A DNA stretch of 64,000 bases. Source: Burkholderia cepacia ATCC 25416 (lineage in GTDB: Bacteria > Pseudomonadota > Gammaproteobacteria > Burkholderiales > Burkholderiaceae). The stretch lies in NCBI RefSeq assembly GCF_001411495.1, contig NZ_CP012982.1, forward strand, positions 3,344,191-3,408,190, written 5' to 3'. Below the pieces are notes generated by a model. It was not told the DNA's origin and did no database searches. It was given only the letters and a program-made list of their open reading frames with translations. Below are positions 1 to 64,000 of the stretch, in pieces. A program made the translations under genes and the position numbers. The stretch's first letter is position 1. Each line of letters starts with the position of its first letter.

Positions 1-176
1 TTCCGCACATGCGGCGCTCGATGGATGCGCACCGTGCCATCGTCGATGCACTCGAGCGACGCGACGGCGCGGGCGTGCGGGCCGGCATCGCGCTCGACAT
101 CGGCGGCGCCGCGCACGATCTCGCCGAGACGCTGCGGGCCGAACAGACACCGCGGACCGTGAACGCGAAACCGTAG
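1..176 (+). CDS. GntR-family regulator, C-terminal end (partial)
   Basis: The frame is open from the window edge to a TAG at 174-176 and encodes the last 57 residues of a protein. The segment MRRSMDAHRAIVDALERRDG followed by an amphipathic helix resembles the end of an FCD-type effector domain of GntR regulators, in which a His in an 'EH/AHRAI' motif helps bind a metal or carboxylate ligand. The DNA-binding domain lies outside the window. The next gene starts 73 bp downstream on the same strand, so this protein probably regulates the SDR/keto-acid cleavage genes. The family assignment rests on a short segment and is moderately secure. Confidence 0.6.
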   Translation, partial: PHMRRSMDAHRAIVDALERRDGAGVRAGIALDIGGAAHDLAETLRAEQTPRTVNAKP

Positions 177-249
177 CCGCCGCCCGCCTCGACCCGCCGA
201 ATCGCGATCGGCCGCAATCCGACTACACCAACGATGGAGACAACCCGGC

Positions 250-1056
250 ATGACAGCTTCCGACCTGCTGAAACCCTATGACGGCCTGCGCGTCCTCGTG
301 ACGGGCGGCGCGTCGGGCATCGGTCTCGAAATCGCCGACGCGTTCGCCGAATGCGGCGCGCGCGTGCACGTGTGCGACGCCTCGCAAGCCGCGATCGCGG
401 CGCTCGCCGACCGGCCGCCGCGCGCCGCGGCCGGCGCGATCAGCGCGACGCTGGCCGATGTATCCGACCCGGCCGCCGTCGAGCGCGTGTTCGCCGACGT
501 GTCGACCGGGCTCGGCGGCCTCGACGTGCTGGTCAACAACGCGGGTATCGCCGGCCCGACCGGCGGCATCGACGAAATCGACCCCGTGCAGTGGGAACAA
601 ACCGTCGCGATCAACCTGAACGCGCAATTCCAGTTCGCGCGCCGCGCGGTGCCGCTGCTGCGCGAGTCGAAACACGGCGGCGCGATCATTGCACTGTCGT
701 CGGTCGCCGGCCGGCTGGGCTATGCGTTCCGCACGCCGTATGCGGCCACCAAATGGGCGGTGGTCGGCCTCGTGAAGAGCCTCGCGATCGAACTCGGGCC
801 GCTCGGCATCCGCGTGAACGCGATCCAGCCCGGCATCGTGCGCGGCCCGCGGATGCGCCGCGTGATCGAGGCGCGCGCGCAGCAGCTCGGCATCGGCTAC
901 GACGACATGGAGAAGCGCTATCTCGAGAAGATCTCGCTGCGGCGCATGACCGATCCGGCCGAGATCGCCGCGACCGCGCTGTTCCTGTGCTCGCCGGGCG
1001 GGCATGGCATCACAGGGCAGGCGATCTCCGTCTGCGGCAACGTCGAAGTGCTCTGA
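250..1056 (+). CDS. SDR-family NAD(P)-dependent oxidoreductase
   Basis: A 268-residue classical short-chain dehydrogenase/reductase. Visible motifs are the Rossmann TGGASGIG at residues 18-25, NNAG at 96-99, the catalytic Ser around 150-151 and YAATK at 164-168. The C-terminal 'GITGQAISVCGN' tail is typical of 3-hydroxyacyl/3-oxoacyl reductase-like SDRs. ATG at 250 has a GGAG about 11 bases upstream. Stop is 35 bp before the beta-keto acid cleavage enzyme, so the two are probably co-transcribed. I infer that this enzyme oxidises a 3-hydroxy acid to the 3-keto acid that the next enzyme cleaves; the substrate cannot be read from sequence. Confidence 0.9.
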   Translation: MTASDLLKPYDGLRVLVTGGASGIGLEIADAFAECGARVHVCDASQAAIAALADRPPRAAAGAISATLADVSDPAAVERVFADVSTGLGGLDVLVNNAGIAGPTGGIDEIDPVQWEQTVAINLNAQFQFARRAVPLLRESKHGGAIIALSSVAGRLGYAFRTPYAATKWAVVGLVKSLAIELGPLGIRVNAIQPGIVRGPRMRRVIEARAQQLGIGYDDMEKRYLEKISLRRMTDPAEIAATALFLCSPGGHGITGQAISVCGNVEVL

Positions 1057-1091
1057 CGCGTCCTGCATCGTTCATCGAAAGGAATCCATCC

Positions 1092-2024
1092 GTGGCAAAC
1101 GCTCGTAAAGTCATCATCACCTGTGCGCCGACCGGCGCGATCCATACGCCGTCGATGTCGCCGTACCTGCCTGTCACACCGCACGAAATCGAAACGGCCG
1201 CGGTCGCGGCCGCACGGGCCGGCGCGGCGATCCTGCACCTGCACGCACGCAACCCGTCCGACGGCAAGCCGACACAGGATCCGGCCGTGTTCGCCGAATT
1301 CCTGCCTCGCATCAAGGCGCAGACCGACGCGGTGATCAACCTCACGTCGGGCGGCAGCCCGCACATGACGGTCGACGAACGGCTGCAGCCCGCGCTGCAT
1401 TTCCAGCCCGAGGTCGCGTCGTTGAACATGGGCTCGATGAACTTCGGGCTGTACCCGATGCTCGAGCGCTTCCGCGAGCTGAAGCATCCGTGGGAGCGCG
1501 AACATCTCGAGAAAAGCCGCGATCTCGTGTTCAAGAATACGTTCGCGGACATCGAGACGATCCTCACGCGCTGCGGCGCGAACGGCACGCGGTTCGAATT
1601 CGAGTGCTACGACATCTCGCATCTGTACAACCTCGCGCACTTCGTCGATCGCGGGCTCGCGAAACCGCCGTTCTTCGTGCAAAGCGTGTTCGGCCTGCTC
1701 GGCGGGATCGGCGCGCACCCGGAAGACCTGATGCACATGCGCCGGACGGCCGACCGCCTGTTCGGCAGCGATTACGTGTGGTCGATCCTCGGCGCGGGCC
1801 GCAACCAGATTCCGCTCGCGACGATCGGCGCCGCGCAAGGCGCGAACGTGCGCGTCGGGCTCGAGGATTCGCTGTGGATCGCGCCCGGCAAGCTCGCGGA
1901 ATCGAGCGCCGCGCAAGTCCTGAAAATGCGTCAGGTGCTCGAAGGCCTGTCGCTCGAGATCGCAACGCCGGCCGAGGCGCGCGCGATGCTCGCGCTCAAG
2001 GGCGGCGACGCCGTGAATTTCTGA
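1092..2024 (+). CDS. Beta-keto acid cleavage enzyme (BKACE, DUF849)
   Basis: A 310-residue protein of the 3-keto-5-aminohexanoate cleavage (Kce/BKACE) family, which condenses a beta-keto acid with acetyl-CoA to yield acetoacetate and a new CoA ester, using a divalent metal. The N-terminus VIITCAPTGAIHTPSMSPYLP and the metal-binding HLH at residues 49-51 are family hallmarks; GSMNFG and the C-terminal VRVGLED also fit. The start is GTG at 1092, placed after an AAAGGA about 9 bases upstream; the frame is open far upstream but that part is the antisense-like third frame of the SDR gene. The R group accepted by this member is unknown. The downstream MFS gene and the convergent AtoE-type gene suggest uptake of substrate or handling of acetoacetate. 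Confidence 0.9.
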   Translation: MANARKVIITCAPTGAIHTPSMSPYLPVTPHEIETAAVAAARAGAAILHLHARNPSDGKPTQDPAVFAEFLPRIKAQTDAVINLTSGGSPHMTVDERLQPALHFQPEVASLNMGSMNFGLYPMLERFRELKHPWEREHLEKSRDLVFKNTFADIETILTRCGANGTRFEFECYDISHLYNLAHFVDRGLAKPPFFVQSVFGLLGGIGAHPEDLMHMRRTADRLFGSDYVWSILGAGRNQIPLATIGAAQGANVRVGLEDSLWIAPGKLAESSAAQVLKMRQVLEGLSLEIATPAEARAMLALKGGDAVNF

Positions 2025-2252
2025 TCGCCGGGTCGCCCCCCGACACCCGCATCCGCATCCGCAAGCGCAGTGACAAGGCGCCGGCCCGAACCGGCCGGCG
2101 CCAGGACGCCCTTCATCGCCCCGCTCCGTTCGAGCGCCGCCGGCGCGGCTCCGTCGACTGCCCATCCGCTGCCTGCCGCGCAGCGGCATTTGCCGAACGC
2201 GGCGCGCCGTGCTTGCCGTGCGCGCCGGTTCGCCCTTACCGGAGTCGTCCGC

Positions 2253-3581
2253 ATGTCCACTCATCACGCTCAGGCCCTGTCGTCCACCGCGACCGACGCG
2301 AACGCGTCGCTGAACCGGCTGCTGTTCCGCAAACTCATGCCGCTGCTGATCGCCGCGTATGTGATCAGCTTTCTCGACCGCACCAACATCGCGTTCGCCA
2401 AACATTCGATGGGCGTCGATCTCGGCATCTCATCGGCCGCGTACGGGCTCGGCGCGGGGCTGTTCTTTCTCACCTACGCGCTCTTCGAGATCCCGAGCAA
2501 CCTGATCATGCATCGCGTCGGCGCGCGCTTCTGGATCACGCGGATCATGATCACGTGGGGCGCGCTGTCGATCGCGATGGCGTTCGTCCGCGGCGAGACA
2601 TCGTTCTACGTGATGCGCCTGCTGCTCGGCGTGGCCGAAGCCGGCCTGTTTCCCGGCGTGATGCTGTATCTGACGTACTGGTTCGGCCGGGAGGAGCGTG
2701 CACGCGCCACCGGCTATTTCCTGCTCGGCGTGTGCATTGCGAATATCGTCGGCGGGCCGCTGGCCGGTGCGCTGATCGAACTCGACGGCACGCTCGGTTT
2801 CCACGGCTGGCAATGGCTGTTCGTCGTCGAAGGCATTCCGGCGATCCTGCTCGCGTTCGTCGTGTGGACACGCTTGCCGGACCGTCCGAGCGCCGCGCCG
2901 TGGCTCGCCCCGGAAACCGGCCGCGCGCTCGAGCGCAAGCTGGCCGCCGAACAGGACGCGGGCGTCGCCGCGCACGGCGGCCACGCGTTCGGCGCCGCAT
3001 TGCGCGACCCGCAGATCTGGCTCGCGATCTTCGTGTACTTCTGCCACCAGTTGACCATCTACACGGTGATCTTCTTCCTGCCGGGGATCATCGGCGCGTC
3101 GGGACGTCTGTCGCCGGTCGCGGTCGGGTTGCTGACGTCGCTGCCCTGGCTCGCCGCCGCGCTCGGGGCCGGGACGCTGCCGCGCTTCGCACGCGAGTCG
3201 CGTCATTCGCGGCGGATGCTGTGCGCGGGGCTCGCGATCATGGCGGCCGGGATGGTCGGTGCCGCGCATGCGTCACCGTTGGCGGGCCTGCTCTGCGTAT
3301 GCGTGTCCGCGTCGATGTTCTTCGTCGTGCAGTCGATCGTGTTCACGTTTCCGGCGTCGCGGCTCGCCGGCAGTGCGCTGGCCGGCGGGCTCGGGCTCGT
3401 GAATACGTGCGGGCTGCTCGGCGGCTTCGTCGGGCCCACCGTCGTCGGCGCGATCGAACAGGCGACCGGCAATGCAAAGAACGGGCTGACGCTGCTGGCG
3501 GCCGCGCTCGTCGTCGCGGCATTCGCGAGCCTCGCGTTGCGTCACGGGCACGAGCGCGCCGACGTGCGGTCGCGCGGCTGA
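2253..3581 (+). CDS. MFS transporter, anion:cation symporter type
   Basis: A 442-residue, 12-TM major facilitator carrier. The first helix region 'AAYVISFLDRTNIAFAK' and the 'GLFFLTYALFEIPSNLI' helix are typical of the ACS family (tartrate, phthalate, 4-hydroxyphenylacetate and glucarate carriers), which import organic anions with protons. ATG 2253 follows a CGGAG about 9 bases upstream; the open frame extends further upstream but lacks another ribosome site. It follows the keto-acid cleavage gene by 228 bp and likely imports the substrate of that pathway. Exact ligand unknown. Confidence 0.88.
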   Translation: MSTHHAQALSSTATDANASLNRLLFRKLMPLLIAAYVISFLDRTNIAFAKHSMGVDLGISSAAYGLGAGLFFLTYALFEIPSNLIMHRVGARFWITRIMITWGALSIAMAFVRGETSFYVMRLLLGVAEAGLFPGVMLYLTYWFGREERARATGYFLLGVCIANIVGGPLAGALIELDGTLGFHGWQWLFVVEGIPAILLAFVVWTRLPDRPSAAPWLAPETGRALERKLAAEQDAGVAAHGGHAFGAALRDPQIWLAIFVYFCHQLTIYTVIFFLPGIIGASGRLSPVAVGLLTSLPWLAAALGAGTLPRFARESRHSRRMLCAGLAIMAAGMVGAAHASPLAGLLCVCVSASMFFVVQSIVFTFPASRLAGSALAGGLGLVNTCGLLGGFVGPTVVGAIEQATGNAKNGLTLLAAALVVAAFASLALRHGHERADVRSRG

Positions 3582-3603
3582 AAGGCAGTCTGGAACCAGA
3601 CCG

Positions 3604-3637
3604 GCGTGAGACGGGCTCCGCCCCGCCCGCCTCACGC
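3604..3637. terminator. Bidirectional hairpin between convergent genes
   Basis: GCGTGAG at 3604-3610 pairs with CTCACGC at 3631-3637, and CGGGC at 3612-3616 pairs with GCCCG at 3625-3629 around one A/C mismatch and an 8-base loop. It sits exactly between the stops of two convergent genes (3581 and 3640). No T-run follows, so termination may need Rho. Confidence 0.55.
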
Positions 3638-3639
3638 GG

Positions 3640-4962
3640 TCAGAACAGATACATCCCCGCGACGAACACGACGCCCGAGAACAGCAGCGTCGTCACGCAG
3701 TACCCCATGATGTCGCGCACCCCGAGCCCGGCAATCGCCAGCGCGGGCAGCGCCCAGAACGGCTGCGCCATGTTGGTCCAGGCCTCGCCGTACGCGATCG
3801 CCATCGCCGCCTTGCCGAGATCGGCACCGAGCGCCTGAGCCGCCGGCATCACGAACGGGCCCTGCACGACCCAGTGGCCGCCGCCCGACGGCACCGCGAA
3901 ATTGATCACGGCGGAACTCAGGAACGCGAGCAGCGGGAACGTATGCACGTTCGCGATATCGACGAACCACTTCGTGATCACGCCCGCGAGCCCCGAATGA
4001 TCCATCAGCGCCTGGATGCCGGCGTAGAACGGGAACTGGATCATGATCCCCGACGCGCCGCGCGCCGCGCCGGCCACCGCGCGCGCATAGGCCATCGGCG
4101 TACGGTGCAGCAGGATGCCGGCCGCGAGGAACGCGAGGTTCACGGTGTCGATGTCGAGTGCGAAGCCCTTCTGCACGAACTTCAGCACGAGGAACGCCGC
4201 ACACAGCGCCGCGACGAACACCGACAACGCACGGCTCTCCTCCATCCGCTCCGCGAACGTCGCGTCGGGCCCGAGCTGGCGCTCGACGCTCGGCGGTTCG
4301 GCCAGCAGCGCCGGATCGACGCTGACCACGTCGCCCGGCTTCGGCATCATCAGGCGCGCGAGGAACGGCAGCATCACGATCAGGCCGATCGTGATGAACG
4401 CGTTGTAGCCGGTGAAGATCGTCTGCGACACGGGAATCAGCCCGATGGTCTTTTCCATCGGGTTGCCCTTCGTGGCCGCGACGAGCGGGACCGAACCCGA
4501 CAATCCGCCGTGCCAGCTCAGGAAGCCCATGTACGCGGACGCGACGAGCAGCCGGTAATCGCTGCCGGCCACGCGACGCGCCACTTCGCGCGCGAGCATC
4601 GCGCCGAGCACGAGGCCGAAGCCCCAGTTGATCGCGCACGCGAGCGCGCCGACGAACGCGACGAGCATCACGCCCTGCCCCGGCGTGCGCGCGGTGCTCG
4701 CGAGCGCGACGAGCATGCGCTTCACGGGCGGCGAACTCGCGAGTGCGTGACCGGTGACGAGAATCATCACCATCTGCATCGAGAACGCGAGCAGGTTCCA
4801 GAAACCCGAACCCCACATCGTCGTGAGTTGGGCGGGCGTATTGGGTGTGAGGCCGAACGCGAGCGCGAACGTGACGATCGTCAGCAGGATCGCGAAAATC
4901 AACGGGTCGGGCAACACGCGGTGAACCACCTGCGTGAAAAAGCGGGAAATGCGCTGGATCAA
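3640..4962 (-). CDS. AtoE-type short-chain fatty acid transporter
   Basis: A 440-residue polytopic membrane protein of the AtoE/TIGR00366 family, which moves short-chain fatty acids such as butyrate or acetoacetate. Diagnostic stretches are 'MGFLSWHGGLSGSVPL' and 'NFAVPSGGGHWVVQGPF', both conserved in AtoE. The start codon is TTG at 4962, chosen because GAGGAG lies about six bases upstream, an excellent ribosome site. It converges on the beta-keto acid cleavage gene cluster, whose chemistry releases acetoacetate, so it may export or recapture that product. This link is inference from context. Confidence 0.85.
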   Translation of the reverse strand: MIQRISRFFTQVVHRVLPDPLIFAILLTIVTFALAFGLTPNTPAQLTTMWGSGFWNLLAFSMQMVMILVTGHALASSPPVKRMLVALASTARTPGQGVMLVAFVGALACAINWGFGLVLGAMLAREVARRVAGSDYRLLVASAYMGFLSWHGGLSGSVPLVAATKGNPMEKTIGLIPVSQTIFTGYNAFITIGLIVMLPFLARLMMPKPGDVVSVDPALLAEPPSVERQLGPDATFAERMEESRALSVFVAALCAAFLVLKFVQKGFALDIDTVNLAFLAAGILLHRTPMAYARAVAGAARGASGIMIQFPFYAGIQALMDHSGLAGVITKWFVDIANVHTFPLLAFLSSAVINFAVPSGGGHWVVQGPFVMPAAQALGADLGKAAMAIAYGEAWTNMAQPFWALPALAIAGLGVRDIMGYCVTTLLFSGVVFVAGMYLF

Positions 4963-5168
4963 CTTGAGCTCCTCGTTTCCTGATAGGGACGTCCGCGCGT
5001 GTCGTTGTGGGTGGATGCGCGGAAACGCGCGGATTCTTGCATAGAACCGGCGGACGCGCTTTGGTATGCGGGGGGCCGCGATCGCGCGGTCGTATCGACA
5101 GGAAAACGGGGATAAATGACAGGCAGCCCTTACGTCGCTTCGCAGCCTCGATCAACGCACTGCGTTCG

Positions 5169-5516
5169 TCACGCCTCCCAGCGCCCGCGCTCCATCGCCT
5201 CGACCATCATGCCGAGTGTGAGCGACCGGCCGCCCAGGATTTCGCGCGCCTTGTTGCTGAATGGCGATCTGACGACCGTGGCAAGGAACGAACCGATGCC
5301 GAGCTTCGCCGACGGGTAGTAATCGTGGATGTCGAACATGGACAAGTCGACGTCAAACGTCACGGCCCATCGCCGGACGAACGCATCGATGTGCTCCGGC
5401 TCCATGTCGAGATCGTGATGGAGATCCGTGTCCCGCGTGAGCTCGATCCGACCGACTGGCAGCTTGCCGATATCGGTCGCAATGAACGCTTCGAGGTTTT
5501 TCCAGGCGTCAGCCAT
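5169..5516 (-). CDS. DUF1493-family acyl-carrier-like protein
   Basis: A 115-residue acidic protein that fits DUF1493, a family with an acyl-carrier-protein-like helical fold. The segment DLHHDLDMEPEHIDAF (residues about 29-44) aligns by eye with the 'DLGADSLD' helix of ACP, but the phosphopantetheine Ser is absent (Met/Glu in its place), so it cannot carry a prosthetic group at the usual site. It overlaps the upstream membrane-protein gene by 8 bp, implying translational coupling. Base composition here is clearly lower in GC than the surroundings, suggesting acquisition by transfer. Function unknown. Confidence 0.7.
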   Translation of the reverse strand: MADAWKNLEAFIATDIGKLPVGRIELTRDTDLHHDLDMEPEHIDAFVRRWAVTFDVDLSMFDIHDYYPSAKLGIGSFLATVVRSPFSNKAREILGGRSLTLGMMVEAMERGRWEA

Positions 5517-5946
5517 ACAAACGATCCTCGGGCTTCACGATGCTGTTGTACGTGCCGATCGTGCGATGAGTGATCAGCGAGATATCCGTTGCCAGGAGGA
5601 CCCAACCTGCTCCTGGAATGGCGCGCCCGACAAAAGCGCCGATATTCCGCGTGAACTTGATCCGCAACATGACAAGACTCGTGAACGACGTAACGGTTGG
5701 CAAAATCCGATGCTTCAGTTCGTACGGCAGCAAGCGACGAGAAACCACCGACGCGATCGAGGTGCCCTTGACGGCGTTTGCGAACTTGCCGCGCGTGCGG
5801 ATAAAGCGCTGGCCCAGCAACACCATCGCGATACCGATCGCGTCATCTACACCCGCCGCCTTGCCAGTCTCTTCGATGAAGATCAGGAAAAGCAACGCTT
5901 CGCGGCTCAAGCCGTCATGAACGCCGTACTTGTACGAATTCGACAT
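5509..5946 (-). CDS. Small membrane protein, partner of DUF1493 gene
   Basis: A 145-residue protein with hydrophobic stretches near residues 17-25, 37-47 and 115-126, separated by basic segments such as VVSRRLLPYELKHR. From memory it resembles the poorly characterised 'STM2901-like' proteins found beside DUF1493 genes in enterobacteria; I could not verify this. ATG at 5946 is clear but no strong ribosome site is visible. The stop lies inside the start of the DUF1493 gene (8-bp overlap), so the two are one transcription unit. The region is poorer in GC and uses rarer codons (AAA, TAC/TAT, ATT) than neighbours. Function unknown. Confidence 0.6.
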   Translation of the reverse strand: MSNSYKYGVHDGLSREALLFLIFIEETGKAAGVDDAIGIAMVLLGQRFIRTRGKFANAVKGTSIASVVSRRLLPYELKHRILPTVTSFTSLVMLRIKFTRNIGAFVGRAIPGAGWVLLATDISLITHRTIGTYNSIVKPEDRLYG

Positions 5947-6206
5947 TTTCCCTCAGATCGTTTGAATTTGAATGAGCGGAAAACGCTATCGTGAATGACT
6001 CGGGAAGGACAACCGACCCAGGGAAGCAATGACTGTTGCACGCGTGCATCCGGGCGCAGGTGATCGACGGGATGCCGTTCCTCTAAAGCGGCCCCACGCT
6101 TGGCGCCTCCGATCGTATCGGCTTCATCGTCCTGCGTGGATCACCGCGGCAACAGCTTGCTTCGGAACGGATACAAATCGTCAACTTTCGGTGATTTGTT
6201 GGCGAC
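5947..6206. other. Intergenic region without recognisable gene
   Basis: About 260 bp upstream of the small membrane protein and downstream of the ClC gene. Lower GC than the flanks. It should contain the promoter of the DUF1493 pair (minus strand). I find no convincing coding frame or RNA gene. Confidence 0.5.
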
Positions 6207-6229
6207 AAAAAAGGCAAACGTCGTTCGCC
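6207..6229 (-). terminator. Rho-independent terminator of ClC gene
   Basis: On the minus strand GGCGAAC (6229-6223) pairs with GTTTGCC (6219-6213), with one G-T wobble and a 3-base loop, followed by six T (6212-6207). It lies 20 bp past the stop of the ClC gene. Confidence 0.75.
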
Positions 6230-6248
6230 TCCTGGCTGCATGTGCGCA

Positions 6249-7583
6249 TTAACGCATCGCCACCGCACGCTCGTTGACCACCTCCATCGCCTTCGCCCGC
6301 CCCTCACTCCACCGTTGCGCCACCCGATACGCGACGAGCGATCCGGCCACGGCAAGCAGCATCGGCACGAGACTGTCGTGATCCGCGCGCGTGAACTCGA
6401 GCAGCAGCAAGACCGCCGTGATCGGCATCTGCATCGACGCGGCGAGAAACGCGGTCGCGCCGACGAGCGCGCAAGCGCCGATCGACGCACCCGGCCACAC
6501 GAGGCTCCACAGCCCGCCGAGCACGACGCCGAGCAGCGCACCGTTCGCGAGGCCCGGTGTCAGCAGGCCGCCTTCCGCGCCGGCCCGCAGGCTGCCGGCC
6601 TCGATCAGCACCTTCAGCACGAGCAGCGCGGCGGCGAGGCCGATCGTCAGCGTGCCGTCGAAACCCAGCGACGCCGGGCCCTTGCCGTTGCCGAGCAGTT
6701 GCGGAAACCGCATCGCGAGCACGCCGATCACCGCGAAGTTGATCAGCGCGAGCACGGGCAGCCGCCCGTCTTTCGGCGCGTTCGCCCGGGCGCGCGTCGT
6801 GAGCCGCACGAAGCCGTATGCGGCGAAGCCGAACAGCGGCCCGCAGACGATCGACCATGCCACCAGCGGCGTGCTCAGCACGAACGGCGGCACCGTGTAC
6901 TGGTGTTCGTTGCCGAGGCCGATCCACGCGACGGCCGCCGCGATAGCCGACGTCGCGACCGCCACGACCAGCGCACGCAGTTCGAACGTGCCGAGCAGCA
7001 CTTCGAGCACGAAGATCGCGCCGCCGAGCGGCACGTTATAGACGGCCGCGAGGCCCGCGCCCGCACCGCACGCGACCATCAGCCGGCAATCGTCGGGGGT
7101 GAGCCCCGCACGATGCGCAAGCTGCCCCGCCAGCAGCGATCCGATCTCGCGCGGGGCGACTTCGCGGCCGAGCGGCGAGCCGAGCGCGACGGTGACGATC
7201 TGCAGCAGCGCGTGAATCGTCGTGCTGACGACCGGCATCCGCGGATCGGCCGCGCGCACCGCGCGGCGGATGCTGATGAGCGGTCGGCCAAACCGGTACA
7301 GCGCCCACCAGCCGCCGCCGGCGACGATCCCGCAGACGATCAGCACCGCGAGCCGGCGCAGCGGATCGGCGCCGGTCACGCCGGTGAGGAAACTCTCGGT
7401 GCCGATCACGTGCGCGACGCTGTAGCCGAACGCGACGTGCTGGATCGCATGCAGCAGCAGCGCGAGCAGCATGCCGCCGAGGCCAGCGCCGACGCCGGTC
7501 AGGATCGTGACGACGGCCATGCGCGCGAACGGGGTGGCGGCCGGCGAAGGGAATGCGGGGGCGGACGGGAGATCGGGGCGCAT
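6249..7583 (-). CDS. ClC-family chloride channel/antiporter
   Basis: A 444-residue multi-TM protein of the ClC family of Cl- channels and Cl-/H+ exchangers. Recognisable filter motifs are GSPLGREVAPREIG (the GxGxE-like 'GREGP' region, here GREVA), 'ACGAGAGLAAVYNVPLGG' and 'GAEGGLLTPGLANGA'. The GREGP motif is altered to GREVA, but the Glu of the gating position is kept. I set the start at ATG 7583 (MRPDLPSAP); the frame stays open upstream with ATGs at 7664 and 7694, and none has a good ribosome site, so the start is uncertain. C-terminal CBS domains are absent, as in compact bacterial members. Confidence 0.88.
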   Translation of the reverse strand: MRPDLPSAPAFPSPAATPFARMAVVTILTGVGAGLGGMLLALLLHAIQHVAFGYSVAHVIGTESFLTGVTGADPLRRLAVLIVCGIVAGGGWWALYRFGRPLISIRRAVRAADPRMPVVSTTIHALLQIVTVALGSPLGREVAPREIGSLLAGQLAHRAGLTPDDCRLMVACGAGAGLAAVYNVPLGGAIFVLEVLLGTFELRALVVAVATSAIAAAVAWIGLGNEHQYTVPPFVLSTPLVAWSIVCGPLFGFAAYGFVRLTTRARANAPKDGRLPVLALINFAVIGVLAMRFPQLLGNGKGPASLGFDGTLTIGLAAALLVLKVLIEAGSLRAGAEGGLLTPGLANGALLGVVLGGLWSLVWPGASIGACALVGATAFLAASMQMPITAVLLLLEFTRADHDSLVPMLLAVAGSLVAYRVAQRWSEGRAKAMEVVNERAVAMR

Positions 7584-8152
7584 GGGGTTCGCGAATGGGA
7601 TCGAAAAAGACGGCGCGCCACTCGCGCCGTCGTCAGGACCGCATCGTAGGCCGGCGACAATCATGAGACAAACGTATTTTTCGAATCGACTCATGCATTC
7701 GATGAATACATGAAGACCGGCGGGTCGAGGCAGCCCGAAGTTCACCGTCCGCTTCAACCCGGATACCGGATATGCGTTCCGGTTCACGCCGCAGGATCGC
7801 CTTCCCGTTGCGGCGTATTCGTGAAAACGGCCGAGTGCTTCGAGTCGGCAGGTCGCGCGATCCGGTTGACGAGCCTGGAATGTGTGCACGCGCCCGCCTT
7901 TGAACGCGAGTGATGCCGGTCGCGAGCGTGGATGCAGGCGAGCCATTCTCCGCGCGCCAGTCGCACCGACCCACCGCCGCGCCACGCCCCGCTCATGTTG
8001 CACCGACGCTACAGCACGCCCGCGACGGACACATACCGCCCGCGTGCGACCGTGCAAAAACCACCACCGTCACGCGCGCACCGCGCGTCGTGTCAGTTTT
8101 GTGAACGACTCTTGCCTGATCCGGAAAGGTGCGCTCGCGGCCCCCGGCGGCC
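7584..8152. other. Intergenic region between ClC gene and porin
   Basis: About 570 bp with no gene I can support; short open frames here lack ribosome sites and family resemblance. It must hold the ClC promoter (minus strand) and upstream control of the porin. The part around 7660-7700 is notably AT-richer. Confidence 0.5.
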
Positions 8153-8178
8153 TTGCGCGCGGGTTGCGTTCCTATACT
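8153..8178 (+). promoter_or_regulatory. Possible porin promoter
   Basis: TATACT at 8173-8178 is a near-perfect -10 box 43 bp before the porin start. The only -35-like element is TTGCGC at 8153-8158 with a short 14-bp spacer, so the promoter may depend on an activator. Confidence 0.45.
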
Positions 8179-8220
8179 TGCGCCGAACTTTCGTTCCCCT
8201 TCCACACGCAGGAGCCTCAC

Positions 8221-9363
8221 TTGAAAAAAACCCTCGTCGCCGGCGCATGCACCGCCACGCTGTTCGCCCCGCTCGCTCACGCACAAAGCTCGGTCACGCT
8301 GTACGGCCTGATCGATGCCGGCATCGTCTACACCAACAACGCCAACGGCGCATCGCTGTGGCGCCTGAACAGCGGCACCGTCAACGGCAGCCGCGTCGGG
8401 TTTCGCGGCACCGAGGATCTCGGCGGCGGCCTGAAGGCGCTGTTCGTGCTCGAGAACGGCTTCAACGTGAACAACGGCGGGCTCGGCCAGGACGGCAAGC
8501 TGTTCGGCCGCCACGCGTACGTCGGCCTGAGCCAGAGCGGCTATGGCACGCTGACGCTCGGCCGCCAGTACGACACGATGGTCGATTTCGTCGCGCCGCT
8601 GTCCGCCACGGCCGGCGACCTCGGCGACACGAGCTTCGCGCACCCGTTCGACAACGACAACCTGAACCACTCGCTGCGCATCAACAACGCGGTCAAGTAC
8701 ACGAGCGAGACGTATGCGGGCTTCAAGGTCGGCGCGATGTACGCGTTCTCGAACGCGACCAGCTTCGGCGCGAACCGCGCATACAGCGTCGCGGCGAGCT
8801 ACACGAACGGCCCGTTGAAGCTGGCCGGCGCGTACCTGCAGATGAACGGCACGAAGGGCTCGACGAGCGCGAGCCCGGGCGCGACCGACGCGGCCGAAGC
8901 GAAGAGCCTGAACCAGGGCGGCTGGTCGATCGGCTCGGACCGCATGCGTTCGTACGGCGGCGGCATCAGCTACGGGTTCGGCCCGGCCACCGTCGGCTTC
9001 GTCTATACGCGCTCGCAGTACGACAACACGGGCTCGTTCGGCTCGACCGGCCAGGTCGCGTTCAACAACTACGACGTGAACGTGCGCTATGCGGTGACGC
9101 CGGCCGTCAGTCTCGGCGCGGCCTACGTGTACACGGACGCCAGCGTGTCGAACCCCGACAGCAGGCACGGCACCGATCCGAAGTGGCACCAGGTCGACCT
9201 GCAGGCCGTCTACAAGCTGTCGCGCCGCACGGACGTCTACGCGGAAGCGATGTATCAGCACGCATCGGGCCGCGGCTACCGGGCGTTCATCGACGGCTCG
9301 GGCGGCGCATCGAGCACCGCGAACCAGATCGTCGGCACGATCGGCATGCGCACGCGCTTCTGA
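8221..9363 (+). CDS. Gram-negative general porin (OmpC/OpcP type)
   Basis: A 380-residue outer-membrane beta-barrel. A signal peptide (MKKTLVAGACTATLFAPLAHA, about 21 residues) is followed by the classic mature start QSSVTLYGLIDAGIVYTNN. Motifs RVGFRGTEDLGGGLKALF, GRHAYVGLSQ and LTLGRQYD are typical of Burkholderia trimeric porins, and the chain ends in Phe, the BAM signal. The start is TTG at 8221, supported by AGGAG seven bases upstream and by the signal peptide. It allows passive diffusion of small hydrophilic solutes. Confidence 0.93.
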   Translation: MKKTLVAGACTATLFAPLAHAQSSVTLYGLIDAGIVYTNNANGASLWRLNSGTVNGSRVGFRGTEDLGGGLKALFVLENGFNVNNGGLGQDGKLFGRHAYVGLSQSGYGTLTLGRQYDTMVDFVAPLSATAGDLGDTSFAHPFDNDNLNHSLRINNAVKYTSETYAGFKVGAMYAFSNATSFGANRAYSVAASYTNGPLKLAGAYLQMNGTKGSTSASPGATDAAEAKSLNQGGWSIGSDRMRSYGGGISYGFGPATVGFVYTRSQYDNTGSFGSTGQVAFNNYDVNVRYAVTPAVSLGAAYVYTDASVSNPDSRHGTDPKWHQVDLQAVYKLSRRTDVYAEAMYQHASGRGYRAFIDGSGGASSTANQIVGTIGMRTRF

Positions 9364-9577
9364 TCGACGCGATGCATCGCCGCCCGACGGTCACGCACCT
9401 GCGTCTGCATGCGGGTTCGTTCGCGGCGGGCGGCGCATCAATGTTGTTCCATCTGGAAGGCAGCCTGCCTGGAATCGGGGTTTTTACGCGCGCGGGCGCT
9501 GCGTAGACTGCCAGCGAAGGTCGGGGGCGCGCATCGCGCGTCGCGCCGGCCACCCACCCCGTACCCAGGAGAACCTC

Positions 9578-9880
9578 GTGAAATCGCTCGTCGTTACCGC
9601 CGCCGCTGCCGTCCTGCTCGCTGCACCGGCCCTGTCGTTCGCCCAGTCGGCAAAGTCGCCCGTCACGCGCGCGCAAGTGCTGCAGGAGCTGAGCGACCTC
9701 GAATCGGTCGGCTACAACCCGGCGCGCGGCGAATCCATCAACTATCCGGACGACATCCTGGCGGCACAGGAGCGGCTCCACGAAAAGCGCCTCGCGCAAC
9801 AGAAGGCCGCGCGCGCCGCATACGGCCCGGCCGGCGAGCCGGCAACGGAATCGGGCACGGCGGCAAAGCCCGCGCTGTAA
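9578..9880 (+). CDS. DUF4148 periplasmic protein
   Basis: A 100-residue exported protein with a signal peptide (about residues 1-23, ending ALSFAQ) and a short DUF4148 core: 'VTRAQVLQELSDLESVGYNP' followed by 'YPDDILAAQERL'. This family is abundant in Burkholderia and its function is unknown. The start is GTG at 9578 with AGGAG seven bases upstream. It follows the porin by 214 bp and probably has its own promoter. Confidence 0.88.
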   Translation: MKSLVVTAAAAVLLAAPALSFAQSAKSPVTRAQVLQELSDLESVGYNPARGESINYPDDILAAQERLHEKRLAQQKAARAAYGPAGEPATESGTAAKPAL

Positions 9881-9893
9881 CGTCATGACGATG

Positions 9894-9931
9894 CGCCGCG
9901 CCCACGGAGACGATGTACCGTGGGCGCGGCG
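9894..9931. terminator. Perfect 14-bp stem hairpin
   Basis: CGCCGCGCCCACGG (9894-9907) is perfectly complementary to CCGTGGGCGCGGCG (9918-9931) around a 10-base loop. It sits 13 bp past the DUF4148 stop and faces the convergent LysR gene. There is no T-tract, so it is probably a Rho-assisted or RNA-stabilising hairpin serving both directions. Confidence 0.65.
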
Positions 9932-10022
9932 AGTCGCGTTGGCGTGGTTGGCGAAATTCGCGTAAAGAGAAGAAGCCGGCTGAAGAGAAGAAGCCGGCGA
10001 TACGCCGATACGCGTCGGCCGC

Positions 10023-10970
10023 TCAGGCGGCCTGCGGTTCGCGGTCGATCGCGTTCAGCATCTCGACGTCGCGCGCGATCATCCCCGGCACCTGTGCACG
10101 CAGCATCTCGACCCACGTCCGCACTTTCGCATCGACGAAGCGGCGCGACGGATACAGCGCGTACACGTTCATCTTCTGCAGGATGTGCGCGGGCAGCACG
10201 CGCACGAGCGTGCCGTCGCGCAGCGCGTCGATCGCCGAGTAAAGCGGCAGCATGCCGATCCCGATGCCGTCGCGTATCGCGAGCGCGAGCGATTCGGCCG
10301 TATTGGTCTGCACCGGCCCCGCGACGTGGATCTGCTCGACGCCCTCGGGCCCTTCGAGCACCCATTCGTGCGTCGGGAACGCCGGCGTGCACAGCGTCAG
10401 GCACGCGTGCGCGGCGAGATCCTGCGGACGGGCCGGCGCGCCGTGGCGCTTCACGTAGTCGGGCGACGCGCACAGGATGCTGAAGGTCGAGCCGAGCAGG
10501 TGCGACACGAGTTCCGAATCGGGAAGCGACGACGCGGTCACGACGGCCATGTCGCTCGTCCCGTCGAACAGGTCGGGCATGCGCTGCGACAGCGACAGCT
10601 CGATCGACACGTCCGGAAACTGCGCGTGATAGCGCGTCAGTGCGGGCAATACATAGTGATGGCCGACGCTCGCGAAGCTGTGCATGCGCAGCACGCCGGC
10701 CGGCCGTTCGTGCGCGCAGCTCGCCTCTTCTTCCGCGCGGTCGACGTCGGCGAGGATCTGGCGGCAGCGCCGCAGATAGCTTTCGCCGGCCGACGTGAGT
10801 GCGAGACGGCGCGTCGAACGATTCATCAGACGGGTACGCAGGCGCGCCTCGAGCTCCGACACCGCGCGCGACATCGCGCCCGTCGTCGAATTCAGCGATT
10901 GCGCGGCGGCAGTGAAACTGCCCGTCTCGACGACACGCGAAAACACCCGCATGTTTTGTAGGGTATCCAT
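10023..10970 (-). CDS. LysR-family transcriptional regulator
   Basis: A 315-residue LysR-type regulator: N-terminal winged HTH with GSFTAAAQSLNSTTGAMSRA (about residues 16-35) and 'RLMNRSTRRLALT', then a periplasmic-binding-like effector domain. The Ser/Thr-rich recognition helix and 'RSTRRLALTSAG' are typical of the DsdC/AaeR-like CrgA subgroup. ATG 10970 is preferred for homology, though an AGGA directly abuts it, so a TTG at 10982 is an alternative start. It is divergent from the FUSC exporter gene (201-bp gap), the arrangement of aaeR with aaeB-type aromatic acid exporters, so it probably controls that gene. Confidence 0.9.
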   Translation of the reverse strand: MDTLQNMRVFSRVVETGSFTAAAQSLNSTTGAMSRAVSELEARLRTRLMNRSTRRLALTSAGESYLRRCRQILADVDRAEEEASCAHERPAGVLRMHSFASVGHHYVLPALTRYHAQFPDVSIELSLSQRMPDLFDGTSDMAVVTASSLPDSELVSHLLGSTFSILCASPDYVKRHGAPARPQDLAAHACLTLCTPAFPTHEWVLEGPEGVEQIHVAGPVQTNTAESLALAIRDGIGIGMLPLYSAIDALRDGTLVRVLPAHILQKMNVYALYPSRRFVDAKVRTWVEMLRAQVPGMIARDVEMLNAIDREPQAA

Positions 10971-11171
10971 TCCTGTGAGCAACCTGTAGCGGAGCCGCTA
11001 TTTTCCTCTACCGGATGCGACAGATTGTTACTCCGGCTGCAACTATCGTTTCCCCGCAGCTGCGTTAATGCACGGGCGCCGCGCTCCTACAATCGGCGCC
11101 TCACCAGTCGAACGGACCCGTTCGGACGTGCCGTGGCACCGTGCCCGGCCCCGTACCGGCCCCCTCTTTTC

Positions 11172-13355
11172 ATGAAGCCACAACCTGCGATCGAGCGACC
11201 TTCCATCGAACCGGCACGATGGAGGACATGGCTCGATCCACTCGGCGACGCGGCACGCGACTGGGCCGCGAGCGACGGGCTGATCTGGCTGCACCTCGCG
11301 AAAACCGTGTTCGCGGCGCTGCTCGCGATGGGCATCGCGATGCGCCTGGAGATGTCGCAGCCGCGCACCGCGATGACGACCGTGTTCGTGCTGATGCAGC
11401 CGCTGTCGGGGATGGTGTTCGCGAAGAGTTTCTACCGCGTGCTCGGCACGGCGGCCGGTCTCGTCGCCGCGCTCGCGCTCGGCGGGCTGTTCGCGCAGCA
11501 GCCCGAGCTGTACATGGCCGGCATCACGCTGTGGATCGGCAGCTGCATCGCACTCGCGGTGCGCAACCGCCACTTCCGCTGGTACGGCTTCGTACTCGCC
11601 GGCTATACGGCCGCGCTGATCGGCCTGCCGGCCGTGATGACGCCGCAGACGCTGTTCCAGTCCGCGCTCACGCGCGCCGCGGAAGTCGCGCTCGGCATCG
11701 CCTGCTCGGGCGCGGTCAGCGCGCTGATCCTGCCGCTCAGCTCCGCGAAGGCGCTGATGCGCTCGCTGGGCACCCGCCATGCGACGTTCGCGGCGTTCAC
11801 GGCCGGCGCACTCGCGGGCGACGTCGCGCGCGCCGATTTCGAGCGGCGCTTCGCGGATTTCGTCGACGACATCGTCGGCTTCGAGGCCAATCGCGCGTTC
11901 GCATCGTTCGAGGACCCGCACATTCGCGCGCGCAGCCGCCGGCTCGCGCGGCTGAACAGCGAGTTCATGAACGCGTGCACGCGGCTGCATGCGCTGCACC
12001 AGCTCGTCAAGCGGCTGCGCGCGAACGGCTCGGACGCGGTGCTCGATGCGCTCGCGCCGCACGTCGATGCGCTCGCGCAGCGTTTCGCCGCGCTGCGCGA
12101 CGAGCGGCAGCGCGGCATCGCGCCGGCCGCCGGTGCGCTGGTCGATCTGCGCCGCTTCCACAGCGCGTTGCCGAAAGCCGCGCGCGCCTCGCGGCGAAAC
12201 ATCGAGGAACATGCGCCCGGCGGCCTGCTCGACTTCGATACCGCGATCGAGCTGCTGTACCGCTTCATCGGCGAATACCTCGGCTACGCCGACACCTATG
12301 CATCGCTCGACCAGGACGACCATGCGTTCGAGCGCTCGGTCACGCATTACGCGGTGAAGACCAATACGTTCTTCGTCGGCTTCGCGTTCCTGCGCACGGT
12401 CGTCGCCGTCGGTGCGATGAGCGTGTTCTGGATCGCCTCAGAATGGCCAAGCGGCCCGCTTGCCGTGACCGCCACCGCGATCGCGTGCGCGCTCAGCTCG
12501 ACGTCGCCGCGCGCGCCGAAGTTCGTGGCGCAGATGAGCGTCGGCGCGACATTCGCGACCGCCATCGGCTACCTGTTCCTGTGCTACGTGTATCCGAACA
12601 TCGAAGGCTTTCCGCTGCTGTGCGCGGCGCTCGCGCCGGTGCTCGGCGTCGGCGCGTTTCTCGCGATGCGGCCGGGATTGTCCGGTTACGGGATCGGCTT
12701 CGCGGTGTTCTTCTGCCTGCTCGCGGGGCCGGACAACGTGATCGCGTATACGCCCGAGGTGCTGATCAACAACGGCCTGGCCGTCGTCATCGCGATGCTC
12801 GCGTGCTCGCTCGTGTTCGCGGTCGTGTTCCCGACTCACATGCCGTGGCTCACGGGCCGCATCGCGCACGACCTGCGCCGCCAGGTCACGCTGGCGTGCG
12901 AAGGCGCGCCGGACGGCCTCGCGCAGCGCTTCCAGTCGAGTACCCACGACCTGATGGCGCAACTGCGCACGCTGCTCGTGCGGCGCACGCGGCAGCATCG
13001 CGACGCGCTGCGCTGGATGCTGTCGACGCTCGAAGTCGGCCACGCGGTGATCGACCTGCGCGACGAAATGAACGCGTTCCGCGCATCGAAACCGCCGCAG
13101 ACGCTGCGCTGGACCGGCTCGATCGACGCGGTGCTGCACGAACTGCCGCGCTTCTTCGACGATCCGACGCCCGGCCATCATGCACGCACGCTGAAATCGG
13201 TGAATCTCGCGATCCGCGCCGCGCAGCACGCGCTGCAGGCGTGGTATGCGGTGCCCGACGAGCGGCACCGCATGCAGCGCATCGTCGGCTGCCTGCACTT
13301 CATGCGCAGCGCGCTGCTGGACAAGGACGCGCCGTTCAACCGGCATCGCCATTGA
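11172..13355 (+). CDS. FUSC-family (AaeB-like) inner-membrane exporter
   Basis: A 727-residue protein with two membrane halves, each of about six helices (residues about 40-190 and 395-560), and two cytoplasmic helical domains. This is the layout of the FUSC/AaeB family, which exports aromatic carboxylic acids such as p-hydroxybenzoate. The motif 'QPRTAMTTVFVLMQPLSGMVFAKSFYRVLGT' region (residues about 65-95) is family typical. ATG 11172 is taken because the frame upstream lacks domain content; no strong ribosome site is visible. It stands alone, without the membrane-fusion partner AaeA usually seen. The stop codon is the first unit of a 9-bp tandem repeat. Regulation by the divergent LysR gene is inferred. 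Confidence 0.9.
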   Translation: MKPQPAIERPSIEPARWRTWLDPLGDAARDWAASDGLIWLHLAKTVFAALLAMGIAMRLEMSQPRTAMTTVFVLMQPLSGMVFAKSFYRVLGTAAGLVAALALGGLFAQQPELYMAGITLWIGSCIALAVRNRHFRWYGFVLAGYTAALIGLPAVMTPQTLFQSALTRAAEVALGIACSGAVSALILPLSSAKALMRSLGTRHATFAAFTAGALAGDVARADFERRFADFVDDIVGFEANRAFASFEDPHIRARSRRLARLNSEFMNACTRLHALHQLVKRLRANGSDAVLDALAPHVDALAQRFAALRDERQRGIAPAAGALVDLRRFHSALPKAARASRRNIEEHAPGGLLDFDTAIELLYRFIGEYLGYADTYASLDQDDHAFERSVTHYAVKTNTFFVGFAFLRTVVAVGAMSVFWIASEWPSGPLAVTATAIACALSSTSPRAPKFVAQMSVGATFATAIGYLFLCYVYPNIEGFPLLCAALAPVLGVGAFLAMRPGLSGYGIGFAVFFCLLAGPDNVIAYTPEVLINNGLAVVIAMLACSLVFAVVFPTHMPWLTGRIAHDLRRQVTLACEGAPDGLAQRFQSSTHDLMAQLRTLLVRRTRQHRDALRWMLSTLEVGHAVIDLRDEMNAFRASKPPQTLRWTGSIDAVLHELPRFFDDPTPGHHARTLKSVNLAIRAAQHALQAWYAVPDERHRMQRIVGCLHFMRSALLDKDAPFNRHRH

Positions 13356-13398
13356 TGCCATTGATGCCATCGATGCCATCGATGCCATCGATGCCATC
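13354..13398 (+). repeat. 9-bp tandem repeat at end of exporter gene
   Basis: Five consecutive copies of GATGCCATC (first copy ends in T) run from 13354 to 13398, with a decayed sixth copy after it. The array begins inside the TGA stop of the exporter gene, so copy-number changes do not alter the protein. This is a likely slippage-prone locus. Confidence 0.85.
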
Positions 13399-13546
13399 GA
13401 CGCCCTTGACGATCGGTGCGTGCGCAACGGGATCCTTGTTCCGGATGGAAATATGCTCTACAGGCGCGGTGATTAATCTTTAAGCAGTGCGAGCCTATAG
13501 TTTCCTCACTGCCAGCGAGACTGGCACTCACCCAGGAGAAACCGAA

Positions 13547-13759
13547 ATGAAGCCGCTGCACCTCGCCCTCGTTGCCCTGTCGCTCACCGCTGCTGTCGCT
13601 CACGCACAGCCGGCACCGGCAGACGACGCACCGCAACAGGCGAACCGCGTCGAAGCCGTGAAGGCCGCCGGCCGCGTCGATCGTTCGCAATCGAAGCAGG
13701 ACGACCCGAACGCCTGCGTCGGCCCCGTCAGCTTCTGCAACATCTACTTCGGCAGCTGA
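13547..13759 (+). CDS. Small secreted protein of unknown function
   Basis: A 70-residue protein starting at ATG 13547 with AGGAG about nine bases upstream. Residues 1-20 form a clean signal peptide (MKPLHLALVALSLTAAVAHA) cut before QPAPADDAP. The mature part is about 50 residues, polar, and ends in 'DPNACVGPVSFCNIYFGS' with two Cys that could form a disulfide. I do not recognise a family. It lies downstream of the FUSC gene with its own probable promoter. Confidence 0.7.
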   Translation: MKPLHLALVALSLTAAVAHAQPAPADDAPQQANRVEAVKAAGRVDRSQSKQDDPNACVGPVSFCNIYFGS

Positions 13760-13903
13760 GCATGACGCCGCGTCGTCACGGCCAGGCCCGCACCGCCCGC
13801 ATGACCTGCGCGGGCGAGCGGCGGCCCGGCCGATCGCGGCCCGGCCGATCGCCGCATCGCCGCTCCGCCCCACGCCGCTTCGATTGAAGCGGCGCATGCC
13901 GTT

Positions 13904-15013
13904 TCAGGCGCCGCGCCCCGGCCGCCAGCCCACCTCGCGCAACGCATCCAGCAAGCGCGCCTGCCCCAGCCCTTCGACCCGCGCACCGCGCGACTCGACG
14001 TCGCCGCCCGCGACGAGCGCGTTCACGATCGCTTCCTCCACCGCTTCCGCCGCCGCGACGAACAGCGCGGAAATATGGTCGTTGTTGACCATCTTCACGC
14101 CGGTGGTCGGCGCCCCCTTGCTGCCGTAGTTCGCCGCCGGCAGGCCGTCGTTGCCCGTTGCGAACGCAAGGAAGATGTCGCCGCTCGAATCCTCCGTGCC
14201 GCCGCCGACCCGCGCGAGCCCGACACTGGCACGCTGCGCGAGCCGCGTGCATTGATGAGGCAGCAACGGCGCGTCGGTCGCGATCGTCACGACGATCGAG
14301 CCCATCCCGGCCTCGCCTTGCGCGTCCGGCGCGCGGAACGGCGAAGGCACGTGCCGCAGCACTTCGCCGACCGGGTAGCCGGCCACGCGCAGCATCTCGC
14401 GCACGCCGTAGTTCGCCTGGACGAGCGCGCCGACGGTCCAGCCGCCCGCATCGGCCGCGAGCACGCGCGATGCGGTGCCGATGCCGCCCTTGAACTCGTG
14501 GCAGATCATGCCCGTGCCGCCGCCCACGCCGCCTTCCGCAACCGGGCCCGTCTGCGCGGCGGCCAGCGCGCGCTGCACGTGCGCGGCGCTCACATGCTGC
14601 GCCCAGATGTCGTTCAGCAGGCCGTCGTAGGTTTCCATCACGACCGGCATGCACCAGTACACGCGGCCCGCCGCCGCTTCGCGCTCGTTCGCGACGAGTG
14701 CATCGCGCACCGCGCCGACGCTGTGCGTGTTCGTATAGGCGATCGGCGTGGTGAGCAGGCCGGCTTCGCGGATCCATTCGAGCCCCGTTGCATCGCCGTT
14801 GCCGTTCAGCACGTGCACGCCCGCGAAACAGGGCGAATCGTGCGCGGCACCCGCGCGCGGCTCGATGACGGTGACGCCGGTGCGGATCGATGCGTCGCCG
14901 TTCTCCTCGTTCAGCGTGCAATGTCCGACCCGCACGCCCGGAACGTCCGTGATCGCGTTGAAGCGGCCCGGCGTGCCGAGTCCGATGCGGATGCCGAGAT
15001 CCCTCGTGCGCAT
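13904..15013 (-). CDS. P1-family peptidase (DmpA/D-aminopeptidase-like)
   Basis: A 369-residue N-terminal-nucleophile hydrolase of family S58, the group of DmpA and BapA beta-peptidyl aminopeptidases. These are made as one chain that cuts itself before a Ser; the segment 'GTEDSSGDIFLAFATGN' (about residues 263-279) contains the candidate nucleophile Ser. 'GITDVPGVRVGH'-like start and 'GGVGGGTGM' are family marks. ATG 15013 follows GGAGG nine bases upstream. It lies 64 bp downstream of the permease gene on the same strand, so the pair likely imports and hydrolyses a small amide, beta-peptide or D-amino acid peptide; the ligand is unknown. Confidence 0.9.
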   Translation of the reverse strand: MRTRDLGIRIGLGTPGRFNAITDVPGVRVGHCTLNEENGDASIRTGVTVIEPRAGAAHDSPCFAGVHVLNGNGDATGLEWIREAGLLTTPIAYTNTHSVGAVRDALVANEREAAAGRVYWCMPVVMETYDGLLNDIWAQHVSAAHVQRALAAAQTGPVAEGGVGGGTGMICHEFKGGIGTASRVLAADAGGWTVGALVQANYGVREMLRVAGYPVGEVLRHVPSPFRAPDAQGEAGMGSIVVTIATDAPLLPHQCTRLAQRASVGLARVGGGTEDSSGDIFLAFATGNDGLPAANYGSKGAPTTGVKMVNNDHISALFVAAAEAVEEAIVNALVAGGDVESRGARVEGLGQARLLDALREVGWRPGRGA

Positions 15014-15077
15014 GATGCAATTCCTCCCGTCTTTCAATGGTTCGGTGTTTCGGTACGGCAAGGCTTCGATCCGTCGC

Positions 15078-16484
15078 TCAGAGCGCGCGGAACGCTTCGC
15101 TGTGGCGTGCCCAGACCGCGTACATCGCGAGCGCGGCAATCAGCAGGCCGGCGATGATGATGAGGTCGGTCGGTTTCGTGGCTGTGGCCAGCGTCGTGTA
15201 GAGCGTGTACGCGGCGCCCGCCACCGCGACGAGCGGCGTCACGGGCCACAACGGCATCCGGTAATGATGCTCGACGTCGCGGCGCACGAACCGGCTCGCG
15301 AGCGCGGCCAGCCCGACGACCAGGTAGATCAGCAGCAGCAGGTCGACCGTGAACGCGGTCAGCTCGTCGAGGCTCGACACGAACACGAGCCCCGCCGACG
15401 GCACCGCGAGCGCGAGGGTCGCGAGCCACGGCGATTCGAGACGCGGGTGGATCGTCGAGAAGGCACGGTTGCAGGTACGCGACCAGAGCGCGTGCCGGCC
15501 GCTGCTGTACAGCAGCCGGCCCATCGTGATCACGATCGCGATGATCGCGTTGAACACCGACAGGAAGATCCCGCCGCTGACCACGCGCGACACCGCCGGG
15601 TTGCTCAGCGAACGCACGACATAGCCGATCGGGTCGGCACTCTTCGTCAGCTCGGTCAGCGACGGCGCGCCGAGCACGATCGCGGTGAGCGGAATCAGTT
15701 CGACGACGAGGATCACGAGCAGCGAGTAGATCACCGCCTTCGCGACGTTGCGGTTGCCGCCGCGCAGGTCTTCCGCGAGATACGCGGCCGATCCGAAGCC
15801 GTTGTAGCAGAAGATCGCCGTGCCGATCGCCGGAACGATCGCGGCCAGCGTCGCGGGCACGAGCGCGTTGCCGCTCGCGACGACCGGCGCGACCAGCGCG
15901 TCGGCGCCGCGATGCGGGGAACCGAAGCCGAGGCCCGCGATCAGCATCAGCACGCCGATCTCGACCACCAGGAACGCGCCCGTGATCCACGCGTTCGTCT
16001 TGATGTTCAGCATGCCGAGCAGGTAGCTGAGCAGCACGATCGTCAACGCGACCGACTGGTTGCTGAAGTGCGTGCCGAGCGCACTGTTCAGGTAAGGCGC
16101 GGCGCCGCTCGCGAGCACGGCCGGGATGAACACGCTGACGGACAGCACCGTGATGAAGGTGAGGTAGCCGGGCAGCGTGCCGAACACGCGCTTGGCCATC
16201 ACGTACTCGCCGCCCGCGCTGCGGTGCGCGGCGCTGAGTTCCGCGTAGCAGAGCGCGAACGCGAGCGCGAGCACGCCGCCGAGCAGGAACGACAGCACGG
16301 CGCCGCTGCCGGCCTGCTGGATCGCGAACGGCGCGATCACGAAGATCGAGCTCGCGGGCGTCACGCCCGATACGGTGATCATCACCGCGTCGCGCACACT
16401 GAGCGTCTGCGACAGCGCGCGCGGCGCGTCCTCCGTTGCAGGCGCCGCTTGCAGCGTGCCCGTCGATTCCGACATCATCGCCAT
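15078..16484 (-). CDS. APC-family amino acid permease
   Basis: A 468-residue, about 12-TM amino acid/polyamine/organocation permease. 'DAVMITVSGVTPASSIFVIAPFAI' forms TM1 with the broken-helix Gly-rich motif, and 'AGGEYVMAKRVFG' follows TM2, both typical of APC members. ATG 16484 is selected because AGGAG lies six bases upstream; an ATG 36 bp earlier (16520) has no ribosome site. It forms a probable operon with the P1 peptidase and is divergent from a LuxR-type regulator gene 124 bp away. Confidence 0.9.
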   Translation of the reverse strand: MAMMSESTGTLQAAPATEDAPRALSQTLSVRDAVMITVSGVTPASSIFVIAPFAIQQAGSGAVLSFLLGGVLALAFALCYAELSAAHRSAGGEYVMAKRVFGTLPGYLTFITVLSVSVFIPAVLASGAAPYLNSALGTHFSNQSVALTIVLLSYLLGMLNIKTNAWITGAFLVVEIGVLMLIAGLGFGSPHRGADALVAPVVASGNALVPATLAAIVPAIGTAIFCYNGFGSAAYLAEDLRGGNRNVAKAVIYSLLVILVVELIPLTAIVLGAPSLTELTKSADPIGYVVRSLSNPAVSRVVSGGIFLSVFNAIIAIVITMGRLLYSSGRHALWSRTCNRAFSTIHPRLESPWLATLALAVPSAGLVFVSSLDELTAFTVDLLLLIYLVVGLAALASRFVRRDVEHHYRMPLWPVTPLVAVAGAAYTLYTTLATATKPTDLIIIAGLLIAALAMYAVWARHSEAFRAL

Positions 16485-16608
16485 CTCGTTCTCCTGTGCT
16501 GCACTTTTTTGAACGCCCATACTCGGGCCCGACTGATTGCGTGGCAGTCTAGGAAGCCAATTTCAGGACCGCTATTCCCCCTTCGTGTTACGCCCTTCCG
16601 GTGGTGGT

Positions 16609-17409
16609 ATGGATCGTCTCTTTTCCGAAATCGCGATGCACCAGGCGCTCGGCCGCGCAATCGATCACCTCGGCCAGCCGCGCTTCTGGCGCTTCCTGGT
16701 GCTGCTGCTCAATGAAATGGCGCCGTTCGACAATGCGCTCGCGACCGCGATCGGCCCCGACGGGGTGCCGCTCGTGCTCGAGGAATACGACACGGGAGGC
16801 ACCGATGCCGCGTCGCCCGTGCCGCTCTACCTGAACGGCGTGTATCTGCTCGACCCGTTCCTGCAGGCCGCGCACGACGGGCTGGCCGACGGCTGTTACC
16901 GGCTCGAGGAAGTCGCACCCGACCTGTTCCGGCAGAGCGAGTATTTCCTCAGCTATTTCCGCGATGCGGTGGGCGACGACGAGATCCAGATCCTCGTGCG
17001 GCCGAGCGCCGACATGCTGCTGTCGCTGTCGCTCGGCGCGAGCACGCGTTTCGACGTCGAGCCGCTCGGCAAGCTGACGGCCGCGATGCCGTGGGTGCTC
17101 GCGGCGATCCGGCAGCACTGGCGGCTGGTGGGCGACGCGGCACGCGCGACGCCCGACGCCGATCTCGGCGCGCGGGTCGAGCAGGCACTCGCCCGCTTCG
17201 GCGCAGGCGTGCTGACCGATCGCGAGATGTCGATCGCGAGAATGGTGCTGCGCGGCAACTCGTCGAAGGCGATCGCCGAGCGGCTCGCGATTTCGCCGGA
17301 AACGGTGAAGGTGCACCGGCGGCACCTGTACGCGAAGCTCGGGATTTCATCGCAGCCCGAGCTGTTCTCGCGCTTCATCCAGGCGCTGGGGGAAGACGCG
17401 GCCGGATGA
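16609..17409 (+). CDS. LuxR-type HTH transcriptional regulator
   Basis: A 266-residue protein with a C-terminal LuxR/FixJ-type HTH (about residues 200-255): 'LTDREMSIARMVLRGNSSKAIAERLAISPETVKVHRRHLYAKLGI'-like, read here in pieces. The N-terminal 190 residues form a sensor I do not recognise as autoinducer-binding; the key Trp/Tyr/Asp set of LuxR proteins is not apparent. ATG 16609 is used because family alignments usually begin near 'MDRLFSEIAMHQALGRAI'. It is divergent from the permease/peptidase pair and probably activates it. Confidence 0.85.
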   Translation: MDRLFSEIAMHQALGRAIDHLGQPRFWRFLVLLLNEMAPFDNALATAIGPDGVPLVLEEYDTGGTDAASPVPLYLNGVYLLDPFLQAAHDGLADGCYRLEEVAPDLFRQSEYFLSYFRDAVGDDEIQILVRPSADMLLSLSLGASTRFDVEPLGKLTAAMPWVLAAIRQHWRLVGDAARATPDADLGARVEQALARFGAGVLTDREMSIARMVLRGNSSKAIAERLAISPETVKVHRRHLYAKLGISSQPELFSRFIQALGEDAAG

Positions 17410-17636
17410 CCGCCCCGATCCGGACGGATGGCAACCGGCGGTCTTCACGTTCCTGCCGGAACTCGACGCCACGGCCGGGAATGCCGGCGGCGCAGCATCC
17501 GACATGCGAGATTCAATGGAACGAACGGTTCTTTTTCGTATGCGTTGCCACGGCGGCGCTGAGCGGCCTGCTGTTGCTGTTGCGACCGAAGGACAGGCAG
17601 GCGGCGAACGTCGAGCCGCCGCCGGCTGCGCGATAA
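17406..17636 (+). CDS. Possible small single-TM protein
   Basis: A 76-residue frame beginning with an ATG that overlaps the regulator stop (ATGA), a common coupling arrangement. It holds one hydrophobic segment, FFFVCVATAALSGLLLLL (about residues 42-59), followed by a basic patch, like a membrane-anchored peptide. The first 35 residues look like low-complexity basic sequence, so the true start could be internal. No family is recognised; it may be spurious. Confidence 0.3.
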   Translation: MTAPIRTDGNRRSSRSCRNSTPRPGMPAAQHPTCEIQWNERFFFVCVATAALSGLLLLLRPKDRQAANVEPPPAAR

Positions 17637-17708
17637 CCGGCACGCGAACGCCGCGCGATGCCGCTCACCCGGCCTTCGGGCAGCGGCATGCGCATGCGCG
17701 GCTCCCCG

Positions 17709-18014
17709 CTACCGCCACTTCGCGCCGAGTTGCGCGAGCCCGGCGTTCCGGAGATCGTCCGGCAACATCACCACGCGGAACTCGCAGTCGGCATTCAACA
17801 TCAGGAACCACGGCTCCGCGAGCGCGGGGATCTGCGACGGGTCATCCACGTTGACGATCGCGACCGCCCCGCGACCGCCGCCCTGCTCCGTGAAATACAC
17901 GGCCTCCGGCTTGACCGCTTCGAGTATTCGCGAGATCACGTCGCCGACGCTGCCGTCCCGCACCAGCGTGTTGAACGGCTCGTGAGGGATTCGTATGTTG
18001 AGAAGCATGCGCAT
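17709..18014 (-). CDS. Conserved small protein, ferredoxin-like fold
   Basis: A 101-residue protein beginning MRMLLNIRIPHEPFNTLVRD. Related proteins are often labelled 'panthothenate synthetase' in databases, a name without evidence here; the sequence looks like a dimeric alpha/beta-barrel (muconolactone-isomerase-like) domain. ATG 18014 is chosen because AAGGAGG ends six bases upstream; ATG 18020 would overlap that site. It is a single-gene unit downstream of the P450 gene. Function unknown. Confidence 0.75.
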   Translation of the reverse strand: MRMLLNIRIPHEPFNTLVRDGSVGDVISRILEAVKPEAVYFTEQGGGRGAVAIVNVDDPSQIPALAEPWFLMLNADCEFRVVMLPDDLRNAGLAQLGAKWR

Positions 18015-18202
18015 GACCATCCTCCTTGGGCGTCACCCGGCCTGGGCTCTTCAAGCATAGGTGCTGCGCGATGCCGCGCCAGTGGCGCCGAAAGCGGTTG
18101 GCGGCACGCCTTCACATTCCGACGATTCGACGACACCGCATCGCGCGCACGGCATGCGCTCGCGCGATGCAGGCCCCGTTGAATCGGCCGCTCGTGCCCC
18201 CG

Positions 18203-19642
18203 TCATTCGGAGACCGTATCGGCCGCCAGCTCCGTCGGCGCGATCGCCAGATGCAACGCCCGCTGCGGTCGCAGCGTCACGTTCAGCACCGCGCGCGGCG
18301 GCGCCATGCCGGGCGGCACCGACAGCACGTAGCGCTGCAGGACCATGGCGGCCACGACCGTCATCTCCGTCATCGCCAGATGCTGCCCGAGGCACACGCG
18401 CGGGCCCGTGCCGAACGGCATGTAGGCACCGCGCGGCAACGCCGGCGCATCGGCGCCGAAGCGTTCGGGACGGAACGTATCGGGCTCGGGGAACCATCGA
18501 GGATCGCGCTGCATCAGTTGCAGCGGCAGCATGAACAGCGTGCGCGCGGGAAACTGCCACGCGCCCAGCGCAATCGGCCGCGCTGCGCGACGGCTGATCA
18601 GGATCGGCGCGGACGGGTACAGGCGCAGCGTTTCGTCGAGCGTCTGCGACAGGTAACGCAACGACGCGCGCGTCTCGGCGGACGGCGCACGACCGCCCAG
18701 CACGCGGGACACCTCGTCGCGCGCGGCGGCTTGCACGGCCGGATTCGCGGCCATGCACCATGCCCACCAGGTCAGCGCCCCGGCGGTCGTCTCGTGGCCG
18801 GCCAGGAACGCCGTCACGCATTCGTCGTGCACGGCCCGCAGCGGCCATTTCCGCGCATCGGCCCGATGCAGCCGCAACAGGCGTGACAGCAGATCGTCGG
18901 GCCAGGTACGCTCGGGCCGGTCGAGGCGCGCATGCAGCTGCCGGTCGATCACCCCTTTCAGCACCGCCATCGCGCGGGCCGTGCGGCGCTTCCACGGCAC
19001 CCAGTTCGGCGTGTTCACCGGCTGGTAAAACGCCGCGTTCGCCGCGGCGCTCACCGCGCGCACCGCCTCTTCGGCCGCGCGCGCATCGTCGCCGATCGTA
19101 TCGGAGAACATCGTGCGCATGATCACGTCCATCGCCAGCGACGTCAGCGCGCTTTCGATCGGCCACTCCGGATCATGCGCGGGCCATTGCGCGAGGGCGT
19201 GACCGGCCGTCGCCGCGATCGCCGGAACGAACGCCTGAACCGGCTTCGGCATGAAGCCGGGCTGCAGCGCCTGCCGCTTGTCGCGCCATGCATCGCCCTC
19301 GGCGACCAGCACGCTTTGGCCGTGGACCTCCGCGAAGACGCGGATGGCGCGCTCCCAGCGCCCGAGCGCATCGTGGTGCGTGACCAGCAGCTCGCGCACG
19401 AGCGCCGGATCGGTCACGACCACGGCATGCTCGGGCCACACGCGCAAGTGCACGACGTCGCCGTAGGTGCGCTGCCAGTCGCCAAGCGCGCCGATCAGGT
19501 CGCGCGACATCGTGCGCAGCAACCCCCAACCCGTCAGGCCGACGGGCGGCCCCGGCGGCCATACGCCGGGTGGGTGAAGCACGGGCGCCGGCGCAGCGGT
19601 GCCCGCGTGGAATGGACATGGGGAAGAGGATCGTGTGTTCAT
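18203..19642 (-). CDS. Cytochrome P450
   Basis: A 479-residue P450. The I-helix motif AGHETT, the K-helix ETLR and the heme loop FGTGPRVCLGQ are intact; the proximal ligand is Cys417. The sequence 'FRPERF' precedes the loop as in CYP4/CYP102-like bacterial members. It hydroxylates or epoxidises a hydrophobic substrate and needs an external reductase, since no reductase domain or ferredoxin gene is next to it. ATG 19642 has GGAG about 10 bases upstream; the frame is open to 19699. It is divergent from an AraC-type regulator gene 87 bp away. Confidence 0.92.
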   Translation of the reverse strand: MNTRSSSPCPFHAGTAAPAPVLHPPGVWPPGPPVGLTGWGLLRTMSRDLIGALGDWQRTYGDVVHLRVWPEHAVVVTDPALVRELLVTHHDALGRWERAIRVFAEVHGQSVLVAEGDAWRDKRQALQPGFMPKPVQAFVPAIAATAGHALAQWPAHDPEWPIESALTSLAMDVIMRTMFSDTIGDDARAAEEAVRAVSAAANAAFYQPVNTPNWVPWKRRTARAMAVLKGVIDRQLHARLDRPERTWPDDLLSRLLRLHRADARKWPLRAVHDECVTAFLAGHETTAGALTWWAWCMAANPAVQAAARDEVSRVLGGRAPSAETRASLRYLSQTLDETLRLYPSAPILISRRAARPIALGAWQFPARTLFMLPLQLMQRDPRWFPEPDTFRPERFGADAPALPRGAYMPFGTGPRVCLGQHLAMTEMTVVAAMVLQRYVLSVPPGMAPPRAVLNVTLRPQRALHLAIAPTELAADTVSE

Positions 19643-19692
19643 GTGCCGGATTCTCCGCATCGGCGCGCCGGCGGTCTTGAACGCAAACGACA

Positions 19693-19721
19693 TCGACACG
19701 CGTTGGCCCCGTCCCTATACT
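19693..19721 (+). promoter_or_regulatory. Strong sigma-70-type promoter of AraC gene
   Basis: TCGACA (19693-19698) and TATACT (19716-19721) are separated by exactly 17 bp and match the consensus in 5/6 and 5/6 positions. The predicted start of transcription falls at about 19728-19730, i.e. on the ATG of the AraC gene, implying a leaderless or nearly leaderless mRNA. Confidence 0.55.
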
Positions 19722-19729
19722 GCGGCGTC

Positions 19730-20665
19730 ATGTTCTCCGGCCCGCCATCGATTCCGCCGTCATGTCCCGATCCGCTTGCCCGCGCCCCTCGCGTCGCGGG
19801 CGGCGGGCCGCTGCCGCATGCACGGCTGCACCCCGCGCCTGCCGCGCTGCAGGGCGCGGTGGTCGCGATCGTTCTGTCCGACACGCGCGGCGTCGCGTCG
19901 AGCGACGCGCAACGGCTTTCGCATTTTCCGGCCACGCCGCTCGTCTGCGTGTCGTGGTACCGGGGTCTCGACGTGGGCTTCATCGAACCCGCCCCCGACG
20001 GCCCGCGATGGCGCCCCTTCGGCGCGGCGGCGACGCTGTCGGGCAGCCATTCGGCCCCCACCGTCGCGTGGGCGCCGACGGGCGGGCTGATCGGCATGAT
20101 CTGTTTCACCGCCGATGCCGCGCGGACGTTGTTCGGCATCGCGCTGCCGGACGTCCACGACCGCGTGCTCGACGCACACGCGTGCCTCGGCCGCGACTGG
20201 CACCCGCTGCTCGATGCACTGCTCGGCGCGGATGGCGACGCGGACATGCTGGCGGCGATCGATCGCCATCTCGCGCCTCGCTGGCAGGCGCTGCGGCCCG
20301 CGACGCCGCTGTCTTCGCTTCGCAATGCAGGGCGCAGCTGGGTCGAGCGTCTCGCGCTGCAGGCGCGCGAGTGGCGCGGCACGCACAGCCCGCGCCAGGT
20401 CGAACGGCGCATCAAGACCTACAGCGGCCGATCGCTGCGCGAATGGCAGGCGCTCGTCAGGACGGAAAGCGCGTTCTTCGCGGCGCGCGACCGGTTCGAA
20501 GCCGGCACCGCGTTCAACTGGGCGACGCTCGCGCTCGACGAAGGATTCGCCGACCAGGCGCACCTGAGCCGCGAGGTCAAGCGCATCACGGGATTCTCGC
20601 CGAGCGAATTCACGCAGCGCTTCATCGACGACGAATCGTTCTGGATGTACCGGCTGTGGGTGTGA
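19730..20665 (+). CDS. AraC-family transcriptional regulator
   Basis: A 311-residue protein with a C-terminal AraC/XylS DNA-binding domain (about residues 205-300): 'SPRQVERRIKTYSGRSLREWQ' is the first HTH region and 'DEGFADQAHLSREVKRITGFSPSEFTQRF' the second. The N-terminal 190 residues carry a 'SHFPATPLVCVSWYRG' motif seen in AraC proteins with an unrecognised effector domain. ATG 19730 is the only good start; a -10 box only 9 bp upstream suggests leaderless translation. It faces away from the P450 gene and likely controls it. Confidence 0.88.
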   Translation: MFSGPPSIPPSCPDPLARAPRVAGGGPLPHARLHPAPAALQGAVVAIVLSDTRGVASSDAQRLSHFPATPLVCVSWYRGLDVGFIEPAPDGPRWRPFGAAATLSGSHSAPTVAWAPTGGLIGMICFTADAARTLFGIALPDVHDRVLDAHACLGRDWHPLLDALLGADGDADMLAAIDRHLAPRWQALRPATPLSSLRNAGRSWVERLALQAREWRGTHSPRQVERRIKTYSGRSLREWQALVRTESAFFAARDRFEAGTAFNWATLALDEGFADQAHLSREVKRITGFSPSEFTQRFIDDESFWMYRLWV

Positions 20666-20723
20666 CCCGCGCTCAACCGCGTGGTTCGACGAACCCGCCG
20701 TCACGCGCATCGTGCGGCATGTT

Positions 20724-21068
20724 TCAGCCGAAATACACCTCGGCCTCGACGATCCGGCCATCGTGGACACGCAACCGCTCCGCATTCCGGAACCGCCTTC
20801 CGCCACGCGTTTCGGCACCGTACACGACGAATATGTGCTCGCCGTGCACGACGACATCGACGCAGTCGACTCCCGCGAGCATTGCGCTGTTCGGCCAGCA
20901 GCGCGCGAAATAGGTGTCGCGGTCGAGCCGGTTATCGAGCGGGCTCGTGAAATGAAAGTCCGGCGCAATCAGCGCTTTAATCGCGTCGCGGTTCTTGTCG
21001 GCGTATGCGCGATAGCACGCACGCGCCACGTCGCCGGGATTCGGCAGTATCGTCGGGCCCTCCTTCAA
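20724..21068 (-). CDS. NTF2/SnoaL-like protein, start codon unclear
   Basis: About 105-114 residues with the NTF2-like fold: 'VARACYRAYADKNRDAIKALIAPDFHFTSPLDNRLDR' then 'VDVVVHGEHIFVVY' and 'ERLRVHDGRIVEAEVYFG'. Members are isomerases, hydrolases or stress proteins. No ATG or GTG lies at the expected N-terminus: a strong AAGGAGG is followed by CCG-ACG-ATA-CTG where relatives begin with Met. The only usual start codon near is TTG 21068, which lies before that ribosome site. Either a non-standard start (ATA, CTG) is used or the start was lost by mutation. Confidence 0.6.
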   Translation of the reverse strand: MKEGPTILPNPGDVARACYRAYADKNRDAIKALIAPDFHFTSPLDNRLDRDTYFARCWPNSAMLAGVDCVDVVVHGEHIFVVYGAETRGGRRFRNAERLRVHDGRIVEAEVYFG

Positions 21069-21338
21069 CGATCGGCGCAAGCGTCGCTCGCGTCGCTTCG
21101 GATAGTGCGGCGGAACCCGCCCGGCGGCAACCATGCCGGCAAGCGTCTTGGCGGGCAGCCCGCGCGTTCCGTCGCATGCCGGCGCTCCCGCGGTTGCCCG
21201 ATTCGGCGGCCACGGGCATGATGTCCGCGACCTTGCCGCCTGGTGTGTCCGCTTGCGCGTCTCGCCAAGTTCACCGCCTCCGCGGCCTGTCATGCGGGCA
21301 ATCCGCATGCCGGCCCTCCCGCTCACCTCACTTCGCCC

Positions 21339-22223
21339 ATGTCACTCCGCGCCTTCAGAACGCTGGTCGCCATCGCCCGATACCGGACTTTCGCGCGCGC
21401 CGGCGAAGCCATCGGCCTCACGCAATCGGCGGTGAGCCTGCAGATCAAGACGCTGGAAAGCGAATACAACGTGCAGTTGTTCGATCGCTCGCGCCGGCAG
21501 CCGGTGCTTACCGAGGCCGGCAACATCCTGCTCGCGCAGGCCGAGCAGGTGCTCGCGATGGTCGACCGGATTCCCGATGCGCTCAGCGACGAGAAGAAGC
21601 TCGTCGGCCGCCTGCGGATCGGCGCGATCCAGACCGCGCTGTCGGGCCCGCTGCCCGACGCGCTGCTCGCGCTGCGCGCAGCGCACCCGGGGCTGCGCGT
21701 ACACGTGTCGGCCGGCATGTCGGCCGAACTGGCGAACCGTGTCGCGGCCGGCGAACTCGATGCGGCGATCACGACACGCCCCGTGCGCCCGCATCCGGCG
21801 GAACTCACGTGGACCACGCTGTACGAGGATCGCTTCTGGCTGCTCGCGCCGCCGGACCAGACGGAACGCGACGCGGGCACGCTGCTCGGCGCGCTGCCGT
21901 TCATCCGCTTCGATGCGCAGGCGTGGGCCGGCCGCATGATCGCCGCCGAACTGCGCCGCATCGGCGTGCGGGTGCGCGAGGAGATGGTGCTGGACAGCGC
22001 GGAAACGATCGCGCGCATGGTCGCGCGAGGGCTCGGCGCGGCGATCGTCGCACTCCCCGATTCGACGCTCGCGCGCCTGCCGCCCGTCACGCGCCTGCCG
22101 TTCGGTCAGCCGCAGATGGGGCGCGCGGTCGTCCTGCTCGAACACCAGTCGCGTCCGGCCGAACGTTTCGCACGTGCGCTGGCGGCCGAAGTCACCGCGT
22201 CATCGATGAGAATTTCTCATTGA
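21339..22223 (+). CDS. LysR-family transcriptional regulator
   Basis: A 294-residue LysR protein with HTH 'RTFARAGEAIGLTQSAVSLQIKTLE' (about residues 15-39) and an effector domain from about 90. The sequence 'DRSRRQPVLTEAGNILL' is typical. ATG 21339 starts the conserved 'MSLRAFRTLVAIA' segment; a TTG upstream is less likely. It lies 182 bp before the AEC transporter gene on the same strand, not divergent, so it may be co-transcribed with and regulate it. Confidence 0.88.
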   Translation: MSLRAFRTLVAIARYRTFARAGEAIGLTQSAVSLQIKTLESEYNVQLFDRSRRQPVLTEAGNILLAQAEQVLAMVDRIPDALSDEKKLVGRLRIGAIQTALSGPLPDALLALRAAHPGLRVHVSAGMSAELANRVAAGELDAAITTRPVRPHPAELTWTTLYEDRFWLLAPPDQTERDAGTLLGALPFIRFDAQAWAGRMIAAELRRIGVRVREEMVLDSAETIARMVARGLGAAIVALPDSTLARLPPVTRLPFGQPQMGRAVVLLEHQSRPAERFARALAAEVTASSMRISH

Positions 22224-22405
22224 ACACCCGATAATTAACCATTATTCCTGTTGTTTGCGCGTGTTAACTTGGCGGCATCGTCACTCTTTCGCTTGCGTGT
22301 CGCCATGTTGCCCGCCGGATGGATGCCCGCCTCGTTCCGCCGTTTTGCGTGCCTGCCGCTCACGGCGGCCTGCACGGTCATCCCGCCTCGCGTAAAGGCG
22401 CTCCG

Positions 22406-23395
22406 ATGATCGGCCCGATCCTGCTCGCGCTGGCGCCGGTCGCGCTGCTGGTCGCATGCGGCCACGGCCTGCGGCGCACGGGCTTCATCGCCGACGCCTT
22501 CTGGCCGCAGGCCGAGCGGCTGTGCTACTACGTGCTGCTGCCCGCGCTGTTCGCGGACGGGCTCGCGAACGCGCGGCTGCAGGCACTGCCCGTTTTACCG
22601 CTCGCGGCGGCGCTGGTCGGTTCGACCGCACTCGCCGCGGCGCTTCTCCTGCTGGTTCGCCCGTTCGTGCGGGTCGACGGCGCCGGCTTCACGTCGGTGT
22701 TCCAGGGTGCCGTGCGCTTCAACAACTATGTCGGCACCGCACTCGCGGCCGGGTTGTTCGGCGCAAAAGGCATCGCGCTCGCGGCCGTGTGCGTCGCGGC
22801 GATCGTCCCGACCGTCAACCTGATGTGCGTGCTCGTATTCGCGCGCTACGGCGACACACGGCTCGGCGCGGCGGCCCTCGTGCGCCAGATCCTGTCGAAT
22901 CCGCTCGTCGTCGCGTGCGCGCTCGGGATCGCGATGCAGGCCGGCGGCGTCACGTTCCCGACGGCCGTCGAGCCGGCCGTGCGCGCGCTCGGCGTCGCGT
23001 CGATGCCGCTCGGCCTGCTGTGCGTGGGCGCGGCACTGAAATTCGATGCTGCGCGTGCGTGGCTGCAGCCGGTCTGCGTCGCGTCGGCGTTCAAGTTCAT
23101 GGCGATGCCGCTCATCACGCTCGCCGCCGGCCGCCTGTTCGGGCTCGGCGATGCGGCGCTGACGGTCGCGCTGCTGTTTCAGGCGCTGCCGACGTCGTCG
23201 GCGTCGTACATCATGGCGCGCCAGCTCGGCGGCGACGCGCCGCTGATGGCCGGCATCACCGCGTTCCAGACGATCGCGGCCATCGGCGGCGACGCGCCGC
23301 TGATGGCCGGCATCACCGCGTTCCAGACGATCGCGGCGGCGCTCGCGATGCCCGTCGTGCTGACCGCGCTCGCGTCGGCACCCGCGTTTCGCTGA
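22406..23395 (+). CDS. AEC-family auxin efflux/malonate-type transporter
   Basis: A 329-residue polytopic transporter of the AEC (auxin efflux carrier-like) family, which in bacteria includes malonate and other organic-acid carriers. The pair 'VRFNNYVGTALAAGLFG' and 'PTSSASYIMARQLGGDAPLMAG' are family hallmarks. ATG 22406 has AAAGG about nine bases upstream. Near the C-terminus the 19-residue segment GGDAPLMAGITAFQTIAAI occurs twice in tandem because 57 bp are duplicated; relatives carry it once, immediately before the last helix. The duplication adds one extra hydrophobic segment and may change topology or inactivate the protein. Confidence 0.85.
   Translation: MIGPILLALAPVALLVACGHGLRRTGFIADAFWPQAERLCYYVLLPALFADGLANARLQALPVLPLAAALVGSTALAAALLLLVRPFVRVDGAGFTSVFQGAVRFNNYVGTALAAGLFGAKGIALAAVCVAAIVPTVNLMCVLVFARYGDTRLGAAALVRQILSNPLVVACALGIAMQAGGVTFPTAVEPAVRALGVASMPLGLLCVGAALKFDAARAWLQPVCVASAFKFMAMPLITLAAGRLFGLGDAALTVALLFQALPTSSASYIMARQLGGDAPLMAGITAFQTIAAIGGDAPLMAGITAFQTIAAALAMPVVLTALASAPAFR
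23226..23337 (+). repeat. Perfect 55-bp tandem duplication in coding sequence
   Basis: Bases 23226-23280 and 23283-23337 are identical (55 of 55), with a period of 57 bp. Since 57 is divisible by three, the reading frame is kept and 19 codons are added. The absence of divergence between copies implies a recent event. Confidence 0.95.
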
Positions 23396-23521
23396 CGACG
23401 CAACGACCGCCCATTTCCCCCTGAATCCAGCCTACACGCGGGCCATCGCGCGATTCGGCATAACCGGCCGCGCGTGCTCGTTCGCGCGTTGCCGCAGGCG
23501 CTCACCGAGAAACCCCGTCAC

Positions 23522-24457
23522 ATGAACGCTCCCGCCCCGCCCGCCGCCATCGCCGCCACCCGGCCGCACGCGGCCGTCTACGTGAAGCTCACGCTCGTCG
23601 CGCTGTTCTGGGGCGGGACGTTCATCGCGGGCCGGATCCTCGCCGCGACGATGTCCGCGACCTCGGCGGCCACCGGCCGCTTCGCGATCGCCGCGCTGAT
23701 GCTGGTCGTGCTGACGTGGAAGATCGAAGGCGGGCTGCCGAAGCTGAGCGGCCGCCAGGTCGTGACGACCTTCGGGCTCGGCGCGACCGGCATCTTCCTG
23801 TACAACGTGTGTTTTTTCGCGGCGCTCGCGCGGATGCCGGCGGGCCGCACCGCGCTGTTCGTCGCGTTGAACCCGGTCGCCACCGCCGTGCTGCTGTCGA
23901 TCGTCGTGCGCGGGGAACGCCTGTCGCTGTCGCGCTGGGCCGGCATCGCCGTCGCGCTGTTCGGCGCGCTGGTCGTGATCAGCCGCGGCGAATTGCTGCG
24001 GGTGCTGACCGATCTCGGCAACACGTTCGGTGCCGGCGAACGCTTCATGCTGTGCGCGGTGCTGAGCTGGGCCGCCTACACCGTGATCGGCCGGCGCGCG
24101 CTCGACGGGCTGTCGCCGCTGGCGGCGACGACGTATGCGGCGCTGTGGGGCCTCGCGCTGCTGGTTGTCGCGCACCTGTTCGGCTCACCCGCCGGCAGCG
24201 GCACGCCGCTGACGTGGCAGGCCGTCGCGTCGATGCTCTATCTCGGCGCGATCGGCACGGTGGTCGCGTTCGTTTGGTATTCGCAGGGCATCCGCGAACT
24301 CGGGCCGGCCCGCGCGGCCGTGTTCACCAACCTGGTGCCCGTGTTCGGCGTGCTGCTGTCGGTCGCGCTGCTCGGCGAGCCGTTGTCGCCGTCGATGCTG
24401 GCGGGCGGTGCGCTCGTGATCGCGGGCGTCGCGCTGACCAATCGCGCGAAACGCTGA
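23522..24457 (+). CDS. DMT-family (EamA) transporter
   Basis: A 311-residue, 10-TM drug/metabolite transporter with two EamA repeats (about residues 15-150 and 165-305). 'FWGGTFIAGRIL' in TM1 and 'FTNLVPVFGVLLSVALLGEPLSPSMLAGGALVIAGVALTN' region near the end are typical. ATG 23522 begins the conserved protein; an upstream start in the same frame (23474) adds an unlikely polar tail. It follows the AEC gene by 126 bp on the same strand. The exported metabolite is unknown; amino acids are common for this family. Confidence 0.88.
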   Translation: MNAPAPPAAIAATRPHAAVYVKLTLVALFWGGTFIAGRILAATMSATSAATGRFAIAALMLVVLTWKIEGGLPKLSGRQVVTTFGLGATGIFLYNVCFFAALARMPAGRTALFVALNPVATAVLLSIVVRGERLSLSRWAGIAVALFGALVVISRGELLRVLTDLGNTFGAGERFMLCAVLSWAAYTVIGRRALDGLSPLAATTYAALWGLALLVVAHLFGSPAGSGTPLTWQAVASMLYLGAIGTVVAFVWYSQGIRELGPARAAVFTNLVPVFGVLLSVALLGEPLSPSMLAGGALVIAGVALTNRAKR

Positions 24458-24769
24458 TCCATGGACGTGCGCGACGCGCGCTCGGGGACGGATGCCGAAT
24501 ACCGGAGCGGCGCGCGGCGGCGATCACGCCCCGGTTCCGCGACGCAGCCGGGCGGCCGCTACCGATATGCCCCCCCGATACGCCCCCGATGTTCTCGCAG
24601 CCCCGCCAAAAACCGCCTATCGTGAATGGAGCGCTCCGTTCGCCGCCATTCGACCCTGCGTCGCTCGCACCGGCGGCGACGGCCCCGCGCTCCGGCACCA
24701 TTCACCGCGATCCGGCGCACGCTCGCCCGTGCACGATCGCGGCCGCCCACCGGATTACAGGAGGCCCTC
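24458..24769. other. Intergenic region, no gene seen
   Basis: About 310 bp between the DMT transporter and the secreted protein. Frames here are open only because of high GC; no ribosome site or domain is found. It should hold the promoter of the gene at 24770. Confidence 0.5.
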
Positions 24770-25144
24770 ATGAAAGCCGCGCTGCTCGTCAGCTCCGCCC
24801 TGCTCGCCATTGCATCCGCATCGGCGTCGGCTCAAGGCTCGATCACGAAAGTCGAAAACGGTTCGCTCGTCGCCGCGAACGGGATGACCGTCTACACGTT
24901 CGACAAGGACAAGGCCAACGCCGGCACCAGCGCGTGCACGGGCCAGTGCGAATCCTTCTGGCCGCCCTACAAGGCCAGCGCGACCGACGTTCCGGTCGGG
25001 CCCTACACGATCGTCAAGCGCGACGACGGAAGCCCGCAATGGGCATACAAGGGCAAGCCGCTGTACTTCTTCTCGAAGGACATGAAACAGGGCGACCGCA
25101 ACGGCGACAACTTCAAGGACATGTGGCACGTGGTCGCGCCGTAA
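24770..25144 (+). CDS. Secreted PF03640-type repeat protein (COG4315)
   Basis: A 124-residue exported protein. Residues 1-21 form a signal peptide (ends ASASAQ); the rest holds two copies of the 'secreted repeat' module: 'NGMTVYTFDKDKANAGTSAC' plus 'GQCESFWPP' and 'WAYKGKPLYFFSKD' plus 'GDRNGDNFKDMWHVV'. The module has a conserved Cys-x(3)-Cys in each copy type; here C53 and C57-like pair. Function unknown but widespread in proteobacteria, sometimes linked to copper or oxidative stress. ATG 24770 has CAGGAGG seven bases upstream. Confidence 0.85.
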   Translation: MKAALLVSSALLAIASASASAQGSITKVENGSLVAANGMTVYTFDKDKANAGTSACTGQCESFWPPYKASATDVPVGPYTIVKRDDGSPQWAYKGKPLYFFSKDMKQGDRNGDNFKDMWHVVAP

Positions 25145-25183
25145 GCGTCGTCCCGCCGTCTTCCGCGCCCGCCTCGAGGACGT

Positions 25184-25218
25184 AAAAAAGCCCGCCCGGA
25201 TCGTCGATCCGGGCGGGC
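25184..25218 (-). terminator. Rho-independent terminator of mmsA operon
   Basis: On the minus strand GCCCGCCCGGATC (25218-25206) pairs perfectly with GATCCGGGCGGGC (25202-25190) around a 3-base loop, then TTTTTT (25189-25184). It lies 60 bp past the mmsA stop. The same stem can serve the plus-strand gene ending at 25144. Confidence 0.85.
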
Positions 25219-25278
25219 CTGCCGGCCGCGTCGCATCGTCCGCCCGCAAGCGGGCGATTCATGCGGCCGGGTAGCGCG

Positions 25279-26796
25279 TCAGCGGTTCGACGGGAAGCTG
25301 AACACCGTTCCTTCGCGCACGCCGGCCGACGGCCAGCGCTGCGTGATCGTCTTGCGCTTCGTGTAGAAACGCACGGCGTCCGGGCCATACGCATGCAGGT
25401 CGCCGAACAGCGACCGCTTCCAGCCGCCGAACGAGTGATAGGCAACCGGCACCGGCAGCGGCACGTTGATGCCGACCATGCCGATCTGGATGTTGTCGCT
25501 GAAGTAGCGCGCGGCCTCGCCGTCGCGCGTGAACAGGCACGTGCCGTTGCCGTACTCGTGCGCGTCGATCAGCGCCATCGCCTCGTCGAGCGACTTCAGG
25601 CGGATCACGCCGAGCACAGGCCCGAAGATCTCGTGCTGGTAGATCGGCATGCCGGGCTTCACGTTGTCGAACAGGCACGGGCCGAGGTAGTAGCCGCCGT
25701 CGTGGCCGTCGACGTTCACGCCGCGGCCGTCGACGACGAGCGTCGCGCCCGCCGCCACGCCCGCGTCGACGAAGCCCGTCACCTTCTCGAAATGCTGCTG
25801 CGTGACGAGCGGGCCCATGTCGACGCCTGCGCCGTTGCCCGGGCCGACCTTCATCTTCTCGATCTCGGCCTTCAGGCCCGCGACGACCTTGTCGCCCGTC
25901 TCGTCACCGATCGCGACGACCAGCGGAATCGCCATGCAGCGTTCGCCGCACGACCCGTACGCGGCACCCATCAGCGCGTTCACCGCGTTGCCGATGTCGG
26001 CGTCCGGCATCACGACCGCGAAGTTCTTCGCGCCGCCGAGCGCCTGCACGCGCTTGCCGTGCGCGCAGCCGGTCGAATAGATGTATTCGGCGATCGGCGT
26101 CGAGCCGACGAAGCTCACGGCCTTCACGCGCGGGTCGGTCAGCAGCGTGTCGACCGCTTCCTTGTCGCCGTTCACGACGTTCAGCACGCCCGGCGGCAGG
26201 CCCGCTTCGAGCGCGAGCTCGGCCATGCGCAGCGTCGACGACGGCGTGCGCTCGGACGGCTTCAGCACGAACGTGTTGCCGCACGCGACGGCCATCGGCC
26301 ACATCCACAGCGGCACCATCACCGGGAAGTTGAACGGCGTGATGCCGGCCGCGACGCCGAGCGCCTGGAACTCGCTCCACGAATCGATCGCGGGGCCGAC
26401 GTTCTTGCTGTGCTCGCCCTTCAGCAGCTCGGGCACGTAGGTCGCGTATTCGACGTTCTCGATCCCGCGCTGCAGTTCGCCCATCGCATCGGCGAGCACC
26501 TTGCCGTGCTCGGCCGTGATCAGCGCGCACAGCTCGTCGGCGTGTTCCTCGAGCAGCGTCTTGAAGCGGCTCATCACGCGGGCGCGCTTCAGCGGCGGCG
26601 TGTTGCGCCAGGCCGGGAACGCGGCCTGCGCGGACGCGATCGCGGCTTCGACGGTCAGCTTGTCGGCGAGCGCGACGCTCTTGTGCGATTCGCCGGTCGC
26701 CGGGTCGAACACCGGCTGGACGCGGCTGCCGCCGTCGACGCGCTTGCCGTCGATCAGGTGGCCGACGGTGGAGGTCACATTGCTGTCGTGTTTCAT
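25279..26796 (-). CDS. mmsA: CoA-acylating methylmalonate-semialdehyde dehydrogenase
   Basis: A 505-residue aldehyde dehydrogenase that converts malonate or methylmalonate semialdehyde and CoA to acetyl- or propionyl-CoA, CO2 and NADH. 'GITPFNFPVMVPLWMWPMA' (residues about 151-169), the NAD-binding 'FVGSTPIAEYIY' and the catalytic Cys287 in GSCGERCMAI are all MmsA-type. ATG 26796 has AAAGAG about nine bases upstream. It lies 49 bp downstream of the aminotransferase gene, and the two complete beta-alanine or beta-aminoisobutyrate breakdown: transamination gives the semialdehyde that this enzyme oxidises. Confidence 0.95.
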   Translation of the reverse strand: MKHDSNVTSTVGHLIDGKRVDGGSRVQPVFDPATGESHKSVALADKLTVEAAIASAQAAFPAWRNTPPLKRARVMSRFKTLLEEHADELCALITAEHGKVLADAMGELQRGIENVEYATYVPELLKGEHSKNVGPAIDSWSEFQALGVAAGITPFNFPVMVPLWMWPMAVACGNTFVLKPSERTPSSTLRMAELALEAGLPPGVLNVVNGDKEAVDTLLTDPRVKAVSFVGSTPIAEYIYSTGCAHGKRVQALGGAKNFAVVMPDADIGNAVNALMGAAYGSCGERCMAIPLVVAIGDETGDKVVAGLKAEIEKMKVGPGNGAGVDMGPLVTQQHFEKVTGFVDAGVAAGATLVVDGRGVNVDGHDGGYYLGPCLFDNVKPGMPIYQHEIFGPVLGVIRLKSLDEAMALIDAHEYGNGTCLFTRDGEAARYFSDNIQIGMVGINVPLPVPVAYHSFGGWKRSLFGDLHAYGPDAVRFYTKRKTITQRWPSAGVREGTVFSFPSNR

Positions 26797-26845
26797 CGTT
26801 GAGGCTCTTTCGTGAATGCGGTTGTCGGTCGGTGCGCGCCGCGGC

Positions 26846-28204
26846 TCAGTCCACTTCGTTCAGTGCGTCGGACAGCGCGTTGACCAGGTTGTCGATCTCG
26901 CGCTTCTCCGAGATGAACGGGGGCGCCAGCTGGATCGTGTCGCCGCCGTAGCGCACGTAGAAGCCCTTCGCCCAGCAGCGCATCGCGATCTCGTACGGGC
27001 GCCGTGCCGGCTCGCCCGGCAGTGCCGCGATCGTCAGGCCGGCAGCCAGCCCGTAGTTGCGGATGTCCGCGATATGGCGCTGGCCCTTCAGCCCGTGCAC
27101 GGCCGCCTCGAAATGCGGCGCGAGATCGCGCACGCGGGCCACCGCGTCTTCCTTCACCAGCAGGTCGAGCGCCGCGACGCCGGCCGCGCATGCGACCGGA
27201 TGCGCCGAGTACGTGTAGCCGTGCGGGAACTCGAGCATGTACTCGGGGCCGCCCGCGGCCATGAACGTGTCGTAGATTTCCTTCGTCGCGACCACGCCGC
27301 CGAGCGGCTGCGCGCCGTTCGTCACCTGCTTCGCGAAGTTCAGGATGTCCGGCACCACGCCGAATGCGTCGGCGCCCGTCATCGCGCCGGCACGGCCGAA
27401 GCCCGTGATGACTTCGTCGAAAATCAGCAGGATGTCGTGCGCGGTGCAGATGTCGCGCAGGCGCTTCAAATAGCCCTTCGGCGGCACGACCACGCCCGCC
27501 GAACCGGAGAACGGCTCGACGATCACGGCCGCGATGTTCGATGCGTCGTGCAGTGCGATCAGGTCGAGCAGGCGGTCGGCCAGCTCGGCGCCGTGCTCGG
27601 GCATCCCGCGCGAGAACTTGTTTTCGGCGAGTTGCGTGTGCGGCAGGAAGTCGGCGTCGAGGCCCTGGCCGAACAGCTTGCGGTTCGGCCCGATCCCGCC
27701 GACCGAGATACCGCCGAAGTTCACGCCGTGATAACCCTTCTCGCGGCCGATCAGGCGCGTCTTCGTGCCCTTGCCCTTCGCGCGCCAGTACGCGCGGGCC
27801 AGCTTCAGCGAGGTGTCGGCCGCTTCCGAGCCCGACCCCGTGAAGAACACGTAGTCGAGGCCGGCCGGCGTCAGTTCCTTGATCTTGTTGGCGAGCTCGA
27901 ACGATTTCGGATGGCCGAACTGGAACGCCGGCGCGTAGTCGAGCTGCGCGACCTGGCGGCTCACGGCTTCGACGATTTCCGTGCGGCCGTGGCCGAGGCC
28001 CGTGCACCAGAGGCCCGACAGGCCGTCGAAGATCTTGCGGCCTTCGGCGTCCGTGTAATACGCGCCCTTGCCCGACACGATCATGCGCGGGTCGGCCTTG
28101 AACTGGCGGTTGGCCGTGAACGGCATCCAGTGCGCGTCGAGCCACGCGGCGTCGGTGCGGATGGTCGTGTCGTCCTGCTGCGCGGCGGTGGTGATGTCGG
28201 TCAT
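26846..28204 (-). CDS. Omega-amino acid--pyruvate (beta-alanine) aminotransferase
   Basis: A 452-residue class III PLP aminotransferase. 'FTGSGSEAADTSLKLARAYW' binds the cofactor phosphate; 'LLIFDEVITGFGRAG' holds the Asp that pairs with PLP nitrogen; the Schiff-base Lys is K292 in FAKQVTNGAQPLGG. The sequence resembles beta-alanine--pyruvate transaminases that feed malonate semialdehyde to MmsA. ATG 28204 is the first possible start; the good AAGGAGG lies 21 bases upstream, which is far. It is divergent from a LysR regulator gene and forms an operon with mmsA. Confidence 0.92.
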   Translation of the reverse strand: MTDITTAAQQDDTTIRTDAAWLDAHWMPFTANRQFKADPRMIVSGKGAYYTDAEGRKIFDGLSGLWCTGLGHGRTEIVEAVSRQVAQLDYAPAFQFGHPKSFELANKIKELTPAGLDYVFFTGSGSEAADTSLKLARAYWRAKGKGTKTRLIGREKGYHGVNFGGISVGGIGPNRKLFGQGLDADFLPHTQLAENKFSRGMPEHGAELADRLLDLIALHDASNIAAVIVEPFSGSAGVVVPPKGYLKRLRDICTAHDILLIFDEVITGFGRAGAMTGADAFGVVPDILNFAKQVTNGAQPLGGVVATKEIYDTFMAAGGPEYMLEFPHGYTYSAHPVACAAGVAALDLLVKEDAVARVRDLAPHFEAAVHGLKGQRHIADIRNYGLAAGLTIAALPGEPARRPYEIAMRCWAKGFYVRYGGDTIQLAPPFISEKREIDNLVNALSDALNEVD

Positions 28205-28242
28205 GTCGGTCGGCGCGGCGCGCCCCTCCTTCTTGTGATGAT

Positions 28243-28308
28243 GTTGCGCATTGTCGGGAGGCCAATTAGTCTCTTCAATATCGCAATATCAATGTTCACT
28301 TGCGCAAC
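28243..28308. promoter_or_regulatory. Inverted repeat in divergent LysR/aminotransferase promoter
   Basis: GTTGCGCA (28243-28250) and TGCGCAAC (28301-28308) are perfect inverted copies separated by 50 bp, spanning the AT-rich region between the two starts. This fits paired operators for a LysR dimer-of-dimers, but no binding data exist. Confidence 0.4.
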
Positions 28309-28309
28309 T

Positions 28310-29263
28310 ATGCAAGCAAAGAAACCGAAGAGCCGCGCGCTGCTCGGGCAGCTCAGCGACATGGATCTCCGCCTGCTGCGGGTCTTCAAGGGCGTCGTGC
28401 AGTGCGGCGGGATGGCGGCGGCCGAACTGGAACTGAATATCGGCATCTCGACGATCAGCCGGCACGTGAAGGACCTGGAAACGCGCGTCGGCCTCGTGCT
28501 GTGCCGGCGCGGCCGCGCGGGCTTCACGCTGACGCCCGAGGGGCAGACCGTATACGAGGAGACGCTGCGGCTGCTCGCGTCGATGGAAGCGTTTAGAAGC
28601 AGGATAGACGGCATTCACGACCGGATGGGCGGCGAATTGCACGTCGCGGTGTTCGACAAGACGGCCACCAACGCAAACGCCCGCCTCGGCGACGCGATCC
28701 GCCAGTTCGCCGACGAGGCGCCCGACGTCGCGCTGAACCTGCATGTCGCGTCGATCAACGAGGTCGAGCGCGGGATCATCGACGGCAGCTATCAGGTCGG
28801 GATCATTCCCGCGCACCGCAACTCCGGCAGCCTCGTGTATTCGGAGCTGTTCGACGAACGGATGCTGCTGTACTGCGGCCGCCAGCATCCGCTTTACGAC
28901 GCGCCGCACGGCAAGCTCACGTGGACGACGATCCGCAACCACGCATTCGCGGGGCTCGGCTTCCATTCGCCGAACATGGAACTGAGCCACCGCGCGAAGC
29001 TCACGCGCAGCGCGACCGCGTCGGATCAGGAGTCGATCGCGACGCTGATCCTGTCCGGTCGTTATCTCGGCTTCCTGCCCGACCATTACGCGGAAAGTTT
29101 TGAAAACAAGGGGCTGATGCAGCCGATCGCGCCGCACCGGTTCAATTACCGGTGCCGGTTCGTGAGCCTGCTGCGGCGCTCGCCGCGGCCGTCGCGGGCC
29201 GCGCTGCTGTTCCAGTCGTGTCTGGAAGCCGCGCACGCGACAACCGCACGGCCGGCGGCGTAG
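28310..29263 (+). CDS. LysR-family regulator of beta-alanine operon
   Basis: A 317-residue LysR protein. HTH region 'GGMAAAELELNIGISTISRHVKDLETRVGLVLC' lies at about residues 32-64, followed by an effector domain starting near 105 ('GGELHVAVFDKTATN'). ATG 28310 gives MQAKKPKSRALLGQLSDMDL; ATG 28292 is an alternative. It is transcribed divergently from the aminotransferase-mmsA operon and is very likely its regulator, with beta-alanine or a related amino acid as probable inducer (inference). Confidence 0.9.
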   Translation: MQAKKPKSRALLGQLSDMDLRLLRVFKGVVQCGGMAAAELELNIGISTISRHVKDLETRVGLVLCRRGRAGFTLTPEGQTVYEETLRLLASMEAFRSRIDGIHDRMGGELHVAVFDKTATNANARLGDAIRQFADEAPDVALNLHVASINEVERGIIDGSYQVGIIPAHRNSGSLVYSELFDERMLLYCGRQHPLYDAPHGKLTWTTIRNHAFAGLGFHSPNMELSHRAKLTRSATASDQESIATLILSGRYLGFLPDHYAESFENKGLMQPIAPHRFNYRCRFVSLLRRSPRPSRAALLFQSCLEAAHATTARPAA

Positions 29264-29375
29264 GCGACTCACGCAAAGGATCGGGCTCCCGGCCGCCCGT
29301 CGTGCGGCGGCGTGCCGGCAATGAAGGGACCGACAAGCGCGGCGGCGGCACCAGCGCCCCGCCCGGTCGCCCCGG

Positions 29376-30632
29376 TCACACGCCGTCGAACCGGTCGCGC
29401 GCGCGGTCGGCTTGTGCTTGCGCGCGGCTGCGCTTCACGAAATGCGTCGCGACGAGCGCCGCGCCAAAACCGGACATCGCGCCGACGCCGAGCGCCCAGC
29501 GCGGGCCGAGATGGTTCGCGACCCAGCCGGCCACCGGCGCGCCGATCGGCGTGCCGCCGAGCGCGACCGCGAGGCGCAGCGCCATCACGCGGCCGCGCAT
29601 CGCCGGCTCGGTAGACAACTGCATCAGGCTGTTGGTCGAGTTCATGAAGGTGATCGCGGCGATCCCGGTCAGCACCAGCGCGGCAGCGAACAGCCAATAG
29701 CCCGGCGCCAGCGCGGCGAGCGTGCAGCCGAGCCCGAACAGCGCCGCGCCGAACCACAGATGCCGGAAGCGCGGCTGCTCGCGGCGCGCGGCGAGCAGCG
29801 CACCCGACACCGTGCCGACCGCCATCATCGACGACAGCACCCCGAACCCGCGCGCATCGACGTGGAACACGCTGGCCGCCATCGTCGAGATGAACAGCTG
29901 GAAATTGAGCCCGAACGTGCCGATCAGGAACAGCATCACGAGGATCGCCTTCAGGTCGTCGCGCCGCCACACGTAGCGGAACCCGTCGAGCAGGCCGCCG
30001 CGCGAGCGGCCCGCCCGCAGGTTCGCGCGCAGTTCGTCCTCGCGGAGCAGCAACAACGACACCAGCACAGCGAAGAAACTGAGCCCGTTGGCGACAAACG
30101 CCCAGCCCGTGCCGACCGACGCGATCATGAAACCCGCTGCCGCCGGGCCGATCATCCGCGCGGCGTTGAACGACGTCGAATTGAGCGCGACCGCGTTCGC
30201 GAGTTCGCGATCGCCGACCAGTTCCGCGACGAAGGTCTGCCGCACGGGCGCGTCGAACGCCGCCGCGCAGCCGAACAGGAACGCGAACACGTAGACATGC
30301 TCGAGCCGCGCGACACCCGTGACCGTCAGCGCGCCGAGCACCAGCGCCAGCACGCCCATCAGCGCCTGCGTCACCATCAGCAGCTTGCGCTGGTCGAAGC
30401 GGTCGGCCGCGTAGCCGGTCCACGGCAACAGCAGCAACTGCGGCCCGAACTGCAACGCCATCACCGTGCCGACGGCCGATGCGTCGTGATGCGTGAGCTG
30501 CGTGAGAACCAGCCAGTCCTGCGCGGTGCGCTGGACCCACGTACCGATGTTCGACACCAGCGAACCGATCGCCCACACACGATAGTTGAAACTGCGAAGC
30601 GAACGGAACACGCCCGCCGCCGGCACGCTCAT
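29376..30632 (-). CDS. MFS transporter (EntS-like, MFS_3)
   Basis: A 418-residue 12-TM transporter. 'FRSLRSFNYRVWAIGSLVSNIGTWVQRTAQDWLVL' at the start and 'DRFDQRKLLM' in the loop between TM2 and TM3 place it in the MFS_3 group with EntS and macrolide exporters. ATG 30632 has GGGAG six bases upstream and overlaps the stop of the small membrane-protein gene by 4 bp (ATGA). It forms an operon with that gene and probably with the MarR gene upstream. Probable role: drug or siderophore export. Confidence 0.88.
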   Translation of the reverse strand: MSVPAAGVFRSLRSFNYRVWAIGSLVSNIGTWVQRTAQDWLVLTQLTHHDASAVGTVMALQFGPQLLLLPWTGYAADRFDQRKLLMVTQALMGVLALVLGALTVTGVARLEHVYVFAFLFGCAAAFDAPVRQTFVAELVGDRELANAVALNSTSFNAARMIGPAAAGFMIASVGTGWAFVANGLSFFAVLVSLLLLREDELRANLRAGRSRGGLLDGFRYVWRRDDLKAILVMLFLIGTFGLNFQLFISTMAASVFHVDARGFGVLSSMMAVGTVSGALLAARREQPRFRHLWFGAALFGLGCTLAALAPGYWLFAAALVLTGIAAITFMNSTNSLMQLSTEPAMRGRVMALRLAVALGGTPIGAPVAGWVANHLGPRWALGVGAMSGFGAALVATHFVKRSRAQAQADRARDRFDGV

Positions 30633-30964
30633 GGCCGCTCCCGGTCGGGCTCGTTGCCGCCGTGCAGCTCGCCGAAGTGCCGCGCGAGAAACAGGCCGAG
30701 CGCGAGGATGCCGAGACCGAACGCCGCCGCATCGGCCGTGACGCGGAGGTCGAAATCGCCCACTCGGCACACCAGTACATAAGCCATCACGAGGTTCGCG
30801 ACGCCCCACACGACATTCACGGTGGACGACGACAACCCGCGCCCGGGCGGATTCGCGAACGGGGTCTGGAACGGCTCCCCGCGCAACCCGCTGACGAGAT
30901 GCGGCACGACGTTCGCGAGAAACGCGCCGCCGAAGAAATACGCGACGAGATGCGGGAGGTTCAT
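30629..30964 (-). CDS. Small membrane protein in MarR-MFS operon
   Basis: A 111-residue protein with three or four predicted helices, starting MNLPHLVAYFFGGAFLANVVPHLVSGL. Such short proteins are common next to MFS and MarR genes in Burkholderia but have no assigned role. The stop overlaps the MFS start by four bases, and the start is 37 bp after the MarR stop. Confidence 0.75.
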   Translation of the reverse strand: MNLPHLVAYFFGGAFLANVVPHLVSGLRGEPFQTPFANPPGRGLSSSTVNVVWGVANLVMAYVLVCRVGDFDLRVTADAAAFGLGILALGLFLARHFGELHGGNEPDRERP

Positions 30965-31001
30965 GTTCGGGTTGTCCTTTCGACAAGCGGGTCGATGCGG
31001 T

Positions 31002-31472
31002 TCAAGGGCGCGGCGTTTCCTGGAATTCGGCTAGCCGCTGCAGCAGCTTCACGGCGGACGCGAGCTCGGCCTGCTCAGCCGCCGACAGTTGCGCATGCAG
31101 CGCGCGGAACAGCCAGTCATCCTTGGCCGCGCGGTTCGCCTGCAGCACCTTGCGGAAACCGGGCGTGACCGCGATCAGCGTCTGCCGGCCGTCGGACGGA
31201 TCGGGCTCGCCGCTGACGGCGCCCAGCGCCTCGAGCGTCGCGACCGTCACGCGCATCGACTGCGGGCGCACGCTTTCGGCGCGCGCCAAGGCCGATACGG
31301 TCGCGGGGCCGTCGCGGTCGAGCCGCAACAGCACCGACTTCTGCGATGACGTGAGGTCGTTCGGGTGGATCTGTTCCCGCATCCGCCGCATCAGCTTGCC
31401 GACCGAGATGCGGAGTTCGCCGGCGAGACCGGCCAGTGGGAGCGCGTCGGAGGGAGGTAAAGGCGGGTTCAT
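31002..31472 (-). CDS. MarR-family transcriptional regulator
   Basis: A 156-residue winged-helix repressor. The core 'LTSSQKSVLLRLDRDGPATVSALARAESVRPQSMRVTVATLEALGAVSGEPDPSDGR' is classical MarR: recognition helix (about residues 65-82) and the D-x-R-D/GR wing. ATG 31472. A perfect 14-bp palindrome 27 bp upstream is a likely operator, so it should autoregulate itself together with the MFS exporter and the small membrane protein. Confidence 0.92.
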   Translation of the reverse strand: MNPPLPPSDALPLAGLAGELRISVGKLMRRMREQIHPNDLTSSQKSVLLRLDRDGPATVSALARAESVRPQSMRVTVATLEALGAVSGEPDPSDGRQTLIAVTPGFRKVLQANRAAKDDWLFRALHAQLSAAEQAELASAVKLLQRLAEFQETPRP

Positions 31473-31498
31473 GAATTCAAGATAGCAGGTATACAGTC

Positions 31499-31512
31499 AA
31501 ACTGTACAGTTT
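31499..31512. promoter_or_regulatory. Palindromic operator, probably for MarR protein
   Basis: AAACTGTACAGTTT is a perfect 14-bp palindrome located between the divergent MarR and cupin genes, 27 bp upstream of the MarR start. Reading from the minus strand, a TTGACT just after it could be a -35 box, so binding would block the promoter. Confidence 0.6.
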
Positions 31513-31640
31513 AGCTGCATATTTCACCTTGTAAGGATCGTCCCTTCGCGTACGCTCGAGCCGATGCGAAACGTCGCGTTCGGCCGCGCAAGCCAGCTCT
31601 GCGATAATGCGGGCTCCCCATTTCCGCTCCGCTTCCCGCC

Positions 31641-32132
31641 ATGACGCAGCCGTCCGCTCCGCTCTCCACCGACCTGCCGCCGATCTCGTGCCTGCCCGGC
31701 GACGCGCTGCCGTGGCTGCCGATGAGCGCCGACCTGCCCGGGCTCGCGATCAAGTACCTGCACATCAACGCGGCCGAGGACACGCTCACCGCGCTGCTGA
31801 AGATGCCGGCCGGCGGCACGCTGCCGCGCCATCGCCACGACGGCGAGGTATTCGTCCATACGCTGCAGGGTGCGTGGCGCTACCTCGAATACGACTGGAT
31901 TGCGCACGCCGGCTCGACGGTGCTCGAACCGGCCGGCTCGGTGCATACGCCGGAAACGCTCGGCGCGCCGGGCGAGGACGTGATCACGCTGAACGTGATG
32001 CGCGGCGATCTGGTGCTGCTCGACGACGAAGGCCGCGAAACCGCGCGCGAGAACTGCCGCGTCGCGCTGCTGCGCCAGCGCAAGCATGCGCGCACCGCGC
32101 CGGACGACGCCGCGCCGTTCGTCACGCGGTAA
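31641..32132 (+). CDS. Cupin, 2,4'-dihydroxyacetophenone dioxygenase-like
   Basis: A 163-residue single-domain cupin. The first metal motif is present as PRHRHDGEVFVHTLQGAW (H-x-H-x(3)E-x(4)-H), and the second as 'AGSVHTPET' with another His. It matches ring-cleaving 2,4'-dihydroxyacetophenone dioxygenases and ChrR-like cupins, which use Fe(II). ATG 31641 has no clear ribosome site. It is divergent from the MarR operon, so the MarR operator may affect it too. Confidence 0.75.
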   Translation: MTQPSAPLSTDLPPISCLPGDALPWLPMSADLPGLAIKYLHINAAEDTLTALLKMPAGGTLPRHRHDGEVFVHTLQGAWRYLEYDWIAHAGSTVLEPAGSVHTPETLGAPGEDVITLNVMRGDLVLLDDEGRETARENCRVALLRQRKHARTAPDDAAPFVTR

Positions 32133-32234
32133 CACTGGCGGCATCGCCGCGTCGCGATCCGTGCGGTGCGGGCTCGCGCTGATGTGCGGATGGCAGCCGG
32201 CGCCCGTCGCCAACGTCCCCGGCCTGCCTGAGCG

Positions 32235-33383
32235 TTACCGAAGCCGCCGGAAAAACCGCCGGACATCGTCGGCCAGCAGATCCGGCTCCTCCATCGCCGC
32301 AAAATGGCCGCCGCTCGGCATGTCGGTCCACTGCACGACGTCGAACACCCGTTCGAGCCAGCTGCGCGGCGGGCGGCCGATTTCCTTCGGAAAACGCGCA
32401 AACGCGACGGGCACCGCCACGCGCTGCCCGGCCGCGAAGCGCATGGGCTGCAGCCGGTTTTCCCAATACATCTGCATCGACGAGCCGATGCAGCCGGTGA
32501 ACCAGTACAACGAGATGCCGGTCAGCAGCGTGTCGTGCGAAAACCGCCGCGCCAGGTCGCCGTCGCAATCGCTCCACGCGCGGAATTTCTCGGCGATCCA
32601 CGCGGCCAGCCCGGCCGGCGAATCGTTGAGCGCGACGGCGAGCGTCTGCGGCTTCGTCGTGTGGACGTGCGCGTATCCGCCTTCCAGCGCGGCCCACTCG
32701 CCGCGCTGCGTCACGAACGCCCGTTCCTCGTCGGTCAGCGGCAAGGCCGCGTCGGTCGGCGGCTCGTAGCTGCCGGGCAGGAAGTTCAGATGGATGCCGT
32801 CCACCACGCCGGCATGCCGCGCGCCGAGCGCAATCGACACGCCTGCGCCGAGATCGCCGCCTTGCGCACCGAAGCGTCGGTATCCGAGACCGGACATCAG
32901 TGCCGCCCAGCGGTCGGCGACCTGAAACGCCGACATGCCGGGTGCCGCGGGCGCCGGCGAGAACAGGAAACCGGGCAGCGACGGCACGACGACGTCGAAC
33001 GCATCGTCCGGATCGCCGCCGAACGCCGCCGGGTCGCAGAGGCGATCGATCAGCGCGTCGAATTCGAATACGGAGCCGGGCCAGCCGTGCGTAATGACGA
33101 GCGGATAAGGCTTCGGCCCGACGCCGCGTCGATGGATGAAATGCACGCGCTGCCCGCCAACGTCTGCGACGAACTGCGGCAGCCGGTTCAGCGCACGCTC
33201 CGCCGCACGCCAGTCGAAGCGTTCGGCCCAGTACGCGGTCAGTTCGCGCAACCAGGCGCCGTCGACGCCCTGCTGCCACGGCTCCGCGGGTGTCAGCGTC
33301 GGTGCGCGCGTGGCGCGCAGGCGCCGGCGCAGGTCATCGAGCGCGTGATCGGGAATCGCAATGTCGAACGGGGCGGTGTGCAT
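32235..33383 (-). CDS. Epoxide hydrolase (EHN/alpha-beta hydrolase)
   Basis: A 382-residue microsomal-type epoxide hydrolase. The EHN N-terminal domain (residues about 1-95) precedes the hydrolase core. HGWPGS at 99-104 makes the oxyanion hole; the nucleophile is Asp177 in GGDLGA; the catalytic His sits in GGHFAAME near residue 358, and the ring-opening Tyr is probably in YWFTG. It turns epoxides to diols. ATG 33383 has GAGGAG seven bases upstream; the frame continues to 33455 without another ribosome site. It is downstream of and on the same strand as the GlxA-type regulator. Confidence 0.92.
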   Translation of the reverse strand: MHTAPFDIAIPDHALDDLRRRLRATRAPTLTPAEPWQQGVDGAWLRELTAYWAERFDWRAAERALNRLPQFVADVGGQRVHFIHRRGVGPKPYPLVITHGWPGSVFEFDALIDRLCDPAAFGGDPDDAFDVVVPSLPGFLFSPAPAAPGMSAFQVADRWAALMSGLGYRRFGAQGGDLGAGVSIALGARHAGVVDGIHLNFLPGSYEPPTDAALPLTDEERAFVTQRGEWAALEGGYAHVHTTKPQTLAVALNDSPAGLAAWIAEKFRAWSDCDGDLARRFSHDTLLTGISLYWFTGCIGSSMQMYWENRLQPMRFAAGQRVAVPVAFARFPKEIGRPPRSWLERVFDVVQWTDMPSGGHFAAMEEPDLLADDVRRFFRRLR

Positions 33384-33460
33384 CGGGTCTCCTCGCGAAG
33401 CGGGTCGACGAGATTCTGCGCGATTTTTCCGGCGCGCGCAGAGCGGCTCGGGCACACGCG

Positions 33461-34444
33461 TCAGCCCGCCTCCCGCCCATCCGACCGCTCATCCGACCGC
33501 TCATCCGCCCGCGCGTCGCGCCGCACCGCCTGCGGCGGCACGCCGAACCCGCGCACGAACGCCTCGCGCATGTGCCGCCGGTCGCGAAAGCCGTTTTCCT
33601 TCGCAATCACGTCGAGCGAATGGCGGCTTTGCTCGATCATCAGCCGCGCGGACTCCAGCCGCAGCCGCTCGATCGCCTTCGCGGGCGACTGCCCCGTCTC
33701 GAGCGTGAACACGCGGCTGAACTGGCGCGGGCTCAGGTGCACCGCTTCGGCGAGATCCTCGACGGTCAGCGCGCGGCCGAGATGCTGCCGCGCGTAGTTC
33801 AGCGCGTTCTGGATCCGGTCGGATTTCGGCGCGAGATCCAGCATTTCCGAATGCTGCGACTGGCCGCCGGCCCGCCGCTGGTGCATCACGAGCTTGTGCG
33901 CGACCGACCGGGCGACATCCGCGCCCAGGTCCTTTTCCACCATCGCGAGCGCGAGGTCAAGGCCGGCCGTCATCCCGGCCGACGTCCAGATCGGGCCGTC
34001 GACGATGTAGATCCGGTCTTCCTCGACGCGAATCTCCGGGTAGTCCCGCTGCAGGTCGCGGCCGAACGCCCAGTGCGTCGTCGCGCGGCGCTGCGCGAGC
34101 AGCCCGGCCTCGGCCAGCACGAACGCGCCCGTGCAGATGCCGGCGATCCGCCGCGCGCGCGCGTTGGCGCGGCGCAGGAACGCGACGACGCCGGGCGGCG
34201 CCGGCGACGCGACCGGATCGTTGACGCCCGCGACGATCCACGTATCGACGGCAAGCTGCCCGCGCAGCGCGTGCGTGGCGACCGGCAGCCCGAGCGACGA
34301 GCGCACGTCGCCACCGTCGACCGAATAGTTGCCCATCACGTAGAACGGCTCGCTCATGCCCATGTTCGCGTATTCGAACACCGACTGCGCGGCGAGCGCC
34401 ATGATCTGGAAGCCGTCGCTGATCAGAAAGCCGATGCGGTGCAT
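33461..34444 (-). CDS. GlxA-family regulator (DJ-1/PfpI plus AraC HTH)
   Basis: A 327-residue protein: DJ-1/PfpI-like domain (residues about 1-175, with the elbow Cys104 in GICTGAF) joined to a C-terminal AraC HTH (about 215-310, 'LTVEDLAEAVHLSPRQFSRVF' and 'IAKENGFRDRRHMREAF'). Such proteins (GlxA, CdhR) respond to small metabolites. ATG 34444 has GGGAG seven bases upstream. The C-terminal tail ADERSDERSDGREAG is encoded by a 12-bp tandem repeat. Divergent from an SDR gene (136 bp gap). Confidence 0.9.
   Translation of the reverse strand: MHRIGFLISDGFQIMALAAQSVFEYANMGMSEPFYVMGNYSVDGGDVRSSLGLPVATHALRGQLAVDTWIVAGVNDPVASPAPPGVVAFLRRANARARRIAGICTGAFVLAEAGLLAQRRATTHWAFGRDLQRDYPEIRVEEDRIYIVDGPIWTSAGMTAGLDLALAMVEKDLGADVARSVAHKLVMHQRRAGGQSQHSEMLDLAPKSDRIQNALNYARQHLGRALTVEDLAEAVHLSPRQFSRVFTLETGQSPAKAIERLRLESARLMIEQSRHSLDVIAKENGFRDRRHMREAFVRGFGVPPQAVRRDARADERSDERSDGREAG
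33482..33505 (-). repeat. 12-bp tandem repeat in C-terminal tail of regulator
   Basis: Two perfect copies of CGACCGCTCATC (plus strand) at 33482-33493 and 33494-33505, with a partial copy before them. They encode the DERS repeat of the tail; unit loss or gain keeps frame. Confidence 0.8.
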
Positions 34445-34580
34445 GTGCGTTCTCCCGTCCCTGGCCAGTGAATTGGCCTGATGTCCTGAATCATACCCAT
34501 CTACGTCATTTGTGTCACATCGATTCACGGCCAGAATGGCTTCACGCCATCCGGCCAATCCCATCGAAACGGAGCACATC

Positions 34581-35381
34581 ATGACGCAAGCACATCGCGG
34601 TACCGCCCTCATTACCGGCGCCTCGTCGGGCATCGGCGCCGTCTACGCGGACCGCCTCGCGCGCCGCGGTTACGACCTGATCCTGGTCGCCCGCAACCGC
34701 GACCGGCTGGCCGCCCTCGCCGAACGCATCACGAACGACACGCAGCGCAGCGTCGAGATCGTCGACGCCGACCTCAACGACCGCGCGGCCCTCGCCGCCG
34801 TCGAGGCGAAGCTGAAGCAGGATGCGAGCATCACGCTGCTCGTGAACAATGCGGGCGTCGGCACGCACGCGCCGCTGCTCGACAGCGACGTCGACGCGAT
34901 GACCCGGATGATCGACCTGAACGTGACGTCGCTCACGCGCCTCACCTACGCGGCGGTGCCCGGCTTCGTCGCCCGCGGCCGCGGTGCGGTGATCAATATT
35001 TCGTCGATCGTCGCGATCTCGCCGGAAACGCTGAACGGCGTGTACGGCGGCACGAAGGCGTTCGTGCTCGCGTTCAGCCAGTCGCTGCATCACGAACTCG
35101 CCGACAAGGGCGTGCAGGTGCAGGCCGTGCTGCCCGGCGCGACCGCCACCGATTTCTGGCAGACGGGCGGCCTGCCGCTCGAGCATCTGCCGAAGGAAAT
35201 CGTGATGTCGGCGTCCGACCTCGTCGACGCGGCGCTGATCGGCTTCGAGCGCGGCGAACTCGTGACGATCCCGTCGCTGCATGCGGGTGACGAATGGGCC
35301 GCCTACGAGGCCGCGCGCCGCACGATGGCCCCGCACCTGTCGGCCGATACGCCTGCGCCGCGCTACGCGACGGCACGCTGA
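34581..35381 (+). CDS. SDR-family oxidoreductase
   Basis: A 266-residue classical SDR with TGASSGIG (about residues 13-20), NNAG (about 89-92), catalytic Ser in 'NISSIVA' and Y-x-x-x-K as YGGTK. The tail 'LVTIPSLHAGDEWAAYEAARRTMAPHL' is typical of the YqjQ/'SDR family' dehydrogenases. ATG 34581 has GGAG eight bases upstream. It is divergent from the GlxA-type regulator, which likely controls it. Confidence 0.9.
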   Translation: MTQAHRGTALITGASSGIGAVYADRLARRGYDLILVARNRDRLAALAERITNDTQRSVEIVDADLNDRAALAAVEAKLKQDASITLLVNNAGVGTHAPLLDSDVDAMTRMIDLNVTSLTRLTYAAVPGFVARGRGAVINISSIVAISPETLNGVYGGTKAFVLAFSQSLHHELADKGVQVQAVLPGATATDFWQTGGLPLEHLPKEIVMSASDLVDAALIGFERGELVTIPSLHAGDEWAAYEAARRTMAPHLSADTPAPRYATAR

Positions 35382-35707
35382 CCGCCCGACGTCCCGCAGG
35401 TCGAAGGCAGCAAGCGCGTCGCCCTCCGGGACGCGCCGCGGAACCCGGTGACATGCAGCGCATCGCTGACGATCATCCCGGGTTCCGCGGCACGTTTCCC
35501 GGCGGGTGCCGATCGGTGGATTCGTCTGCCGAAACATGCACCGGATTCTTTCCCGATCGGCGCAAATGGCGCATACCGACAGACGATTCCGGTTCGCTTG
35601 CCACACATTCCGCGCAACAGTAAGCTCTGCGATTGCAGCCCCCAAGCGGCCTCGTCCGACCGGCATTCGTCCGATCACGAGGGCAATCGTCCGTTGCAAA
35701 CTCGACC
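35382..35707. other. Intergenic region before GGDEF gene
   Basis: About 325 bp without a gene. It contains a long perfect inverted repeat (described separately) and must include the promoter of the GGDEF protein. GC drops toward the ATG at 35708. Confidence 0.5.
35435..35491. repeat. Long inverted repeat, 14-bp arms
   Basis: GCCGCGGAACCCGG (35435-35448) is perfectly complementary to CCGGGTTCCGCGGC (35478-35491), with a 29-base spacer. It may terminate the SDR transcript or bind a regulator. Confidence 0.7.
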
Positions 35708-37528
35708 ATGCGGGTCCGTATGTTCATCACCGAGACCGGCGACGCGCCGGCCTCCGCGCGCGGTTCGGCCGACCTTCAGCCCGCGCTCCCGCCCGTGCCG
35801 GAACTGGCCACCGTCTGTCGTGTCGCGCGGGCGCATTTCGGTGCCGCCGGCGCGTTCATTGCGCACGCGGATGCCGATGCGCCACGCGTGCTCGCCGTCG
35901 ACGGCGCGCTGCCCGATCCCCTTTTCGCCGATGGCTTGCCACCCCGGGTCGAGCCGGGTCCGGCTGCCGATGCGCGGTTCGCGCCGGACGACACGAACGC
36001 GAATGCGAATGCGAACGGGCAACGCGACGGCGGCCCGCCTCACGCGCCGCGGATCGTCGCAGCCTGCGAACTGGCCGCGCCCGATGGCGCGACACTGGGC
36101 ATGCTGTGCGTCGTCGACGATCCGCAACGCTCGCTCGACGCCACGCAACGCACGCTGCTCCGCGACCTCGCCATGCTGGCGGCAAGCGCGCTTTGCCGCG
36201 CGATCGAAGCCGCCGCGTTGCGCGAACGGCTCGACATCGTCGAGGAACACAGCACGCTGACCACGCTCGCGCTCACCGAAAGCGGCACCGGTGTGTGGGA
36301 TCGCAACGTGGAAACCGGCGAGATCCATTACTCGCCGGCCTGGAAAGCGTTGCTCGGCTACGCGCCGCACGAGCTCGGCACCCGGATCGAGGATGCATAC
36401 GAACGGCTGCATCCGGACGATGTCGACGACGTGAAAGCCGCGATGCTCGCGCACTTCGAGCGCCGCACCGACCGCTACGCGGTCGAGCACCGCATCCGTT
36501 GCAAGGACGGCACCTACAAATGGATCTGCAGCCGCGGCAAGGTAATCACCCGCGACGCCTACGGCCGCGCGCTCCGGATGGTCGGCACGACCACCGACAT
36601 CACCGCGCTGCGCGAGCTCGCCACGCGGTTGCGCGACTCGGCCGCGCTCGTCACGGATCTCACCGACCAGGTTCCCGGGCTCGTGTTCCAGCTGCGGCAA
36701 ACGGCCGACGGGCACCGCTTCTTTACCTACGCGAGCGCGGGTGTCAGCGACATCTATGAACTGACGCCCGAGCAGGTCGCCCACAGTGCGGAGGCGGTCG
36801 AGACGCGGATTCATCCGGCCGACCTGGTCGCCTATCGGCTGTCGCTGCACGACTCGTCGGTGCGGCTGACCCCGTGGCGCCTCGAATATCGCGTGCTGCT
36901 GCCCGGCCAGGGCCTGCGCTGGCGCGAAGGCGATGCACGCCCGCAGCGCACGGCCGACGGCGGCACCGTGTGGCACGGCTTCATCACCGACGCGACCGAC
37001 CGCAAGCACATCGAGGCCGAGCTGCACCGGATGGCCACGACCGATCACCTGACGCAACTGTCGAACCGCCACGCGTTCATGCGGCAAAGCGAAGCCGCGC
37101 TGCGCAACGTGCGCACGACCGGCCTGGCCGCCGCGGTGCTGATGCTCGATCTCGATCACTTCAAGGCGCTGAACGACCGCTGGGGCCACCCGGTCGGCGA
37201 TCGCGCGCTCCGGCATTTCGCGCGGCTGCTGCTCGCGGAAACCGGGCCCGACGGGATCGTCGGCCGGGTCGGCGGCGAGGAATTCGCGGTCGTGCTGCCG
37301 AAGGCGGATCTCGACGCCGCGCTGGCATTCGCGCAGCGCGTGCAGCAACGCGCGATAGAGGCGCGGCTGATGCACGAGGACCAGCAGGTCACGCTGACCG
37401 TCAGCATCGGCATCGACGCGATGCGGGCGTCGGACTTCGGCGCGTACCAGCCGCTGTCACGCGCCGACAAGGCGCTCTATCTCGCGAAGGAGCGCGGCCG
37501 CAACCGGATCGAGGTGTATCGGGCGTAG
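35708..37528 (+). CDS. Diguanylate cyclase with GAF and two PAS domains
   Basis: A 606-residue signalling protein: GAF-like domain (about 20-190), PAS (about 205-330, 'ESGTGVWDRNVETGEIHYSPAWKALLGY'), second PAS (about 340-455) and GGDEF domain (about 460-606). The active-site loop is GGEEF at 522-526, so c-di-GMP synthesis is expected. The inhibitory RxxD site five residues before it reads TGPD, so feedback inhibition is probably lost. A coding microrepeat (GCGAAT units, near residue 97) gives NANANANG. ATG 35708 is used; ATG 35720 and an upstream frame to 35633 are possible. No phosphodiesterase domain. Confidence 0.9.
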   Translation: MRVRMFITETGDAPASARGSADLQPALPPVPELATVCRVARAHFGAAGAFIAHADADAPRVLAVDGALPDPLFADGLPPRVEPGPAADARFAPDDTNANANANGQRDGGPPHAPRIVAACELAAPDGATLGMLCVVDDPQRSLDATQRTLLRDLAMLAASALCRAIEAAALRERLDIVEEHSTLTTLALTESGTGVWDRNVETGEIHYSPAWKALLGYAPHELGTRIEDAYERLHPDDVDDVKAAMLAHFERRTDRYAVEHRIRCKDGTYKWICSRGKVITRDAYGRALRMVGTTTDITALRELATRLRDSAALVTDLTDQVPGLVFQLRQTADGHRFFTYASAGVSDIYELTPEQVAHSAEAVETRIHPADLVAYRLSLHDSSVRLTPWRLEYRVLLPGQGLRWREGDARPQRTADGGTVWHGFITDATDRKHIEAELHRMATTDHLTQLSNRHAFMRQSEAALRNVRTTGLAAAVLMLDLDHFKALNDRWGHPVGDRALRHFARLLLAETGPDGIVGRVGGEEFAVVLPKADLDAALAFAQRVQQRAIEARLMHEDQQVTLTVSIGIDAMRASDFGAYQPLSRADKALYLAKERGRNRIEVYRA

Positions 37529-37665
37529 CCGACGCGACGGCGCGACGGCACGCCGGGCGACATCCGCGCCGCGTCCGCCGCCCGATTTCCCGCCCCCCGT
37601 TGCGCGACCGGTTCGAAACCGATCGTGTAGACTTGCGCCCCTTGCTCCCCTCACCACGACTTGCC

Positions 37666-37962
37666 ATGGACAATGCCAAACGAACCGCGCGAATCGCGAC
37701 AGGTCTGCTCGTCGTCGCGCTCGTCGAGTTGCTGGCGCTTCTGATCGGCTACGTGTTCGCCAGTTCGATGGACGATCCGTACGCCGGCGTTCGCGTGCTG
37801 ATTACCGCGCTGTTCTGGGCGGCAGGCCTCTCGGCCATCGGCGTCATCGCGGCGATCGCCTGCCTGTCGATCGACCTGCGGGCGCGCGGCGGCGTGATCT
37901 ACGGGGCGCTGGTGGTGCACGGCCTGCTCGTCCTGCCCGGGCTGTTTCTGTCCTTCCACTGA
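37666..37962 (+). CDS. Small membrane protein
   Basis: A 98-residue protein with three hydrophobic segments (about 12-33, 45-65, 75-95), start MDNAKRTARIATG. Function unknown; no family recognised. The short imperfect repeat CGGTT-CGA-AACCG about 50 bp upstream may belong to its promoter. The gene converges with the MFS gene on the other strand (stop 37962 versus 37984). Confidence 0.7.
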   Translation: MDNAKRTARIATGLLVVALVELLALLIGYVFASSMDDPYAGVRVLITALFWAAGLSAIGVIAAIACLSIDLRARGGVIYGALVVHGLLVLPGLFLSFH

Positions 37963-37983
37963 ATCGCACCGCAGCCGCCGGCG

Positions 37984-39327
37984 TCACGCCGCCTCCGCCC
38001 GCGGCACCGCCCGCACCCCCAGCAGCATCGCGACCGCGCACGCGGCCAACAGCGCGGCGATCATCAGCATCGCCGGATCCATGCTGCCGGTTCGCGTGCG
38101 GATCAGCCCGACGAGCCAGGGCGTGATCATGCCGCTCGACACGCCGATGCTGCTGATCAGCGCGATCCCGCCGGCCGCGCCCGCGCCGGAGAAATACGCG
38201 GACGGCACGGCCCAGAACACCGGATGCGCGGCGAAGATCAGCATCGCCGCGACCGACAGCAGCGCCATCATCGCGACGATGCTCGGCAGGTGCAGCGTCA
38301 GCAGCGCAAGCGCCACCGCGCCGCCGAACGCGCATGCCGCGAAGTGCCGGCGCCGCTCGCGCTTGCGGTCGGAACGCCGCGCGATCGCGATCAGGCCGGC
38401 CGCGCCGATCGCGTTCGGCACAACCGACAGCAGGCTGATCTGCACGACGTCGTGGATGCCGAATTCGCGGATCATCAGCGGCATCCAGAACAGCAGCATC
38501 AGGAGCGCGGTGGTCAGCGAGAAATAGATGAACGCGAACAGGTACGTGCGCGGTTCGGCCAGCACCTGCCGCAGCGAATGCGGCGCCGGTGCACCGGCAG
38601 CACCGGCGCGGTCGGCGGCCAGGTCGGCCGCAAGCCGCTGGCGATCGGCGTCGGACAGCCAGCGCGCCTGCTCGGGACGATCGCACAGCCAGAACCACGC
38701 GATCACGCCGAGCAGGATCGCGGGCGCGCCCTCGATCGCGAACATCCATTGCCAGCCGTGCAGCCCGAGCACGCCCGACATCCCGCGCATCAGCCAGCCC
38801 GACAGCAGCCCGCCGACCATCCCCGCCACCGCGACGCCCGCGTAGAAAATCGACAGCACCGACGCACGCCGCCGCGCCGGATACCAGTACGTCAGGTAGA
38901 ACACCACGCCCGGAAAGAACCCGGCCTCGAACAGCCCGAGCAGGAAGCGCAGCACGTAGAAATGCTTCGCGCTGTCGACGGTGATCATCGCGACCGACAC
39001 CGCGCCCCACAGGCACATGATCCGCGCGAACGTGCGGCGCGCACCGAAGCGGCGCAGCAAGGCGTTGCTCGGCACCTCGAACAGCACGTAACCGACGAAG
39101 AACAGCACGGCGCCGAGGCTGTACATCGCGTCGGTCAGGCCGAGATCCTGCCGCATCTGCAACTGCGCGAAGCCGATGTTGCTGCGATCGAGGATCGACA
39201 CGATGTAGCAGATGAACAGGAACGGCACGATCCGCATGCCGATGCGCCGGTACAGCGCGTCGTCGTCCTGTGCAGCGGCGCCGGACGCGACGGCACGCGC
39301 GGCATCGGCTTGAAGAGGGGCTGACAT
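37984..39327 (-). CDS. MFS transporter (ACS family), paralogue 1
   Basis: A 447-residue 12-TM carrier closely similar to the gene upstream: 'CYIVSILDRSNIGFAQLQMRQDLGLTD' and 'HGWQWMFAIEGAPAILLG' are shared nearly word for word. ACS members import organic anions such as hydroxyphenylacetate, phthalate or glucarate. ATG 39327 has GAGGAG eight bases upstream. It lies 87 bp after paralogue 2, probably in one unit. Confidence 0.9.
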   Translation of the reverse strand: MSAPLQADAARAVASGAAAQDDDALYRRIGMRIVPFLFICYIVSILDRSNIGFAQLQMRQDLGLTDAMYSLGAVLFFVGYVLFEVPSNALLRRFGARRTFARIMCLWGAVSVAMITVDSAKHFYVLRFLLGLFEAGFFPGVVFYLTYWYPARRRASVLSIFYAGVAVAGMVGGLLSGWLMRGMSGVLGLHGWQWMFAIEGAPAILLGVIAWFWLCDRPEQARWLSDADRQRLAADLAADRAGAAGAPAPHSLRQVLAEPRTYLFAFIYFSLTTALLMLLFWMPLMIREFGIHDVVQISLLSVVPNAIGAAGLIAIARRSDRKRERRRHFAACAFGGAVALALLTLHLPSIVAMMALLSVAAMLIFAAHPVFWAVPSAYFSGAGAAGGIALISSIGVSSGMITPWLVGLIRTRTGSMDPAMLMIAALLAACAVAMLLGVRAVPRAEAA

Positions 39328-39414
39328 CGATCGTCTCCTCGATGGATTCGGGTGCGGTGCGAACAGGGGGTGCCGGTCGCCGCCGCCCGCGCGCGGCGAC
39401 CGGCCGTTGCGCGT

Positions 39415-40770
39415 TCAGTCGCGCGGCGCGGCTTCGCCCTTCACGCCGAGCATCAGCGCGACGCCGCTCGCCACCAGCAACGCGGCCAGCAGATACACGC
39501 CGAGATCCATGCTGCCGGTGCGCGTGCGGATCATCCCGATCACCCACGGGCTGACGATGCCGCTCGTGATCCCGATGCTGCTGATCAGCGCGATCCCGGC
39601 CGCGGCCGCGTTGCCCGACAGGTAGCGGGTCGGCACGGCCCAGAAGATCGGCAGCGCGGCGAAGATCAGCGTCGCCGCGATCGACAGGCACGCGAGCATC
39701 GCCGCGAAGCTGTGCAGGTGCAGCGTCAGCGCGGCGAGCGCGATCCCGCCGCCGATCGTGCAGCACGCGAAGTGCTTGCGGCGCTCGCCGGTCCGGTCCG
39801 AACGGCGCGCGATCAGGACCAGCCCCACCGCGCCGACCGCGTTCGGCACGACGGTGTACAGGCTCACGGCCACGACGTCGGTCACGCCGAAATCGCGGAT
39901 CATCAGCGGCATCCAGAAGTTGAGCGTCAGCGACGCGCAGGTCAGCGAGAAATAGATGAACGCGAACAGGTACACGCGCGGATTGGCGAGCGCGGCCACG
40001 AGGCTGCGCCCGTCGTGCGCGTGGCCGTGGCCGTGGCCGCGGCTGTCGGCGCACAGCGCGGCGACCCGCGCCTTTTCATCGGCCGTGAGCCACGTGGCAT
40101 CCTGCGGCCGGTCGACCAGGAACGTGAACGCGGCGAACGCGAGCAGGATCGCCGGCGCGCCTTCGATCGCGAACATCCACTGCCAGCCGTGCAGGCCGAG
40201 CACGCCGCCCATGTCGCGCATGATCCAGCCCGACATCAGGCCGCCGAGCACGCCGGCCACCGCGACGCCCGCGAAGAACACCGAGATCGCGGCCGCGCGC
40301 CGGTTCGCGGGGAACCAGTAAGTGAGGTAAAGCACGATGCCGGGAAAGAAGCCGGCTTCGAACACGCCGAGCAGGAACCGCAGCACATAGAAATGCGACG
40401 GCTGCGACACGAACATCATCCCGGTCGACGCGATGCCCCACAGCAGCATGATCCGCGTGAAGGTGCGGCGCGCGCCGAAGCGCGCGAGCAGCATGTTGCT
40501 CGGCACTTCGCAGAACACGTAGCCGACGTAGAACACAGCGGCGCCGAGGCCGTACATCGCGTCGCTGAAGCCGAGATCGTGCTTCATCTGCAACTGCGCG
40601 AAGCCGATGTTGATGCGGTCGAGGAACGATACGACGTAGCAGAGGAACAGGAACGGCACGATCCGCCATGCGATCTTGCGGAACAGCAGCGCGTCGTCCG
40701 TGGCGGCGGATGCGGAAGCCGAAGCGCTCGCGTGCGCGAGCGTCGCTTCGGCATGAAGCGATTGGGGCAT
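39415..40770 (-). CDS. MFS transporter (ACS family), paralogue 2
   Basis: A 451-residue 12-TM carrier. 'YVVSFLDRINIGFAQLQMK', 'VFCEVPSNMLLARFGARRTFTRIMLLWG' and 'VLGLHGWQWMFAIEGAPAILLAF' match paralogue 1, so the two arose by tandem duplication. ATG 40770 has GGAGAGA five bases upstream; MERD at 40782 is an alternative without a ribosome site. It is downstream of the MBL-fold gene with a terminator between, so it should have its own promoter. Confidence 0.9.
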   Translation of the reverse strand: MPQSLHAEATLAHASASASASAATDDALLFRKIAWRIVPFLFLCYVVSFLDRINIGFAQLQMKHDLGFSDAMYGLGAAVFYVGYVFCEVPSNMLLARFGARRTFTRIMLLWGIASTGMMFVSQPSHFYVLRFLLGVFEAGFFPGIVLYLTYWFPANRRAAAISVFFAGVAVAGVLGGLMSGWIMRDMGGVLGLHGWQWMFAIEGAPAILLAFAAFTFLVDRPQDATWLTADEKARVAALCADSRGHGHGHAHDGRSLVAALANPRVYLFAFIYFSLTCASLTLNFWMPLMIRDFGVTDVVAVSLYTVVPNAVGAVGLVLIARRSDRTGERRKHFACCTIGGGIALAALTLHLHSFAAMLACLSIAATLIFAALPIFWAVPTRYLSGNAAAAGIALISSIGITSGIVSPWVIGMIRTRTGSMDLGVYLLAALLVASGVALMLGVKGEAAPRD

Positions 40771-40814
40771 GTCTCTCTCCAAACAGGCTGCGCGATTCGG
40801 GCGCGCAGCCGTCT

Positions 40815-40834
40815 CCCAGGGCGTACGTGCGCCC
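40815..40834. other. Hairpin in leader of MFS paralogue 2
   Basis: CAGGGCG (40815-40821) pairs with CGCCCTG (40828-40834) around TACGTG. It lies about 45 bp upstream of the MFS start on the minus strand and could affect leader structure, but no T-run follows on that strand. Confidence 0.4.
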
Positions 40835-40904
40835 TGCTTTCTAGTGAGCTCGGATCACGGCGGACGGCAAGACGGCGGAATGCCGCGGCCGGTCGCCGCT
40901 TCAG

Positions 40905-40938
40905 AAAAAAGGCGGAGCGTCCTGTCGGACACCCCGCC
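40905..40938 (-). terminator. Rho-independent terminator of MBL-fold gene
   Basis: On the minus strand GGCGGGGTGTCC (40938-40927) pairs with GGACGCTCCGCC (40922-40911) with minor mismatches around a 4-base loop, then TTTTTT (40910-40905). It lies 12 bp past the stop of the MBL gene. Confidence 0.8.
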
Positions 40939-40950
40939 TGTGCAAGCCGC

Positions 40951-41910
40951 TCAGTCCTGCAGCGCGGCCCACATTTCCTTGTCGCGCTGCGCGGTCCAGA
41001 TGCGCGGATGCGTGATGCCGCTCGCTTCGTCGAACGCACGCGACACGTCGAACGGCAGGCAGTGCTCGTAGATGAACACGTGGCCGAACTTCGGGTCCAT
41101 CGCTTCGCGCGTGAGCGCCATCGACGCCTTCAGGTCGAGCTTCTGCTCGACGGCCTTGCGGCCCTGCGCGAGCAGCGTCGTGACGAAATCCTTCGTGTAG
41201 TCGAGGCCGTTGTTCACTTCGGCCGGGTTCAGCAGCGCGGGGCCACGGCCCGGCACCAGCTTCTCGGCGTTCAGCGCGCGCAGCGCCTCGAGCGTGGCCG
41301 GCCACTGTTCGAGCTGCGCATCGCCGCAGTAGCACGCGGCGTCGTATTCGACGAGGTCGCCCGAGAACAGCACTTTCTGCGACGGGATCCAGACGATCGT
41401 GTCGCCCTTCGTGTGGCCCGAGCCGACGTGCATGATCTTCACCTCGAGCTTGCCGAGGAACAGCGTGATCTCGCGTTCGAACACGAGCGTCGGCCAGGTC
41501 AGGCCCGGCACCGTCTCGACACCGGCGAACAGGCGCGGGAAGCGCTCGATCTCCGACTTCATGTCGGCCTCGCCGCGCTCGACGATCATCTCGTACGTGC
41601 CGCGGCTCGCGATCACGTGCTGCGCGCCTTCGTCGAAATACGCGGACGCGCCGAGCACGCGCACCGCGTGGTAGTGCGACAGCACGACGTGCTTGATCGG
41701 CTTGTCGGTCACGCTGCGGATCTTCGCGATCAGGTCCTGCGCCATCGCGGGCGTCGCGGTCGTGTCGACGATCAGCACGCTGTCGTCGCCGATGATCACG
41801 CCCGAGTTCGGATCGCCTTCGGCGGTGTACGCGTACGCGTTCTCGGACAGCTTCGTCCAGGTGACTTTCTTCTCTTCCAGATCGGCTTGGGAGGCGAATG
41901 CTTTGGCCAT
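40951..41910 (-). CDS. MBL-fold protein with altered second metal site
   Basis: A 319-residue metallo-beta-lactamase-fold hydrolase. The usual HxHxDH motif reads HYHAVR at 79-84: His79 and His81 are kept, but Asp83 and His84 are replaced by Val and Arg. His166 (GHTKGD) and Asp185 (SGD) are present, while the last ligand, normally GHG, is GRG at 221-223. So the first metal site is intact and the second is not. ATG 41910; ribosome site GGAAC. It is divergent from the double IclR regulator and upstream of two MFS carriers, suggesting a role in breakdown of an imported compound. Confidence 0.85.
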   Translation of the reverse strand: MAKAFASQADLEEKKVTWTKLSENAYAYTAEGDPNSGVIIGDDSVLIVDTTATPAMAQDLIAKIRSVTDKPIKHVVLSHYHAVRVLGASAYFDEGAQHVIASRGTYEMIVERGEADMKSEIERFPRLFAGVETVPGLTWPTLVFEREITLFLGKLEVKIMHVGSGHTKGDTIVWIPSQKVLFSGDLVEYDAACYCGDAQLEQWPATLEALRALNAEKLVPGRGPALLNPAEVNNGLDYTKDFVTTLLAQGRKAVEQKLDLKASMALTREAMDPKFGHVFIYEHCLPFDVSRAFDEASGITHPRIWTAQRDKEMWAALQD

Positions 41911-42087
41911 GTTGCGTTCCGTGGCTGCGAGCCATGTGTTGAGGGGAGTGAGCGGATCATCTTCTCGCGCCGAATATTTGTCAATGACAAAGTCGCTTGC
42001 TATTGTCTAATACGGGTAAACCTGCGGGCTGGCGCGATAAATGGCGTCGGATACCATGCGGGGTTTCGTCAACGGAAGAATCATCGC

Positions 42088-43737
42088 GTGCAGAACCACG
42101 AAGTCAGCGCAGACGATGCGCCGCCCAAGGCGCAGCGCGGGATCCAGAGTGTCGAGGTCGGCGGCCGGCTGCTCGACGCGCTCGCGCGCCGGCGCAAGCC
42201 GCTCGGACTGTCCGAGCTGGCCGCGGCGGCCGACCTGTCGACCGCGCAGGCGCACACCTATCTCGTCAGCCTGACCCGGCTCGCGCTCGTGAAGCGCGAC
42301 GCGCTCACCGGCAACTACGAGCCGGGCCCGTTGTCGCTGCGGCTCGGGCTGACGTCGATCGAGCGCCAGCCGGCCTATCGCGCGACGCTGCCGCACGCGG
42401 CGCGGCTCGCGGAAGCGGTCGGCCTGAGCGTCGCGCTGTCGGTGCCGGGCGCGCTCGGGCCGACGATCGTGCGCATCGAGCACGGCGGTTATCCGCTGCA
42501 CGTGAACCTGCATGTCGGTTCGGTGATGTCGCTCGACACGACGGCCACCGGCCGCGTGTTCCGCGCGTTCGGCGACCCCGCGCAACTCCGCGCGATGGCC
42601 GCCAGCCAGGCCGGCGCGGCCGACACGCTTGCGGGCGGCGAGCAGCCCGTGCCGGACACCGGCGTGCCGCAGGCCGAGCTCGACGCGATCCGCGCACGCG
42701 GGATCGAGCGCGGCGTCGACCTGCCGAGCCCCGGCGTCAGCGCGATGTGCGTGCCGGTGTTCGACGCGGCGGGCGCGCTGCAGCTCGCGTTGACGGTGAT
42801 CGGTTCGACGGGCTCGATCGACGTCGCGTGGGACGGCCCGATCGCGGCGGCACTGCGCGACGCGGCGCGGCAGGCGAGCGCATCGCTCGGCGCGGCGCAC
42901 GATGCCCCGCCGCCCGCACCCGGCGCAGCCCCGGCCGCTCCGCGCGTGCCGCCCGCGCTGGCCGACGATGCGAAGGCGCAGCGCGGGATCAACGCGCTCG
43001 ACAGCACCGGCGAGCTGCTGCTCGCGCTGGTGTCGGCGGGCCGCGCGCTGCCGCTGCGCGACCTCGCGGCGGCGGCCGGGATGCCGGCCGCGAAGGCTTT
43101 TCCGCATCTCGTCAGCCTGCAGAAGATCGGCCTGCTGAGCCGCGACGACACCGGCTGCTTCGGCGGCGGCCCGCTCGGGCAGGCGCTCGGCCTGATCGCG
43201 ATGCAGCGCGTGTCGCCGACGCGCGACGCGGAAGCCGAGATCGTCGCGCTGGCCGGCGCGACCGACATGAGCGTGGCGGCCGCGACGCTCGGGCCGCTCG
43301 GCCCGACGGTGATCCGCCTCGAGGAATCGGCGCGGCCGCAGCACGTGAGCCTTCAGGTCGGCACCGTGATGTCGCTCGTCAATACGGCGATCGGCCGGAT
43401 CTTCGCGGCCGGCATGTCCGACGACGTGCTGGCCGACCTGCTCGCCGACGAGCCCGTGCGCCTCGCGGGCCGCATCGCCCCGCCGACCGACGACGCATTC
43501 CGGGCGCGGCTCGCGACGATCCGCGCGGACGCGCTCGATTTCGCGTTCGACGCGCCGGTGCCGGGCATCGGGACGGTCGCCGCGCCCGTGTTCGATCACA
43601 CCGGCAGCATCCGGCTCGTGATCGCGATCATCGGTTCGTCGCGCGGCTTCCCGCGCGGGCCGGACAGCGATCTCGCGCAGGCGTTGCTCGCCGCGACGCG
43701 ACGGCTGTCGTGGCGGTTCGGATGGATCGGCCCGTAA
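42088..43737 (+). CDS. Double-module IclR-family regulator
   Basis: A 549-residue protein made of two IclR units in tandem. Module 1 (about residues 15-265): HTH 'RRRKPLGLSELAAAADLSTAQAHTYLVSL' and IclR effector domain 'HVNLHVGSVMSLDTTATGRVF'. A Pro/Ala linker (about 267-290) leads to module 2 (about 292-549): HTH 'SAGRALPLRDLAAAAGMPAAKAFPHLVSL' and effector 'HVSLQVGTVMSLVNTAIGRIF'. Ordinary IclR proteins are about 250-280 residues. Start is GTG 42088 with GGAAGA about eight bases upstream; the frame is open much further upstream but lacks plausible content. Divergent from the MBL gene (177 bp). Confidence 0.9.
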   Translation: MQNHEVSADDAPPKAQRGIQSVEVGGRLLDALARRRKPLGLSELAAAADLSTAQAHTYLVSLTRLALVKRDALTGNYEPGPLSLRLGLTSIERQPAYRATLPHAARLAEAVGLSVALSVPGALGPTIVRIEHGGYPLHVNLHVGSVMSLDTTATGRVFRAFGDPAQLRAMAASQAGAADTLAGGEQPVPDTGVPQAELDAIRARGIERGVDLPSPGVSAMCVPVFDAAGALQLALTVIGSTGSIDVAWDGPIAAALRDAARQASASLGAAHDAPPPAPGAAPAAPRVPPALADDAKAQRGINALDSTGELLLALVSAGRALPLRDLAAAAGMPAAKAFPHLVSLQKIGLLSRDDTGCFGGGPLGQALGLIAMQRVSPTRDAEAEIVALAGATDMSVAAATLGPLGPTVIRLEESARPQHVSLQVGTVMSLVNTAIGRIFAAGMSDDVLADLLADEPVRLAGRIAPPTDDAFRARLATIRADALDFAFDAPVPGIGTVAAPVFDHTGSIRLVIAIIGSSRGFPRGPDSDLAQALLAATRRLSWRFGWIGP

Positions 43738-43794
43738 GCCGACGCCCGCTTCCGCCATCCTCCGCAGCGCCCGAATCCCCTCTCTTGTTCGATG

Positions 43795-43818
43795 CGAGGC
43801 CGTGCCGGCACGGCCTCG
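43795..43818. terminator. 24-bp perfect palindrome after IclR gene
   Basis: CGAGGCCGTGCC followed directly by GGCACGGCCTCG gives a 12-bp stem without loop bases, 57 bp past the IclR stop. There is no T-tract; probably an RNA hairpin for termination. Confidence 0.6.
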
Positions 43819-43856
43819 TCGCGCCAGCACGGCCGCGCCAAGGCACCCGATATTCA

Positions 43857-43874
43857 TGTTGCGAAGCAGCAACA
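43857..43874. promoter_or_regulatory. Small inverted repeat
   Basis: TGTTGC (43857-43862) and GCAACA (43869-43874) are perfect arms with a 6-base spacer, in the AT-rich region upstream of the 47-aa gene. Confidence 0.4.
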
Positions 43875-43895
43875 CAAAGTGTCAGTAATTCTCAT

Positions 43896-43936
43896 ATAAC
43901 GAAATCGCATTTCACAAGACGGAGTCGTTTCGTTAT
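43896..43936. promoter_or_regulatory. Inverted repeat ATAACGAAA / TTTCGTTAT
   Basis: ATAACGAAA (43896-43904) and TTTCGTTAT (43928-43936) are perfect 9-bp arms separated by 23 bp. The block is AT-rich against a GC-rich background and lies just before a second palindrome. Probable operator region. Confidence 0.5.
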
Positions 43937-43938
43937 GA

Positions 43939-43954
43939 TTAGGGTTATCCCTAA
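43939..43954. promoter_or_regulatory. TTAGGG-TTAT-CCCTAA palindrome
   Basis: TTAGGG (43939-43944) and CCCTAA (43949-43954) flank TTAT. The site lies 25 bp upstream of the ATG of the 47-aa gene and could be an operator or an RNA hairpin near its ribosome site. Confidence 0.5.
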
Positions 43955-43979
43955 CTCGCCACCTATATGGGGCTTCGTC

Positions 43980-44123
43980 ATGCAAACGTCTAATGTCTCC
44001 GACCGTTCCACCGAATCCGCTGGCTGGCTCGCACGTGTGGGCGAGCTGATTGCAGAAGCTTGGGCACTCCACCTCGAGACCTGCGAAGTCATCGCTGAAG
44101 CACACGCACGCCTGCCGCGCTGA
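43980..44123 (+). CDS. 47-residue small protein
   Basis: Starts at ATG 43980: MQTSNVSDRSTESAGWLARV, followed by an amphipathic helix 'GELIAEAWALHLETCEVIAEAHARLPR'. No family recognised. An in-frame ATG at 43935 would put the palindrome inside the coding sequence, so I prefer the later start. Composition of the upstream 120 bp is AT-rich with several inverted repeats, which supports a real, regulated gene. Confidence 0.5.
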   Translation: MQTSNVSDRSTESAGWLARVGELIAEAWALHLETCEVIAEAHARLPR

Positions 44124-44570
44124 GCGGTACGACCGGCCAACAGCCGGCCGCACGATGCCGTCCTGATCCGCTTGCCCGGATGCGCGCCACAAGGCCGCGG
44201 CACCCGGCAACGCCTGGCGCGGCAAACAACGTGGAAACCGGCAAGAGTTGCCCCGGTTGAATGCGCTCCCGGTGTCGGGAGCGTGTCGGGGTCGCTTTGA
44301 AGCCGATGCCGGCGGCAATCCGCGTCGACGCGGTATCGAATCGGCTTCGGCGCGGTTCTGTCTGACGGTTGCCCGGGCGGGCAGCCGTTATCCAGCCAGC
44401 ACGTGGGAAGGCCGGACCATCGCGGACGGAAGATTCATCCGCGTTGCCGGCCGCGGTTCCGAACCGCGCCGCGCGCCCTGTCCTCCGCCCGATCGCCGGC
44501 TTTCTCCGCGCATACGCGCAGCCACAAGCGCCGTCGTTTCAACGACGGCCGCATCTCACCCCTGCCTTCC
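44124..44570. other. Intergenic region, no gene seen
   Basis: About 450 bp between the small protein and the Lrp gene end. It holds a clean hairpin CGCTCCCG-GTGT-CGGGAGCG at 44264-44283. Short open frames around 44250-44700 are not supported. Confidence 0.5.
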
Positions 44571-45053
44571 TCACACCTGAATCGACGGCACGTCCTTCAT
44601 GCAGCGCAGTGCAAACATCGAGCGGCTGTGACGGATGCTCGAAATCTTGTACAGCTTTTCTCGCAGGAAGCGCTCGTAGCCGGCCGTGCCGTCCACCGCG
44701 ACCTTGATCCAGTAGTCGTACTCGCCCGACACCAGATACGCCTCGAGCACCTCGGGCAGCGCGGCGAGCTCCTCGCCGAAGCGGGCGAGCGCGTCGTCCT
44801 CGTGGCGATCGAGCGTGACTTCGAGGATCACGATGTCCGCATAGCCCAGCTTCCGCTGGTTGACGAGCGCGACATAACCGTCGATGTAGCCGTCCACCTC
44901 GAGTTGCCGTGTGCGGTTCCAGCACGCGGTGGTCGACATGCCGATCTGTTCGGCCAGTTCGGCGTTCGACAGGCGCGCATTTTTCTGCAGTGCACCCAGG
45001 ATCTTGCGGTCCTGGCTGTCGAGCGTTTTCGGCGAGCGTTCACGTGTGGCCAT
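44571..45053 (-). CDS. Lrp/AsnC-family transcriptional regulator
   Basis: A 160-residue regulator: N-terminal HTH 'RLSNAELAEQIGMSTTACWNRTRQLEVDGYIDGYVAL' (about residues 27-63) and a C-terminal RAM ligand-binding domain with 'VSGEYDYWIKVAV' where amino acids bind. ATG 45053. It is divergent from a LysE-type exporter (284 bp between starts), the standard arrangement in which an Lrp-type protein activates an amino acid exporter. Confidence 0.92.
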   Translation of the reverse strand: MATRERSPKTLDSQDRKILGALQKNARLSNAELAEQIGMSTTACWNRTRQLEVDGYIDGYVALVNQRKLGYADIVILEVTLDRHEDDALARFGEELAALPEVLEAYLVSGEYDYWIKVAVDGTAGYERFLREKLYKISSIRHSRSMFALRCMKDVPSIQV

Positions 45054-45337
45054 GGCAGGAAGAATCTTCTACTGAAAAGCGCGATTCTATCTGAACGACA
45101 TTCCGGATTTGTGTCGGTTTGTGTGGAAATGCGGAAGCCTTTTAATCCGGCCCCTTGATATATTTTCCCCATGCCTGTTGTCCGGCACGCTCCCCGCGAC
45201 AACCCCTTCGCAGCGGGACGCACGGCCGCAATCACGAGTTGCGGTGCCGGCCAGCAGGCATGCGATTCCCCGCCGCCCGCGCGCCTATCCGGCCGCGCGG
45301 CTTCGGCGCCCGTGTTCCTGTTCCTGCCCTACCCGTC

Positions 45338-45982
45338 ATGTCGTTCAGGCTTTACCTCTCGTTTCTCGCTGCTTCCGCCGTTCTCGTCTACGCTCCCGGC
45401 CCCGTCAACCTCCTCACCATGAACCACGCACTGCGCGCCGGCTGGCGCCGCGCGCTGCCGTGCGTCTGGGGCGGCACGCTCGCCGTGCTGCTGCAGCTCG
45501 CGCTGACCGCGCTGTGCCTGAATTCGCTCGTGCATCTCGACGAGCGCGCGCTGACCGTGCTGCGCTGGGCCGGCGCAGCCTACCTCGTCTGGCTCGGCTG
45601 CAAGCAATGGCTCAGCCGCGCGCCGGCCGGGACGCCCGCTACGGCCGGGGCCGCCGGGGCGGCAACGCCGGAGACCGACTCGCACCGCGCGCTGTTCTGG
45701 CGCGGTCTGGCGACCTCGGGGCTGAATCCGAAAACGCTGCTGTTCTTCCCGTCGTTCTTCCCGCAGTTCATCGTCCCGGACGCCGACTGGAGCCTGAACC
45801 AGCAGTTCCTGCTGCTCTCGGCGACCTTCGCGGTGCTGTTCGCGGGCGGCGTCGCGTCGATGGCGCTGTTCTCGCACCGGCTGAGCCGCGCGCTGCAGCG
45901 GCCCGCGCGGATGCGCGCGATGAACCGCGTCACGGGCGGGCTGCTCGTCGGGATGGGCGCGATCATGGCCGGCTGGAACTGA
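45338..45982 (+). CDS. LysE-family amino acid exporter
   Basis: A 214-residue protein with five or six helices of the LysE/RhtB family: 'VYAPGPVNLLTMNHALRAGWRRALPCVWGGTLA' at the start and 'SGLNPKTLLFFPSFFPQFIV' in the middle are family motifs. ATG 45338 chosen from the conserved 'MSFRLYLSF'; a 60-residue upstream extension of the frame is not plausible. It probably exports an amino acid sensed by the divergent Lrp protein. Confidence 0.9.
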   Translation: MSFRLYLSFLAASAVLVYAPGPVNLLTMNHALRAGWRRALPCVWGGTLAVLLQLALTALCLNSLVHLDERALTVLRWAGAAYLVWLGCKQWLSRAPAGTPATAGAAGAATPETDSHRALFWRGLATSGLNPKTLLFFPSFFPQFIVPDADWSLNQQFLLLSATFAVLFAGGVASMALFSHRLSRALQRPARMRAMNRVTGGLLVGMGAIMAGWN

Positions 45983-46103
45983 ACGGCCGCCGCTGCGCGC
46001 GTCGTCGCCACCGCCGCCGGGCCCCGCGAAAAAGCAGCCGATCGCGGAATGCTTTAGGGTAGCGCCTGGTTCGTTGGACATGCCCGGCCTGCCGGGCGAC
46101 TGA

Positions 46104-47279
46104 ATGAAGCACGTCACTACCCGCCTGCGGCGCCTGTTCGCGCCGATCGGCCTGCATTGGTATCTCGCCCTTCTCCTCGCGCTCGATGCACTGATGGTGC
46201 TGCGCCCGGTCGTCGACAACGCGAAGCTCGGCCGCCACGGTGCGTGGCTTGCCGATGCGCTGAACCTCGTCGACAACGCGGGGCTCGTCGTGCTGCCGCA
46301 GGTCGTGATCGCGGCCGGCCTCGCGACCATGGCCATCGGCATCTTGCTGCGTGCGCGCGTCGCGTGGGTGCTGTCGATCCTGCTGCTGGTCGCGGCCGCC
46401 GCGCTCAGCGCGCTCGGCGGCTATCCGAGCCACGGCGTGTTCGCCTACACGGCCGTGCTGGCCGTCGCGCTGCTTTATTACTGGCGGCATTTCGACCGCG
46501 CGAGCATCGCCGCGAGCAGCCTGTTCGCGTTGCTGAGCATCGTGTCGCTGCTGATCTACGCCACCTTCGGCGTGCTGTATCTCGGCGACGAATTCACGCC
46601 GCCCGTCCACGACCTCGCCACCGCCGTCTATTTCTCGATCGTGTCGATGTCGACGGTCGGCTACGGCGACATCGTTCCGCACGCGCCGACCGCGCGCCTG
46701 TTCACCGCCTCGGTGATCGTGCTCGGCATCACGGTGTTCGCGACGTCGATCAGCGCCGTCGTCGGCCCCGTGATCGGCGGCAATCTGAAACGGATCGTCA
46801 AGGGAGGCATTTCGAACGTGATCCGCAAGCATCATTTCCTGATCGTCGGCGCGACGCCCGTCGCGCATGCGGTACACGACGGGCTGCGCAAGCGCGGCTA
46901 CGCGGTGACCGTCGTCGTGCCGGCCGGCGTCGAGCACAACTACGCGGCGGCGACCGACCTGATCGTCGGCGACGCGACCGACCATGCGGTGCTCGAAAGC
47001 GCCGGCGCGGCGACCGCGCGCGCGGTGCTCGCGCTGCGCTCCGACGACGCCGAGAACGCGTTCATCATCCTCGCGATCCGCGAGATCGCGCCGTCGGTGC
47101 GCACGGTCGCGCTCGTGAACCAGCAGCGCAACCTCGAACGGCTGCGCCTGTTGAAGCCCGACATGGTGTTTTCGCCGCAGCAGCTCGCGGGCGAACTGCT
47201 CGCGAGCACGCTCAACGACGAACCGGTCGACAAGTCGATGATCTCGCACCTGCTGTTCGGCACGGCCGATGCCGCATGA
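46104..47279 (+). CDS. Voltage-gated-type potassium channel with RCK domain
   Basis: A 391-residue Kch-like channel. Several N-terminal helices (about 15-155) precede the pore loop with the selectivity filter TVGYGD at 184-189 and an inner helix. The C-terminal part (about 235-390) is a TrkA-N/RCK Rossmann domain ('FLIVGATPVAHAVHDGLRKRGYAVTVVVPA'). ATG 46104. Charged residues of an S4 helix are few, so true voltage gating is doubtful. Probably regulates membrane potential. Confidence 0.92.
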   Translation: MKHVTTRLRRLFAPIGLHWYLALLLALDALMVLRPVVDNAKLGRHGAWLADALNLVDNAGLVVLPQVVIAAGLATMAIGILLRARVAWVLSILLLVAAAALSALGGYPSHGVFAYTAVLAVALLYYWRHFDRASIAASSLFALLSIVSLLIYATFGVLYLGDEFTPPVHDLATAVYFSIVSMSTVGYGDIVPHAPTARLFTASVIVLGITVFATSISAVVGPVIGGNLKRIVKGGISNVIRKHHFLIVGATPVAHAVHDGLRKRGYAVTVVVPAGVEHNYAAATDLIVGDATDHAVLESAGAATARAVLALRSDDAENAFIILAIREIAPSVRTVALVNQQRNLERLRLLKPDMVFSPQQLAGELLASTLNDEPVDKSMISHLLFGTADAA

Positions 47280-47356
47280 CCTGTCGAGCCCGTGACCGCA
47301 TGGCCTCGTGACCGCATGACCCGCGGCGGCGGGCATGCGCCCGGTACAATCGCGCG

Positions 47357-47788
47357 ATGTCCGAATTGCTCACTTACGGCGGCCTGTTCGCCGTGTCGAT
47401 GGTCGCCGCGACCCTGTTCCCGCTCCAGTCCGAAGCCGTGCTCGCCGGCCTGCTGCTTGCCGGGCGCGAACCCGTATGGGCGCTGGTGCTCGTCGCGAGC
47501 GTCGGCAACGTCGCCGGCTCCGCGATCAACTGGGCGCTCGGGCGCGGCATCGAGCACTTCCGCGCGCGCCGCTGGTTTCCCGTCAAGCCCGCCGCGCTCG
47601 CACGCGCCGAGCGCTGGTATGCGCGCTACGGCCGCTGGTCGCTGCTGCTCAGCTGGGCGCCCGTGATCGGCGATCCGCTGACGATGATCGCCGGCGTGCT
47701 GCGCGAGCCGCTGCCGAGCTTTCTCGCGATCGTGACGATCGCGAAGGTCGGCCGTTACCTGGCCGTCGCGTGGCTCGTCACGCACTGA
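47357..47788 (+). CDS. YqaA/VTT-domain membrane protein (DedA-like)
   Basis: A 143-residue protein with three to four helices. 'VASVGNVAGSAINWALGRGIE' and 'GDPLTMIAGVLREPLPSFLAIVTIAKVGRY' match the YqaA subfamily of SNARE-associated/DedA proteins. The acidic/basic residues needed for DedA transport are only partly apparent. ATG 47357. Confidence 0.85.
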   Translation: MSELLTYGGLFAVSMVAATLFPLQSEAVLAGLLLAGREPVWALVLVASVGNVAGSAINWALGRGIEHFRARRWFPVKPAALARAERWYARYGRWSLLLSWAPVIGDPLTMIAGVLREPLPSFLAIVTIAKVGRYLAVAWLVTH

Positions 47789-47838
47789 CAGCCGCGTTCC
47801 CGCCGCACCTGCCGGCGTCGCCATCGACGACGCGCCGC

Positions 47839-47865
47839 TAAAGAATTCGCCGCTGCTGCCGTATT
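47839..47865 (+). promoter_or_regulatory. Sigma-28 (FliA)-type promoter of chemoreceptor gene
   Basis: TAAA at 47839-47842, exactly 15 bp, then GCCGTATT at 47858-47865, compared with the FliA consensus TAAA-N15-GCCGATAA. The element lies 61 bp before the chemoreceptor ATG. Motility-class control is therefore likely. Confidence 0.65.
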
Positions 47866-47925
47866 AAGGTCGATCAGCGGTGACGCGTGCGTTCCGCCCC
47901 TCTCCCTCCCCACTCAGGAAGTTTC

Positions 47926-49917
47926 ATGAGATTGACCCAATTGGGCCGGGTGAGCGTCGGCGCGCGTCTTGCCGCGCTGGCGTGCGCGCTCGTCGCCCTG
48001 CTGTTTACCGTGTTCGCATGGACGCTCGCCCATTTCGCCGGCCGGCAGCTCGCCGAAGAGGCGCACCTGCGGATCGCCGACAACGAGCAGTCGATCCGCG
48101 CGATGGTCGACCTGTTCGACAAGGCGCTGACCGCCGAAGCCGATCGCTCGATGTCGCTGTTCGCGAGCTTCCTGCCGGCCGAGTTCTCGATCGACCCGGC
48201 GCGCACCGTCGACATCGGCGGCGTCGCCGCGCCGACGCTCCTCGCGGGCGGCCAGCCGCTCGACCTCGACTATTCGATTCCCGACCAGTTCCTGAAGAAA
48301 AGCGGCGCGATCGCGACGATCTTCGCGCGCGACGGCGACGATTTCGTGCGCATCACGACATCGCTGAAGAAGCAGGACGGCGCGCGTGCCGTCGGCACGA
48401 AGCTCGACCGTGCGGGCCCCGCGTACGCCCCGCTCGTCGCCGGACGCGTGTACACGGGCCTCGCGAAGCTGTTCGGGCGGCCGTACGTCACGCAATACAA
48501 GCCGGTGACCGATGCGACCGGCCGCGTGATCGGCGCGCTGTTCGTCGGCCTGGACATCGGCGCCGAGCTCAAGCTCGTCGAGGACGGCATCCGCTCGCTG
48601 AAGATCGGCAGCAACGGCTACTACTTCGTGCTCGACGCATCGCAGGGCCCGTCGCGCGGCACCTTCGTCGTGCATCCCGATGCGGCCGGCGCGCCTGCCG
48701 ACGACACGCGCGCGCCGTACGCGCAGATGCTCGCGGCCGGCGCGGGACAGCTCGCATACACGTCGACCGACCCGGCCGCGCACGACAGCGGGCCCACCGC
48801 GAAATTCGTGTCGTTCACGACGATTCCGCAGTGGCAATGGCTCGTCGGCGGCATCGCGCTCGACGACGAACTGCTCGCCGGCATGCGCGCCACCCGCAAC
48901 CGCTTCCTGATGATCGGCGCGTTGCTCGTCGCGGCGTTCGCGACGCTGTTCGTCATCGTGGTCCGCCGTGTCGTGAGCCGGCCGCTCGATGCGGCGGCAC
49001 GCGCCTCCGAGCGTTATGCGGCGGGCGATCTCAGCGTGCGCATCCGCGACGACGCAGCCATGCGCGGCCACGCGGGCCACGCCGGCAACGACGAGATCGG
49101 CCGGCTCGTGCAGGCCGTCGACGGGATCGGCGACGGCCTCGCCCGGATCGTCGAGCAGGTGCGCAACAGCTCGGCCGACATCGCGCGCGGCACCGTCGAC
49201 ATCGCGGCCGGCAGCGGCGACATGGCCGCGCGGATCGCGACGCAGGCGAGCAGCGTCGAACAGACAGCCGCCAGCATGGAGCAGATCACCGCCGCCGTGC
49301 AGCAGAGCGCCGAGCACGCGGCGCAGGCCAACGCGCTGGTCGCCCACGCGTCGGCCGCCGCGACGAACGGCGACGCCGCGGTGCAGCGCGTGGTCGCGAC
49401 GATGGACGACATCGGCCGCGCAACACGCCGGATCGCCGAGATCACGGGCACGATCGAGGGCATCGCGTTCCAGACCAACATCCTGGCGCTGAACGCGGCC
49501 GTCGAGGCCGCGCGCGCGGGCGAACACGGCAAGGGCTTCGCGGTGGTCGCGGCCGAGGTGCGCACGCTCGCGCAGCGCAGCGCGGCTGCCGTGAAGGAGA
49601 TCGACGCGCTGAGCGCCGAATCGTCGACGACCGTCGAACAGGGTTACCGGATCGCGGACGCCGCGCGCGGCACGATGCGTGACATCGTTGCGCGCGTCGA
49701 CCAGGTCAGCACGCTGATCGGCGAGATCAGCGCCGCGTCGCGCGAACAATCGACCGGCATCGAACAGGTGAACCTGGCCGTCACGCAGATCGGCGACGCG
49801 ACGCAGCGGAATGCCTCGCTGATCTCGGACGCCGAACGCGCGGCCGTCGCGCTGCGCGATCAGGCCGCGCAGCTGGCGGACGCGGTCAGCGTGTTCCGCC
49901 TCGAGCGGGACGCGTGA
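47926..49917 (+). CDS. Methyl-accepting chemotaxis protein (Cache sensor)
   Basis: A 663-residue chemoreceptor: TM1 (about 14-36), a periplasmic Cache domain (about 40-310, with 'GYYFVLD' and '[23 protein letters not shown]'), TM2 (about 325-347), HAMP (about 348-400) and the methyl-accepting domain with the hairpin tip '[32 protein letters not shown]' region. No C-terminal NWETF pentapeptide. ATG 47926 follows CAGGAAG. The FliA-type promoter just upstream supports control with flagella. Ligand unknown. Confidence 0.93.
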
Positions 49918-49960
49918 CCGGAGCGGACGACGGACGATCGGCCAGGGCCGGGCGGCTCGC

Positions 49961-51613
49961 CTACTTCTTGTCGCCCGCCAGGTCGATCGCCTTGTCCGAG
50001 CCGACCGCGTTGCGCAGCTGGAATTTCTGGATCTTGCCGGTCGACGTCTTCGGCAGCTCGCCGAAGCGCACGACCTTCGGCACCTTGAAGCCCGCGAGCA
50101 ACTGCCGGCAATGCGCGACGATCTCCGCTTCGGTCGCGCTCGCGCCTTCGCGCAGCTCGACGAACGCGCACGGCACCTCGCCCCATTTCGGGTCGGGCAT
50201 CGCGACGACGGCGGCGACTGCCACGGCCGGATGCCGGTACAGCGCATCCTCGACCTCGATGCTCGAGATGTTCTCGCCGCCCGAGATGATGATGTCCTTC
50301 TTGCGATCCTTGATCCGGATATAGCCGTCCGGCGTCAGCACCGCGAGATCGCCGGTATGGAACCAGCCGCCGTGGAACGCGTCGTCGGTCGCCTTCGGGT
50401 TCTTCAGGTAGCCCTTCATGCAGATGTTGCCGCGGAACATGATCTCGCCGAGCGTCTCGCCGTCGGCCGGCACCGGCGCCATCGTGTCGGGATCGAGCAC
50501 CGTCGCGCCCGCTTCCAGGTGGTAGCGCACGCCCTGGCGCGCATTGAGCCGCGCACGCTCCTCATCCGGAAGTTCCTCCCAATGCGCCTGCTTCGCGCAC
50601 ACGGTCGCCGGGCCGTAGACCTCGGTCAGCCCGTACACGTGCAGCAGGTCGAAGCCGATCTCCTTCATCTTCGCGATCACGGCCGGCGCGGGCGCCGCGC
50701 CCGCCACCATCGCGTGCACCGTGTGGTCGATGCCGGCGCGGAATTCGGCCGGCGCGTTCGCGATCGCGCTCTGCACGATCGGCGCGCCGCAGTAGTGCGT
50801 GATGCGTTCGCGGCGAATCAGGTCGAACACCGTCTTCGCGTCGAACTTGCGCAGGCAGACGTTCACGCCCGCGCGTGCCGCGACGGCCCACGGGAAGCAC
50901 CAGCCGTTGCAGTGGAACATCGGCAGCGTCCACAGGTAGACGGCATGCTTCGGCATGTCCCATTCGAGGATGTTGCTGATCGCCGCGAGATACGCGCCGC
51001 GATGGTGGTAGACGACGCCCTTCGGATCGCCGGTCGTGCCGGACGTGTAGTTCAGCGCGATCGCATCCCATTCGTCGGCGGGCGGAGTCCACGCGTAGTC
51101 GGCGTCGCCGCTTGCCACGAGCGCCTCGTAGTCGGTCGCGCCCGCGAAGCGTGCAGGGTCCGCCGGCATCGCATCGGCCACGCTGACGATCTTCAGGCCC
51201 GGCACTTCGAGCGCCGCGCGATGCGCGAATTCCGCATATTCGGTGTCGACGATCAGCACCTTCGCCTCGCCATGGCGCAGCATGAACAGCACCGACGACA
51301 CGTCGAGCCGCGTGTTGATCGTGTTCAGCACGGCGCCGGCCATCGGCACGCCGAAGTGCGCCTCGACCATCGCCGGGATGTTCGGCAGCATCGCCGCGAC
51401 CGTGTCGCCGCGGCCGACGCCGAGCCGCGCGAGCGCGCTCGCCAGCTGCTTCGCGCGCGAGTAGGTCTCGCCCCAGGTGCGCCGCACGTCGCCGTGCACG
51501 ATCGCGAGGCGCTCGCCGTAGACTTCGGCCGTCCTGACCAGGAAGTCGATCGGGGTGAGCGGCACGTAATTGGCGTCGCGGCGGCCGAGTCCGGCCTCGA
51601 ACATCTGCGTCAT
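49961..51613 (-). CDS. AMP-dependent fatty acyl-CoA synthetase
   Basis: A 550-residue ANL-superfamily ligase. YTSGTTGDPKGV at 189-200 is the P-loop; 'GLTEVYGP' and 'GWFHTGDLAVL' are motifs A5 and A7; the C-terminal 'TGKIQKF' holds the catalytic Lys. It resembles medium/short-chain acyl-CoA ligases (FadK/AlkK-like). ATG 51613 follows GGGAG about nine bases upstream; the frame continues 1.4 kb upstream across the Crp/Fnr gene on the other strand, which is meaningless. It is divergent from a Crp/Fnr regulator. Confidence 0.92.
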   Translation of the reverse strand: MTQMFEAGLGRRDANYVPLTPIDFLVRTAEVYGERLAIVHGDVRRTWGETYSRAKQLASALARLGVGRGDTVAAMLPNIPAMVEAHFGVPMAGAVLNTINTRLDVSSVLFMLRHGEAKVLIVDTEYAEFAHRAALEVPGLKIVSVADAMPADPARFAGATDYEALVASGDADYAWTPPADEWDAIALNYTSGTTGDPKGVVYHHRGAYLAAISNILEWDMPKHAVYLWTLPMFHCNGWCFPWAVAARAGVNVCLRKFDAKTVFDLIRRERITHYCGAPIVQSAIANAPAEFRAGIDHTVHAMVAGAAPAPAVIAKMKEIGFDLLHVYGLTEVYGPATVCAKQAHWEELPDEERARLNARQGVRYHLEAGATVLDPDTMAPVPADGETLGEIMFRGNICMKGYLKNPKATDDAFHGGWFHTGDLAVLTPDGYIRIKDRKKDIIISGGENISSIEVEDALYRHPAVAVAAVVAMPDPKWGEVPCAFVELREGASATEAEIVAHCRQLLAGFKVPKVVRFGELPKTSTGKIQKFQLRNAVGSDKAIDLAGDKK

Positions 51614-51712
51614 GATCCTGTCTCCCGTGTTCTGTCGACCGGGGCGCTTCCACCCCGGATCGTTTTGATGTGGTTCAATTGCCGACAGCCTAACGGGCGC
51701 TATTGTGAGCCG

Positions 51713-51732
51713 TCTGTCATCGAAACGACAGA
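51713..51732. promoter_or_regulatory. Possible Crp/Fnr operator
   Basis: TCTGTC (51713-51718) and GACAGA (51727-51732) are perfect 6-bp arms with 8 bp between, in the 168-bp gap between the divergent ligase and regulator genes. Spacing fits dimeric Crp/Fnr binding. Confidence 0.45.
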
Positions 51733-51781
51733 GTGCCTTTCCCGCGCTGCGCGTTATCCCTATCCTCGCAAACCCGCACCC

Positions 51782-52537
51782 ATGCACGACCCTCTCGCCG
51801 CCCCGCCCGACGCGCCCGCCCACCCGGCCGACGCCCTTTCCGCACCGGGCCCGCTGCCGGCGCTGTCCACGCTGTTCGGCCAGTGCGCGTGGTTCCGCAC
51901 GCTCGCGCCCGAACACCAGGCGCTCGTGCTCGCGCAATCGCGCGTCGAGCAGTGCGAGGCCGGCGACGTGATCGCCCATCGGCTCGCGCCGTCCGAATAC
52001 TGGATCGGCGTGCACCGCGGGCTGCTGAAGCTCGCGATCTTCAATGCGTCCGGGCGCGGCTGCACGTTCTCCGGCGTGCCGTCGGGCGGCTGGTTCGGCG
52101 AAGGCAGCGTGATCAAGCGCGAGCTGCGCAAGTACGAGGTCGTCGCGATCCAGCGCTCGACCGTGCTGTTCGTGCCGGTCGACACGTTCCACGCACTGCT
52201 CGACACGAGCCTGCCGTTCACGCGCTTCGTGATTCATCAGTTGAACAACCGGATGGGCGAATTCATCGCGTCGATCCAGAACAGCCGGCTGCTGGACGTC
52301 GACGCACGCGTCGCGCAGTCGCTCGCGCAACTGTTCAATCCCGACCTGTACCCGGACACCGGCCCGTCGCTGTCGATCTCGCAGGAGGAACTGGGGATGC
52401 TCGTCGGCGTGTCGCGGCAGCGGATCAACCAGGCGCTGCAGCAGCTCGAGAAACTCGGCGTGCTGCGGCTCGCGTACAACCAGATCGAGGTCGTCGATCT
52501 GGGGGCGCTCGCGCGTGTCGGGATGGAGCAGATCTGA
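51782..52537 (+). CDS. Crp/Fnr-family transcriptional regulator
   Basis: A 251-residue protein with an N-terminal cyclic-nucleotide-like beta-roll (about 30-155) and a C-terminal winged HTH 'LSISQEELGMLVGVSRQRINQALQQLEKLGVL' (about 197-228). The four Cys cluster of FNR is absent, so it does not hold an Fe-S cluster of that type; cAMP-binding Arg/Glu are also unclear. ATG 51782. Divergent from the acyl-CoA ligase, which it likely regulates. Confidence 0.9.
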   Translation: MHDPLAAPPDAPAHPADALSAPGPLPALSTLFGQCAWFRTLAPEHQALVLAQSRVEQCEAGDVIAHRLAPSEYWIGVHRGLLKLAIFNASGRGCTFSGVPSGGWFGEGSVIKRELRKYEVVAIQRSTVLFVPVDTFHALLDTSLPFTRFVIHQLNNRMGEFIASIQNSRLLDVDARVAQSLAQLFNPDLYPDTGPSLSISQEELGMLVGVSRQRINQALQQLEKLGVLRLAYNQIEVVDLGALARVGMEQI

Positions 52538-52765
52538 GCACGGGCCCATGAGCGGAACCGCCGCAGGCGCAGCCGGCCCGCCCGGTATCGCGACCGTTTT
52601 GTGGCCGGCGCGCCCCGCGGCGTTTCCTCTGCCGAATCGGCGCCGGGCCGCCCCGCCGCAACCTGACAATTCCGCCAGTTTCGCGACAGTAACCCGTTCC
52701 ACGCCGACGCCTATCATGCGGGTTCCCTTCACCGACGCCTGATCACCGCCTGTCCCGCTGCCTCC

Positions 52766-55700
52766 ATGTGGATCGTCAATCTTGCGCTCAGGCGCCCCTA
52801 CACGTTCATCGTCATGGCCATCATGATCGTGCTGGCCACCCCGCTGGCGCTGATGCGCACGCCGGTCGACGTGCTGCCCGCGATCAACATCCCCGTGATC
52901 AGCGTCATCTGGAATTACAGCGGCTTCTCCGCGACGGAGATGACGAACCGCATCACGTCCGTGCATGAACGGATCCTGACGACGACCGTCAACAACATCC
53001 AGCACGTCGAATCGACGTCGCTGCCCGGCATCGCGGTCGTGAAGGTGTTCCTGCAGCCGGGCGCGAACGTGCAGACGGCGATCGCGCAGACGGTCTCGTC
53101 CGCGCAGGCGATCGTGCGGCAGATGCCGCAGGGCGCGACGCCGCCGCTCGTGATCACCTATTCGGCCTCGAGCATCCCGGTGATCCAGCTCGGGCTGTCG
53201 AGCAAGACGCTCAGCGAACAGTCGCTCGCCGACATCGCGCTCAACTTCCTGCGCCCGCAGCTGATCACGGTGCCGGGCGTGCAGATCCCGTTCCCGTACG
53301 GCGGCCGCACGCGCGTGGTCGCGATCGACCTCGATCCGCAGGCGCTGCTCGCGAAGGGGCTCACGCCCGCCGACATCGTCAACGCGGTCAACGCGCAGAA
53401 CCTCGTGCTGCCGACCGGCACCGCGAAGATGGGCCAGACCGAATACCGGATCGACACCAACGCGTCGGCCGATACGGTCGCCGACATCAACAACCTGCCG
53501 GTCCAGACCGTCAACGGCGCGACGACCTATCTGCGCGAGGTCGCATCGGTACGCGACGGCTTCGCGCCGCAGACCAACGTCGTGCGCCAGAACGGCCAGC
53601 GCGGCGTGCTCATCTCGATCCTGAAAAGCGGCGACGCGTCGACGCTCAAGGTCGTGTCGGACCTGAAGGCGCTGCTGCCGAAGGTGATCCCGACACTACC
53701 CGAAGGGCTCACGATCACGCCGCTGTTCGACCAGTCGGTGTTCGTCGACGCGGCCGTCCAGGGCGTGATCCACGAAGCGCTGATCGCCGCCGTGCTGACC
53801 GCGATGATGATCCTGCTGTTCCTCGGCAACTGGCGCAGCACGCTGATCATTGCGATCTCGATTCCGCTGTCGATCTTCACGTCGCTGATCGCGCTGTCCG
53901 CGCTCGGCGAGACCATCAACATCATGACGCTCGGCGGGCTCGCGCTCGCGGTCGGGATCCTGGTCGACGATGCGACGGTGACGATCGAGAACATCGAGCG
54001 GCACCTGCATCTCGGCACGCGCCGGGCCGCCCCAAGCGTGCCGAGCGCCCCCCTCGGGGGGCAGCGACCGGAGGGAGCGTGGGGGTCGTCGTTCAGTACG
54101 AACCTGCATGACGCGATCCTCGAAGGCGCCGGCGAGATCGCGGTGCCCGCGTTCGTGTCGACGCTGTGCATCTGCATCGTGTTCGTGCCGATGTTCTTCC
54201 TCACGGGCGTCGCGCGTTTCCTGTTCGTGCCGCTCGCGGAAGCCGTCGTGTTCGCGATGCTCGCGTCGTACGTGCTGTCGCGCACGCTGGTGCCGACGCT
54301 CGCGATGCTGCTGTTCCGCCCGCAGCAGGCGAGCGCCGGCCCGGATCGTTCGACGTCGCGCTTCGCACGCATCCATCACGCGTTCAACGAAGCGTTCGAG
54401 CGGCTGCGCGCGTGGTACATCGTGCTGCTCAGCATCCTGCTGGTGCGCCGCCGCTTCTACGCGACGTGCTTCCTCGGCTTCTGCGTGCTGTCGACCGGCC
54501 TCGTATTCGTGCTCGGCCGCGACTTCTTCCCGAACGCCGATTCGGGCAACATCCGCCTGCACATGCGCGCGCCGACCGGCTACCGGATCGAGGAAACCGC
54601 GCGCCTCGCCGACCAGGTCGAGCGCGTGATCCGCGCAACCGTGCCGCCCGACGAGCTCGGCGCGATCGTCGACAACCTCGGCCTGCCGGTGAGCGGCATC
54701 AACCTGTCGTACAGCAACGCCGGCACGATCGGCACGCTCGACGGCGAGCTGCTGATCGCGCTGAAGCCCGGCCACCGCGCGACCCAGCACTACGTGCAGG
54801 CACTGCGCACGGTGCTGCCCGAGCGCTTCCCGGGCGTCGAGTTCTTCTTCCAGCCGTCGGACATCATCACGCAGATCCTCAACTTCGGCCAACCGGCCGC
54901 GATCGACCTGCAGGTGCTCGGCAACGATCTCGCGAGTAACATGACTATCGCGAGCAGCCTGATGAAAAAGTTCAGGCAAATCCCCGGCGCCGTCGACGTG
55001 CACGTGCTGCAACGCAACGACGAGCCGACCCTGCTGGCCGACATGGACCGTACGCGCATGCAGCAGCTCAATCTCTCCGCGCAGAACGTCGCGCAGAACA
55101 TGCTGATCTCCCTGTCCGGCAGCTCGCAGACGACGCCGTCGTTCTGGATCAACCCGCGCACCGGCGTCCAGTACCCGCTGCAGATCCAGACCCCGCAATA
55201 CAGCATCTCGTCGGTCGACGACCTGCTCGGCACGCCGATTTCGGCGAGCGGCCGCACGGGCATGCCGCTGCAACTGCTCGGCAACCTCGTGCAGGTGCGC
55301 AGCACCGCGAACCCGGCCGTGATCACGCACTACAACATCCGCCCGGCGATCGACGTGTACGTGAGCGTCGAGGGCCGCGACCTCGGCGCGGTCGCGGGCG
55401 AGATCGACCGCATCGTGTCGGACGCGCGCGCGACGCTGCCGCGCGGCACCGAGCTGACGATGCGCGGCCAGATCGAGACGATGCGCACGTCGTACCTCGG
55501 CCTCGGCGCGGGCGTCGCGATGGCGATCGTGCTCGTCTACCTGCTGATCGTCGTCAATTTCCAGTCGTGGCTCGACCCGCTGATCATCATCAGCGCGATG
55601 CCGGCCGCGCTCGCCGGCATCGTGTGGATGCTGTTCATCACCGGCACGCACCTGAGCGTGCCCGCGCTGACGGGCGCGATCATGACGGTGGGCGTCGCGA

Positions 55701-56014
55701 CCGCGAACAGCATCCTGGTCGTGTCGTTCGCGCGCCAGCGTCTCGAAGCCGGCGCGCCGCCGCTCACGGCCGCGCTGGAGGCCGGCGCGACACGGATCCG
55801 GCCGGTGCTGATGACGGCGCTCGCGATGATCATCGGGATGGTGCCGATGGCGCTCGGTCTCGGCGAAGGCGCCGAGCAGAACGCGCCGCTGGGCCGCGCG
55901 GTGATCGGCGGGCTGCTGTTCGCGACCGTTTCGACGCTGCTGTTCGTGCCGCTCGTGTTCGGCGGCGTGCATGCGCGGCTGGCCCGCCGGCGCGCGCGCC
56001 AGGCCGGACACTGA
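52766..56014 (+). CDS. RND efflux pump inner-membrane permease (HAE1 type)
   Basis: A 1082-residue RND permease: 'ALRRPYTFIVMAIMIVLATPLALMRTPVDVLPAINIPVI' opens TM1, Asp401-Asp402 in TM4 (ILVDDATV) carry the proton relay, and two large periplasmic loops are present. Class is HAE1 (multidrug) rather than heavy metal. Residues 419-445 are an extra 27-residue segment between TM4 and TM5 (cytoplasmic side) that relatives lack; it is encoded by an inserted hairpin-rich element. ATG 52766 has no strong ribosome site. Gene order is permease, adaptor, outer-membrane channel, then a two-component system. Confidence 0.93.
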   Translation: MWIVNLALRRPYTFIVMAIMIVLATPLALMRTPVDVLPAINIPVISVIWNYSGFSATEMTNRITSVHERILTTTVNNIQHVESTSLPGIAVVKVFLQPGANVQTAIAQTVSSAQAIVRQMPQGATPPLVITYSASSIPVIQLGLSSKTLSEQSLADIALNFLRPQLITVPGVQIPFPYGGRTRVVAIDLDPQALLAKGLTPADIVNAVNAQNLVLPTGTAKMGQTEYRIDTNASADTVADINNLPVQTVNGATTYLREVASVRDGFAPQTNVVRQNGQRGVLISILKSGDASTLKVVSDLKALLPKVIPTLPEGLTITPLFDQSVFVDAAVQGVIHEALIAAVLTAMMILLFLGNWRSTLIIAISIPLSIFTSLIALSALGETINIMTLGGLALAVGILVDDATVTIENIERHLHLGTRRAAPSVPSAPLGGQRPEGAWGSSFSTNLHDAILEGAGEIAVPAFVSTLCICIVFVPMFFLTGVARFLFVPLAEAVVFAMLASYVLSRTLVPTLAMLLFRPQQASAGPDRSTSRFARIHHAFNEAFERLRAWYIVLLSILLVRRRFYATCFLGFCVLSTGLVFVLGRDFFPNADSGNIRLHMRAPTGYRIEETARLADQVERVIRATVPPDELGAIVDNLGLPVSGINLSYSNAGTIGTLDGELLIALKPGHRATQHYVQALRTVLPERFPGVEFFFQPSDIITQILNFGQPAAIDLQVLGNDLASNMTIASSLMKKFRQIPGAVDVHVLQRNDEPTLLADMDRTRMQQLNLSAQNVAQNMLISLSGSSQTTPSFWINPRTGVQYPLQIQTPQYSISSVDDLLGTPISASGRTGMPLQLLGNLVQVRSTANPAVITHYNIRPAIDVYVSVEGRDLGAVAGEIDRIVSDARATLPRGTELTMRGQIETMRTSYLGLGAGVAMAIVLVYLLIVVNFQSWLDPLIIISAMPAALAGIVWMLFITGTHLSVPALTGAIMTVGVATANSILVVSFARQRLEAGAPPLTAALEAGATRIRPVLMTALAMIIGMVPMALGLGEGAEQNAPLGRAVIGGLLFATVSTLLFVPLVFGGVHARLARRRARQAGH
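54020..54100 (+). repeat. 81-bp palindromic element inserted in frame
   Basis: An 81-bp insert lies between copies of ACG at 54017-54019 and 54098-54100 (a likely 3-bp target duplication). Inside, GCCCCC (54047-54052) and GGGGGC (54057-54062) form a stem with CTCG loop. The composition (GGGCCGCCCCAAGCG start, GGGAGCGTGGGGG end) looks like an intergenic repeat of Burkholderia; the length is a multiple of three and no stop arises. Confidence 0.75.
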
Positions 56015-56060
56015 CTTTCGTCCCCTTTCGTCCCACTACCCGGTTGAATTGGTTGAATTC

Positions 56061-57290
56061 ATGGAAGAGAAACATCACAGCGCCGTCGGCATCCAGGTGG
56101 ACGAACACGGCATGCACCTGCCGACACGCACGTCGGTGTCGCGACGCGGACGCATCGTCCTGATCGTGATCGGCGTGCTGCTGGCCGCCGGCGCCGCGCG
56201 CACGATCGTCGTCAACGTGCTGAACCGCAACCGGCTCGACACGGTCGCCGAGCAGAACACGCGCCAGTACGTGACCATCGCGCATCCGGTCGATGCGGCC
56301 ACCGGCGGCAAGCTGTCGCTGCCCGGCACGCTGCGCGGCTTCGTCGAGGCGCCGATCTATGCACGCGCGAGCGGCTACGTGCTGCGCTGGCAGGCCGACA
56401 TCGGCGCGCACGTGAAGCAGGGCCAGGTGCTCGCCGAACTCGACACGCCCGAGCTGAACCAGGAACTCGCGCAGGCCACCGCGCAGCGCCAGCAGGCGCA
56501 AGCCGCACTCGCGCTCGCGAAGACGTCGTTCGACCGCGCGCAGCAGTTGCGCCAGCGCGATGCCGTCTCGCAGCAGGAACTCGACGACCGGCAAGGCGCG
56601 TTCAACCAGGGCACCGCGAACCTCGCCGCGGCCGACGCGAACATGCGCCGCCTCACCGAGCTGAAAGGCTTCCAGCGGATCGTCGCGCCGATCGACGGGA
56701 TCGTCACGCAGCGCAACGTCGACGTCGGCGATCTCGTCAGCTCCGGCAACGCGGGGCGTTCGCTGTTCACGGTCGTGCAGGCCGACCGGCTGCGCCTCTA
56801 CGTGCAGGTGCCGCAGGCGTACGCGCAGCAGGTGAAGGTCGGCCAGCACGTGAGCGTCGCGCAGGCCGAGCTGCCGGGCCGGACGTTCGACGGGACGATC
56901 ACGCGCACGTCCGAGGCGATCGACGTCGCGACGCGCTCGCTGCAGATCGAGATCACGCTGCCGAACCCGGACGGGCGGCTGCTGCCCGGCGCCTACGTGC
57001 AGGCCACGTTGCCGATGACGCCGGTCGGCCGCCTGCAGGTGCCGGCCAATACGTTGCTGTTCCGCGCCGAAGGCCCGACGGTCGCGACGGTCGATGCGAA
57101 CGGCCAGGTGCGCCTGAAACAGGTGACGGTCGTACGCACGATCGGGCAGACGCTCGAAGTCGACGGCCCGCTCACGCCGAACGACCGTCTCGTCACGAAC
57201 CCGAGCGACGCCCTCGCCAACGGCGATCAGGTGATCGTCTCGGTGCCGGCCGCGAAGCCGGCATCGAGCGCCGCGGAGGCGAAGTCGTGA
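56061..57290 (+). CDS. RND periplasmic adaptor (membrane fusion protein)
   Basis: A 409-residue HlyD-type adaptor: an N-terminal cytoplasmic tail and one TM (about 35-55), a lipoyl domain ('YARASGYVLRWQADIGAHVKQGQVLAELDTPEL'), a coiled-coil hairpin (about 135-195, Ala/Gln-rich) and beta-barrel domain. ATG 56061 is the conserved start (MEEKHHSAVG). It lies 46 bp after the permease gene and its stop overlaps the next start by 4 bp (GTGA). Confidence 0.92.
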   Translation: MEEKHHSAVGIQVDEHGMHLPTRTSVSRRGRIVLIVIGVLLAAGAARTIVVNVLNRNRLDTVAEQNTRQYVTIAHPVDAATGGKLSLPGTLRGFVEAPIYARASGYVLRWQADIGAHVKQGQVLAELDTPELNQELAQATAQRQQAQAALALAKTSFDRAQQLRQRDAVSQQELDDRQGAFNQGTANLAAADANMRRLTELKGFQRIVAPIDGIVTQRNVDVGDLVSSGNAGRSLFTVVQADRLRLYVQVPQAYAQQVKVGQHVSVAQAELPGRTFDGTITRTSEAIDVATRSLQIEITLPNPDGRLLPGAYVQATLPMTPVGRLQVPANTLLFRAEGPTVATVDANGQVRLKQVTVVRTIGQTLEVDGPLTPNDRLVTNPSDALANGDQVIVSVPAAKPASSAAEAKS

Positions 57291-58807
57291 TCGCGATGCG
57301 CATCCGCCGGCGGCCCGCCGCCGTCTCCGCCACCGCCGTTGCGCTCGCCGCCGCCCTCGCCGGCTGCACGGTCGGCCCCGACTACCGGCGGCCCGACGTC
57401 GCCACGCCGGCCGCGTGGCGGCTCGATCCGGCCGATGGGTACTGGCACCCGGCCGCGCCGGCCCGCGCGCCGCTCGACCCGGCATGGTGGACCGCGTTCG
57501 GCGATCCGCAGCTCGACGCGCTGGAAGCCGAAGCGCTGCGCAACAACCAGAACCTGAAGGCCGTCGCCGCGCGCTACGACCAGGCGAAGGCGACGCTCGC
57601 GTCGGTCGCCTCGGCGCAGTATCCGGCCGTCGGCCTGAACGCGAGCGGCCAGCGCTTCAAGATCTCGGCCGACCGGCCGCAGACCAACTACGCGACGCAG
57701 AGCGCGTCGACCGTGCAGAACGACGTCCAGGTCGGCGCGAGCGTCAGCTACGAGCTCGACCTGTTCGGCCGCGTGCGGCGCAGCGTCGAATCGGCGCAGG
57801 CCACCACCGAACAGGCGCGCGACGATTTCGCGAACGCGCGCCTGGTGCTGACCGCCGATCTCGCGTCGAGCTATTTCGCGCTGCGCGAATTCGACACCGA
57901 GATCGACGTCGTCAAGCGCTCGATCGACCTGCAGCAGAAGGCGCTCGACTACGTGAGCGCGCGGCACGACCTCGGCGCGGTGTCGGGCCTCGACCTGCTG
58001 CAGCAGCGCGCGCAGCTCGACGCGACGCGCACCCAGGCGCAGCTGCTGCTCCAGCAGCGCGTGCAGGTCGAAACCGCGATCGCGACACTGGTCGGCACGC
58101 CGGCCCCCACCTTCTCGATCGCGCCGCGCGTCGTGCCGATCAATGCGCCCGCGCTGCCGACCGGCCTGCCGAGCGACGTGCTGCAGCGGCGCCCCGACGT
58201 CGCGTCGGCCGAGCGCGCGATGGCCGCCGCGAATGCGCAGATCGGCGTCGCGCGCGCCGCGTATTTCCCGCGCATCACGCTGTCGCCCGACATCGGCTGG
58301 GACGCGACGCGCTTCGCCGGCCTGTTCACCGTCCCGGCGTTGCTGTGGTCGGTCGGCGGGTCGCTCAGCCAGCCGCTGTTCGAAGGCGGCAAGCTGAAGG
58401 CCGGCGTCGATTTCGCGCAGGCCGGCTATGTCGCCGCGCAGGCCAATTACCGGCAGACCGTGCTCACCGCGTTCCAGGAGGTGCAGAATGCGGTCACCGG
58501 GTTGTCGGTGCTCGCGGAGGCCGCGCAGCAGGCCTCCGCGGCCGTCGACGACGCGCGCAAGCTCGTGTCGCTCGCGCAGGATCGCTACGCGGGCGGCCTG
58601 ACGCCGTTCATCGACGTGCTGACAGCCGAGCAGCAGTTGCTGACGAGCGAACGGCAGGCCGTGCAGATCCAGGGCCAGCGCGCGGCGCTCGTCGTGTTTC
58701 TCGCGAAGGCGCTCGGCGGCGGCTGGGACGGCCAGGCGGCAAGCGGCCCGGCGCCGGCCGAGGTCGCCGCAGCCCCGGCACCGGCGCCAGCGCCCCCGGG
58801 CCCTTAA
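57287..58807 (+). CDS. RND outer-membrane channel lipoprotein (NodT/OprM family)
   Basis: A 506-residue outer-membrane factor. The signal sequence ends in a lipobox LAGC (Cys at about residue 27), followed by 'TVGPDYRRPDVATPAAW', the standard NodT start. Two coiled-coil repeats and 'AAYFPRITLSPDIGWD' follow. Start GTG 57287 overlaps the adaptor stop (GTGA); ATG 57296 is possible too. It forms the exit duct of the tripartite pump. Confidence 0.93.
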   Translation: MIAMRIRRRPAAVSATAVALAAALAGCTVGPDYRRPDVATPAAWRLDPADGYWHPAAPARAPLDPAWWTAFGDPQLDALEAEALRNNQNLKAVAARYDQAKATLASVASAQYPAVGLNASGQRFKISADRPQTNYATQSASTVQNDVQVGASVSYELDLFGRVRRSVESAQATTEQARDDFANARLVLTADLASSYFALREFDTEIDVVKRSIDLQQKALDYVSARHDLGAVSGLDLLQQRAQLDATRTQAQLLLQQRVQVETAIATLVGTPAPTFSIAPRVVPINAPALPTGLPSDVLQRRPDVASAERAMAAANAQIGVARAAYFPRITLSPDIGWDATRFAGLFTVPALLWSVGGSLSQPLFEGGKLKAGVDFAQAGYVAAQANYRQTVLTAFQEVQNAVTGLSVLAEAAQQASAAVDDARKLVSLAQDRYAGGLTPFIDVLTAEQQLLTSERQAVQIQGQRAALVVFLAKALGGGWDGQAASGPAPAEVAAAPAPAPAPPGP

Positions 58808-58835
58808 CCGGATTACGCGGACAACGGATTCGAAC

Positions 58836-59531
58836 ATGAAAGTCCTGATCGTCGAAGACGAACCGAAAGTCGTCGAGTACCTGAAGAGCGGCCTGACCGA
58901 GGAAGGCTGGGTCGTCGATACCGCGCTCGACGGCGAGGACGGCGCGTGGAAAGCCGTCGAATTCGACTACGACGTGGTCGTGCTCGACGTGATGCTGCCG
59001 AAGCTCGACGGCTTCGGCGTGCTGCGTGCGTTGCGCGCGCAGAAGCAGACGCCCGTCATCATGCTGACCGCGCGCGACCGCGTCGACGACCGCGTGCGGG
59101 GCTTGCGCGGCGGTGCCGACGACTACCTGACCAAGCCGTTCTCGTTCCTCGAGCTGATCGAACGGCTGCGCGCGCTGACGCGCCGCGCGCGCGTGCAGGA
59201 ATCGACGCTGATCTCGATCGGCGACCTGCGGGTCGACCTGATCGGCCGCCGCGCGACCCGCGACGGCACGCGGCTCGACCTGACCGCACAGGAATTCCAG
59301 CTGCTCGGCGTGCTCGCGCGGCGCAGCGGCGAGGTGCTGTCGAAGACGACCATCGCCGAACTCGTGTGGGACGTGAACTTCGACAGCAACGCGAACGTCG
59401 TCGAAACGGCGATCAAGCGGTTGCGCGCGAAACTCGACGGCCCGTTCGCGGACAAGCTGCTGCATACGATCCGCGGCATGGGCTACGTGCTCGAGGCGCG
59501 CGAGGACGGCGATACCGAGAGGCCGGCATGA
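58836..59531 (+). CDS. OmpR-family response regulator (heavy-metal type)
   Basis: A 231-residue response regulator: receiver domain with Asp51 as phosphate acceptor (VVVLDVMLP) and Lys about 101 (YLTKPF), and a winged-helix DNA-binding domain (about 130-228) with 'VVETAIKRLRAKLDGPFADKLLHTIRGMGYVL'. It resembles CusR/CopR/IrlR regulators. ATG 58836 is 28 bp after the channel gene and its stop overlaps the kinase start, so it is part of the pump operon. Confidence 0.93.
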   Translation: MKVLIVEDEPKVVEYLKSGLTEEGWVVDTALDGEDGAWKAVEFDYDVVVLDVMLPKLDGFGVLRALRAQKQTPVIMLTARDRVDDRVRGLRGGADDYLTKPFSFLELIERLRALTRRARVQESTLISIGDLRVDLIGRRATRDGTRLDLTAQEFQLLGVLARRSGEVLSKTTIAELVWDVNFDSNANVVETAIKRLRAKLDGPFADKLLHTIRGMGYVLEAREDGDTERPA

Positions 59532-60994
59532 AACGCTCGATCGTCCTGCGGCTGTCGGCGATGTTCGGCATCGTGTCGCTGCTCGTGTTCACGCTGGTGG
59601 GCTGCGGGCTGTTCGTGATGATGGAGCGCCAGCTGTTCGCCGAGCTGCGCGCGACGCTCGATACGCGCACCAAGGTCGCCGAGATGATCGTGTCGCACGC
59701 GCTCACGTCCGAACGCGGGCGCCTCATGCAGGAAAAGCTCGCCGATCTCGAACCGCCCGACGGCTCGACGCGCTACCAGGTCGACAGCACGAATCCGGAT
59801 TTCCGGTTCGGCAAGCCCGTCGACGGCGTGCCCGTCGGCGCGCCGTTCGGCGCATTCCAGCGCTACGCGCTGAACGACAGCAGCTACGACGTGATGACCA
59901 AGACCGTCACGGTGGCCGGCAACGGCGAGCGGCCGACACTGAGGCTGATCGTCGCCAGCTCGTGCGAGCGCACGCAGCGGATGCTGCGCCGCTTCGGCTG
60001 GACGCTCGCCGGGCTGATCGCGATCGCGACGATCATCACGCTGCTGCTGAGCCGCGCGGTAGCCCGCTTCGGGCTCGCGCCGCTCGACCGGCTGTCGCAG
60101 GATGCATCGGCCATCAGCCTCGCGAACCGCCGCCAGCGGCTGCACACCGACGCACTGCCGGCCGAGCTGCGCGACCTCGCCACGTCGTTCAACGGCGCGC
60201 TCGATCGCATCCAGCAGACCTACGCGCGGCTCGAGGCGTTCAACGCGGACGTCGCGCACGAACTGCGCACGCCGATCAGCATCCTGATCGGCCAGACCCA
60301 GGTCGCGCTGACCAGCCGCGACCGCACCGTCGAGCGGATGCGGCAGACGCTGCAGTCGAACCTCGAGGAATTCGAGCGGCTGCGCGTGATCATCAACGAC
60401 ATGCTGTTCCTGTCGCGCAGCGACCGCGGCGAACGGGCAACCGACCTGAAGGACGTGTCGCTCGCCGACGAGGTGCGGCGCATGCTCGATTTCCTCGAGA
60501 TCCCGCTCGACGAGGCGCAATTGCACGCCGAACTGCACGGCGACGCGCGCGCGGCCGTCGATCCGTCGCTGTTCCGTCGTGCGATGACGAACCTGCTGAT
60601 CAATGCGATCCAGCATTCCGCGCCCGGCGCGACGTTGCACGTGACGATCACGCGCCGCGACACGCTCGTCGAGATGGCCGTGTCGAACCCCGGCGAGCCG
60701 ATCGATCCGGTGCAGCGCTCGCACGTGTTCGAACGCTTCTACCGGCTCGAGGAAGCCCGCGCGAACAGCAAGGAGAACCACGGGCTCGGGCTGTCGATCG
60801 TCAAGGCCGTCGCCGAGATGCACGGCGGCAGCGTATTCGTCGCGTGTTCGGGCGGCGTCAACACGTTCGGCTTCTCGGTGTCGACGGAACCCTGCGCGGG
60901 CGGACCGCTGCGCGCGGGAGACGCAACCGATGCAACCGGCGTGGTCGACTCCACCGATTCGCGGCCGGCGCACGCGCCGCGGGCGCTGCACTGA
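59528..60994 (+). CDS. Heavy-metal-type sensor histidine kinase
   Basis: A 488-residue CusS/IrlS-like kinase: TM1 (about 9-31), periplasmic sensor (about 32-155, rather short), TM2 (about 158-177), HAMP, His244 in AHELRTP, and an ATPase domain with 'NLLINAIQHS' and 'GLGLSIVKAVAEMHGG'. ATG 59528 overlaps the regulator stop by 4 bp. No His/Met-rich metal-binding motif stands out in the sensor, so the signal may be a drug or membrane stress. Confidence 0.92.
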   Translation: MKRSIVLRLSAMFGIVSLLVFTLVGCGLFVMMERQLFAELRATLDTRTKVAEMIVSHALTSERGRLMQEKLADLEPPDGSTRYQVDSTNPDFRFGKPVDGVPVGAPFGAFQRYALNDSSYDVMTKTVTVAGNGERPTLRLIVASSCERTQRMLRRFGWTLAGLIAIATIITLLLSRAVARFGLAPLDRLSQDASAISLANRRQRLHTDALPAELRDLATSFNGALDRIQQTYARLEAFNADVAHELRTPISILIGQTQVALTSRDRTVERMRQTLQSNLEEFERLRVIINDMLFLSRSDRGERATDLKDVSLADEVRRMLDFLEIPLDEAQLHAELHGDARAAVDPSLFRRAMTNLLINAIQHSAPGATLHVTITRRDTLVEMAVSNPGEPIDPVQRSHVFERFYRLEEARANSKENHGLGLSIVKAVAEMHGGSVFVACSGGVNTFGFSVSTEPCAGGPLRAGDATDATGVVDSTDSRPAHAPRALH

Positions 60995-61067
60995 CGGCGG
61001 CTGCGCCTGTCGACGTCCGGCCGCCTCCGATCGGCGCTTGCCGGCCACGAACGCGGCGCGGGACGCA

Positions 61068-62123
61068 TTACGCGCGCGGCTTGCCGCCCTGCTCGCGCCA
61101 CGCCCGCGGCGACATCGCAAACCGCTCGCGAAACACACGACTGAAATGCGACATGTCGTTGAATCCCCAGCGCAATGCGACGTCCGATACGCGCAGCGAC
61201 GCGCATTGCGGATTCGCGAGATCCTGCGCGCACCGTTCGAGCCGCAGGTTCCACACGTGACGCATCAGCGACGTCTCCTCGGCCTCGAAGAGCTTGTTGA
61301 TGTACCGCGACGAAATCCCGATCGAGCGCTCGATCATCATCGGGTTCAGCTCCGGATCGTGCAGGTGCTCGAGCACATGCCGTTTCACACGCGTCAGTGT
61401 CAACGCCTTCATCCTCGATTGCGCGAGGTCGTTGCGTTGCATGCCCCCGAGCGTCATCGCGATCAGCGTGATCGCGGTATCCGACAACTGCCGCATCTCG
61501 TCCTCGGTCACACTGCGGATCTGCGACGACATCTGCTCGAGAAACGCACGCATGACGCTGCCGACGCCGTCCCCGGTTTGCGTCGGGCACGCCGTGCGGT
61601 GCTCCATCCCGACGACGAGCTGGTTCAGCGTCGCACGGGGAATGCTGACGACGATCTCGCGCCACGACTGGCCGAACTGCAGGTGGTGAGGCCGTGTCGC
61701 ATCGTAGATCGCGAAATCCCCGGGATGCAGCGTGACGATCTTGCCGTCCTGTTCGACCGACTGGCTGCCCTCGAGCATCAAGACCCCGAAATACTTGTCC
61801 TCGTACTCGCTGCGCGCCTGGCGATAACGCCGTATCACGGCCTGCTCGCTCGCGTGGATTTCCGAGATTCGCATCTTTTCGCACTTGCGCTGCCGCACCC
61901 GGCCGAAGAAATCGGCTTTCTGCACGGCCGCGATCTGCACGTCCGCGAACAGGCGCAGAATCGTCTCGCGCCAGAATTCGATACGCTGGCTGACCGAGCC
62001 GTCGATCGGCACCTCGATGGCCGCGTTCGTCCGTTCGTCCAGCGGGCTGCCGGACGCCGGAACGGGCGCGTCGCCGCGTGCGGCGCGCGGGAAAGGACGC
62101 ATCGTCATGGTCGTGCCCCACAT
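61068..62123 (-). CDS. AraC-family transcriptional regulator
   Basis: A 351-residue regulator with an AraC-binding-like N-terminal domain ('IYDATRPHHLQFGQSWREIVVSIPR', about residues 147-171) and C-terminal HTH (about 250-345: 'SIGISSRYINKLFEAEETSLMRHVWNLRLERCAQDL' and 'DVALRWGFNDMSHFSRVFRERFAMSPRAWR'). ATG 62123 is the first of several; ATG 62108 and 62102 are possible. It lies 129 bp after the amidase on the same strand and may control it. Confidence 0.9.
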   Translation of the reverse strand: MWGTTMTMRPFPRAARGDAPVPASGSPLDERTNAAIEVPIDGSVSQRIEFWRETILRLFADVQIAAVQKADFFGRVRQRKCEKMRISEIHASEQAVIRRYRQARSEYEDKYFGVLMLEGSQSVEQDGKIVTLHPGDFAIYDATRPHHLQFGQSWREIVVSIPRATLNQLVVGMEHRTACPTQTGDGVGSVMRAFLEQMSSQIRSVTEDEMRQLSDTAITLIAMTLGGMQRNDLAQSRMKALTLTRVKRHVLEHLHDPELNPMMIERSIGISSRYINKLFEAEETSLMRHVWNLRLERCAQDLANPQCASLRVSDVALRWGFNDMSHFSRVFRERFAMSPRAWREQGGKPRA

Positions 62124-62252
62124 GGGTTAGCAAACACGCAGCCGACAGCGTGCCCGTTCAAAAGCGCATTGTCCAATCGATGACCGCGTACACCGCGTGG
62201 CCGGTCGAACCGGCACGCGGCGCGGCGGCGGCATGCTACCGCTCCGGGCATG

Positions 62253-63778
62253 TCATGCGCACGTCGTCCGACGCCAGTCGGACGACTGTTCATACGCATA
62301 CGCAACGCGGTAGAGCGTCGCCTCGTCGAAACGGGCGCCCGACCAGTTGCAGCCCGATCGGCAGATCGTCGGCTACCCCGCACGGCAGCGACATTGCCGG
62401 ATGCCCGGACACGTCGAACGGCGCGGTATTCGCGAGCATCTCGAACGCCCGCGTCAGCGACTCGGACATCGCGCAACCGGGCTCCGGCAGCTTCGACGCG
62501 CGCATCGGTACGGTCGGCATCAGCAATACGTCATACGACTGCAGCGCCGCGTCGTAAGCCGATCGCAAGCGTCGCGCGAGGTTCTGGCACTTCGCGTAGT
62601 AACGCCCGCGATACCGGCTCGTGAAGTATTCGCCCAGCAGCATCGTCACCTTCACGGTATCCGGCAACTCGTCGGCGCGCTCGCGCCAGCCCGCGTGATG
62701 ATCGATCATGCCGGTCACATACAGGCCGCCCCAGTTGAACCCGTGGCTGTTGCCCTTCATCATCTGCTGCGTCGCGCCCTCGGCCGCAATCGGCAGCCAG
62801 ATCGCGGTGCCGGCCGCATGCAGCGGCACCGACACTTCTTCGACGCGCGCGCCCAGCTTGCGCAACCGCTGCGTGGCGGCCCGCACGGCCTCGTCGACCA
62901 CTTTCTCCGAATTGGCAAGCCCGAACGCCTCGCGCAGGATGCCGATCCGCAATCCCGCGATGCCGTCGCGGATCGCGCCGAGATAGTCGGCGCGCGGCGG
63001 CAACGTCCGTTGGCGCGGATCGAGCCCGTCGTCGCCCGCGATCACGTCGAGCAGCAGCGCGTTGTCGAGCACGTTGCCCGTCATCGGCCCCAGATGATCG
63101 ACGGTTGCCTCGATCGGCATCGCGCCGGTGTACGGCACGAGCCCGTGCGTCGGCTTCATCCCGTAGATGCCGCAATAGGCGGACGGGATCCGCACCGAGC
63201 CGCCCTGGTCGCCGCCGAGCGCCATGTCGACCTCGCCGCTCGCAACCAGCGCGCCGCTGCCCGACGACGAGCCGCCGGACGAGTGCCCTGCCTTGCGCGG
63301 ATTGTGCACCGGCCCCGACGCGCTCGTGTGCGAGCCGCCGGAAAAGCAGTAGTACTCGCAGGTCGACTTGCCGGCGATCGTGCCGCCGGCGTCGAGCACC
63401 CGCGTGACGACGGTCGCATCGACATCGGGCACGTAGCCCTCGAACGTGGTCGAGCCATTGCGCATCGGCACGCCGGCGACGCAGATGTTGTCTTTCACGA
63501 CCACCGTCCTGCCGCGCAGCTTGCCGTCGGCGGCGCCGTGGATCGTGCTCTTGCGCGCCCACGCGCCGTAACGGTTCTCGTCGCCTTCCGGGCGGTAGCG
63601 GGCGTGCGCGGATACGCGACGACGGGCAGATAGTCGGGCAGCGCGTCGATCGCATCGTAGGCGTCGAAGTTCGCCTGCAAGGCATCGTCGTATTCGGCGA
63701 GTTGCCGGGAATCGAGATGAAGCCGAAGCCGGCTGCCATATCGGACAGTTGTTCGCGGGTCGGGCGTTTGATGGCCAT
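62253..63778 (-). pseudogene. Amidase gene broken by three frameshifts
   Basis: The whole length encodes an amidase-signature enzyme (about 500 residues if repaired): Lys in VVVKDN, Ser in GHSSGGSSSGS and Ser in GGDQGGSVRIPS form the Ser-cisSer-Lys triad. Three single-base shifts split it: a missing base near 63720 (after MAAGFGF), a missing base near 63599 (YPRTP then RPEGDENRYG) and an extra base near 62330 (VGRPF then DEATLYRVAYAYEQ). Repaired, the C-terminus ends at TGA 62253. ATG 63778 starts MAIKRPTREQLSD. It lies 55 bp from the upstream aldoxime dehydratase-like gene, so they formed one operon. Sequencing indels are the alternative explanation. Confidence 0.75.
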
Positions 63779-63803
63779 CGACGTTCTCCAGTTCGGTAAG
63801 CGG

Positions 63804-63823
63804 CACCGCCGGCCCCGGCGGTG
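63804..63823. terminator. Intergenic hairpin upstream of amidase
   Basis: CACCGCCGG (63804-63812) pairs with CCGGCGGTG (63815-63823) with a 2-base gap. Located between the aldoxime dehydratase-like gene and the amidase; may attenuate read-through. Confidence 0.55.
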
Positions 63824-63833
63824 CCGGCGGGAT

Positions 63834-64000
63834 TCAGCGGGCGATGGCGACGGCGTCGCGCATCATCCCGGTGCGCGGATGGCAGTTCACGTATTCGTAG
63901 ACCTGATGCTTCGCGTCGAAGACGGAAACCTCGTGATACAGCCGCAGTTTCGACAGCCCGGTGACGACGCGGAAGAACGTGACGAAGATCCGCAGGTGCG
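63834..64000 (-). CDS. Probable aldoxime dehydratase, C-terminal end (partial)
   Basis: The last 54 residues of a protein running off the window edge: HLRIFVTFFRVVTGLSKLRL, then YHEVSVFDAKHQVYEYVNCHPRTGMMRDAVAIAR and a stop at 63834-63836. The 'LYHEV...EYVNCHPRTGM' ending matches my recollection of heme-containing phenylacetaldoxime dehydratases, which convert aldoximes to nitriles. Amidase and AraC genes beside it fit an aldoxime-nitrile-amide pathway. Only a short segment is visible. Confidence 0.55.
   Translation of the reverse strand, partial: HLRIFVTFFRVVTGLSKLRLYHEVSVFDAKHQVYEYVNCHPRTGMMRDAVAIAR

What the first reader, a model, noticed from the sequence alone, without database searches (positions are those of the whole stretch)
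54020..54100. Palindromic 81-bp element inserted in frame in an RND pump gene
The permease has 27 extra residues (419-445) in the loop after TM4, flanked by two ACG triplets that look like a target duplication. The DNA contains a GC-rich stem-loop and looks like a Burkholderia intergenic repeat. The insertion keeps the frame and adds a Pro/Gly/Ser-rich loop on the cytoplasmic side, so it may be a case of a non-coding repeat being domesticated as protein.
Basis: partly seen in the sequence, partly recalled or inferred. Interest (0 to 1): 0.75.

Follow-up and report, generated by a model that had tools for sequence, protein, structure and literature searches.

The report
Mobile mini-repeat inside pump gene
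A copy of a short, hairpin-forming DNA repeat that often sits between neighbouring genes has gone into a bacterial efflux-pump gene without breaking the reading frame, so the pump carries a 27-residue spacer; the repeat family itself looks like a tiny mobile gene, for which we found no description.

Summary
Confirmed. Window 54020-54100 is an 81-bp in-frame insert in an RND permease gene. 14 of 59 Burkholderia orthologues carry it, always 27 codons. It belongs to a dispersed repeat family found in 75 of 249 genomes of the bacterial family and in Variovorax, Acidovorax and Azoarcus plasmids. The 14 pump copies form one clade against 56 other copies, which points to one original insertion; presence is patchy (well supported branches force 6-7 gains or losses). 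The flanking repeat is about 8-9 bp (TCGGCACG), not just ACG. Domestication is not supported at the pump: dN/dS of the insert is about 1.8, adjacent windows stay at or below 0.25, so it looks tolerated, with only the frame kept. The wider finding is stronger. On its other strand the repeat is a mini-ORF (MKRPPRSLRSLPPEGAVSLLGAARRRLT*) that often sits at stop/start junctions and starts and ends in ATGA overlaps; core variants of 22-69 codons keep that frame. It also forms in-frame N-terminal extensions (an ABC permease, SdhE) and an internal insert in an Acidovorax phosphoglycerate kinase. No Rfam match, terminal inverted repeat, constant REP tag or mover was found.

The parts
52766..56014 (+). 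RND efflux permease gene, 1082 codons, that carries the insert
   Evidence: best match among solved structures by sequence is MdtB
54020..54100 (+). the 81-bp in-frame insert (27 codons)
   Evidence: absent from 45 of 59 genus orthologues
54011..54019 (+). left arm T, CTCGGCACG; the same bases stand here in insert-less orthologues such as G001, G017, G022, G043
54020..54036 (+). conserved 17-nt loop X, CGCCGGGCCGCCCCAAG
54037..54045 (+). arm T', CGTGCCGAG, exact reverse complement of T (9 of 9)
   Evidence: family covariation
54048..54061 (+). second hairpin, C6-TC-G6
54064..54078 (+). third, weak hairpin GCGACC-GGA-GGGAGC (in the family its two middle pairs are non-standard in 44 of 47 aligned rows)
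54092..54100 (+). right direct repeat TTCAGTACG (TTCGGCACG in G031, G034, G006)
54020..54100 (-). strand on which family members elsewhere read as a mini-ORF; the pump reads the opposite strand

Best explanation
The 81 bp are one copy of a short structured mobile repeat, about 83 bp long, spread through Burkholderiaceae and some other Betaproteobacteria. It inserted once into a pump allele at a site that matches its end (TCGGCACG). Because this copy is 81 bp and open, the pump stayed in frame and gained a Pro/Gly/Ser/Arg-rich loop on the cytoplasmic side. The loop is tolerated rather than selected for its sequence. The insert then spread between species, or was lost precisely, or both. Shown: identity of the repeat, single clade, frame, patchiness, no visible amino-acid constraint. 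Inferred: mobility (from empty and filled sites), insertion guided by end matching, cytoplasmic position, harmlessness.
For: Family copies: 52 of 65 genus genomes by DNA match (up to 14 candidates scored per genome); 75 of 249 family genomes, 8 of 25 genera, by covariance model (up to 18 scored). Own genome: 9 model matches at E<=0.01, 2 of them the same pump copy, the weakest 2 (E 2e-4, 1e-3) doubtful. Arm covariation: 8 of 9 T/T' pairs change on both sides (46 of 51 distinct copies plus the window); T against T' 8.0 of 9 complementary in 52 distinct copies, shuffles 5.35, highest of 2000 6.13 (shuffles ignore relatedness). Empty alleles among the 30 best loci read per locus: locus 1, 5; locus 2, 3; locus 3, 23. 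Pump copies are one clade against 56 others, 99/92 (few columns, bootstrap not settled). dN/dS. A second internal in-frame case: Acidovorax temperans phosphoglycerate kinase.
Against: No mover was found: 14 Y1-transposase (PF01797) loci in 10 genomes carry no copy in flanks of up to 1.5 kb. The insert's nucleotide divergence (0.071) is below the fourfold divergence nearby (0.121) and its dS is low (0.047), so some constraint or a younger age is possible. Its dN is not unique in the gene: at least five of 118 27-codon windows have a higher dN (0.10-0.13), with ratios 0.29-0.65. The ratio in three other frames of the insert is 0.46-0.54. The match of T to native sequence is not general: full at the pump, partial at locus 1, absent at loci 2 and 3. 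No structure model was obtained.
Confidence: 0.85

Rival explanations
1. Domestication: the 27 residues have a selected role in the pump, for example regulation or partner binding at the cytoplasmic face.
For: Kept in 14 species, always 27 codons without an indel; low dS inside it (0.047); at another locus the same family became an N-terminal extension with dN/dS 0.43-0.53 in frame against about 1-1.9 in the two other forward frames, though one reverse frame is as low (0.29-0.57).
Against: dN/dS 1.85 in the pump insert; 45 of 59 orthologues do without; G006 has changed many of its residues and keeps the gene open.
Confidence: 0.12
2. Patchiness by one old gain and many precise losses: slipped pairing between the 8-9 bp repeats, helped by the hairpins, deletes exactly 81 bp and restores the empty allele.
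For: Direct repeats flank the insert; pump copies are one clade; insert-bearing rows include early branches.
Against: 9 or 8 changes needed on the gene's own half-trees, 6 on a gyrB tree of 30 genomes; insert divergence does not follow that of its neighbourhood (r = 0.03; G000 and G058 differ at 0 of 81 insert bases but at 18 of 172 fourfold sites).
Confidence: 0.4
3. Patchiness by lateral spread: very short gene-conversion tracts, or repeated homing of the same lineage to the same site, carry the insert into empty alleles.
For: The two pairs with identical inserts share only 6 and 11, and 0 and 3, identical bases to the left and right; G000 is sister to insert-less G009 in both gene halves, and in 12 windows around the site its best insert-less relative is as close as or closer than its best insert-bearing one.
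Against: 81 bp hold little signal; recombination of the flanks among these species could remove the correlation as well.
Confidence: 0.4
4. Assembly or annotation artefact.
For: The window lies at a contig end whose last 10.4 kb are repeated at its start.
Against: The same insert is in 13 other genus genomes, in L008 and in a protein cluster of 156 members named from Burkholderia ambifaria.
Confidence: 0.01

Closest known systems
Rickettsia palindromic elements (RPE)
   Same: Short palindromic repeats inserted in frame into protein genes (passages of PMC10969869).
   Different: About 150 bp and described from Rickettsia; this family is about 83 bp, in Betaproteobacteria, often at stop/start junctions. 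No sequence comparison with RPEs was made.
ERIC / RU-1, RU-2, RU-3 of enterobacteria
   Same: Small mobile repeats that carry open frames and fuse in frame to genes (passages of PMC2759123).
   Different: 103-168 bp, enterobacterial; the passages seen describe no ATGA-to-ATGA mini-ORF. No sequence comparison was made.
GTAG and CGTC REPs with RAYT transposases
   Same: Short hairpins, many intergenic copies, some inside ORFs (passages of PMC3733652).
   Different: Neither tag is a constant part: GTAG occurs in 5 and CGTC in 10 of 56 copies; none of 14 Y1_Tnp loci has a copy in its flanks.
Bacterial MITEs
   Same: Small, without a transposase gene, dispersed, flanked by short direct repeats.
   Different: No terminal inverted repeats (mean 4.9 of 15 matches, highest 7); direct repeats differ in length from site to site (8, 9, about 4, 7 bp).

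Membership tests
REP (GTAG/CGTC) with RAYT | GTAG or CGTC tag at one end | tested here: not met
   5 and 10 of 56 copies contain the tetramer anywhere on either strand; the pump copy contains CGTC
REP (GTAG/CGTC) with RAYT | RAYT gene flanked by the repeat | tested here: not met
   14 loci in 10 genomes, no copy in flanks of up to 1.5 kb; other genomes not tested
MITE | terminal inverted repeats | tested here: not met
   mean 4.9, highest 7 of 15
MITE | target-site duplication of fixed length | tested here: not met
   9, 8, about 4 and 7 bp at four sites, read by eye
Rfam families | match at gathering score | tested here: not met
   none in the window or in 10 loci; best 17.2 bits against a gathering score of 70
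RPE-like in-frame palindromic insert | palindromic repeat read in frame inside a conserved protein | tested here: met
   pump; phosphoglycerate kinase. Kinship to RPEs by sequence not tested
RND permease | PF00873 over its cut-off along the whole protein | tested here: met
   680 bits against 28, residues 3-1066

The most novel reading that the evidence does not exclude
The repeat is a mobile mini-cistron. It inserts at stop/start junctions of operons, where one end supplies an ATG that overlaps the upstream stop and the other a TGA that overlaps the downstream start, so translational coupling of the host operon survives the insertion. Its arms re-pair with each other (and at some sites with the target), its core is exchangeable as long as the frame is kept, and mishaps of frame or place turn it into N-terminal extensions or internal linkers of host proteins. 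The pump insert is one such mishap, read on the other strand.
Probability: 0.35. Interest if true: 0.8.

Novelty: new variant of a known kind. Interest (0 to 1): 0.6.

Why it matters
In-frame palindromic inserts are known from Rickettsia, enterobacteria and some REP families. Here is a family in Betaproteobacteria, for which seven literature searches gave no description, with many empty and filled sites in close species. That makes two questions testable: how tiny repeats without terminal inverted repeats or a known mover spread, and how they can live inside dense operons. A repeat built as a start-to-stop cassette would be a simple answer to the second. It also supplies natural experiments on how enzymes and transporters tolerate spacers of about 22-33 residues.

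Tried and rejected
Rfam: nothing at gathering score. Y1 transposase as mover: no association. Literature: no description of this family was found in seven searches of the held open-access library; subscription papers are mostly not held, so absence from print is not shown. Papers: passages only of PMC3733652, PMC10969869, PMC2864759 and PMC2759123; all others as search listings with abstract starts. An early idea that each copy's arm T is always copied from the target was dropped: T is native at the pump, partly at locus 1, not at loci 2 and 3. A first gyrB tree was void because some rows were read on the wrong strand; one search replaces it. The permease trees included a stray long row (G063) and are replaced. 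Some genes were first read on the wrong strand and re-read. The structure prediction never produced a model: busy; accepted at 79; unfinished at 83, 85, 87, 89; failed at 91; switched off at 98. Residue labels printed are one too high. Rows dropped: 4 misread loci (L041, L042, L059, L077); G063 from trees and counts; genomes G014 and G064 (only distant homologues) and G020, G038, G042 (no match at E<=1e-100) have no orthologue in the count; the covariation alignment used 46 of 51 distinct copies, leaving out L171, L252, L253 and one unit each of L241 and L242, of which L253 pairs worst (5 of 9). Of 14 plasmid records six were opened; eight were not.

Full report
What is there. The ORF at 52766-56014 (+) codes for a 1082-residue RND permease. 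At 54020-54100 it holds 81 bp that most relatives do not have. In titled genome records 76 of 80 loci could be read at the site: only Burkholderia sp. SRS-46 (L008) has the insert, in the same place and frame. In the genus set, 62 of 65 genomes gave a match at E<=1e-100; the gene was read in 60, of which 59 are orthologues and one (G063, 62% identity) is not counted. 14 of the 59 carry the insert, always 27 codons, never with an indel. A protein search restricted to residues 405-456 gave one hit at E<=0.001 among 1002 candidates, a cluster of 156 members named from Burkholderia ambifaria. The flanking repeat is CTCGGCACG on the left and TTCAGTACG on the right in the window, TTCGGCACG in G031, G034 and G006; ACG alone understates it.

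What it belongs to. A 71-bp query finds copies in 52 of 65 genus genomes at E<=1e-4. A covariance model built from 46 of 51 distinct copies plus the window finds them in 75 of 249 genomes of the family, 8 of 25 genera. Among plasmid records 14 match, from Burkholderia (5), Paraburkholderia (4), Variovorax (3), Acidovorax (1) and Azoarcus (1). The own genome has 9 model matches at E<=0.01, two of them the same pump copy because the contig's last 10.4 kb are repeated at its start with 99.95% identity.

Anatomy. Copies read T (9 nt), a nearly constant 17-nt loop CGCCGGGCCGCCCCAAG, T' (9 nt), a C/G hairpin, a weak third hairpin and commonly GTGGGGGTCGTTTCAT. T and T' are complementary at 8.0 of 9 positions on average in 52 distinct copies; re-dealing T' among copies gives 5.35, highest 6.13 in 2000, a control that ignores relatedness. 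In the alignment 8 of 9 T/T' pairs show changes on both sides and 93.6% of cells pair; sliding the partners of the whole structure by one to three columns lowers paired cells from 87% to 35-51%. The single pump copy does not fold better than shuffles, so the structure claim rests on the family.

Empty and filled sites. For each of three loci the 30 best loci of a 65-genome search were read; other genomes' split hits were not. Locus 1 (own copy at C2:202220): 25 filled, 5 empty; four of the five empty alleles read GATCATGTCAGCGCTCC (the fifth, G009, GATCATGAAAGCGCTCC), and filling gives GATCATGTCAGC-CTCCGCC...GTCGTTT-CATGTCAGCGCTCC, a 9-bp direct repeat; other species hold longer cores or tandem units there. 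Locus 2: 27 filled, 3 empty. Locus 3: 7 filled, 23 empty; GTGTTTCAT is the native left side and the repeat is GTTTCAT. With the pump, four sites give direct repeats of different length and sequence, which looks more like matching of the element's end to the target than a fixed duplication (inference). In 30 of 56 copies (21 of 40 with distinct left flanks) CAT stands directly left of T; in 22 of 56 it opens a reverse ORF of at least 100 codons.

The other strand. Read on the opposite strand, locus 1 copies are mini-ORFs such as MKRPPRSLRSLPPEGAVSLLGAARRRLT*. A pattern search for their start over 78 loci (so an ATG is by construction) gave 59 distinct reads; 58 start in ATGA. 50 end in an ATGA whose ATG opens a further ORF of 16-465 codons (gene B or the next tandem unit), 4 stop elsewhere, 5 run on as long ORFs; of the 50, five are not clean (two 2-codon reads, one from an upstream ATG, two that run on through gene B). 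Single-unit alleles at locus 1 have insert lengths 65, 83, 104, 113, 131 and 206, all 2 modulo 3, in 16 of 18; the two exceptions (78 and 132 bp, L269 and L277) fuse in frame with the downstream gene. Of 7 tandem alleles 5 have the length that whole units of that kind would give. At locus 3 the three lengths 83, 98 and 104 are also 2 modulo 3. Selection on the mini-ORF peptides is weak at best: dN/dS 0.63-1.23, not clearly lower than in other frames. A 44-residue version finds only 2 database proteins at E<=0.01 among 3 candidates.

Named contexts. Six of 14 plasmid hits were opened, five of them with annotation. In these five the copy lies at a junction of co-directional genes or in the following gene: between two transketolase genes (Azoarcus), between gnd and zwf and between ABC transporter genes (two Variovorax; mini-ORFs again run from the upstream stop to the downstream start), in an N-terminal extension of SdhE as annotated (Paraburkholderia; MINPHAPYRSLPPEGAVSPLGSGPARTD before MDESS), and inside phosphoglycerate kinase (Acidovorax temperans). 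That kinase reads ...FIRADLNVPL, about 24 extra residues, then DDSGRITEDTRIR..., where E. coli 1zmr is continuous. This is a second internal in-frame case; no empty Acidovorax allele was looked up.

N-terminal extension. At locus 2 the downstream ABC-type permease begins MSGFQTLFYK in the empty genomes and, for example, MNQQPPRELRSLPPEGAPGTLGAARRVPGSGFQTLFYK when filled. The 27 filled alleles have six extra lengths (66, 69, 75, 84, 90, 99 bp), all multiples of three; several are far diverged from the family consensus. Of 30 alleles 28 were read by script; dN/dS in frame is 0.43-0.53 in the three larger groups against about 1-1.9 in the +1 and +2 frames and 1.0-2.4 in two reverse frames, while the third reverse frame is as low (0.29-0.57). 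So at this locus the peptide may be constrained, unlike in the pump.

Selection and history at the pump. Over the 14 alleles the insert has dN 0.086, dS 0.047, ratio 1.85; adjacent windows range from 0.001 to 0.25. Codon bootstrap gives 0.68-21, and 0.0015 of resamples fall below 0.5; without G006 the ratio is 1.57. Against this: at least five of 118 27-codon windows elsewhere in the gene have a higher dN (though ratios of 0.29-0.65), and three other frames of the insert give 0.46-0.54. The reading frame was kept and nothing more is visible; the number of changes is small and the low dS is unexplained. Pump inserts are one clade against 56 other copies (99/92, few columns). Yet on trees of the two gene halves (59 rows) presence needs 9 or 8 changes, of which well supported branches force 6 or 7, and a single clade is rejected (p 3e-53 and 0.0036); a gyrB tree of 30 genomes needs 6, forced 4. 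Insert divergence does not track fourfold divergence in 150 codons on each side (r = 0.03), and G000 and G058 share an identical insert with 18 of 172 fourfold differences nearby. Lateral spread and precise loss between the direct repeats both remain open.

Mechanism and verdict. Most likely the insert arose when a copy went into a target resembling its own end, the length happened to be a multiple of three, and the site was a permissive turn: by alignment to MdtB it lies shortly after the conserved DD pair of TM4, on the cytoplasmic side (topology recalled from AcrB). What moves the element is unknown. In-frame palindromic inserts are an established kind, so the pump case is a new variant; the stop/start mini-cistron habit of the family is the part that would surprise a specialist.

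Noticed in passing
G000 contig C2, first and last 10.4 kb (window 53615-64000 is the repeated end): Terminal redundancy of the contig, 99.95% identical with 5 gaps; an untrimmed circular assembly would explain it, and it makes the pump look duplicated.
   Followed up: yes
L165 and orthologues (L311-L340): ABC-type permease with an element-derived N-terminal extension of variable length, in frame in all 27 filled alleles read, dN/dS 0.43-0.53.
   Followed up: partly
L392 860-1000: Acidovorax temperans phosphoglycerate kinase with an internal in-frame copy of the family.
   Followed up: partly
L272-L276, L281, L283, L290, L363-L365: Same ends with different cores (such as GGAGCCGTGCATGGGACCGG or CCCTGCACGTTCGGGAATCGG), as if cores were exchanged while the frame was kept.
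   Followed up: partly
L309 and orthologues (G000 C1:1226944): A Y1-transposase-like (RAYT-like) gene of about 271-279 codons in each of the 10 genomes searched, Pfam score near the cut-off, no copy of the repeat in its flanks.
   Followed up: partly
L163, L165 copies: The third hairpin has standard pairs where most aligned copies have two non-standard G/A pairs in its middle, which hints at a structured RNA or single-strand DNA motif.
   Followed up: no
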